DNA from: an uncultured Kiloniella sp.
Lineage (GTDB): Bacteria > Pseudomonadota > Alphaproteobacteria > Kiloniellales > Kiloniellaceae
NCBI RefSeq assembly: GCF_937128705.1
Contig: NZ_CAKZMP010000265.1
Location: 1 to 36,721, forward strand
Reading direction: 5' to 3'
Length of the DNA: 36,721 nucleotides
Shown in pieces: positions 1 through 36,721 of this stretch. The translations under genes and the position numbers were made by a program. Every line of letters begins with the position of its first letter. Within the stretch, counting starts at the first letter, position 1. Below the pieces are notes generated by a model. The model was not told the DNA's origin and ran no database searches. It worked only from the letters and a program-made list of their open reading frames with translations.

Positions 1-1097
1 TCCAGACGGTAGCGCAGAATAACGTGCGATGGATAGGTAACTTCATCGGCATCAACCCGTATAAAATCAGGCTTAACCTTGTTATAAATGCGTTGCATGT
101 TTTCCGGTGCCCAAGCAGTCCCATGACCACCAAACGCTGCTTTTGCTTTCTCCGCAACGAATGAGACAAACTCTTCACTTCGGCTCGCCTGCATTTCAAT
201 AATAAGCGATTGGCTTTCATGCATTGTCATACCGCGCGCAGAGCCAACAGGCTGAAGACGCCAATCCTTTGGAAGGTTGCGCTCGTACATCGCGTGCCCG
301 GTTTCATGAAGGACACCCATCAGCGACGTCATAAAATCTGTTTCGTCATACCGTGTTGTTATCCGAATATCATCAGGCACACCACCACAGAAAGGATGCA
401 AGCTCACATCAAGACGGCCATTATTGAAATCAAAGCCCACAGCCTTGATCATTTCTCGTCCCAGAGCTTCTTGCGCTTTTACAGAAAACGGCCCATCAGG
501 CATCACTGCTGCGGCTTCTGATGCCTGTTTTTCCAGTACTGACTGTGTGAAGTCTGGTAGGAATGTCGCTAAGTCATCAAAAATCGCATCAATGCGCATT
601 AATTTTCCGCCAGGCTCGAAATGATCCAGCAAAGCATCATAGGTATCGCACTGAAAAAGCTCGGCTTTGATCTTGGCTTCTTGCTGCGTGAGGTTAAGCA
701 CTTCTTTCATCGCAGGCAGGATCGAAGCAAAATCATTATTCGGTCGGGCTTCACGCCAGATCATCTCACAGCGTTTGCCAGCTTTGGTTTGCGCTTCGAC
801 AAAATCGCCATCGAGTGCCGTTGCATGACGCCAGATTCGCTGCATCTCACGCAGATTAGCCAACTGCCAGCTACCAAGATCCCCTTTGCTTTCCAGAGCT
901 TGCGCAAACAAGTCTTCCACTTCACTGCTGGTCAGAATTTCATGCTGAACACCACTAAGAGCAGCAAGCTGTTCCATTCTGGCTTCGGCACCACCAGCAG
1001 GCATTACTGTCGACATATCCCAACCTAATACACCGCTGGCTTCACCAATAGCGTTCATCCGGCGGAATTTTTTTTCAAGAGCAAGATAAGCTGACAT
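1..1097 (-). CDS. Carboxypeptidase Taq (M32 family), C-terminus cut by window edge
   Basis: Zinc metallocarboxypeptidase of family M32, which trims C-terminal residues from peptides in the cytoplasm. The reading frame starts at an ATG at 1097 and runs off the left edge, so only about 365 N-terminal residues of a usual ~500 are present. The family signature HETGH lies at about residues 264-268, preceded by MGVL and followed by AMYE. These are two zinc-binding histidines with the catalytic glutamate between them. The N-terminus (MSAYLALEKKF) is typical of the family. It starts 51 bases after the surf1 stop on the same strand, so it may be read from the tail of the cytochrome oxidase operon, although no functional link is known. 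The family call is firm. The missing C-terminus, including the third zinc ligand, cannot be judged. Confidence 0.93.
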   Translation of the reverse strand, partial: MSAYLALEKKFRRMNAIGEASGVLGWDMSTVMPAGGAEARMEQLAALSGVQHEILTSSEVEDLFAQALESKGDLGSWQLANLREMQRIWRHATALDGDFVEAQTKAGKRCEMIWREARPNNDFASILPAMKEVLNLTQQEAKIKAELFQCDTYDALLDHFEPGGKLMRIDAIFDDLATFLPDFTQSVLEKQASEAAAVMPDGPFSVKAQEALGREMIKAVGFDFNNGRLDVSLHPFCGGVPDDIRITTRYDETDFMTSLMGVLHETGHAMYERNLPKDWRLQPVGSARGMTMHESQSLIIEMQASRSEEFVSFVAEKAKAAFGGHGTAWAPENMQRIYNKVKPDFIRVDADEVTYPSHVILRYRL

Positions 1098-1148
1098 TTT
1101 ACATTCCCAATCAGGCAACAAACCATTCACAAGACGAGCGATTGTAAT

Positions 1149-1901
1149 TTAATCGTCTTCCAATTTTTCAACAGGGCGATAATGATAGATGAAATAAATC
1201 ACGGCAAGAATCAAAGCCATAGCATACCAAGTAATAACGTATTCCAGATGATTATTCACCAAAGCTATACGCGTTTGCCCGCCAAGAGGATATCCCCCCG
1301 GATTAGCCGTAGGGCCTGCATCAAGATAGACACTCATCACCGGATTAGACAGATCCGTTTTCTGGCTCATTTCTTTGATATCTGTATAAAACCAGAAGTT
1401 ATCTTCGGGATCATTGACTGGGCGCACAAATTCATACCCCTTCCATCCACCAACGCGAAGAAGACCTTCTATTTTAACGGGCCCATCAACCTGACCTTCA
1501 GGCCGAGAGGCAGGCGCTTTAAACTCAGAAGGAACAAAACCACGGTTGATCAGAATTTGTCGCCCATCCGTCATCACAAAAGGGGTAATAATCTGGATGC
1601 CTAACTGCCGATCCAATGAACGTGCCCCCATGATAAGCTCTTTATCATGCAGGAACTCACCCTCTACCCAGACATTGATAAACTCATCAGCTTGCGGGTC
1701 AGCAACTTCGCCGGGATATGTTTCAGAAAAAGAAATAGCCACAGCAGAAGCGCGATCTGTTCGTAACGCAATTTGATCTTTTTTCCATTCCATGCGTGAT
1801 AACTGCCAAGTGCCCAGAGCAATCGCAATCAAAACGACGGGAATAGTAAACATCGTAGGCCAAAAAGTTGGCTGGAAACGGCGTAAAGTGCCTTTGGTCA
1901 T
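1149..1901 (-). CDS. SURF1 family cytochrome oxidase assembly protein
   Basis: Inner-membrane assembly factor of aa3 cytochrome c oxidase, thought to help heme a insertion into subunit I. It has about 250 residues, with a transmembrane helix near residues 14-33 followed by WQLSRMEWK, a periplasmic domain, and a second helix near the C-terminus (YVITWYAMALILAVIYFIYHY). This two-helix layout is the SURF1 pattern. The longest frame begins three codons earlier at a TTG (1910). I prefer the ATG at 1901 because an AGGA sits about 10 bases before it, whereas it is only one base from the TTG. It lies downstream of ctaE after a 286-base gap holding a strong nested hairpin, so its expression may be partly uncoupled from the oxidase genes. 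Confidence 0.93.
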   Translation of the reverse strand: MTKGTLRRFQPTFWPTMFTIPVVLIAIALGTWQLSRMEWKKDQIALRTDRASAVAISFSETYPGEVADPQADEFINVWVEGEFLHDKELIMGARSLDRQLGIQIITPFVMTDGRQILINRGFVPSEFKAPASRPEGQVDGPVKIEGLLRVGGWKGYEFVRPVNDPEDNFWFYTDIKEMSQKTDLSNPVMSVYLDAGPTANPGGYPLGGQTRIALVNNHLEYVITWYAMALILAVIYFIYHYRPVEKLEDD

Positions 1902-2084
1902 AATCGACAAATCCTGTGTCGCTTGCTTTTAATAATATTCGAGCGCCACCATAAGGCCTTTGCAAGAACAGAGCAAAGCGATTGAGGCCCTCTGACAAGA
2001 AAATCTCTTAAACATAGGGCGAATGTAAAAGGTCGAAGACATCTCCAGTGACATTCCCAAAGGCATACTTGGAAACATAGAAAG

Positions 2085-2147
2085 AAGAAGGCCGTGCCTT
2101 AACGGGTGAAATGTGAATTTCACTTGCGTTTCAGGCACGGCCTTCTT
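2085..2147 (-). terminator. Nested hairpin between ctaE and surf1, possible (partial) terminator
   Basis: A perfect 15-bp inverted repeat (arms 2085-2099 and 2133-2147, core AAGGCCGTGCCT) encloses a second perfect 7-bp repeat (GTGAAAT at 2106-2112, ATTTCAC at 2117-2123) with a 4-base loop. In the minus-strand transcript the outer stem is followed by a pyrimidine-rich TCTTTCTATG rather than a clean U run. It could be a leaky terminator or an mRNA-stabilising structure after ctaE. The rest of the gap shows no convincing gene; in particular there is no DUF983-like CxxC protein, which sits here in some relatives. Confidence 0.6.
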
Positions 2148-2187
2148 TCAAACCGATACTGTTTCAGGTTGCCCTGATAGGCTGGAC

Positions 2188-2985
2188 TTAGCCACCCCAC
2201 CAGTAAACAGCAACAAATAGGAACAACCAGACAACGTCCACGAAATGCCAGTACCAAGCAGCCGCCTCAAAGCCAACATGGGCTTCAGGTGTGAAGTGAC
2301 CTTTTTTTGTACGGATCAAACATACAAAAAGGAAAATGGTACCAACGATAACGTGGAAACCGTGGAAACCGGTCGCCATGTAGAAGGTAGAAGAATAGAT
2401 ATTATCTGTGAACCCGAATGCAGCGTGGCTGTATTCGAAAGCCTGAAGTGCCGTAAAAATCACGCCAAGACCGACAGTAATCATCAAAGCATGTACCGCT
2501 TGCTTCTGTTGACTGTTCAAGATCGCATGATGCGCCCAAGTCACGGAACAACCGGACAGCAGTAGGATCAGCGTGTTCAAAAACGGCAGATCAAATGCAT
2601 CAAACGTTACAACATCAGCTGGCGGCCAAACGCCCCCGATAACTTCACTCGGATAGAACGCCGCCGTGAAATATGCCCAGAAGAATGCAACAAAGAACAT
2701 TACTTCAGAAGCGATGAATAGTACCATCCCGTACCGCAGACCAATACGAACCACAGGGGTATGAAGGTGACGAACATAAGCTTCGTTCACCACGTCACGC
2801 CACCAGCCATACGTACAAATAAGAACCGATGCGATACCCGCAAAAAGAACTATATTTGTATAGTCGTGCATCATCAAAACAAGACCTGTCGCCATCAAGC
2901 CAGCAGCAAAAGCTGTCAGCAAAGGCCAAGGGCTTGGATCAACCAAATGATACGGATGTTTTACTTCGTCGTGCCCTGCACTCAT
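2188..2985 (-). CDS. ctaE: Cytochrome c oxidase subunit III
   Basis: Subunit III of the aa3-type terminal oxidase, a seven-helix inner-membrane protein that stabilises subunit I and proton uptake. It has 265 residues, the normal length for the alphaproteobacterial and mitochondrial protein. Family landmarks include [13 protein letters not shown] at the N-terminus, [14 protein letters not shown], a GGVWPP loop, [11 protein letters not shown], and a C-terminal [14 protein letters not shown] containing the conserved HFVDVVWL. The ATG at 2985 follows the ctaG stop by 34 bases, and the gene is part of the ctaC-ctaD-ctaB-coxF-ctaG-ctaE run. Identification is certain. Confidence 0.98.
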
Positions 2986-3019
2986 GATATCCCTCTTAAC
3001 CAGACGCTATTGCGTATTG

Positions 3020-3631
3020 TTAATTGACCTCTACAACCGGTTTATTTCCGGTGTCATTACCCAAATCACCCACATCCACACTATCTTCTTCTTCAGTATC
3101 CCGGAAGAAAGTGTATGATAGAGTGATTGTTTTTACGTCACTGAGATTCGGATCATTCTCTATTTCCGGATCGACGTAGAAAGTGACAGGCATGTCAACT
3201 TCTTGTCCCGGCAACAAAGTCTGCTCTGAAAAACAGAAACAATCTACTTTTACGAAATACTGACCAGCCTTTAGCGGTGTCACATTAAATGTGGCAACAC
3301 CTTTAACCTTATCATCAGACGTATTTTTTGCGCGATAAAACGCAATTCCTTCTTCCCCGACCTTAAGATCAACCGCGCGCTGCGCAGGCTTAAAGTGCCA
3401 AGGCAAATCTCCATTCACCGAAGAATCAAATCGAATAGTCACATCACGATCACTAACGACCAGATCGTCCGTTGCTCCAGCTTCAGAAACCTGTGTTGTG
3501 CCACCATATCCTGTGACCTGACAAAACAGCTTATACAGTGGCACGGATGCAAAAGCCAACGCCACCATTCCACAGACAACACCGCCCAGAATGATTGCAA
3601 CGCGCGCATTTTTATCGCCAGCGACAGACAT
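3020..3631 (-). CDS. ctaG: Cytochrome c oxidase assembly protein CtaG (Cox11)
   Basis: Copper chaperone that delivers CuB to subunit I. It has 203 residues: an N-terminal membrane anchor (about 11-31) followed by PLYKLFCQVTGYGGTTQ, with the conserved cysteine C37 close to the membrane, then a periplasmic immunoglobulin-like domain. The copper-binding CFCF motif is at 131-134 (KVDCFCFSEQTL). The family's MPVTFYVDPEI block follows. The acidic C-terminal tail (EEEDSVDVGDLGND) is typical. Its start lies one base beyond the stop of the small coxF-like gene, which implies translational coupling. Confidence 0.97.
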   Translation of the reverse strand: MSVAGDKNARVAIILGGVVCGMVALAFASVPLYKLFCQVTGYGGTTQVSEAGATDDLVVSDRDVTIRFDSSVNGDLPWHFKPAQRAVDLKVGEEGIAFYRAKNTSDDKVKGVATFNVTPLKAGQYFVKVDCFCFSEQTLLPGQEVDMPVTFYVDPEIENDPNLSDVKTITLSYTFFRDTEEEDSVDVGDLGNDTGNKPVVEVN

Positions 3632-3632
3632 G

Positions 3633-3788
3633 CTACTTCATTCCCATCTTTACGATCGTGACCGCATACACAAGTGCAATGAAACCAAGTAAAACGCCCA
3701 AAATAGCCCAGTTGCGGCGTTTTCTCTGTTTATGGATTTCTTCCGAATTTTCCACAGTTTCATATTTTTTTGTTTTGTCTTCAGACAT
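3633..3788 (-). CDS. Small CoxF-like single-helix protein
   Basis: A 51-residue frame filling the space between ctaB and ctaG exactly: its start is one base past the ctaB stop codon and its own stop is one base before the ctaG start. It begins MSEDKTKKYETVENSEEIHK, continues with a basic stretch QRKRRN, then one hydrophobic helix (WAILGVLLGFIALVYAVTIV) and a short KMGMK tail. A GGTGG-like ribosome site precedes the ATG. Alphaproteobacterial oxidase operons commonly carry a small one-helix protein, called CoxF or hypothetical, at this position. Sequence identity to CoxF cannot be tested here, so the name rests on position, size and topology. It is probably an oxidase accessory or assembly peptide. 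Confidence 0.8.
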   Translation of the reverse strand: MSEDKTKKYETVENSEEIHKQRKRRNWAILGVLLGFIALVYAVTIVKMGMK

Positions 3789-3789
3789 A

Positions 3790-4725
3790 TTAACCACCAA
3801 TCAAACTCAAAATACCTGGCGTTCGATCAATAATAAGAACGGCAAAGAGAACAAAGAGATATAGAATAGAATAAAAGAACATCTTGCGAGCATGGCGATC
3901 TTCTTCAGAACGCAGCACCTTGATGTTCAGCCATAGAAAATACGAACTCGCGATCAGCGCGACAGCCCCATACAGCAGACCAGCAACATTGAAGTATACT
4001 GGCGCCAGAACAACAGGGAAAAGGGCAATAGTATAAACCAGCATTTGCCACTTAGTATTCTCACGACCAGAAACAACTGGCAACATCGGCACTTTAGCAG
4101 CAGCGTAATCGCCATCTTTATAAAGCGCCAAGGCCCAAAAATGAGGCGGCGTCCACATAAAGATAACCAAGAACAGAACAATAGATTCAATAGAGACAGT
4201 TCCTGTTACAGCCGCCCAGCCAATCATCGGAGGGAACGCGCCGGCAGCCCCACCAATGACAATGTTTTGTGGCGTGCGGCGTTTTAGGAACATTGTGTAT
4301 ACAAAAACATAAAAACCGTTGGCTAAAGCCAGAAGTGCTGCAGCGGTCCAATTAACCGCTAAGCCCATGATCATCACAGAAAACAGGCTGAGGATCACTC
4401 CAAAACTCAAGGCAACGTCCGGTGCCATACGACCAGCCGGGATCGGGCGTTTTTTCGTACGTGTCATGATCGCGTCAATATCGCGGTCATACCACATGTT
4501 AATTGCTCCGGCGCCACCAGATGCAATCGCAATGCAGAACAGGGCAATAATTCCAAGGAATGGATGAATAGTGCCCGGAGCAACCATCAAACCGGAGAAT
4601 CCAGTGAACACAACAAGGTACATGACACCCGGCTTCATCAAAGCCCAGAAATCAGCAACCTGCGCAACACCGCTTAAAGAAGCAGTATCAGTTGTTGTTG
4701 TATTTTCCATAGATGTATCGGTCAC
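3790..4725 (-). CDS. ctaB: Protoheme IX farnesyltransferase (heme O synthase)
   Basis: UbiA-superfamily prenyltransferase that adds a farnesyl group to heme b, giving heme O, the precursor of heme a for the oxidase. It has 311 residues and about nine membrane helices. The first Asp-rich motif is N76-MWY-D80-RDI-D84, followed by TRTKKRPIPAG. The second polar loop contains YKDGDYAAAKVPMLPVVSG. The chosen start is a GTG at 4725, because a clear AGGAG (complement of 4732-4736) sits six bases upstream of it. An ATG five codons inside (4710) lacks such a site. It follows ctaD after a 75-base gap holding a strong hairpin and is nearly contiguous with the coxF-like gene. Confidence 0.97.
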   Translation of the reverse strand: MTDTSMENTTTTDTASLSGVAQVADFWALMKPGVMYLVVFTGFSGLMVAPGTIHPFLGIIALFCIAIASGGAGAINMWYDRDIDAIMTRTKKRPIPAGRMAPDVALSFGVILSLFSVMIMGLAVNWTAAALLALANGFYVFVYTMFLKRRTPQNIVIGGAAGAFPPMIGWAAVTGTVSIESIVLFLVIFMWTPPHFWALALYKDGDYAAAKVPMLPVVSGRENTKWQMLVYTIALFPVVLAPVYFNVAGLLYGAVALIASSYFLWLNIKVLRSEEDRHARKMFFYSILYLFVLFAVLIIDRTPGILSLIGG

Positions 4726-4742
4726 AATTTACTCCTGATTAA

Positions 4743-4784
4743 ATCCGGCCATTAACATCGAATAATGCGATGAAATGGCCGGAT
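4743..4784 (-). promoter_or_regulatory. Two-tier hairpin between ctaD and ctaB
   Basis: A perfect 10-bp inverted repeat (ATCCGGCCAT at 4743-4752, ATGGCCGGAT at 4775-4784) encloses, after a small internal loop, a 5-bp repeat (CATCG at 4756-4760, CGATG at 4768-4772) with a 7-base loop. On the transcribed minus strand it is followed by TTTAATCAGG, not a U tract, so a full terminator is unlikely. By position it could slow 3' decay of the abundant ctaC-ctaD message or attenuate reading into ctaB. Its function is inferred. Confidence 0.55.
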
Positions 4785-4800
4785 CTATACTTAACTACCG

Positions 4801-6405
<1,605 letters not shown>

Positions 6406-6482
6406 TCAAATCCTCATTTCGTTTCTTTAAGCGCTTCTCTTGGCGCTATAACCGATTGAACGGCGAAATCTATCGAAGCTTC

Positions 6483-7316
6483 TCAGTTAAGCTGAGCAAC
6501 CTGTACGGAACGATCATCTTCAATCGCAGCAAATTCTTCCTTGGCGAACTCAACCCATTTGTCGAACTCTTCTTTGGAAACGGCTTTGATCATGATCGGC
6601 ATATAGGAATGGCCTGTGCCACAAATCTCTGAACACTGACCGTAGTATGTACCTTCTGAGTTCACTTCGAACCAAGTCTCATTGATACGCCCAGGTACGC
6701 CATCGAGCTTCAAGCCCATAGAAGGCATTGCAAAAGAGTGAATAACGTCATCACCAGTTACCAAGAGACGAACTTTCGTGTTAACAGGGACCACAATCGC
6801 GTTATCCGTCGTCAACAAACGTGGCTCACCAGATTCCAGTTCATCTTCTGACTTCATATAAGCGTCAAATGTGAAATCGCCTTGGTCAGGATATTCATAA
6901 GACCAATACCACTGTTTTCCGATCGCTTTGATCGTCATCTCGGTATCAGGATTACTGTCCGCCGCATAAAGAATTTTGAACGAAGGTATCGCAATAATCA
7001 CCAAAATGATTACCGGAACAGCAGTCCAGATAATTTCAAGCAGCGTGTTATGGCTTGTCTTTGATGGGACAGGGTTCCGTTTTTCAGAAAAACGGAACAT
7101 CACATAAAGCATCAGAACCAGAACAACGACACAAACTGCGACAATAATATAAAGCAGTAGCTCGTGAAATTCTCCCAATGCAACAGCAGTCGGAGAAGCG
7201 GCATCTTGAAGACCAAGACCCCATTCGACTGGCTGAGAGGCGTGACCAGTAGCAGCCAAACCGCCGAACAGTGCAACAGCACTAATTAGATAGGCAATCC
7301 GTTTCAGAAACGTCAT
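6483..7316 (-). CDS. ctaC: Cytochrome c oxidase subunit II
   Basis: Electron-entry subunit that takes electrons from cytochrome c through CuA. It has 277 residues from the chosen ATG at 7316: a signal peptide (MTFLKRIAYLISAVALFGGL, cleavage likely after ATGHA), two membrane helices (about 51-73 and 93-112), then a periplasmic cupredoxin domain. The aromatic electron-entry block is QWYWSYEYPD (135-144). The CuA ligands are all present: H193, C228, E230, C232, H236 and M239. The open frame extends 46 codons further upstream, but those residues do not look like a signal peptide and an AGGA lies about 10 bases before 7316, so the shorter start is preferred. First gene of the oxidase operon. Confidence 0.97.
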   Translation of the reverse strand: MTFLKRIAYLISAVALFGGLAATGHASQPVEWGLGLQDAASPTAVALGEFHELLLYIIVAVCVVVLVLMLYVMFRFSEKRNPVPSKTSHNTLLEIIWTAVPVIILVIIAIPSFKILYAADSNPDTEMTIKAIGKQWYWSYEYPDQGDFTFDAYMKSEDELESGEPRLLTTDNAIVVPVNTKVRLLVTGDDVIHSFAMPSMGLKLDGVPGRINETWFEVNSEGTYYGQCSEICGTGHSYMPIMIKAVSKEEFDKWVEFAKEEFAAIEDDRSVQVAQLN

Positions 7317-7359
7317 GTACTCAACATCCTGTTTTTTTATATCAACTTTTGTTCCTGAA

Positions 7360-7373
7360 TTGATCAGGATCAA
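7360..7373 (-). promoter_or_regulatory. Perfect FNR/FixK/Anr-type box upstream of ctaC
   Basis: The 14-mer TTGATCAGGATCAA matches the consensus TTGAT-N4-ATCAA with no mismatch. It lies in the ctaC upstream region, 43 bases before the start codon. CRP/FNR-family regulators such as FNR, FixK and Anr bind this palindrome and report low oxygen. A good -10 placed correctly downstream of the site was not found: a TATAAA at 7336-7341 would start transcription inside the ribosome site. Repression of the low-affinity aa3 oxidase when oxygen is scarce is therefore the simpler reading. An overlapping dyad TCCTGA-N5-TCAGGA (7353-7369) is also visible. Confidence 0.6.
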
Positions 7374-7560
7374 AGTATCTTTCCCGATTCCAAGACTAAT
7401 ATACAGAATGGATGATTCTGACACTAGCTGGACTCCAAAGTTATTCTGGCGCAACCTACCCTATTGAAACCCGAGAGGACAAGCCCCAGATACACAAGAA
7501 TTACGCATAGTAGATGCTTTAAGCTACCAAAAGATAAACATTAAGTGAACTATACTCCTT

Positions 7561-7626
7561 CCCGGGAAGCCCGTCCCCGGGTTGCGACCTTATGACGCAG
7601 AACCCCATTTACCTCATAAATCTGCG
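7561..7626 (-). other. Two hairpins downstream of the DUF3422 gene
   Basis: Between the DUF3422 stop and the ctaC upstream region are two inverted repeats. CGCAGA/TCTGCG (7596-7601, 7621-7626) lies closest to the stop. CCCGGG/CCCGGG (7561-7566, 7576-7581) with a 9-base loop lies beyond it. Neither has a U tract on the minus strand, so they may form a non-canonical 3' end for the DUF3422 transcript or simply be GC-rich spacer. The whole 327-base gap between the DUF3422 stop and the ctaC start otherwise holds only the FNR-like box and the ctaC ribosome site. Confidence 0.35.
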
Positions 7627-7643
7627 CGTTTTACATTTAATTC

Positions 7644-8990
7644 TTAGTGTGAATTCCGACTTTCCTGCTCAACTATTTTACGGACACGGCGTACACCTAA
7701 CCATAACGCAGCAACAACAAACGGGATAGATACAGCCGCAACAATAGACGCGTTTATATCGACTCCAGCGGTATTAACCCCCTTTGCCAAATAGTAAATC
7801 AAGCTAACGACATAGTAACTGATCGCCGCCACAGAAAGACCTTCTACTGTCTCCTGTAATCTCAGCTGAATACTTGCTCTTTTATCCATAGACTTCAGAA
7901 GTGCAGAGTTCTGTTCCTCCAGTTGAATATCAACACGCGTTCTCAATAACTGTCCAGCCCGCGCAACCCTTTTAGAAAGTGTATCCAAACGCAATGCCAT
8001 CGCCTCACAAGTTCGCATTGCCGGGGTTAGACGCCGATCAAGAAAACTTTCCATCCGTTGAAAGCCATCCATGTTCCCTTCTTTCAACTTCAAGATTCGC
8101 TGTTTAACCAGTTCGTGATAAGCTTTCGACGCTGAAAACCGATAGTTGGTAGCAGCTGCAGCCTGCTCAATTTCAGCCGATAGCTCAGTCAACTCGCTCA
8201 GCAACTGCTTTTCGTTATCCACATCCCGGCGGTCGGTCATACGCGTCGTTATATCCTTTAGCGCGCGCCCTGCTTTTGCCAAACGATCCCCATATTGCTG
8301 TGCCAGAGGAAGAGAGAGAAGGGCCATCATTCGATAGGTATCAATTTCGAGCAACCGTTGAACAGCACGCCCTATTTGTCTTGGTTTCAAACCGTAATCT
8401 TTAATAAGGATGCGGCCATACCCGTCCTCGTTAATGCTAAAATCCATCCAAACACCGGCAAGTCCACCACGTAGTGTACAGGCAGATAGATGCCCCGTAG
8501 GAAAGAAAGAAACTTGCTCCTGCATCGTGCGCTCCGGTGCATCGTGACCTTCGAGTTCAAGATGCACACCGACCAGTCTTTGACCCGGTACGGCATTAAG
8601 CCAATCCACAGGTACCAGTTCTATTGCCGTCTTTGAGAAAGGTTTATGATATGCCTGTTTTGGCTTTTGAACACTTGGTGCCGTATCGTACTGCTTTCGA
8701 TCCGGATCTTTTCTGTTGCGAAAAAAAGTGTAAGTGGAAAATTCTGTATGACGCTCCCAAACCACGTAAAAGTGACCTAGGTCAGCCATAAAATGTTTCG
8801 TTCCTGGGGCTGGTGCTGCCACGTTAAAACGTTGGCATAACAACCCCACATGGGCTCTTTCCTCTTCGGCTTTGTTTTCTCCTGATAACATTCCTATATG
8901 AGTGATAGTTTCTGGACCAGTCAGCTGGGTAAATGGCCTTGCATGTAATTCATTACAAAGCTCAACCCGTAAGGGGTGATCGCGCAACAT
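7644..8990 (-). CDS. DUF3422 family membrane protein
   Basis: Protein of unknown function, 448 residues, matching the proteobacterial DUF3422 family by its opening (MLRDHPLRVELCNELHARPF, with the characteristic HPLR...NELHARP). The central part includes RILIKDYGLKPRQIGRAVQRLLEIDTYRMMALL. The middle and C-terminal third are rich in charged, helix-forming residues suggesting coiled coil (about 230-375). Two hydrophobic helices follow near residues 382-402 and 412-430, ending in a basic tail, so it is probably anchored in the inner membrane with a large cytoplasmic part. AAGGA lies six bases before the ATG. It stands alone between the divergent tldD and the ctaC promoter region on the same strand. 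No function should be assigned. Confidence 0.88.
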   Translation of the reverse strand: MLRDHPLRVELCNELHARPFTQLTGPETITHIGMLSGENKAEEERAHVGLLCQRFNVAAPAPGTKHFMADLGHFYVVWERHTEFSTYTFFRNRKDPDRKQYDTAPSVQKPKQAYHKPFSKTAIELVPVDWLNAVPGQRLVGVHLELEGHDAPERTMQEQVSFFPTGHLSACTLRGGLAGVWMDFSINEDGYGRILIKDYGLKPRQIGRAVQRLLEIDTYRMMALLSLPLAQQYGDRLAKAGRALKDITTRMTDRRDVDNEKQLLSELTELSAEIEQAAAATNYRFSASKAYHELVKQRILKLKEGNMDGFQRMESFLDRRLTPAMRTCEAMALRLDTLSKRVARAGQLLRTRVDIQLEEQNSALLKSMDKRASIQLRLQETVEGLSVAAISYYVVSLIYYLAKGVNTAGVDINASIVAAVSIPFVVAALWLGVRRVRKIVEQESRNSH

Positions 8991-9074
8991 TTTTGTTCCT
9001 TATATCGACCTTATTTCTGTCTTTTTAACAGAGCTCTTTTAGTCCGCTTTATTCCGTAGAAGCGTTTTTTGCCT

Positions 9075-9097
9075 TTTGACAAAATGAAGTTTGACAA
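9075..9097 (+). promoter_or_regulatory. Tandem TTTGACAA repeats upstream of tldD, possible -35 elements
   Basis: The 8-mer TTTGACAA occurs twice, at 9075-9082 and 9090-9097, 15 bases apart. Each contains a perfect TTGACA -35 hexamer. No convincing -10 hexamer sits 16-18 bases after either, so the exact promoter is unclear. The tldD start lies about 90 bases downstream. Confidence 0.3.
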
Positions 9098-9186
9098 GAT
9101 TCTCTTTAATTTGGAAGTCAAGATCATTGGCCTTCTCACATTGAGCACCTATATTGTCTGCAAAGGTATATTAAAGGAATCCATTT

Positions 9187-10617
9187 ATGAGCTACATTGC
9201 CACAACCGACGATCTCTTTTTCAACCGCACCAATTTGGATCAAAAACGGCTGGAAAACATTGTCAATAATGCACTCACAGGTGCCGACGATGGTGAGCTC
9301 TATCTTGAATACCGCCAATCCGAAGGTATGGTTTTCGACGATGGACGACTGAAAAACGCCAGCTTTGACACATCTCAAGGATTTGGACTTCGTGCAATTG
9401 CTGGTGACAGTGCTGGCTATGCCCATGCAAGCGACCTGAGTGAAGAGGCCATAAAACGCGCGGTGAATACTGTCCAAGCCGTTCACAGCGGACATTCCGG
9501 CACTATGGCAGGTTCGCCACAAGGAACAAACTCAGCGCTTTACACCGAAGACAACCCCCTATCTGCCTGTGCTTTTGAAACCAAAATCAAAGTGCTCAGT
9601 GATATTGATGCCTATGCCCGCGCAAGGGATTCTCGAGTAGTTCAGGTTAGCGCATCTATTTCCGGCGAATGGCAAGCCGTACAGATTATTCGCGCTGATG
9701 CCCACAAAGTTGCTGATATCCGCCCGTTGGTACGTCTAAACATTTCAGTCACTGTTGCCCAAGGAGACAAGATGGAAAGTGGGTCCTATGGTGGCGGTGG
9801 CCGCTTTGTTTATGACAGCCTGCTTGATCCAGCTTATTGGCAAAAAGGAACTGACGAGGCTATTCGGCGAGCACTTGTTAATTTGGATGCTGTTCCCGCA
9901 CCTGCTGGTGAAATGCAGGTCATTCTTGGTCCTGGGTGGCCTGGAATTCTACTGCACGAAGCCGTTGGTCATGGTCTGGAAGGTGACTTCAACCGTAAAA
10001 AAACATCAACCTTTAGTGATCGTGTTGGTGAACGCGTTGCCTCTAAAGGTGTTACCGTCGTTGATGACGGCACCATCGCGGATCGCCGGGGATCAATCTC
10101 GGTTGATGACGAAGGCACGCCGTCTCAATGCACAACCCTGATTGAAGACGGCCTTCTTGTTGGATACATGCAGGATCGTCAAAATGCTCGACTAATGGGC
10201 GAGAATTCTACAGGCAACGGTCGTCGACAAAGCTATGCCCACATTCCAATGCCACGCATGACAAACACAGTGATGCTGAACGGCGAACACGATCCCAAGG
10301 AAATGCTTAAATCTGTGAAGGATGGCATTTACGCTGTGAATTTTGGCGGCGGTCAGGTCGATATCACGTCAGGTAAATTCGTTTTTGCCTGCACGGAAGC
10401 TTATAAAGTCAAAGACGGTATTGTCGGGGAAGCTGTAAAAGGTGCCACTTTGATAGGAAACGGTCCTGATGCCATGCAAAAAATTTCCATGGTTGGTAAC
10501 GATATGGAAATGGATGATGGCGTTGGCACTTGCGGCAAAAACGGCCAAGGCGTTCCCGTTGGTGTTGGACAGCCCACTCTTTTGATCAATGGCATTACTG
10601 TTGGCGGTACTGCCTAA
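9187..10617 (+). CDS. tldD: Metalloprotease TldD
   Basis: Catalytic subunit of the TldD/TldE zinc protease, which degrades unfolded or modified peptides and in E. coli matures microcin B17. It has 476 residues, the usual length. The active-site motif is H257-EAVG-H261 (ILLHEAVGHGLEGDF), i.e. HExxxH. A downstream GTCGKNGQGVPVGVGQPTLLI block is the conserved C-terminus that carries the third metal ligand, a cysteine. AAGGA sits about 8 bases before the ATG. It is transcribed alone and ends at a strong terminator. Its partner TldE is encoded at 25480-26826 rather than next door. Confidence 0.97.
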   Translation: MSYIATTDDLFFNRTNLDQKRLENIVNNALTGADDGELYLEYRQSEGMVFDDGRLKNASFDTSQGFGLRAIAGDSAGYAHASDLSEEAIKRAVNTVQAVHSGHSGTMAGSPQGTNSALYTEDNPLSACAFETKIKVLSDIDAYARARDSRVVQVSASISGEWQAVQIIRADAHKVADIRPLVRLNISVTVAQGDKMESGSYGGGGRFVYDSLLDPAYWQKGTDEAIRRALVNLDAVPAPAGEMQVILGPGWPGILLHEAVGHGLEGDFNRKKTSTFSDRVGERVASKGVTVVDDGTIADRRGSISVDDEGTPSQCTTLIEDGLLVGYMQDRQNARLMGENSTGNGRRQSYAHIPMPRMTNTVMLNGEHDPKEMLKSVKDGIYAVNFGGGQVDITSGKFVFACTEAYKVKDGIVGEAVKGATLIGNGPDAMQKISMVGNDMEMDDGVGTCGKNGQGVPVGVGQPTLLINGITVGGTA

Positions 10618-10717
10618 ACCAAAGAACACTTGGGTTGTAAATTAATACTTCCTTAATTCAATTTAAAGTAGTATTCTAAATACAACCTCCTATCGACCCT
10701 TGTATCGATATTTTAAT

Positions 10718-10744
10718 GCCCCGGTTAATTCCGGGGCTTTTTTT
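10718..10744 (+). terminator. Rho-independent terminator after tldD
   Basis: A 7-bp stem GCCCCGG (10718-10724) and CCGGGGC (10731-10737) with a TTAATT loop is followed directly by seven T residues (10738-10744). This is a textbook terminator about 100 bases after the tldD stop. Confidence 0.92.
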
Positions 10745-10754
10745 GCGATCTTTT

Positions 10755-10797
10755 CAAAAAAAAGGCTGATCACTCACATAAAGAGTAATCAGCCTTT
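10755..10797 (-). terminator. Terminator after gshA
   Basis: Arms AAAGGCTGATCACTC (10761-10775) and GAGTAATCAGCCTTT (10783-10797) pair over 15 positions with one mismatch around a 7-base loop. On the minus strand the stem runs into eight T residues, so it terminates gshA. With the tldD terminator it forms a back-to-back pair between convergent genes. Confidence 0.88.
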
Positions 10798-10848
10798 AAA
10801 TTAAGTCACTTAACTGCGTCGAGTACCTCACTTAGTCGTGAGGCTTAC

Positions 10849-12213
10849 TTAATAAGCATACTCAATAAATGCAGGGTCAACGGACTCGTTCCAGCGTTCA
10901 TAATAAGCTTTGAGCTTTTCTTCAGCTGGGGTAACTCCGCTTTCAGCTGTCTCCATCAACGTATTAAGGAAGTGAACTTCATCACGTCCTTGGCCATCAA
11001 CACGTCCTCTGTTTTCCAGACCGCTGGCTGCTATTTTTACGACTTCCTCTGCCAAGCCTTGAAGTTTCTGGCCACGGACGACCGCAGATAAGCCCTTGGC
11101 CGGGACTTCCGCTCTCAACAATTGGCGCTCTTCATCCGTCCAGTCTTTCACCAGATCCCATGCGGCATCCAGCGCGGATTGATCATAAAGCAGGCCAACC
11201 CACAAAGCAGGTAAAGCACACAGAGATTTCCACGGGCCACCATCAGCACCGCGCATTTCCAGGAATTTTTTCATTCGCACTTCGGGGAAAGCCGTCGTAA
11301 TATGGTCATCCCAATCTTTTAACGTTGGCAATTCGCCGGGGAGTATTTTCAATTTTCCCTGCATAAAATCACGGAACGATTCACCGCTGGCATCCAAATA
11401 TTTACCATCGCGATAAACAAAATACATTGGCACATCGAGAACGTAATCCACATAGCGCTCAAAGCTCATACCATCTTCGAACACAAAAGAAAGCATGCCA
11501 CAGCGGTCAGGATCAGTATCAGTCCACAGATGGCTACGATAGCTCAAGAACCCGTTGGGTTTACCATAGCTAAAGGGAGAATTCGCAAAAAGGGCCGTTG
11601 CAATAGGCTGCAATGCCAAGCTGGTACGAAATTTGTGGATCATGTCCTGCTCGCTGGAAAAATCCAGATTAACCTGAACAGTACAGCTTAGCGTCATCAT
11701 ATCTAGACCAAGATTACCGCGTTTTGGCATATATTCGCGCATAATCTTGTATCGGCCCTTTGGCATCCAGTTGACGCCTTCCTGCCCCCATTTCGGATTG
11801 AACCCCATTCCAAGCATATGAATGCCAAGCGGTTCGGTAATTTCCTTAACCTGATGCAGGTGAGAGTGCACTTCACGGCAGGTATCGTGCACTGTCTCCA
11901 AAGGAGCACCAGAAAGCTCAAGCTGTCCACCGGGTTCCAATGTGACCGAAGCGCCGCTATCTGTTAGCGCAATAATATTGTCGCCTTCATAACCCGGGGT
12001 CCAGCCAAACCGATTGGCAAGACCTTCAAGGATCATCTTGATTGATTTTTCACCATCGTATTTCAGCGATTTAAAAGTCTCATCACAAAAAGCGAACTTT
12101 TCATGCTCTGTCCCAATGCGCCATTGATCTTTAGGTTTATTACCGCTTTCCAGATAGGAAATCAGTTGGGCTTTATCCGTAATTACGGTTGATGAGGAAG
12201 AAGCGTCGGACAT
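10849..12213 (-). CDS. gshA: Glutamate-cysteine ligase (plant/proteobacterial type)
   Basis: First enzyme of glutathione synthesis: joins glutamate and cysteine using ATP. It has 454 residues, the size of the class related to plant GSH1 and unlike the ~520-residue enterobacterial GshA. Landmarks include [12 protein letters not shown] (about 31-42), the [19 protein letters not shown] glutamate-site block (about 92-111), [22 protein letters not shown] and the [15 protein letters not shown] segment. It is the downstream gene of an rsmE-gshA pair (57-base gap) and ends at a strong terminator. The symbol follows common usage for this class. Confidence 0.93.
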
Positions 12214-12270
12214 ATTTACATTCCATTTATTCGGTCGTCGTTTAAAATAAAAACTCAGAATTGCCTGAAT

Positions 12271-13062
12271 TCAGGCAACCGTGACCGGCGTTGTACCTTT
12301 TGGTGGGCGCATACCCCCATCTCCTAATATTGCCTGCCAACATGACAGGGCTGCAACAGCAGCGGTATCAGCCCGAAGTACCCTTGGACCAAGACCTATT
12401 GGTGTCACATAAGGAAGGCGACGAAGAGCTTCAAGCTCTTCTTCAGCAAAACCGCCTTCCGGACCGATTAAAACTGCCCAAGGGCGTTGACCGGCATCTG
12501 GCTCTTTAACCAGTATTTCTGTTAGAGTTTCTGCAATCGGCTTTGCATCGCCAAATTCCGCACAAACCATTAAACGCCTGTCATCAGGCCATTTATCGAT
12601 GAGTTTGTCCAATGATACGGCATCATCAACTTCTGTTACCGACAAGCGTTCACATTGTTCGGCTGATTCCTTTGCATGTGCAGCAAGCCGATCACGGTTA
12701 ATTCGCTTAACATCCGTGTAACGGGTAAAAACTGGCAAGATGCGTGAACAACCAAGTTCTCCGGCTTTTTCGGCAAGGAAGTCTATCCTCGAACGCTTAA
12801 TTGGCGCAAATACCAGCCAAATATCAGGTTCCGGTGCAGGTTTACGGCGCTGCTCTTGAATATGTAGCGAACACCATCCCTTGCCCAATCCCTCGATCAC
12901 ACCAAGCCATTCGCCGTCTCGCTCATTAAAAAGACCGATTCGTGCGCCCGTGTTAAGTCGCAAGACAGACCGCAGGTAATGCGCACCCGCGGCATCAAGG
13001 CCAACAGTAGCCCCTTGGCTCAAGCTTTCTTCAACATAGAGTCTGGTTACAACACGTTCCAT
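12271..13062 (-). CDS. rsmE: 16S rRNA (uracil(1498)-N(3))-methyltransferase RsmE
   Basis: SPOUT-fold SAM-dependent enzyme that methylates U1498 of 16S rRNA in the assembled small subunit. It has 263 residues: an N-terminal PUA-like part (LYVEESLSQGATVGLDAAGAHYLRSVLRL) and a C-terminal knot domain with LIGPEGGFAEEELEALRR (from about 196) and LGPRVLRADTAAVAAL. These are the two SAM-binding trefoil-knot signatures of the family. It lies upstream of gshA on the same strand and is divergent from ubiA across a 95-base space. Confidence 0.95.
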   Translation of the reverse strand: MERVVTRLYVEESLSQGATVGLDAAGAHYLRSVLRLNTGARIGLFNERDGEWLGVIEGLGKGWCSLHIQEQRRKPAPEPDIWLVFAPIKRSRIDFLAEKAGELGCSRILPVFTRYTDVKRINRDRLAAHAKESAEQCERLSVTEVDDAVSLDKLIDKWPDDRRLMVCAEFGDAKPIAETLTEILVKEPDAGQRPWAVLIGPEGGFAEEELEALRRLPYVTPIGLGPRVLRADTAAVAALSCWQAILGDGGMRPPKGTTPVTVA

Positions 13063-13157
13063 CTCTCGAACCTACCTTCACAAAGCAGTACTTCAGGTGT
13101 ATCACTCATAATTAAACAAGTAGATAACACCCCCAAAAGAGATAACACAACGCCGAT

Positions 13158-14102
13158 ATGACCAATAATGCCAGCGACAATGCCAGTGACATCGCGAATG
13201 ATCGTTTAATCATCAGAATATCTCCTGCATGGATACGACCATATCTGCGTCTGGCAAGACTGGATCGCCCGATTGGAACTTGGCTGTTACTCTTCCCCTG
13301 TTGGTGGTCAATGTTATTGGCAACCAGTGCGCCCGGCTATCAAATCGGCAGTCCCTTTGCACCGCTCTATTTCATGGCACTCTTTGCAATCGGCGCCCTT
13401 ACAATGAGGGGCGCGGGCTGCACTATAAACGATATGGCTGATCGAGAGTATGACAAGAAGGTAGCGCGCACTGCCACACGTCCTCTGGCCAGTGGTGAGT
13501 TATCCATGAGACAAGCCGTGGCCTTCCTTGCCCTTCAACTTACCATTGGGCTCGCGGTATTATCTCAGTTCAACACCTACACCATTATTTTAGCCGCATC
13601 AGCCATATTGCTGGTGATCTGCTATCCCTTTATGAAGCGCATAACCTATTGGCCCCAAGCATGGCTTGGCCTGACCTTCAACTGGGGTGCCTTGGTTGGT
13701 TGGGCCGCTGTACGAGGCGACCTCAGCCTCCCCCCTCTTCTCATTTATATCGGCGGGATTGCCTGGACACTTGGGTACGACACTATTTATGCACATCAGG
13801 ATAAAGAGGACGATGCATTGGTCGGTGTGAAATCCACCGCATTGAAACTGGGAAACAAAACAAAGCATTGGCTCGTGCTCTTTTACAGCATTTGTACGCT
13901 CTGCTTTGCCGCAGCAGGATTTATTATGGGCTTACAATGGCCTTTTTGGCTGGGAATTGCAGGTTTGGCCTCTCATTTCTTCTGGCAAGTAACCACCGTT
14001 CAGATTGATGATCCAGCCGACTGCTTAAACAAGTTCAAATCCAATAGAAATATTGGATGGATTTTTCTGGCTGGGATCTACCTTGCCGCTACAATCAAAT
14101 AG
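13158..14102 (+). CDS. ubiA: 4-hydroxybenzoate polyprenyltransferase UbiA
   Basis: Membrane prenyltransferase of ubiquinone synthesis that attaches the polyprenyl tail to 4-hydroxybenzoate. It has 314 residues and eight or nine helices. The first Asp-rich motif is N91-D-M-A-D95-REY-D99 followed by RTATRPLASGELS. The second is in YAHQDKEDDALVGVKSTAL. The opening RPYLRLARLDRPIGTWLLLFPCWWS is the family signature. The first ~18 residues are a polar Asn/Asp-rich lead encoded by a short imperfect DNA repeat (NASDNASD), and no strong ribosome site precedes the ATG, so the true start could be slightly downstream. It is followed after 11 bases by a methyltransferase gene. Confidence 0.96.
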   Translation: MTNNASDNASDIANDRLIIRISPAWIRPYLRLARLDRPIGTWLLLFPCWWSMLLATSAPGYQIGSPFAPLYFMALFAIGALTMRGAGCTINDMADREYDKKVARTATRPLASGELSMRQAVAFLALQLTIGLAVLSQFNTYTIILAASAILLVICYPFMKRITYWPQAWLGLTFNWGALVGWAAVRGDLSLPPLLIYIGGIAWTLGYDTIYAHQDKEDDALVGVKSTALKLGNKTKHWLVLFYSICTLCFAAAGFIMGLQWPFWLGIAGLASHFFWQVTTVQIDDPADCLNKFKSNRNIGWIFLAGIYLAATIK

Positions 14103-14113
14103 CCCAACCTTAA

Positions 14114-14788
14114 ATGACGCCAATTTCCAACCCCAAGAATTTCATCACCCAAAACACTCGATCAACGGGGACGCCGCTTCTTGGAGATGAAATAGAACTT
14201 TATCTGGCCTGTCAGGATCTACCGCTATGGCAACTGGGCGAAGAAGAGCTAGATAAGCTACAACTTCCCACGCCCTTCTGGGCTTTTGCTTGGGCTGGCG
14301 GCCAAGCTCTCTCTCAATACATTTTGGATAACCCTGACATTGTCCGGGACAAACGCGTTCTCGATTTTGCTTGTGGATGTGGCATACAAGCCATAGCTGC
14401 AAAGATGTCAGAGGCAAAGACAGTCCTTGCTGCTGATATTGATCCCTTTGCCATCGCCGCCACAGAATTGAATGCTGAACAAAACAACGTAAGTCTCGCA
14501 ACGACGACAGAGAATTTGGTGGGAAAAGACAACCAGGGTTGGGACGTGATCCTCGCAGGCGATGTTTGTTATGAAGGACCAATGGCCAAAGAAATCACAT
14601 CTTGGCTTAGGCAACTTTCCAAGACAGGCGTGATCGTTCTGATAGGGGACCCGGGAAGAACCTACCTTCCAAAGTCTGGATTAAAGAAATTAATCTCTTA
14701 TGGTGTACAGACATCCTCTGCCTTGGAAGATACCGATGTACGAAATGCCTGTGTTTGGGAATTCCCTCGGGATGAACAATCTTCATAA
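14114..14788 (+). CDS. ETF beta-subunit lysine methyltransferase-like protein
   Basis: Class I SAM-dependent protein methyltransferase, 224 residues. The match is to the ETFBKMT family: FWAFAWAGGQALSQYILDNP (about 56-75), VLDFACGCGIQAIAAKM as the SAM glycine motif, ADIDPFAIAATELNAEQN as the acidic loop, then ILAGDVCYE and VLIGDPGRTYLPKSGL. The GDPGR block is typical of this family and not of PrmA. Members in animals and alphaproteobacteria methylate lysines of the electron transfer flavoprotein beta subunit, damping its reaction with dehydrogenases. Many databases mislabel such genes as ribosomal L11 methyltransferase. It is probably co-transcribed with ubiA (11-base gap). The target is inferred from the family. 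Confidence 0.82.
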   Translation: MTPISNPKNFITQNTRSTGTPLLGDEIELYLACQDLPLWQLGEEELDKLQLPTPFWAFAWAGGQALSQYILDNPDIVRDKRVLDFACGCGIQAIAAKMSEAKTVLAADIDPFAIAATELNAEQNNVSLATTTENLVGKDNQGWDVILAGDVCYEGPMAKEITSWLRQLSKTGVIVLIGDPGRTYLPKSGLKKLISYGVQTSSALEDTDVRNACVWEFPRDEQSS

Positions 14789-14883
14789 AAAGCGCATTAA
14801 TCTTTTTCTGACTACGGTTTCTCATTATAACAAGACGCTATCTGACTGCTGCTAAGCTTGGAATAAGATTACACCTTGTTTTT

Positions 14884-14912
14884 TTGACGATAACCTCTGA
14901 CAAGTAAGCTTA
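14884..14912 (+). promoter_or_regulatory. Possible promoter for pabBC
   Basis: TTGACG (14884-14889) matches the -35 consensus at five of six positions and is followed by TAAGCT or TTAAAA at slightly off spacings. The start codon of the fused pab gene is about 70 bases on. Apart from this, the 189-base gap after the methyltransferase shows only a weak AGAGC/GCTCT dyad. Confidence 0.25.
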
Positions 14913-14977
14913 AAACTGGACCTGAGTGTAAGAGCACGCTAAAGCTCTCCTGTTAAATTGAACCGACTGTTGGCCTG

Positions 14978-16816
14978 ATGAACGAGTACTTACAGAAGCA
15001 AACAAAACCATTTGTACTGCTGGATGACACGCTCTCTGGCAAAGGTTCGGTTTTGTTCATCAATCCAAGTAATATCATTAGCTGTAATAGTCCCGAGAAG
15101 CTGAATGCGACTTTCGCTTTGATGGACCAGGAAAGACAAGCTGGAAAGCACTTAGCTGGCTTTTTATCTTATGAGTTAGGCTACCTTCTCGAAGACAAGC
15201 TTTCGTGTTTACTACCACCGGACACAAGCCGTAATGCTCCTTTACTGTGGTTTGGATCCTTCGAAGAAGCAATCTCCCTTAATCCGGCAGAAGCACATAA
15301 GTTCCTCGCAAAACAACGGTCCGGTGATTACAATCTTACAAACCTGAAACCTTCAATGGATGAGCAAAGCTATTGTACCGCCATTCACAAAGTTCAGGAT
15401 TATATCGCAGCCGGCGACACCTATCAGGTTAACTACACGTTCAAACATCATTTTGATATATCCGGCGACCCAATAGCCTTATTTCAGGAACTCAGGCAGC
15501 GACAGAATGTCAGCAATGGTGCCTATATTGAAACAGGTCACCATTCTATTCTCTCTCTATCCCCTGAAATATTCCTGTCAACGCAAGGGCCCAAAGCACG
15601 AACCCGACCAATGAAGGGGACTGTCCAGCGCGGAAAAAGCCCCAAAGAAGACAACGAAAATAAAGTCTGGCTCACAAAAGACGAAAAATCACGTGCTGAG
15701 AACCTGATGATTGTTGATCTTTTGAGAAACGATATGGGACGCGTATGCGAAGTTGGTTCCATAGAGGTTACTGAACTCTTTACGGTCGAAACTTATCGTT
15801 CTCTGCACCAAATGACGTCGAATATCGTCGGGAAGCTTCGATCCGAAGTAAGCCCCATTGACCTTATCACGCAGCTTTTCCCTTGTGGCTCAATAACCGG
15901 CGCCCCCAAAGTGCGCACCATGGAAATCATTTCCGAGTTGGAAGAACAGCCCCGTGGCGTCTATACAGGAAGTATCGGACATATCGCACCCAACGGCGAT
16001 ACCAGATTTAATGTCGCCATTCGCACCCTGATGATGGACAAAATGGGCAAAGGTGAAATGGGTATTGGTAGTGGCATTGTGTACGATTCCAGTCCTGAAG
16101 CTGAATACCAAGAATGCCTTCTCAAAGGACAGTTCCTGTCAGGCAATTTGGCTGGATACGCAAAACCCCTTTTTGATCTGATAGAAACACTACGATGGGA
16201 AGAAGAAACGGGGTATTTCCTTCTTGAAGAACATCTTGAACGTCTTGAAAATTCTGCAGGTTTCTTCGCTTATCCTTTTGAGAAAGAAAATGTATGTTCG
16301 GCTTTGCAAAGCCTAGAGCTCAAGGGTACACAGCGCGTCAGGCTTTTACTGCATAAAGATGGCTCGACAACAGTCACAGCCACATCAATAGAGCAACCCG
16401 ATCCTCAAAAGCCTATAGGCTATGTCGTTTCAGAAAAGACTGCCGATAGCAGTGATATATTCTTTTACCATAAAACAACCCGTCGAGAGTTTTACGAAGA
16501 CGAACTTGCCAGACAAAATCAGCTCACAGGTTGCACAGAAGTCTTATTCACCAACGAACATGGTGAGATTACAGAAGGCGCACGCACCAATGTCTTTATC
16601 GAAATTGATGGCAAGCTGTTCACACCGCCTATTTCCAGTGGCGTCTTAAATGGTACATTCAGAACGTACCTGCTCAAAACAGGTTACAAAGACATCACAG
16701 AAAAAGTTCTAACACTTGATGATCTTGCAGTAGCAGACACCGTTTTCTTTGGAAATTCGGTTCGTAATCTAATGCGCGCTCAGTGCATTTCGCAGGAAAT
16801 AGAAAAGGGAGCATAG
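14978..16816 (+). CDS. pabB: Fused aminodeoxychorismate synthase component I / aminodeoxychorismate lyase
   Basis: Bifunctional enzyme making p-aminobenzoate for folate. It has 612 residues. Residues 1 to ~390 are PabB: an N-terminal lobe (FLSYELGYLLED), then the chorismate-binding core with YIAAGDTYQVN, the PMKGT motif whose lysine K213 marks aminodeoxychorismate rather than anthranilate synthase, ENLMIVDLLRNDMGR, PCGSITGAPK and GSGIVYDSSPEAEYQE. Residues ~395-612 are PabC, a fold-IV PLP enzyme. The PLP lysine is probably K499 in FFYHKTTRREFY, and TEVLFTNEHGEITEGARTN is the conserved glycine/asparagine block. No pabA glutamine amidotransferase lies nearby, so it must be elsewhere or replaced by free ammonia. 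Its 3' end overlaps the speE terminator. Confidence 0.94.
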   Translation: MNEYLQKQTKPFVLLDDTLSGKGSVLFINPSNIISCNSPEKLNATFALMDQERQAGKHLAGFLSYELGYLLEDKLSCLLPPDTSRNAPLLWFGSFEEAISLNPAEAHKFLAKQRSGDYNLTNLKPSMDEQSYCTAIHKVQDYIAAGDTYQVNYTFKHHFDISGDPIALFQELRQRQNVSNGAYIETGHHSILSLSPEIFLSTQGPKARTRPMKGTVQRGKSPKEDNENKVWLTKDEKSRAENLMIVDLLRNDMGRVCEVGSIEVTELFTVETYRSLHQMTSNIVGKLRSEVSPIDLITQLFPCGSITGAPKVRTMEIISELEEQPRGVYTGSIGHIAPNGDTRFNVAIRTLMMDKMGKGEMGIGSGIVYDSSPEAEYQECLLKGQFLSGNLAGYAKPLFDLIETLRWEEETGYFLLEEHLERLENSAGFFAYPFEKENVCSALQSLELKGTQRVRLLLHKDGSTTVTATSIEQPDPQKPIGYVVSEKTADSSDIFFYHKTTRREFYEDELARQNQLTGCTEVLFTNEHGEITEGARTNVFIEIDGKLFTPPISSGVLNGTFRTYLLKTGYKDITEKVLTLDDLAVADTVFFGNSVRNLMRAQCISQEIEKGA

Positions 16817-16826
16817 AAGCTCCCTT
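16805..16826 (-). terminator. Terminator for speE overlapping the pabBC stop
   Basis: AAGGGAGC (16805-16812) and GCTCCCTT (16819-16826) form a perfect 8-bp stem with a 6-base loop. On the minus strand it runs into a T-rich tail, TTCTATTTCC. On the plus strand there is no T run. It therefore acts for the speD-speE transcript, and it covers the last codons and stop of the convergent pabBC. Confidence 0.72.
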
Positions 16827-16867
16827 CGTATATAAACCGAACGTCTTGAAAAGGCTAATCCGTTAGA

Positions 16868-17716
16868 TTATGCAACCAGTTTCTGAACATATCCAGGAAG
16901 AGCAAAGGCTGCTCGGTGGATCTCTGGCGTATAATACTTGGTCTCAATAGCAGCCGCCTTATAGCGTGCTTCTAATTGATCCAGTGATATATCCTTCAAA
17001 CCCTTTTGATCCGTTCCCCAACCAAAAGCCATCGGGCCACCAACATAAGTTGGCACTGTGGCCAGATAGCATGTCGCCTCGGCAAAGATCGGCTTAAAGA
17101 ACGTCAATGTGGATTTCAGCTCATCAGCCTGCAAAAACGGGACCCCGTTCTGGGTGACAAGAATGCCGCCCTCTTCGAGACATGATTTGCAATCTGTGTA
17201 GAAGTTATCTGTAAAGAGAACCTCGCCGGGGCCAATCGGGTCTGTCGAATCAACGATGATAAGATCGTATTTTTCCGAACATTCCTTCATGAAAAGGCAG
17301 CCATCTTTGATCACAAGATCTAATCGCGGATCCTCAAACGCATTTCCACAAATCATAGGAAGATGCTTTTTGCTAAGTTCGATAACTGTTCGGTCAAGCT
17401 CGACCATTGTTACCTTCTCAACAGTTTGATGTTTTAGCACCTCTTCCAGCATGCCCCCGTCACCGCCACCAACAATAAGAACCTTTTTAACGGCTCCGTG
17501 GGCGAAGATCGGAAGATGGGCAAGCATTTCATGGTATATGAACTCGTCCCGTTCCGTAATTTGGGTTACACCATCCAAGGCCATAACCCGACCATAGATC
17601 TCGTTTTCATAAATAACGAGGTTCTGATGTTCTGTTTTATTATCGAAAAGAACTTCTTTGACACGAAAACTCGAATGAATATCTGCGTGCAGTTCCTCTG
17701 TCACCCAGTTCTTCAT
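16868..17716 (-). CDS. speE: Spermidine synthase
   Basis: Aminopropyltransferase that transfers the aminopropyl group of decarboxylated SAM to putrescine. It has 282 residues, the normal length. Landmarks are QNLVIYENEIYGRVMALDGVTQ, the nucleotide-binding VGGGDGGMLEEVLKH (G83-G88), the TMVELDRTVIELSKKHLP acidic loop, and the catalytic and gate block IIVDSTDPIGPGEVLFTDNFY. Its ATG overlaps the speD stop in an ATGA junction, so the two enzymes of spermidine synthesis are translationally coupled. Confidence 0.97.
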   Translation of the reverse strand: MKNWVTEELHADIHSSFRVKEVLFDNKTEHQNLVIYENEIYGRVMALDGVTQITERDEFIYHEMLAHLPIFAHGAVKKVLIVGGGDGGMLEEVLKHQTVEKVTMVELDRTVIELSKKHLPMICGNAFEDPRLDLVIKDGCLFMKECSEKYDLIIVDSTDPIGPGEVLFTDNFYTDCKSCLEEGGILVTQNGVPFLQADELKSTLTFFKPIFAEATCYLATVPTYVGGPMAFGWGTDQKGLKDISLDQLEARYKAAAIETKYYTPEIHRAAFALPGYVQKLVA

Positions 17717-18270
17717 TCTGTTTCGGTCCTACCCATTTCTTTTCCCCTGATTTCTTTTCCACGGCGAATTTCTTCAACCAGAACTTCGTCAGGGCTAAAA
17801 GCTTCTTTCAGAACATCAATTGAATTATGAGGCTCTGAATCACCACACATAAACACATCCAATGCCGCATAGCCTTTTTCGGGCCATGTATGAATGGAAA
17901 TATGTGATTCAGCCAAAACCGCGACACCAGAAACGCCGCCGTTAGGGGTAAAGTGATGTAAATGTATATGCAGCAAGGTCGCTTTGGACCTTTCAACACA
18001 TTCGATAAGGGTATTTTCGACAAACTTTAAATCATCTAACCGACGAGCCCCTTTAAGATCAATGATCAAATGGGTGCCGGCAAACCTCTCGCCATCACGT
18101 TCAATGAAGAAATCCTTTTGCTCTTCATCCAAGGCAACGACATTCGAAGCTTCGACATTTTTAGTTTCAATACCAGTCCGACAAGCGGATCCGTTTTCTT
18201 CCGTTTGGGTGGTGCTTGAACCTTGATTCAAGTCCATCCCCAATTGGAAGAGGGCGTGTGCAGTAGACAC
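17713..18270 (-). CDS. speD: S-adenosylmethionine decarboxylase proenzyme
   Basis: Pyruvoyl enzyme that decarboxylates SAM to supply aminopropyl groups for SpeE. The proenzyme cleaves itself between E121 and S122 in LAESHISIHTWPEKGYAALD; S122 becomes the pyruvoyl group. A conserved cysteine is in FMCGDSEPHNSI (C142). It has 185 residues, about 60 longer at the N-terminus than the compact Thermotoga-type enzyme. The lead ALFQLGMDL followed by a Ser/Thr/Glu-rich stretch fits a longer proteobacterial subgroup. The start is a GTG at 18270: the site GGGGAGGACG puts GGAGG seven bases upstream, and the only other in-frame ATG is 11 codons inside with no such site. Confidence 0.95.
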   Translation of the reverse strand: MSTAHALFQLGMDLNQGSSTTQTEENGSACRTGIETKNVEASNVVALDEEQKDFFIERDGERFAGTHLIIDLKGARRLDDLKFVENTLIECVERSKATLLHIHLHHFTPNGGVSGVAVLAESHISIHTWPEKGYAALDVFMCGDSEPHNSIDVLKEAFSPDEVLVEEIRRGKEIRGKEMGRTETE

Positions 18271-18421
18271 TTAGCGTCCTCCCCAACCAGTAGATGACTT
18301 TGGCTCAATCGCGGTTTGATGCCGAATGCAAAAAACCCCTGTAAAGCCACGATGTTGCGCGGTCTTAAAGAACCTCGTTTTCAAATGCAAGGAAAAAACT
18401 CACCTGCACTGAATACGTGTA

Positions 18422-19183
18422 TTAACGGGATATACTATAGGAAGGATGAAAAACATCCAATGATTGTTTTCTGACAGCTTCCACAACCTTGCTTCTATAT
18501 TGCGATGCTTCGATAGATTTCAAGATTGCATCATCAAGATCTTGGTCAGCCCCATGGCCTTTGTGAACCAACCTTAATACCTCTTCCTGCTCAAGAGCAT
18601 CATACCTGCGATTTATTGCTGGTATGGCACTTAAGGCAAGAGGCTTGCCATGAAAATTGAACGCCCCAAACGAGCTACGATAAACGGCGAGACGATTGGG
18701 ATCAGTCGGCAAATCATGATTTTCTGACGATTCCCATTGGCATTGAACATGTCCATAGGAATAGTTGCCACCCGGCAATTCGGTTTCATGCATACGATCA
18801 AGCTGATCATCGGTTAACCATGTCAGAAAAACCTGAACACTGGTTCCAGGACAATATACCAACTCAGCAGCAACGGACCCATAGCGCGCGACGTGCGCGG
18901 AATAGACCACGTCGTGATCATGCAGCCAAATTGCGGTTAAGGGAATCGGATCTTGCCCCGAAGGGTGCCCAACAAACTTTCGCGACAACTGTTCTGGCGC
19001 ACGGTTTGAGCCATGTGCAATAACAGCTTTTCGATCTGAAAGTTTGATCCCGTACTCAGTAACTTTAGAGAAGTCTTCACTTCGCCCATCTACAAATAGA
19101 TATGACGTTTCAGGGGCAATAAAGGGATATCCCTTTGCCAAGCGAAGCCTGCTACTCTGGTCACGCGGAAGTTCCCAGGGCAT
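18422..19183 (-). CDS. Uncharacterised protein with GGCT/AIG2-like features
   Basis: A 253-residue protein I do not recognise as a named enzyme. It has AVIAHGSNRAPEQLSRKF (about 53-70), where HGSN resembles the YGSN substrate loop of the gamma-glutamylcyclotransferase fold, and later LTDDQLDRMHETELPGGNYSY, which resembles that fold's L-D-x-x-E-x-x-x-x-Y segment carrying the catalytic glutamate (E133 or E135 here). No signal peptide or membrane helix is seen. The gene sits between a DUF4170 gene (13 bases upstream, same strand) and speD (about 150 bases downstream). A role in gamma-glutamyl or polyamine-conjugate metabolism is only a guess from fold and neighbours. Confidence 0.7.
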   Translation of the reverse strand: MPWELPRDQSSRLRLAKGYPFIAPETSYLFVDGRSEDFSKVTEYGIKLSDRKAVIAHGSNRAPEQLSRKFVGHPSGQDPIPLTAIWLHDHDVVYSAHVARYGSVAAELVYCPGTSVQVFLTWLTDDQLDRMHETELPGGNYSYGHVQCQWESSENHDLPTDPNRLAVYRSSFGAFNFHGKPLALSAIPAINRRYDALEQEEVLRLVHKGHGADQDLDDAILKSIEASQYRSKVVEAVRKQSLDVFHPSYSISR

Positions 19184-19196
19184 AAGATTACGTTAT

Positions 19197-19412
19197 TTAG
19201 TCGGTACAGGGCGGAGGAGCGTCTTTATCGACTCTCTCAATCCGGAAACGTGTTGTGCACTCATCGACCGTCAGCCACGCTCTACGTGACCACTCTTTTT
19301 TTGCGGATTCATAATCTGCAAACGGGCCGATCCACTCTTCGTCCCCCCCAACGGCTTCGCAGAAAGATGTATCTGCATATTCGCCGCCTACCACAAAAAA
19401 CTGTTGTGCCAT
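19197..19412 (-). CDS. DUF4170 domain protein
   Basis: A 71-residue soluble protein of unknown function. The pattern FFVVGGEYADTSFCEAVGG, then WIGPFADYESAKKEWSRRAW, and a C-terminal RFRIERV fits the small alphaproteobacterial DUF4170 family, in which a short beta-strand is followed by a GPF-x-x-Y-x-x-A-x-x-x-W helix. It is the first gene of a minus-strand run with the GGCT-like gene and possibly speD-speE. Nothing in the sequence gives its role. Confidence 0.8.
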   Translation of the reverse strand: MAQQFFVVGGEYADTSFCEAVGGDEEWIGPFADYESAKKEWSRRAWLTVDECTTRFRIERVDKDAPPPCTD

Positions 19413-19650
19413 TACTGTTACTCTATACTAATCGCCGAAATTGTCTCGGTACATACGCACTTCTGGGTACTATAGGCCCCTTAACAAAAGAGTAATAGAA
19501 AAAAATTCAGAAAAGTGCGTAAAAAAATGAATAAAAGCATCTAAGACAAATCACACCTATCGCAGAAGTCTTGTAAAACAGGGCTTTAAGATTAAAATGC
19601 CAATATAAACAATACGAATATTAAAGAATTTAGTTTCTGTTTTTATACGC

Positions 19651-19656
19651 TATACT
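19651..19656 (+). promoter_or_regulatory. Candidate -10 element for the qmcA-like operon
   Basis: TATACT matches the -10 consensus at five of six positions in an AT-rich stretch. The -35 at proper spacing is weak (TTTAGT). Transcription would begin near 19663, giving a leader of about 40 bases before the ATG at 19704. The 291-base gap from 19413 shows no other gene or clear hairpin. Confidence 0.4.
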
Positions 19657-19703
19657 CATCGCACAGGTTGTATAAATTTAAAAAATTCATTCAAGGGGTT
19701 AAC

Positions 19704-20675
19704 ATGCTTTCGGCTTTTTCCATTTTTGCTATCGCAGTCGTCGTGCTCGCGGTCATACTCGTGCTTATGGGGGTAAAATCCGTACCTCAGGGAACTGAAT
19801 ACACAATTGAAAGATTTGGCAGATACACCAAAACATTATCTCCCGGATTGAATTTGATTGTTCCAATCGTTGACCGTGTCGGTGCCGAGCTTAACATGAT
19901 GGAAACCGTTATGGATGTTCCATCACAGGAAGTTATCACCAAGGATAACGCCTCTGTTCAAGTTGATGGTGTTGTCTTTTATCAAATTCTCGATGCGGCA
20001 ATGGCTGCGTATGAAGTCAGGAATCTTGAGCGTGCGATACTGAACCTGACCATGACAAACATACGTACCGTTATGGGATCTATGGACCTCGATGCACTTT
20101 TATCACAACGCGACAAAATCAACGCCGAGCTGATTACTGTTGTCGACGAAGCAACCGCGCCTTGGGGCGTGAAGGTCACACGTATTGATATCAAAGATAT
20201 TACACCACCGGCTGATTTGATTGAATCCATGGCCCGTCAGATGAAGGCAGAACGTGACAAACGGGCAAACATTCTCGAAGCTGAAGGTGTCCGCCAGGCA
20301 CAGATCCTGCGCGCAGAAGGTCTAAAGCAATCGGCAATCCTGGAAGCTGAAGGGCGTAAAGAATCGGCTTTCCGCGATGCCGAAGCCCGTGAGCGTGAAG
20401 CCGAAGCCGAAGCAAAAGCGGCTGAATCAGTATCTAGGTCAATCGCCGAGGGGGACATTCAGGCCATCAATTATTTTGTCGCCCAAAAATATGTCGAGGC
20501 CTTTGGCAAGTTCGCAGATTCTCCAAACCAGAAAACAATGATTTTGCCAATGGAAGCGACAGGCATTCTTGGTTCGATCGCAGGTGTTGCTGAACTGGCA
20601 AAAGCAGCTCTTGGTGATGACAGCACAACATCATCCAAATCGCCTTGGTCCACTGACAGCAAAGACGGAGCATAA
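19704..20675 (+). CDS. SPFH/band 7 (stomatin-like, QmcA-type) membrane protein
   Basis: Membrane-anchored scaffold of the stomatin/prohibitin superfamily; relatives modulate membrane microdomains and proteases. It has 323 residues from ATG 19704, chosen because AAGGGG ends five bases upstream. The longer frame begins at a TTG that would overlap the predicted transcription start. One N-terminal helix (about 3-22) is followed by the SPFH domain ([34 protein letters not shown]...). A long Ala/Glu/Arg coiled coil (about 210-275) contains three similar blocks of the ILEAEG(V/L/R) type. The next gene is nfeD, five bases on. SPFH-NfeD pairs are a standard bacterial unit, which supports this call over HflK/HflC. 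Confidence 0.93.
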
Positions 20676-20680
20676 ATCAG

Positions 20681-21130
20681 ATGGTCGATCTATCTGGCGT
20701 AGAATTCTGGTACTGGTGGGTGTTTGCCCTGTTCCTATTGGCCGTTGAAGTTTTTGCCCCCGGAGCTATTGCGCTGTGGATGGGAATCTCAGCGGGGATT
20801 GTCGGCGGATTACTCTACATTTTTCCTGATTTACTTTGGGAAAAGCAGATTATTATCTTCGCGGTTCTTTCCGTTGTTTCCGTTGCCGTTTGGCGTATCT
20901 ATGCACGCAAAAATCCGCCTGCGTCAGATAATCCAAACCTCAACAAACGCGGTTCAGATCTTATTGGATACAGCTTCACCCTTACAGCCAGTCTGAAAAA
21001 CGGCATGGGTCGGGAAACAGTCAATGGTGTTCTTTGGAAAATCAAAGGTAGGGATTTACCTGAGGGTACGAAGGTGAGTATAACCAGCGTTGAAGGCACA
21101 GCCTTAATCGTTGAACCAGAAGAAGCATGA
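20681..21130 (+). CDS. NfeD-like membrane protein
   Basis: A 149-residue partner of the SPFH protein. Two or three hydrophobic segments (FWYWWVFALFLLAVEVFAPGAIALWMGISAGIVGG and IIIFAVLSVVSVAVWRIYA) are followed by a C-terminal OB-fold domain of about 60 residues (NKRGSDLIG through KVSITSVEGTALIVEP). This is the short NfeD1b-type form lacking the ClpP-like protease part. It is likely co-translated with the upstream gene (five-base gap), and ubiD follows after nine bases. Confidence 0.9.
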   Translation: MVDLSGVEFWYWWVFALFLLAVEVFAPGAIALWMGISAGIVGGLLYIFPDLLWEKQIIIFAVLSVVSVAVWRIYARKNPPASDNPNLNKRGSDLIGYSFTLTASLKNGMGRETVNGVLWKIKGRDLPEGTKVSITSVEGTALIVEPEEA

Positions 21131-21139
21131 TTTCATCTA

Positions 21140-22651
21140 ATGCCATACGCCTCGTTACGGGATTTTATCTCTCACCTTGAAAACCAAGGTCGCTTAGTCA
21201 GAGTCTCACATCCGGTATCTCCAGAACTGGAAATGACCGAGATACAAACAAGGTTGTTGGCAGAAAAAGGACCCGCGGTCCTTTTTGAAAACGTCGTGCA
21301 CCAGGACGGAACGCCCTATGGCATGCCCGTCCTGGTCAATCTTTTTGGAACGGTCGAACGTGTCGCTCTTGGCATGGAACGAACACCAGAACAGTTAAGA
21401 GAAGTAGGAGAAACCCTTGCTTTTCTTCGCCAACCGGAACCGCCTGCAAGTTTGAAAGAAGCGTGGAGCAATTTACCGCTACTGAAAACAGTAATGGCAA
21501 TGAAGCCCAAAAGTGTTTCTTCCGCCCCTTGTCAGGAAGTTGTTCTCACTGGCGATGACATTGATCTCGCAAAATTGCCTATCCAGACCTGTTGGCCCGG
21601 GGAACCCGCGCCGCTGATTACCTGGCCACTTGTTGTAACAAAAGGCCCCGGTGACGAAAAAACAGATGTCTATAACCTGGGCATATATAGAATGCAGGTT
21701 CTGGGCAAAGACAAAACACTTATGCGCTGGCTCAAACATCGGGGCGGCGCACAACACTATGCTCGTTGGAAAAACCAGAAGCCCGATCCCTTGCCAGCCG
21801 CAGTTGTTCTCGGTTCAGATCCCGGAACAATCATTGCCGCTGTAACGCCTGTTCCAGATACGCTCTCGGAATATCAATTCGCGGGTCTGTTGCGCGGAAA
21901 AAAAGTTGAGCTGGTCGATTGTAAAACAGTTCCCCTGAAGGTTCCTGCGAATGCAGAAATAATTCTGGAAGGTTTTGTTAGTCTCGATGAATACGGAGAT
22001 GAAGGCCCATACGGTGATCACACAGGGTATTATAATTCTGTGGAACCCTTCCCCGTTTTCACCGTCACTGCCATCACCATGCGGAAAAACCCAATTTACC
22101 TTTCGACCTTTACAGGGCGCCCACCGGACGAGCCATCTGTTTTAGGTGAAGCATTGAACGAAGTCTTCATCCCGCTCATTCAGCAACAATTTCCGGAAAT
22201 CACCGACTTTTGGCTCCCGCCTGAAGGATGTAGCTATCGGATTGCGGTCGTTTCCATGAAGAAGGCATACCCCGGGCATGCCAAACGTGTCATGCTTGGT
22301 GTTTGGTCGTATCTACGCCAATTCATGTATACAAAGTGGGTTATTGTTGTTGATGACGACATTAATGCACGCGATTGGAAAGATGTAATGTGGGCGGTAT
22401 CAACCAAAATGGACCCTGCGCGGGACATCACGGTTATCGAAGGAACTCCAATCGATTATCTCGACTTTGCCTCACCTGAAAGCGGCTTGGGATCCAAAAT
22501 TGGTCTGGATGCAACAGACAAATGGGAGCCTGAAACAAAACGCGAATGGGGCGAAGAGATCAGAATGGATCAAGATGTTATCGATAAGGTCAATGATATG
22601 TGGGCCGATCTAGGCCTTCCCGGTTCTGGCAAAGCCATCTGGAAAAAATAA
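21140..22651 (+). CDS. ubiD: 3-octaprenyl-4-hydroxybenzoate decarboxylase UbiD
   Basis: Prenylated-FMN-dependent decarboxylase of ubiquinone synthesis, acting on the product of UbiA. It has 503 residues, the standard length. Landmarks are [18 protein letters not shown] at the N-terminus, [27 protein letters not shown] in the cofactor and substrate region, the catalytic [16 protein letters not shown] block at about 283-298, and [21 protein letters not shown]. It lies in one run with the SPFH and NfeD genes. The UbiX flavin prenyltransferase that supplies its cofactor is not in the window. Confidence 0.97.
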
Positions 22652-22670
22652 CGTACTGAAAGAAAATTAA

Positions 22671-23132
22671 GTGTTTGATCCACAGAAATTAAAATCTGTT
22701 AAAAATTTTGAAATCTATCAGTACTGGAACCAACAAAAAGGCGACAAGTTAATGCCTGCGCGTGCAGATCTGGACCCCGCAGATCTCGGCCATCTGTTAC
22801 CAAACATCTTAATTCATGAAGTCCAGGCCGAACCTCTGGATTTCAGATACAGATTAGTTGGATCAGAAATTGTGAGCCATATAAACCAGAACCCGACAGG
22901 GACCTGGATGTCGCAAATACCGCATCAGAAAAAACCTAGCAAACTCTGGAACTTCCTTGAAGACGCTGTCGTCAACAAACATCCTGTAATCGCTAACCCA
23001 CCTTACCTTGGGAAGTATAAAGAGTTTAAATTTATCGAAGATATTATTCTGCCGCTGTCTGCTGATGGTAAAAATGTAAATATGCTTTTCATTGGTGTTG
23101 ATTTTCTGAAAGACCACAGCAGGTTACATTGA
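22671..23132 (+). CDS. PAS_5 (PAS-like) domain protein
   Basis: A 153-residue protein of the small PAS-like family common in Rhodospirillales. The conserved core is LMPARADLDPADLGHLLPNILIHEVQAEPLDFRYRLVGSEIV, then a C-terminal strand pair (EDIILPLSADGKNVNMLFIGVDF). No output domain, signal peptide or helix-turn-helix is attached. The frame opens with GTG at 22671, 19 bases after ubiD; the purine-rich AGAAAATTAA just before it is only a modest ribosome site. The ligand is unknown, and a sensory or binding role is inferred from the fold. Confidence 0.82.
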   Translation: MFDPQKLKSVKNFEIYQYWNQQKGDKLMPARADLDPADLGHLLPNILIHEVQAEPLDFRYRLVGSEIVSHINQNPTGTWMSQIPHQKKPSKLWNFLEDAVVNKHPVIANPPYLGKYKEFKFIEDIILPLSADGKNVNMLFIGVDFLKDHSRLH

Positions 23133-23170
23133 CGAATTGATTTCCAATTCTTCACTTGACCCCGGATAAA

Positions 23171-23251
23171 ATGCAACGCATCTTATTAGCCATGACAAAA
23201 AGCGGAAAAATTCTGAGCCTACTAGAGCGACTTATTAACCCGGCCTCCTGA
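23171..23251 (+). CDS. Leucine-rich short ORF in the leuA leader, candidate leader peptide 1
   Basis: A 26-codon frame from ATG 23171 (alternative ATG 23192) reading MQRILLAMTKSGKILSLLER followed by LINPAS. Six codons are leucine (TTA TTA early, then CTG-AGC-CTA-CTA-GAG-CGA-CTT), the pattern of an attenuation leader for a leucine gene. Its stop lies in the loop of a hairpin (arms AACCCGGC at 23237-23244 and GCCGGGGTT at 23260-23268). No clear U tract follows. ACCCCGG at 23159-23165 could instead pair with CCGGGGT at 23261-23267, offering an alternative fold. Whether it is translated is unproven. Confidence 0.4.
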   Translation: MQRILLAMTKSGKILSLLERLINPAS

Positions 23252-23306
23252 ATGAGAGTGCCGGGGTTTATGCTATTCGCAGCTCGGAATTAACTGGAAC
23301 CGCAAT

Positions 23307-23459
23307 ATGTTTACTTCATCAAACAATAAAACAGACTGCCCAACCATGGGCCAAGTAAATTCTGCAACACAACAATCTCAACTAAAGCAGTTAGAGCGCA
23401 ATTTCTGCAGCTCACTCCTCGGCAACCTACGACTTATTGACGATCATCGCGGCCATTAA
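23307..23459 (+). CDS. Leucine-rich short ORF nearest leuA, candidate leader peptide 2
   Basis: A 50-codon frame with GGAA eight bases before its ATG, ending CSSLLGNLRLIDDHRGH. Six leucine codons occur in all, with four in a short run near the end (CTC CTC ... CTA CGA CTT). The stop falls inside the loop of the hairpin at 23440-23477. An alternative start at 23346 would give 37 residues. Its position 120 bases before leuA, the late leucine cluster and the overlap with competing hairpins suggest ribosome-mediated control of leuA. A chance ORF remains possible. Confidence 0.42.
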   Translation: MFTSSNNKTDCPTMGQVNSATQQSQLKQLERNFCSSLLGNLRLIDDHRGH

Positions 23460-23490
23460 GCGGCCCTCGGTGATCGTACTTATTGCCGCT
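23440..23490 (+). promoter_or_regulatory. Mutually exclusive hairpins upstream of leuA (attenuator-like)
   Basis: Hairpin A pairs ACGATCATCG (23440-23449) with CGGTGATCGT (23468-23477), one G-U pair, with an inner GGCC/GGCC step (23451-23454, 23462-23465). Hairpin B pairs AGCGGC (23459-23464) with GCCGCT (23485-23490). B uses bases needed by the inner part of A, so only one can form fully. A ribosome waiting on the leucine codons just upstream (to about 23435) could choose between them. Neither is followed by a U run, so the output might be translational or Rho-dependent. The whole 448-base gap between the PAS_5 stop and leuA consists of this leader region. Confidence 0.42.
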
Positions 23491-23579
23491 AAAAACATAA
23501 CGATATTATCATAGAGCTTAATTACTCGGATGCTGCGCCCAAAATTGAGAGCGCCCCGAAAAAAAGAAAGAATAAAACA

Positions 23580-25253
23580 ATGAACAAGATGCCATTTGAA
23601 CGTTATCAACCCTTTGAAACCGTCAAGTTGGACAATCGTACTTGGCCCGGAAAGACAATTGAAAAAGCACCAATATGGTGCTCTGTCGATTTACGTGACG
23701 GCAACCAGGCTCTTATCGAGCCAATGGATACCACGCGCAAATTGAAGATGTACAAGCTGCTTTTGGATATGGGGTTCAAGGAAATAGAAGTTGGTTTTCC
23801 CTCTGCATCCCAGACCGATTATGATTTTTTAAGAACCCTTATCGAAGAAGACATGATCCCCGATGATGTCAGCATTCAGGTTTTGACCCAATCAAGAGAA
23901 CACCTGATTCGCAGAACCTTTGAAAGCATTCGCGGGGCCAAAAATGTCATCGTACATTTATATAACTCCACATCAGAACTACAGCGTCGCGTTGTCTTCA
24001 GGCAAGACAAACAGGGAATTATCGATATCGCGGTAGCTGGTGCCAAGTTGATAAAAGAGCTTATCCCAACAGTTCCTGAAACAAAAATTACGCACCAATA
24101 CTCCCCCGAAAGCTTTACCGGCACAGAAATGCCCTTCGCACGGGATATCTGTGAAGCGGTAATGGACGTATGGGAAGCCAGCCCGGAAAATAAAGTTATC
24201 CTGAACCTGCCAGCAACCGTGGAAATGTCCACGCCAAACGTCCATGCAGATCAGATTGAATGGTTCTGCAACAACGTCAAAAATCGTGATTCAGTCATTA
24301 TTTCTCTTCACCCGCATAACGATAGAGGAACTGGTATTGCGGCTACTGAATTAGGCTTGTTGGCTGGCGCAGATCGCGTAGAAGGCACCCTTTTTGGTAA
24401 TGGAGAGCGTACAGGCAACGTTGACTTGGTCACACTTGCCGTCAATATGATGACCCAGGGCGTTGATCCAAATCTGGATATTTCTGATATCAACAACATC
24501 AAAGAAACCGCAGAATACTGTAACCAACTTCCCGTTCACCAGCGACATCCTTGGGTTGGTGAGCTGGTTTACACAGCCTTCTCAGGGTCTCATCAGGACG
24601 CAATCAAAAAAGGGATGGTGGCTCTAAAAGCAAATAACTCGGATCAATGGGAAGTTCCTTATTTGCCAATTGACCCTCAGGATATTGGTCGGAGTTACGA
24701 AGCCATTATCCGAATTAACAGCCAATCGGGTAAAGGCGGTGTCGCCTATATCATGCAGAATGATTACCACATGGATCTTCCACGTGATCTGCAAGTGAAT
24801 TTCTCGAAAAAAATCCAAAATATTGCAGAAACAACAGGCAAAGAAATCACACCTCAAATTATCTGGGACAGCTTCGAAAAGTCATATTTGTGCTCGACAT
24901 CTCCTGTCGAATTTCTTTCCCACACAACTGTACCTGATACTCATGCAGCCGAGATCCGCCATCTAACGGCAAAGATTAATCATTTTGGTGAAGCCAAAGA
25001 GATTTCCGGCAAAGGAAACGGTCCTATTGCTGGCTTCACAGATGCCATCGCAGAAAACCTGGGCGTACGGCTGAGCGTCGAAGATTACCACCAGCATTCT
25101 CTGACCCATGGATCAGATGCCAAGGCTGTGGCTTATTTGGAACTGAAAACTTCCGAAGGTGAAACGGTATGGGGCGTTGGAATTGATTCCAATACAACAG
25201 TCGCGTCAATCAAGGCCATTGTTTCTGCAACTAATCAAATATTGGAAAATTAA
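23580..25253 (+). CDS. leuA: 2-isopropylmalate synthase (long, LeuA type 2)
   Basis: First committed enzyme of leucine synthesis: condenses acetyl-CoA with 2-oxoisovalerate. It has 557 residues and is of the type with the opening ERYQPFETVKLDNRTWPGKT. The DRE-TIM metallolyase barrel has VDLRDGNQAL (R39, D40), EIEVGFPSASQTD, and the metal-binding SLHPHNDRGTG (H244, H246), then GNGERTGNVDLVTLA. A C-terminal regulatory domain for leucine feedback begins about residue 430. It is preceded by a leader region with leucine-rich short ORFs and ends at a strong terminator, so it is a single-gene unit. An ATG three codons inside is an equally possible start; the ribosome site is weak. Confidence 0.97.
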   Translation: MNKMPFERYQPFETVKLDNRTWPGKTIEKAPIWCSVDLRDGNQALIEPMDTTRKLKMYKLLLDMGFKEIEVGFPSASQTDYDFLRTLIEEDMIPDDVSIQVLTQSREHLIRRTFESIRGAKNVIVHLYNSTSELQRRVVFRQDKQGIIDIAVAGAKLIKELIPTVPETKITHQYSPESFTGTEMPFARDICEAVMDVWEASPENKVILNLPATVEMSTPNVHADQIEWFCNNVKNRDSVIISLHPHNDRGTGIAATELGLLAGADRVEGTLFGNGERTGNVDLVTLAVNMMTQGVDPNLDISDINNIKETAEYCNQLPVHQRHPWVGELVYTAFSGSHQDAIKKGMVALKANNSDQWEVPYLPIDPQDIGRSYEAIIRINSQSGKGGVAYIMQNDYHMDLPRDLQVNFSKKIQNIAETTGKEITPQIIWDSFEKSYLCSTSPVEFLSHTTVPDTHAAEIRHLTAKINHFGEAKEISGKGNGPIAGFTDAIAENLGVRLSVEDYHQHSLTHGSDAKAVAYLELKTSEGETVWGVGIDSNTTVASIKAIVSATNQILEN

Positions 25254-25281
25254 GTTCTTTAGTAGAGCTTGTTTCCCCATC

Positions 25282-25318
25282 AAACAGCGTCAGATTTTCT
25301 GGCGCTGTTTTTATTTTT
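25282..25318 (+). terminator. Rho-independent terminator after leuA
   Basis: AAACAGCGTCAG (25282-25293) and CTGGCGCTGTTT (25299-25310) make a 12-bp stem with one G-U pair and a 5-base loop, running into TTATTTTT. A second perfect 8-bp hairpin (ACTCCATT 25319-25326, AATGGAGT 25338-25345) follows immediately. Confidence 0.9.
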
Positions 25319-25417
25319 ACTCCATTATTTGTTGATGAATGGAGTTTCTTCGATTGCGCACGAAGCATATGACAATATTTTTATAGCATTAAAACGAAAT
25401 AATCCAAGCTCTGCGGC

Positions 25418-25446
25418 TTTATCACTGCTTGTTCGTAGCCTATATA
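25418..25446 (+). promoter_or_regulatory. Candidate promoter for tldE
   Basis: TTTATC (25418-25423) and TATATA (25441-25446) are separated by exactly 17 bases. Both are partial matches to -35 and -10. Transcription would start near 25453, with the AGGA ribosome site at 25470. Confidence 0.3.
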
Positions 25447-25479
25447 TGTAGCGTAACTTTTTCAAAGCTAGGAATATTT

Positions 25480-26826
25480 ATGCCTTCGTCCAGTGACTCA
25501 CAGAACCTGTTGGAAGATCTGATCAAAAAAGCAAAAGCGGCCGGAGCAGACTCCGCTGATGCGCTGATGTTCAGGTCAGTATCTGTTTCCCATGCTCAAC
25601 GACTTGGGAAGATGGAGAAACTGGAGCGTGAAGAAAGCAATGATCTCGGCCTGCGGGTTTTTATTGGAAAAAGAAATGCTGTCGTTTCGTCTAGTGATTC
25701 GTCACCAGCTGCTATTGATGAGTTGGTAGAGCGCGTTATTTCTATGGCACGGGTTGTCCCCGAAGATCCTTATGCCGGAATTGCAGACGCAGAACAAATT
25801 ACCAAGTCTTTTCCTGAACTTGATATTTATGATTCGGTAGAGCCCTCTGCGGATGAACTCATCAACCGCGCCAAAGAATGCGAAGAAGCCGCTCTTAGTG
25901 TTGAAGGTATTACAAATTCCGGTGGAGCAGAAGCTTCATGGGGAGAAGCCTCAATCGCTCTTGCCGCGTCCAATGGGTTTTCCGGGGCCTATAATTCATC
26001 AGGGCATTCTATTTCAGTCTCTGTTCTCGCAGGTGAGAAAGAGACCATGGAAAGAGACTATGATTTTTCTAGCGCTGTGTATGGTGGCGATCTGACCAAC
26101 CCCACAGAGATCGGTAAAAATGCAGCCGACAAAGCAATAAAACGCCTAAACCCTCGTAAGCCAGACACACTAAATGATATCAGTGTTGTTTATGATCCAC
26201 GAGTTTCATCCAGCATCATGGGGCATATGATAGGTGCCATCACGGGCCCAGCAATCGCACGAGGCACTAGTTTTCTCAAAGAATCTCTAAACAAAAAAAT
26301 CTTTGCTGATGGCATCAATATCGTTGATGATCCCCACCTTCACCGTGGCCTACGGTCCAAACCTTTTGATGGCGAGGGTCTTGGAAATAGAAAACAAAAC
26401 ATTATTGAAGACGGCGTCCTACTAACTTGGCTTCTTAGCCTTTCTTCTGCGAGGCAGCTTGGATTACAAAGCACCGGACATGCATCCAGAGGTACATCCG
26501 GAAACCCGTCTCCTTCTCCAACCAATCTCTATATGGAAGCAGGCAAACTGTCCCCAGTAGAGTTAATCAAAGATATTAAACAAGGCTTCTTCGTCACCGA
26601 GATGATGGGATCAAGTGTAAACGGTCTCACAGGCGATTATAGCCGTGGTGCAGGTGGTTACTGGATTGAGAATGGCGAGATTGCCTATCCCGTATCGGAA
26701 GCAACAATTGCAGGTAATCTCAAAGACATGTTCTTGAACCTTACCCCCGCAAGTGATCTTGTTTTCCGCTATGGTAGCAATGCCCCAACAATCCGTATTG
26801 ATGGCATGACCGTCGCAGGTAACTAA
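25480..26826 (+). CDS. pmbA: TldE/PmbA, TldD partner protein
   Basis: Non-catalytic partner that forms the TldD/TldE protease heterodimer. It has 448 residues from ATG 25480, chosen because AGGA ends six bases upstream; the open frame extends 17 codons further to 25429 with no ribosome site. As expected for TldE it lacks the HExxxH motif found in TldD. It carries family blocks such as ADSADALMFRSVSVSHAQRLG, SSSIMGHMIGAITGPAIARGTSFL, LRSKPFDGEGLGNRKQNIIEDG, GSSVNGLTGDYSRGAGGYWIENGE and the terminal APTIRIDGMTVAGN. The msbA-type gene begins 50 bases downstream. Confidence 0.95.
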   Translation: MPSSSDSQNLLEDLIKKAKAAGADSADALMFRSVSVSHAQRLGKMEKLEREESNDLGLRVFIGKRNAVVSSSDSSPAAIDELVERVISMARVVPEDPYAGIADAEQITKSFPELDIYDSVEPSADELINRAKECEEAALSVEGITNSGGAEASWGEASIALAASNGFSGAYNSSGHSISVSVLAGEKETMERDYDFSSAVYGGDLTNPTEIGKNAADKAIKRLNPRKPDTLNDISVVYDPRVSSSIMGHMIGAITGPAIARGTSFLKESLNKKIFADGINIVDDPHLHRGLRSKPFDGEGLGNRKQNIIEDGVLLTWLLSLSSARQLGLQSTGHASRGTSGNPSPSPTNLYMEAGKLSPVELIKDIKQGFFVTEMMGSSVNGLTGDYSRGAGGYWIENGEIAYPVSEATIAGNLKDMFLNLTPASDLVFRYGSNAPTIRIDGMTVAGN

Positions 26827-26876
26827 CAAATCACCATCCCCATAAGAATGTTCTTCTCAGATTGATATAGGCGAAA

Positions 26877-28685
26877 ATGTCGAGTACAAAATCGAACAAA
26901 ATGAAATTAGGAGATGCCTCCACACAATTTCTAATTAAACGCCTCTTCAAAGACTATGTCTCAGGACAACTCGTCAAAATAGCCTTCTCTTTGATTGCAA
27001 TGGCATTTGTTGCCGGCTCAACAGTGATGCTTGCCAAACAGATGGAACCCATAATCAATGATATCTTTCTGAAACGACAGGAAGATTTATTACTACCAAT
27101 CGCGCTGGGCGTTATAGGCATTTTCTTTGTAAAAGGTGCTGCGACCTACGCCCAATCCATGTTGATGCAACACGTCGGCTTAGAGATTATAGCGACAATC
27201 CAAGAACAGCTCTTCAGAAAATTGATGCGTGCCGACCTCGCCTACTTTCACGAGGAATCGCCTGGGAATCTGGTTTCCAGATTTATGAACGATGCCAACA
27301 TGCTCAAAGGTGTGGTGTCGAATACCCTGACATCCATCGGTAAAGATACCTTAACTGCTGTCGGGCTCATCGGCATGATGTTCTATCAAGACTGGTTTTT
27401 AGCAACCATTGCCTTTGCAGCCTTTCCAACCGCAATTCTGCCGATAGCAAAAACAGGTAAAAGAATACGCAAGGTTTCAACAAACACTCAGGAATCAATG
27501 GGGCTTTTAACAACACGACTGGACGAAGCCTTCCAAGGTATTCGTCACGTCAAAGCCTATAATATGGAAGATCACGAAACCAAGCGCGTTTCCGAAACAA
27601 TCTTGACCGTATTACGCCTGAACCTCAAAGCAGCAAGAACCAGTTCTATCCTGTCCCCCATCATGGAGACACTCGGCGGCATTGCCATTGCGATTGTTAT
27701 TCTTTACGGCGGGAACGAAGTCATCCAAGGCACCAAAGATCCGGGCTCCTTCTTTGCTTTTATCACAGCGCTTTTACTCGCTTATGAACCAATTAAGAAG
27801 CTGTCCAAGCTTAATGCGAACATGCAAACTGGCTTGGCTGCGGCCCATCGGGTCTATTCTATCCTTGATAGCGAGCCAAACATCAAAGATCCCTCTGACG
27901 CCAAAGAGCTTGAAATAACAAAAGGCGATGTGGTTTTTAAAGATGTTTATTTCAATTACGACGACAATACATCAGCACTCGAAGCCATCAACCTGACAGC
28001 AAAAGCCAACAAGACCATTGCCCTTGTCGGGGCTTCAGGTGCAGGGAAAACATCCATTCTCAACCTCATCCCTAGATTTTATGATGTTACCAAAGGTAAA
28101 ATTACCTTTGATGGTCAAGATATCCGCGATGTGAACTTGAGCAGCCTCAGGCAGGCAACAGCGTTGGTCAGTCAGGAAATCCAGTTATTTGACGATACTG
28201 TCAGATCCAACATCGCTTATGGGAAAACTGATGCCAGCGAGGAAGAAATAATCGAAGCAGCCAAAAATGCGCATGCCCATGATTTTATTCTTTCCCTGCC
28301 TGAAGGTTATGACACCCAAGTTGGTCCCCGGGGATCAAGACTATCCGGCGGGCAACGACAACGTGTTGCTATTGCCCGCGCAATGGTGAAAGACGCACCT
28401 GTTCTACTATTGGACGAAGCAACTTCCGCTTTGGATACGGAATCAGAACGGCACGTTCAAACCGCACTCAATACCTTGATGAAAGGTCGAACCACCTTTG
28501 TCATTGCCCACCGCCTTTCAACCGTGATTGACGCAGACATGATCTATGTAATGGATAAAGGGAAAATTATCGAAGAAGGTACGCACACCCAGCTACTGAA
28601 AAAATCTGGGACCTATGCAAAGCTGTACGCGTTACAATTTGCCGAAGAAGCCGGAAAAATCAATGAGGCTTCACAGCCAGTTTAA
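26877..28685 (+). CDS. MsbA-type lipid A flippase ABC transporter
   Basis: Homodimeric ABC exporter with fused membrane and ATPase domains, 602 residues. Six helices occupy about residues 30-310. The nucleotide-binding domain has Walker A GASGAGKT (385-392), Q-loop VSQEIQLF, signature LSGGQ (489-493), Walker B VLLLDE (509-514) and the switch histidine in AHRLST. Its place directly before DUF374, lpxK and lpxL genes strongly suggests it flips lipid A-core across the inner membrane, as MsbA does. The family alone would not tell this from other exporters. A modest TAGG precedes the ATG by about six bases. Confidence 0.9.
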   Translation: MSSTKSNKMKLGDASTQFLIKRLFKDYVSGQLVKIAFSLIAMAFVAGSTVMLAKQMEPIINDIFLKRQEDLLLPIALGVIGIFFVKGAATYAQSMLMQHVGLEIIATIQEQLFRKLMRADLAYFHEESPGNLVSRFMNDANMLKGVVSNTLTSIGKDTLTAVGLIGMMFYQDWFLATIAFAAFPTAILPIAKTGKRIRKVSTNTQESMGLLTTRLDEAFQGIRHVKAYNMEDHETKRVSETILTVLRLNLKAARTSSILSPIMETLGGIAIAIVILYGGNEVIQGTKDPGSFFAFITALLLAYEPIKKLSKLNANMQTGLAAAHRVYSILDSEPNIKDPSDAKELEITKGDVVFKDVYFNYDDNTSALEAINLTAKANKTIALVGASGAGKTSILNLIPRFYDVTKGKITFDGQDIRDVNLSSLRQATALVSQEIQLFDDTVRSNIAYGKTDASEEEIIEAAKNAHAHDFILSLPEGYDTQVGPRGSRLSGGQRQRVAIARAMVKDAPVLLLDEATSALDTESERHVQTALNTLMKGRTTFVIAHRLSTVIDADMIYVMDKGKIIEEGTHTQLLKKSGTYAKLYALQFAEEAGKINEASQPV

Positions 28686-28717
28686 AGGCTACTAAAGGAA
28701 TCTGCCCGAAAAAGATT

Positions 28718-29452
28718 ATGAAGCTATCAAAACGGATACTCCGTTCAACCTTTTTCCAAAACCTTATCGCCAGATTAATTTCTAGCTACATATCCCTTGT
28801 ACGCAATACGGTTCGTTGGCAGGAAGTCATTCCTGACGAAACCCGAAAATATCTGGATGGCGATTCGAACATAATCGGCTGCTTCTGGCATGCACGTATG
28901 ATCATGATGTTCAATGCTTGGAAAGACAGTGACCGTAGCAAGTTCCATATGCTTATCTCGGCTCATAGAGATGGCCGTGTTATCGCAAAATCCATTGAAA
29001 ATCTCGGCTTTAACACAGTTGAAGGCTCCAGCAGAAGAGGTGGCGCAACTGCATTGGTTAACCTTAAGCGTACCCTAGAAAAAGGCTGTGCAATAGGCAT
29101 AACCCCAGACGGCCCCAAAGGTCCCAGGATGCGTGCAAAAATCGGGGCCATCAAGGCTGCGCAGATGACCGGAAGACCGATACTTCCTGTCACAGGAACC
29201 GTCGCAAATCGTAAAGTCTTTAATTCTTGGGATCGTTTTGTTTTACCCGCCCCCTTTACAAAGGGTATTATTATTTGGGGCACACCAATTTATGTTGAAA
29301 GAAATGCTTCTAAAGAACAACAGGAAGCATATCGCTTGGAACTAGAAAATCAGCTAAACGAACTAACGCACATGGCTGACCAGTCATTTGGTCAAGATCT
29401 AATCCAACCAGATCCTCTACCTGCATCAGAGACTTCAGATGCGAACACCTGA
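28718..29452 (+). CDS. DUF374 lysophospholipid acyltransferase-like protein
   Basis: A 244-residue protein of the DUF374 family, related to lipid A acyltransferases and found beside lipid A genes in many alphaproteobacteria. The conserved blocks are CFWHARMIMMF (H58), HRDGRVIAKSIENLGFNTVEGSSRRGGATAL, and GITPDGPKGPRMRAKIG (about 128). One hydrophobic segment lies near the N-terminus. The reaction is not firmly established; an acyl transfer to lipid A or a precursor is inferred. It overlaps lpxK by 14 bases, so the two are coupled. Confidence 0.88.
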   Translation: MKLSKRILRSTFFQNLIARLISSYISLVRNTVRWQEVIPDETRKYLDGDSNIIGCFWHARMIMMFNAWKDSDRSKFHMLISAHRDGRVIAKSIENLGFNTVEGSSRRGGATALVNLKRTLEKGCAIGITPDGPKGPRMRAKIGAIKAAQMTGRPILPVTGTVANRKVFNSWDRFVLPAPFTKGIIIWGTPIYVERNASKEQQEAYRLELENQLNELTHMADQSFGQDLIQPDPLPASETSDANT

Positions 29453-30443
29453 GTTTTGGAACCATCGTGGCCTTATCAGTACTTTGCTGCTGCCCTTGTC
29501 CGGCTTTTATTATCTAGGCAGTATCCTACGCCAAAAACTAGCCTCTCCGACGAAGGTCGATGTTCCCGTCATTTGCATTGGTAATCTAACGGCAGGTGGT
29601 AGCGGGAAAACTCCCATTACTCTTTCATTAGCTAATACACTTCAACAGATGGGGAAAAACCCACACATCGTTTCAAGTGGGTATGGCGGCTCACAAGAAG
29701 GTCCGCTGCGCGTATTACCATCACAGCACTCTGCACGTGAAGTGGGCGATGAACCGTTGATGATGGCCCTTGCGAATTCACAAACAACACCGGTTTGGGT
29801 CAGTAAAAAAAGGATCGACGGCGCAAGAGCAGCGATAAAAGAGGGCGCAAACGTCATTCTTCTCGATGACGGTTTTCAGAACCCTGCCCTTCAAAAAGAT
29901 TTATCGATTATCGTCGTAGATAACAAAATTGGTTTTTCTAACAATCGTCTGATCCCTTCTGGTCCTCTGCGAGAAAACATAACCGATGGCCTAAAGCGTG
30001 CCGACGCTATTTTTATCATCAAGCAGCCTGATGAGACTATCAATCCAGAATTAGCTGACATTTTCGACGGGAAAGACGTTTCGAATGTAACAATAACACC
30101 TGCTGATAAAACCATTCAGGCAACACTGAAACAGAAGAATATTTTTGCTTTTGCAGGGATTGGGTATCCGCAAAAATTTTACAGCACACTGAAAGATTAT
30201 TCTGCACAAATCTGCGGAACCAAGAATTTTCCAGACCACCATCAATATACCGAATCTGATCTAAAACAGATTATGTCTCTTGCCCGTGGATTTGACGCGG
30301 CTGCTATTTTTACAACAGAAAAAGACTTCGTAAAAATTCCTGAAACATATAAAGAGAAAATCTCTTGCTTGCCCATTCACGCCGTTTGGGATAATCCACA
30401 ATTTATAAATTCTCTTTTGCACAAATTAACAGGAAACACATGA
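29439..30443 (+). CDS. lpxK: Tetraacyldisaccharide 4'-kinase
   Basis: Inner-membrane kinase that phosphorylates the 4' position of the lipid A disaccharide. It has 334 residues: an N-terminal membrane segment (GLISTLLLPLSGFYYLGSIL), Walker A GNLTAGGSGKTP (48-59), the LDDGFQNPALQKDLSIIVVD block with the catalytic aspartates, PSGPLRE, and FPDHHQYTESDL followed by TTEKDFVKI, all typical of LpxK. It overlaps both neighbours (14 bases with DUF374, 4 bases with the acyltransferase). The Kdo transferase waaA, often found between DUF374 and lpxK in relatives, is absent here. Confidence 0.96.
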   Translation: MRTPEFWNHRGLISTLLLPLSGFYYLGSILRQKLASPTKVDVPVICIGNLTAGGSGKTPITLSLANTLQQMGKNPHIVSSGYGGSQEGPLRVLPSQHSAREVGDEPLMMALANSQTTPVWVSKKRIDGARAAIKEGANVILLDDGFQNPALQKDLSIIVVDNKIGFSNNRLIPSGPLRENITDGLKRADAIFIIKQPDETINPELADIFDGKDVSNVTITPADKTIQATLKQKNIFAFAGIGYPQKFYSTLKDYSAQICGTKNFPDHHQYTESDLKQIMSLARGFDAAAIFTTEKDFVKIPETYKEKISCLPIHAVWDNPQFINSLLHKLTGNT

Positions 30444-31348
30444 CAAGCGATGTCTCTTTTCGACATAAAGTTGAAGCCATCGGCTTTCGTTTTTTGCTAT
30501 GTCTGGTTGGCCTGTTTCCTGTAAAAGCTTGCTCTAATTTTGGTGGCTTCTTAGGGCGAACAATTGGCCCCCGACTTGGCATATCACGTAAAGCAGATCT
30601 TAACCTGCGCCTTGCAATGCCAGAGCTATCAGAAAAAGGCCGCAAACAAATTATCCATGATATGTGGGATAACTTGGGTCGTGTTATTTTTGAATACCCT
30701 CACCTACAAGAAATCGTAAGAACAGATCGTGGTTATATTACCGTCGAAGGTATTGAAAGGTTCGAAGCGCCAGAAGTAAAAGGCAAGGCCTTAATTTTTG
30801 TTGGCGCCCATATCGGTAACTGGGAAGTTCTTCCGATGACGGCCGCACTGCGTGGTTATCCGCAAACAATTATTGTGCGCCAGCCCAATAACCCGCTTGT
30901 TGCCAATGCCATTGATAATATCCGCACCTCTACCGGGAATATTTCCGCAGCCAAAGGCGTCGAAGGTGCCAGAGCATCCCTAAAAGCCATCAAAAACAAG
31001 TCTGCTGTCGGAATTCTTGCCGATCAAAAAATGAACGACGGCATTGAAGCACCCTTTTTCGGCATTCCTTCTATGACACCAGCGGCCCCTGCATTACTTG
31101 GGAGTAAGCCAAACGCTGTTGTCTTCCCTATCCAATGTATAAGAACAGGCCCAGCAAGCTTTCACCTCGTTTGTCATTCTGCAATTGACTTCCCAAATAA
31201 TGTTCCCCGAGACCAAGCGGGATTAGAGGGTATGACAGAGCTTAACAGCATCATAGAGGGCTGGATCAGGGAAAAGCCAGGAGATTGGCTCTGGCTACAT
31301 CGTCGTTGGCCCAAAGAAGCTTATAGAAACCTCAAAGAAAACTCCTGA
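30440..31348 (+). CDS. Lipid A lauroyl-type acyltransferase (LpxL/HtrB family)
   Basis: Late acyltransferase that adds a secondary acyl chain to Kdo-lipid A. It has 302 residues with an N-terminal membrane segment (FRFLLCLVGLFPVKA). The active-site motif HX4E is H124-IGNW-E129 (VGAHIGNWEV). GILADQKMNDGIEAPFFGIPSMTPAAPALLG and the C-terminal EKPGDWLWLHRRWPK are family signatures. The ATGA overlap with lpxK and an AGGA five bases upstream show coupling. LpxL versus LpxM or LpxP specificity cannot be told from sequence. It converges on the M23 gene with only five bases between stops and no visible terminator. Confidence 0.94.
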   Translation: MTSDVSFRHKVEAIGFRFLLCLVGLFPVKACSNFGGFLGRTIGPRLGISRKADLNLRLAMPELSEKGRKQIIHDMWDNLGRVIFEYPHLQEIVRTDRGYITVEGIERFEAPEVKGKALIFVGAHIGNWEVLPMTAALRGYPQTIIVRQPNNPLVANAIDNIRTSTGNISAAKGVEGARASLKAIKNKSAVGILADQKMNDGIEAPFFGIPSMTPAAPALLGSKPNAVVFPIQCIRTGPASFHLVCHSAIDFPNNVPRDQAGLEGMTELNSIIEGWIREKPGDWLWLHRRWPKEAYRNLKENS

Positions 31349-31353
31349 ACACC

Positions 31354-32175
31354 TTATTTAGGCATTTGACCAACAAGGGTTACCGGATCGACCCGTTCTT
31401 TAAACCAATTCATGCGCCAGTCCAAATGCGGACCGGTCACACGCCCGGTTGCGCCAAGTGTTCCCAGTTGATCCCCTTGAGTGAGAAAATCACCAACTTT
31501 AGCTGTCACGCTATCCATATGCAGGAATGTCGATGACAAACCGTGCCCATGATCAAGAATCACAGTCCCACCGGAATAGTAGAGATCTGGCTCGGCTAAG
31601 GTCACGATGCCCGGTGCCGGAGCAAGAATAGGTGTTCCCACAGGTGCCGCTACATCCACACCGTAGTGTGGTCGTTTAGGAACCCCATTAAAGACCCGCT
31701 GACTACCATATACGCCAGAGATACGGCCCTGAGCTGGCCAGATAAAACCAGACGCATACATGGGTTCATCAAAATTTGATGTTCTTGCTTTGGCAACTAC
31801 CGCTGCATCACGACTGATACGATCCGAGACTTCTTTGGGGGGAGATACATATTTTTTCGCAACCCCCTCTATACGCTGAATTGCATAATCCCGTTTCTTA
31901 ATTTCATAATTCTGGGTTTGAATTTCTCCGTTCGGCTTTTGAATACTAAGCTCGATAACACCTTCGGCATCACGTCCAAACCCAAAAACAAAATCGCCTT
32001 GCTCGGAAAGTTTTATAACCTCTTGATTAAGAAAAATTTTTGTTCCGCTTGGCGCTTTACCGATGATGATCCCGCCCTGAATAAATTCTCCCCGCACAGA
32101 AATATTATCATCTGCCAATGCTGAAGAAACCAATGCCGAAAGCGCGATAAAACACACCAATAAAGGCTTCATCAT
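31354..32175 (-). CDS. M23 (LytM-domain) peptidase-like envelope protein
   Basis: Exported protein, 273 residues, with a signal peptide ending near LVSSALA-DD (residue 21). A beta-rich N-terminal part covers about 25-105, and a LytM/M23 domain covers about 145-270. The zinc and catalytic pattern is H170-YGV-D174, then DHGHGLSSTFLHM with H209, H211 and H219. The usual final HxH reads H250-L-D252 (GPHLDWRMNW), so the position of a zinc-binding histidine is an aspartate. The protein might therefore be a modified peptidase or a non-catalytic activator of amidases, like EnvC and NlpD. Its ATG overlaps the xseA stop (ATGA), so it is coupled to xseA. Confidence 0.9.
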   Translation of the reverse strand: MMKPLLVCFIALSALVSSALADDNISVRGEFIQGGIIIGKAPSGTKIFLNQEVIKLSEQGDFVFGFGRDAEGVIELSIQKPNGEIQTQNYEIKKRDYAIQRIEGVAKKYVSPPKEVSDRISRDAAVVAKARTSNFDEPMYASGFIWPAQGRISGVYGSQRVFNGVPKRPHYGVDVAAPVGTPILAPAPGIVTLAEPDLYYSGGTVILDHGHGLSSTFLHMDSVTAKVGDFLTQGDQLGTLGATGRVTGPHLDWRMNWFKERVDPVTLVGQMPK

Positions 32176-33785
32176 AATAAACTTCCCTGAGCAGTATCTG
32201 TCGTATCAGATTTTTTCTTTTGCGTTTTTTTCTGTATTTTTTTGGGAGCTGGTTGCGAAGTGGTCCCTGCCGTTCCGCCCTCCTCACCCTCATTCGCAAT
32301 AGCTTGAATAAAAGCATTATCCGCAAATTCGATATCTAGCTTCGTACCATCACCTATATCCGCAGCCGTAAGAACATTGCCATCAGCCCCTCGGACAACA
32401 GAGAAACCACGTTTCAACACGTTTTTATAAGAAACCCCCTCAAGAACACGGTCCAAAGAAGTAATCTCATTTTTTGCACGTTCCAATCGCAACGCTGTCG
32501 CTGATGCCATACGACGCCCAGAATCAAGTTTATCCATCTCGAATTGTCGCACCGGGACAATCTGGTCTCCCACTCCCTCAAACCGATCACTTAGTGACGA
32601 CAGCTGATGTGAAGCAAGCAGAATTTGTTGCTTAGGATGCGGTAAACGAGCCGAAAGCTCAGACAATTCAGATGTTTGATGGCGTAAATAACCCTTCATC
32701 GCATTTCGCATGCGTTCAACACGATCATCCAGCCGTTGGGTCTTTTCTTCAATCAAACGCCTTGGATCTGGAAGGCCCCTTGCAAGGGCCTCTATCTGCA
32801 TCCGACGCTCCCCCATTAAACGGTTTGCACCGGCATAAATCCGTCGGCCTATATTCTGAACTTCACCAATCAGCTCTGCCCGGACAGGCACCGCCATCTC
32901 GGCCGCCGCCGTTGGTGTAGGCGCGCGTCTGTCAGAGGCAAAGTCAATCAACGTTGTATCCGTTTCATGACCAACCGCGGAAATCAGTGGAATTTTAGAA
33001 TTAGCCGCAGCGCGAACCACAACTTCTTCGTTAAAGGCCCATAGATCTTCAAGGCTACCGCCCCCACGCGCAACGATCAGCGTATCAGGTCGGGGAATGT
33101 CCCCATTCGGATCAAGTGCATTAAAGCCATCAATCGCTCTGGCAATTTGCTCTGCCGCGCCTTCACCCTGGACCAGTACAGGCCAGACAAGAACGTGACG
33201 CGGAAATCGATCAGATAATCGATGCATGATATCACGAATTACCGCCCCTGTAGGCGACGTTACAACGCCAATTACCTCTGGCAGGAAGGGAATAGCCCGT
33301 TTGCGTTCGTCAGAAAACAATCCTTCTGAAGCAAGCTTCTTTTTACGCTCTTCCAAAAGTTTGAGCAAAGCGCCTTCGCCGGCAATTTCCATACTATCAA
33401 TAACAATTTGATAGTTGGATCGCCCCGGATAACTTGTAATGCGCCCCGTTACAATGACTTCAAGACCATCTTGAGGATCAAAAGCCAGTTTACTTGCCTG
33501 CCCCCGCCAACAGATCACGCTCAAAACTGCATTTTCATCTTTCAGTGACATATAAATATGCCCTGATGCAGCGCGCTTAAGACCAGAAATTTCGCCACGC
33601 ACACGAACACGGTCAAACCGGGTTTCAAGTTCCCGCTTGATAGAGTTAGAAATCTCGCTAACGCTCAGTGCTGGCGCGTTATTTCCACGTGCTTCTGCCG
33701 GATTACCACGCGTATCAGCAGATTTAGACGGTGCTGATTTAGACGCTGTTTTTTTTGGTTGGGGTGTAGAAAACAAATCATTCAT
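32172..33785 (-). CDS. xseA: Exodeoxyribonuclease VII large subunit
   Basis: Catalytic subunit of ExoVII, which degrades single-stranded DNA from both ends in mismatch repair and damage processing. It has 537 residues, longer than the usual ~400-460. The core has the N-terminal OB fold (FDRVRVRGEISGLKRAASGHIYMSLKDE), GVVTSPTGAVIRDI, RGGGSLEDLWAFNEE and SAVGHETDTTLIDFASDRRAPTPTAAAE. The length comes from a Lys/Ser/Ala-rich N-terminal tail of about 40 residues and a Gly/Thr/Lys-rich C-terminal tail of about 35, both probably disordered. The small subunit xseB is not in the window. Confidence 0.95.
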   Translation of the reverse strand: MNDLFSTPQPKKTASKSAPSKSADTRGNPAEARGNNAPALSVSEISNSIKRELETRFDRVRVRGEISGLKRAASGHIYMSLKDENAVLSVICWRGQASKLAFDPQDGLEVIVTGRITSYPGRSNYQIVIDSMEIAGEGALLKLLEERKKKLASEGLFSDERKRAIPFLPEVIGVVTSPTGAVIRDIMHRLSDRFPRHVLVWPVLVQGEGAAEQIARAIDGFNALDPNGDIPRPDTLIVARGGGSLEDLWAFNEEVVVRAAANSKIPLISAVGHETDTTLIDFASDRRAPTPTAAAEMAVPVRAELIGEVQNIGRRIYAGANRLMGERRMQIEALARGLPDPRRLIEEKTQRLDDRVERMRNAMKGYLRHQTSELSELSARLPHPKQQILLASHQLSSLSDRFEGVGDQIVPVRQFEMDKLDSGRRMASATALRLERAKNEITSLDRVLEGVSYKNVLKRGFSVVRGADGNVLTAADIGDGTKLDIEFADNAFIQAIANEGEEGGTAGTTSQPAPKKIQKKTQKKKSDTTDTAQGSLL

Positions 33786-33907
33786 GCGGTCATCCTAAAC
33801 ATCCGTCCCAGCAAAGTCGACAGACCAATCGCTGTTTACGCGCTATTTTCTTACTTCTATTCAAAAAACAAATCTTCTCCATAAAACCAATGACACATAC
33901 GAGATTT

Positions 33908-33942
33908 TTGACAAAACTTTTCTGCACTAGTTCTGGTATTCT
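33908..33942 (+). promoter_or_regulatory. Possible promoter for purD
   Basis: A perfect TTGACA (33908-33913) is followed by TGGTATTCT, an extended -10 (TG-n-TATTCT, hexamer 33937-33942), but the 23-base spacing is too long for both to act together. The extended -10 alone is the better candidate. The purD ribosome site GGGAG (33991-33995) and ATG follow about 50 bases on. Confidence 0.3.
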
Positions 33943-34001
33943 GAGAGTGGATAGGGCATAAGCTTGCCAGATTAATTGACCCTAATATTCGGGAGCACAA
34001 A

Positions 34002-35282
34002 ATGAAAATTCTCGTCGTTGGATCTGGTGGCCGTGAACACGCCCTGTGTTGGTCTATTGCCAAATCTCCCTTGTGCGAAAAACTTTATTGTGCCCCGGGC
34101 AACGCCGGAATTTCTGACGTTGCGGAATGCCTGCCCATAAAGGCAGACGATCTGGATGGTCTGGTTGCTTTTGTACAACAGAATGACATCGGATTTGTTG
34201 TGGTCGGCCCAGAAGCTCAGCTTGTCGATGGTCTCGTCGATCGTATGAACGCCATTAACATTCCCGCCTTTGGTCCTTCAGCTGCCGCAGCAGAATTGGA
34301 AGGCTCGAAAGGCTTCATGAAAGATATCTGTGCAAAGTACAATGTACCAACAGCCAGCTATCAGCGCTTCACGGACCTTAACGCTGCAAAAAAATACCTC
34401 GACGAACAAGGGGCACCAATTGTTATCAAGACCGATGGTCTAGCTGCTGGTAAAGGCGTTACCGTCGCCATGACATTAGCAGAAGCCCACACCGCCGTTG
34501 AAGAAGCGCTTTCTGGTCGTGCATTTGGGGCAGCAGGCGCAGAAGTCGTCATCGAAGAATTCATGCAAGGTGAAGAGGTCAGCTTCTTTGTTTTGACTGA
34601 TGGCGAAAATTACCTCCCGCTAGCCTCAGCACAGGATCACAAATGTGTTGGCGAAGGTGATACCGGCCCGAACACGGGTGGCATGGGTGTTTACTCGCCG
34701 GCAACGATCCTGACGCCAGAGTTAGAGCAACAGGTTCTTGAGCAATGCATCAAACCAACAATCGAAGGCATGAAATCTGAGGGCCATATTTATAAAGGTG
34801 TTCTGTTTGCCGGACTTATGCTGACCGAAACTGGCCCAAGATTGATCGAATACAATGTCCGTTTTGGCGACCCGGAATGTCAGGCGCTTTGCTTGCGCTT
34901 AAAGTCTGATATCCTTCCAGCACTTTTGGCTTCTGCACAGGGCGGCATAGAGGATATCAAGCTCGAATGGCATGATGAAACCGCATTACTGGTTGTCATG
35001 GCTGCAAAAGGTTATCCCGCAGCTTATGAAAAGAATACTGTCATAGAAGGTGTTGATAACGCAGGCGCCGACCCAGCGGTCACAATTTTTCATGCTGGCA
35101 CAGTCCGAGGTAAAGACGACAGTTTACAAGCTGTCGGAGGACGGGTTCTGGGTGTAACCGCTTTGGGATCTGATATCAAAGAAGCACAGAACAAAGCCTA
35201 TCAGGCCGTGGATAAAATTACATGGGACCAAGGCTTTTGCCGTCGTGATATCGGTTGGCGGGAATTGGCGCGTAACGCCTGA
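34002..35282 (+). CDS. purD: Phosphoribosylamine-glycine ligase (GARS)
   Basis: Second step of purine synthesis: ligates glycine to phosphoribosylamine using ATP. It has 426 residues, the normal size. Landmarks are the N-terminal VVGSGGREHALCWSI, YCAPGNAGI, the ATP-grasp core with PIVIKTDGLAAGKGVTVA and VVIEEFMQGEEVSFFVLTDG, the AQDHKCVGEGDTGPNTGGMGVYSP signature, and YNVRFGDPECQALCLRL near the metal site. GGGAG lies six bases before the ATG. Divergent from xseA and convergent with tadA. Confidence 0.98.
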   Translation: MKILVVGSGGREHALCWSIAKSPLCEKLYCAPGNAGISDVAECLPIKADDLDGLVAFVQQNDIGFVVVGPEAQLVDGLVDRMNAINIPAFGPSAAAAELEGSKGFMKDICAKYNVPTASYQRFTDLNAAKKYLDEQGAPIVIKTDGLAAGKGVTVAMTLAEAHTAVEEALSGRAFGAAGAEVVIEEFMQGEEVSFFVLTDGENYLPLASAQDHKCVGEGDTGPNTGGMGVYSPATILTPELEQQVLEQCIKPTIEGMKSEGHIYKGVLFAGLMLTETGPRLIEYNVRFGDPECQALCLRLKSDILPALLASAQGGIEDIKLEWHDETALLVVMAAKGYPAAYEKNTVIEGVDNAGADPAVTIFHAGTVRGKDDSLQAVGGRVLGVTALGSDIKEAQNKAYQAVDKITWDQGFCRRDIGWRELARNA

Positions 35283-35338
35283 TTAACGCCTCAAGGCAAT
35301 ATTAAGGTCGTACCAGTAAAGTCCTTGGACTAGACAGT

Positions 35339-35821
35339 TTATCGACGCTCCTGAAAGAAGGTTTTAAGAATTTCGGCACACTCCGCTTCCCGAATACCAC
35401 CATATACCTCGGGCGCATGATGGCAGGTTGGGTGCTCGTAAACTCTGGGACCATGATCCACACCGCCACCCTTGGGATCATATGCACCGTAATAAACCCG
35501 TTGGATACGTGCGAAAGAGATTGCCGTCGCACACATAGGACATGGCTCTAGCGTAACGTAGAGGTCGCAGCTTTCCAGCCGGGCACTGTTCTGGAGCTTT
35601 CCAACAGCTCTTATTGCGAGTACTTCAGCATGTGCAGTCGGGTCACGATCCCGTTCGACGCGGTTATGCGCCTGTGCCAATACTCGCCCGCTGTCCCGAT
35701 CCACAATCACAGCCCCAACGGGTACTTCGCCTGCGTCAGCCGCTTTTTTTGCTTCCTTCAAAGCAAGCGCCATAGCTTCGCCCGGTTTTTTGCAAACCTG
35801 TGATTTCTGTTTTTTTTCCAT
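35339..35821 (-). CDS. tadA: tRNA-adenosine deaminase
   Basis: Zinc deaminase that converts the wobble adenosine of tRNA-Arg(ACG) to inosine. It has 160 residues. The zinc and catalytic residues are H64-A-E66 (DPTAHAEVLAIR) and P93-C94-P-M-C97 (TLEPCPMCATAISFARI), with PVGAVIVD and the YGAYDPKGGGVDHG loop typical of TadA rather than cytosine or guanine deaminases. About 12 basic residues precede the domain. It is a single-gene unit between purD (convergent) and the RluB-type gene (divergent, 133-base gap). Confidence 0.93.
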   Translation of the reverse strand: MEKKQKSQVCKKPGEAMALALKEAKKAADAGEVPVGAVIVDRDSGRVLAQAHNRVERDRDPTAHAEVLAIRAVGKLQNSARLESCDLYVTLEPCPMCATAISFARIQRVYYGAYDPKGGGVDHGPRVYEHPTCHHAPEVYGGIREAECAEILKTFFQERR

Positions 35822-35954
35822 AGCTAGGGACTCTCATTGGAAAACATGAATTGGTCAAGTAGAAGAGCAAAAGATCACCTAAAGATTGCCACTGCATAGG
35901 ACGTTTGTTTTATTCACAGTAGACAGAAGCCAAAGTCGAGCATACATTCCGGCC

Positions 35955-36721
35955 ATGACAAACTCAAAATCGACACGACCAAATCGCCAAAAACCCAGTT
36001 CGAACACCAAAGGTTCGAGTGCCAAAGGCCCAAGCACAAAAGGCAATGCCTTTAAGGCTAAGGGGGTCAATCGCCCCTACAAAGGGAAGCCTTCTGGGAA
36101 AAGTACTCAGCAAGATACAAAACCTGCTGTTGAAACAATCGAACTTTCCGATAAGAAAGAGCGCATTGCAAAGGTGATCGCACGTGCTGGGCTGTGTTCC
36201 AGACGCGATGCCGAACGCTGGATTGCAGAAGGTCGTGTCAAACTTGATGGCAAAGTGCTGGAGACACCAGCAATTGTTGTTGGGCCGGACAATGCTATCG
36301 AAGTAAATGGCGAACCACTTCCTTTACCGGAACGCCCACGCCTGTGGAAATATCACAAGCCAAAGGGACAAATAACAGCAGCACGCGACCCAGAAGGTCG
36401 AGACACTGTTTTTGACCACCTTCCCAAAGATCTTCCGCGTCTTCAGCCTGTTGGACGACTGGATTATAATTCGGAAGGTCTGCTGCTATTCACCAATGAT
36501 GGTGGACTGAAGCGTAAAATGGAATTGCCAGCCACAGGCTGGACCCGACGCTATCGTGTCAGGGTGCATGGTCAGGTTGATGAAAGACACATCAAAACCC
36601 TTGCCGAAGGTATTACCATTGATGGCGTTCACTACGCCCCTATCGAAGCCAGTATTTCCCATCAAGCCAAGACAAACGCATGGATGTTGATGTCTTTGAA
36701 AGAGGGAAAGAACCGTGAGAT
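35955..36721 (+). CDS. RluB/RsuA-family rRNA pseudouridine synthase, 3' end outside window
   Basis: Pseudouridine synthase acting on rRNA, most like RluB (U2605 of 23S). About 255 residues are present before the right edge. Residues 1-65 are a basic, low-complexity tail with repeated KG and SxKG units. An S4 RNA-binding domain follows (ERIAKVIARAGLCSRRDAERWIAEGRVKLDG, about 69-115), then the catalytic domain with KPKGQITAARDPEGR and the active-site aspartate D170 in PVGRLDYNSEGLLLFTNDG. The sequence ends in LKEGKNREI, the motif just before the C-terminal part. RluB versus RluE or RluF cannot be settled without the rest. Confidence 0.92.
   Translation, partial: MTNSKSTRPNRQKPSSNTKGSSAKGPSTKGNAFKAKGVNRPYKGKPSGKSTQQDTKPAVETIELSDKKERIAKVIARAGLCSRRDAERWIAEGRVKLDGKVLETPAIVVGPDNAIEVNGEPLPLPERPRLWKYHKPKGQITAARDPEGRDTVFDHLPKDLPRLQPVGRLDYNSEGLLLFTNDGGLKRKMELPATGWTRRYRVRVHGQVDERHIKTLAEGITIDGVHYAPIEASISHQAKTNAWMLMSLKEGKNRE

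Follow-up and report, generated by a model that had tools for sequence, protein, structure and literature searches.

What keeps a perfect FNR/FixK-type palindrome in place upstream of ctaC in Kiloniella, and could it allow oxygen to set the expression of the aa3-type oxidase? We addressed this question in a window of 36,721 nucleotides (the whole stretch of DNA that was analysed), in which the aa3 oxidase operon has the order ctaC-ctaD-ctaB-ctaG-ctaE-SURF1. By CtaD, the nearest named genomes are those of Kiloniella litopenaei and K. majae (98% identity), and the genus name used here rests on that match. The operon and the palindrome before it are as follows.

1149..1910, minus strand: SURF1-like assembly protein (NCBIfam match below cut-off)
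2188..2985, minus strand: ctaE, subunit III (NCBIfam match below cut-off)
3020..3631, minus strand: ctaG, oxidase assembly protein (profile match)
3790..4725, minus strand: ctaB, haem o synthase (profile match)
4801..6402, minus strand: ctaD (coxA), subunit I (TIGR02891, above cut-off)
6483..7316, minus strand: ctaC (coxB), cytochrome c oxidase subunit II (TIGR02866, above cut-off)
7327..7330, minus strand: predicted Shine-Dalgarno AGGA of ctaC (sequence and alignment of the genus leaders)
7360..7373, minus strand: FNR/FixK-type palindrome, the proposed FnrL operator, which reads TTGATCCTGATCAA on the coding strand and TTGATCAGGATCAA on the plus strand

The original prediction had described the palindrome as free of mismatches and as lying 43 bases upstream of ctaC, and both statements were borne out: a pattern scan revealed no mismatch to TTGAT-N4-ATCAA, and the gap to the ctaC ATG (7316-7314), a start codon present in all nine members of the genus, is 43 bases. 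An alternative start, the TTG at 7454 of a mechanically called ORF covering the palindrome, was rejected, as it is not common to the nine Kiloniella genomes. No other mismatch-free copy occurs in the window, in which 38 matches were found at up to two mismatches, a number not clearly above chance (shuffle mean 29; 7 of 100 shuffles as high). Under a first-order Markov model, perfect sites are expected 0.0008–0.0009 times in the 327-bp intergenic region and about 0.10 times in the window. For the whole 4.47-Mb genome, 26 perfect palindromes were counted, with 11–13 expected under the same kind of model and one occurrence of the reversed pattern. By ORF inspection, 9 of the 26 lie between genes and 17 within ORFs (16 of at least 150 aa and one of 107 aa, some of which may not be genes), so a single perfect palindrome is nothing unusual in this genome. 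The weight of the evidence therefore lies in the position before ctaC and in conservation, not in the perfection of the palindrome per se.

Conservation was followed through the genus, family, and order. A CtaD search of 58 genomes, the source genome included, matched 57; 56 loci from 55 genomes were examined, with two genomes carrying ctaD fragments (G019 and G030) left out, and among these loci one (L094) was without a ctaC match and another (L093) without usable upstream DNA. The original prediction depended on the site being shared by close relatives, and alignment of the ctaC upstream regions found it in all nine Kiloniella genomes, perfect in eight and with one mismatch in the ninth (ATGATCTCGATCAA, G006). 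Its position in these genomes is −58 to −51 from the ATG, and three of the four spacer bases vary. The records of K. litopenaei and K. majae (L098 and L099) also carry the palindrome, although they may duplicate two of the nine genomes. Allowing one mismatch, we found the palindrome in none of the 45 ctaC upstream regions that were usable outside the genus but within the family and order, scanned over up to 700 bp of upstream DNA (minimum 438 bp). Another element limited to the genus adjoins the proposed operator:

7383..7399, minus strand: conserved block TTAGTCTTGGAATCGGG, genus only (alignment of ctaC upstream regions)

This 17-bp block (TTAGTCnTGGAATCGGG) stops 9 bp before the palindrome and is near-invariant in the genus; outside the genus, matches among 129 regions had four mismatches at best.

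An operator of this kind calls for a protein to bind it, and the original prediction expected an FNR-family regulator with matching recognition residues. The genome search returned three strong CRP/FNR matches, one of which is such a protein. It is encoded at C385:1022-1762 and has a C-x2-C-x7-C motif, an extra cysteine in LCRF, and an ETVSR recognition helix; we take these cysteines to be those of the FNR cluster and E--SR to be the FNR contact residues. The cysteines and ETVSR are present in all nine congeners (in G006, four residues before the helix are masked). Against the NCBIfam FnrL equivalog the protein scored 180 bits, where the cut-off is 300, and we therefore call it FnrL-like without placing it formally in that model. 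The closest solved sequences are FixK2 (4i2o) and an FNR type regulator (5cvr and others). The gene, called fnrL here, is divergent from ccoN in eight of the nine genomes; in G000 the contig ends before ccoN, and fragments of ccoN are all that was found there. Upstream of fnrL, on its ccoN side, every one of the nine genomes has two FNR-type sites with one mismatch each.

Tandem CRP/FNR-family regulators are also encoded near nirK (L033 6338-7887; nirK itself matched TIGR02376 above cut-off). One, of 251 aa, has ETLSR in its helix and a perfect palindrome of its own 50 nt upstream of its gene, and in NCBIfam it scores best against FtrB, with 120 bits under a cut-off of 211; its tandem partner carries DPASFSR instead of E--SR. 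Perfect intergenic palindromes precede not only this CRP/FNR-family gene but also the napD, UbiT, CcmC, SthA (Si-specific transhydrogenase), Usp, and PfkB kinase genes, and one further copy lies between napC and thiC. In the nap cluster that follows its palindrome, NapD was matched below and NapA above cut-off. Several of these genes would suit an oxygen regulon, and together they make a plausible FnrL regulon.

To place the site in the wider class we used 130 regions from 130 genomes, chosen with some skipped from the best-scoring matches listed and thus not a random sample, out of the 313 of 385 class genomes that matched; positions were counted from the protein match and not from the start codon. 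An FNR-like palindrome with at most one mismatch occurs in 16 of the 130 regions, representing 11 genera, compared with 0–7 (mean about 2) for 19 permuted half-sites. A perfect box occurs in one region, and 4 of the 19 permutations also have one. One of the 16 boxes (L229) is in the ctaC coding start, and the other 15 are above the likely start codon. The Rhizobiaceae boxes, perfect in Allorhizobium (L165 2058-2071) and with one mismatch in Agrobacterium (L169), are found about 20–25 nt ahead of the start codon of ctaC, again near the ribosome-binding region. On the basis of these 16 regions and the Rhizobiaceae records, FNR-family control of ctaC seems to recur in the class. The spread over 11 genera, with about 2 of the 16 boxes expected by chance and one coding, suggests that such control may have been recruited repeatedly.

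The palindrome does not stand alone at the RNA level, for it forms the 5′ arm and the loop of a hairpin in the ctaC leader:

7344..7377, minus strand: covarying ctaC-leader stem-loop (folding and covariation, nine leaders)

The outer arms (7371-7377/7344-7350) make seven pairs and the inner arms (7364-7368/7354-7358) five, around a loop at 7359-7363. Compensatory changes were found at 5 of the 12 pairs (7 cells, 8 distinct rows), a number reached by 1 of 500 shuffles, whereas slid versions of the hairpin gave none or one. Further pair types were not above the shuffles (7 observed, 8.0 shuffled). Three lineages (G006, G008, and G002/G003) account for the changes, so the independent covariation events are few. 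Local folding z-scores ranged from −3.05 to −5.48 in all nine congeners, whereas 24 other leaders averaged −0.40. The leader hairpin is maintained by compensatory changes, as expected of an RNA stem-loop under selection. Although one of the 24 other leaders reached −2.8, their average does not support the hairpin as an order-wide leader feature. A search of the genome with the hairpin model returned the ctaC copy alone with a good E-value (next best 1.8), and a search of part of the loci of 68 sources found it in records of the genus alone (next best E 1.6). A known RNA family was rejected, as Rfam gave nothing at E 1 or below for 7250-7700, and no intrinsic terminator (GC-rich hairpin and U run) was found in 7200-7760. 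A literature search, mostly of papers outside subscription, yielded nothing recognised as a ctaC leader hairpin or as an FNR site within one.

Whether bound regulator would raise or lower transcription depends on where the promoter lies. The predicted elements are:

7477..7482, minus strand: predicted −35 hexamer TTGTCC of the ctaC promoter (conserved block in the order)
7453..7458, minus strand: predicted −10 hexamer TAGGTT of the ctaC promoter (18-nt spacer; start predicted near 7446)

These hexamers belong to a block, CTTG followed by TAGGTTGCGCC, that precedes ctaC in many members of the order with the hexamers 17–18 bp apart. At up to two mismatches, TAGGTTGCGCC was found in 39 of 129 regions (11 Kiloniella records and 24 of the 45 other family and order regions among them), compared with 4–10 for five shuffled motifs; a few two-mismatch matches without CTTG look accidental. 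Class-wide it was found in 11 of 130 regions, within the 5–21 of the shuffles and thus not above chance, so the block is not supported as a class-wide feature. A consensus scan detected no minus-strand sigma-70-like site at the ctaC promoter region, so the promoter call rests on conservation. The likely core promoter of ctaC is about 80–85 bp upstream of the palindrome, which would place the palindrome in the transcribed leader, centred near +80.

The original prediction preferred repression to class II activation, and this part is favoured by comparison with the ccoN-side FNR-type site. There a −10-like hexamer stands 21 bp downstream in all nine genomes, TAGGTT in six (the same as the predicted −10 of ctaC), TAAATT in one, and TAGGGT in two. 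At the ctaC palindrome, no conserved −10 about 21–23 bp below the site was found in the nine genomes: six have a weak TAAAAA 19–20 bp downstream and three have nothing similar. The fnrL-side site is also without a consistent −10, so this comparison is only suggestive, and the weak TAAAAA further tempers the claim. Together with the precedent of Dinoroseobacter shibae, discussed below, the comparison favours repression over class II activation at ctaC.

Taking together the computed sequence features, their conservation, the hairpin covariation, the FnrL-like protein, and its plausible regulon, we infer that the palindrome is an operator for an oxygen-sensing FnrL. When oxygen is present, FnrL would lose its [4Fe-4S] cluster, and ctaC would be transcribed from the promoter about 80–85 bp upstream of the palindrome. 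When oxygen is low, dimers of FnrL would bind the palindrome at about +80 in the leader and lower the aa3 operon, most simply by blocking the elongating polymerase as a roadblock. Meanwhile FnrL would activate ccoNOQP from the class II site. The operator would share its bases with the hairpin's 5′ arm and loop. We regard repression of aa3 by FnrL at low oxygen through this palindrome as probable; the roadblock as its means is a possibility to which we give slightly less than an even chance.

Because the palindrome is also the 5′ arm and loop of the hairpin, its conservation could be due to RNA and is alone no proof of an operator. The conserved element might be only a stem-loop of the ctaC leader RNA, kept for stability, for ribosome standby, or as the target of a protein or sRNA, with an accidental resemblance to an FNR site. 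Such an explanation would account for the five compensated pairs, which all but vanish when the hairpin is slid, and for the strong folding in every congener, and it draws support from G006, in which the first T of the half-site has changed and its stem partner has changed along with it, so that the stem was kept there at the operator's expense. It sits poorly, however, with the pattern of invariance across the 42 columns of the hairpin alignment. Nine of the 10 half-site columns are invariant, compared with 6 of the 32 others (hypergeometric P 9e-5, with columns treated as independent and the counts not independent of phylogeny), and among unpaired columns all six in the half-sites are invariant, compared with 1 of 12 elsewhere. 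These paired and unpaired counts argue for an operator in addition to the RNA. A perfect match arising by accident in the 327 bp between the genes would also be rare (expected 0.0008–0.0009 times), the class sample shows an excess of FNR-like boxes upstream of ctaC, and no Rfam family was matched. We judge the RNA-only explanation to be unlikely and the palindrome to be, with high probability, a working FNR-family operator. It is conceivable, as a tentative suggestion that we think rather doubtful, that the operator and the hairpin, encoded by the same bases, are co-selected and form a composite DNA/RNA switch, with DNA-bound FnrL and the transcribed hairpin acting together on aa3 expression; the hairpin might, for example, help the polymerase to pause at an FnrL roadblock.

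If the palindrome is an operator, the FnrL-like protein might not be its main binder. The 251-aa nirK-side protein, possibly NO-responsive and Dnr-like, might occupy it instead, so that aa3 would be switched off in denitrification and not directly by low oxygen; its ETLSR helix and the perfect palindrome before its own gene fit this role. Its NO sensing, however, is a guess from neighbouring genes, its FtrB match is below cut-off, and the aa3 regulator reported in D. shibae is FnrL (in the accessible text of PMC5398030). We consider this binder quite improbable. The sign might also be the reverse, with FnrL switching on, at low oxygen, another ctaC promoter downstream of the palindrome so that aa3 stays on. 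The weak TAAAAA below the palindrome in six genomes could be the trace of such a promoter, but it is absent from the other three, the linker from the palindrome to the Shine-Dalgarno sequence varies in length and sequence, and a conserved arrangement would be expected to resemble that of the ccoN-side site; we hold this activation to be very improbable. Direct FNR-family control, as originally predicted, is thus partly upheld: the site and an FnrL-like protein occur in all nine genomes, but the hairpin confounds the conservation and a second candidate binder exists. The original prediction was right about the site and probably about repression; it did not foresee the likely leader position below an upstream promoter, the hairpin, the second candidate binder, or the RegA-like box described next.

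A second candidate redox element was noted farther upstream:

7583..7599, minus strand: RegA/RegR-like box TGCGTCATAAGGTCGCA (alignment and consensus comparison)

This predicted box is separate from the palindrome and lies 210 bp upstream of it. The DUF3422 gene (PF11902; 7644-8990), on the same strand directly upstream of the ctaC region, has its 3′ end 44 bases from the box. The box is kept in all nine congeners, in some with one or two base changes. Near-palindromic TGCGNCANNNNGTCGCA with at most two mismatches precedes ctaC in 72 of the 130 class regions (L222-L351), compared with 0–8 (mean about 2.4) in 20 shuffles; the RegR consensus is matched exactly in only 8 of the 130. A RegB/PrrB-type kinase was found above cut-off in eight of the nine congeners, the exception being the 77%-complete G006. 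These data suggest that the TGCGNCANNNNGTCGCA box is a widespread alphaproteobacterial control element, putatively RegA/RegR-like and far commoner than the FNR site. Against the RegA/PrrA consensus YSCGGS-N(0-10)-GWCRM, as quoted in the accessible part of PMC5435760, the Kiloniella box has an exact 3′ half-site and one mismatch in the 5′ half-site. According to the same paper, aa3 in Brucella suis is under strong positive RegA control. The Kiloniella box would likewise be a redox control element near that operon. The portions of PMC5748708 and PMC4064962 that concern RegR make no link to ctaC.

Our results provide, for a genus that has received little study, a testable scheme of how the oxidases may be switched, in which one FnrL would raise cbb3 and lower aa3. 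They also carry a warning: where a palindrome in a 5′ leader is conserved, an RNA hairpin may be part of the reason, alongside a DNA-binding protein; comparing paired with unpaired columns can help separate the two.

Control of aa3 by FNR-family proteins has been described in other Alphaproteobacteria, at least in the accessible parts of the reports. In D. shibae, FnrL mediates repression of the aa3-type oxidase, with ctaCBGE and ctaD repressed anaerobically (PMC5398030), and in Rhodobacter sphaeroides a CrpK ChIP peak at the aa3 coxI operon carries a minus sign (PMC4263372, Table 3); the accessible portions of two papers on Rhodobacter capsulatus (PMC5643017 and PMC5359404) contain nothing on aa3. 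As proposed for Kiloniella, an FNR-family regulator in these systems turns down the low-affinity aa3 oxidase when oxygen is scarce, and the FnrL of D. shibae also raises cbb3. The Kiloniella palindrome is absent from the genera tested in the rest of its family and order. It shares its kind of half-site and its proposed FnrL-like regulator with class II FNR/FixK sites, of which the ccoN-side site in this genus is an example, but differs in that the −10-like hexamer conserved below the latter has no conserved counterpart at ctaC, whose promoter is likely upstream. The systems are compared here by regulatory effect. FnrL-dependent repression of aa3 is already known from Dinoroseobacter; what is new in Kiloniella is the likely placement in the leader together with the hairpin, and the position of the proposed operator within a conserved leader hairpin is unusual.
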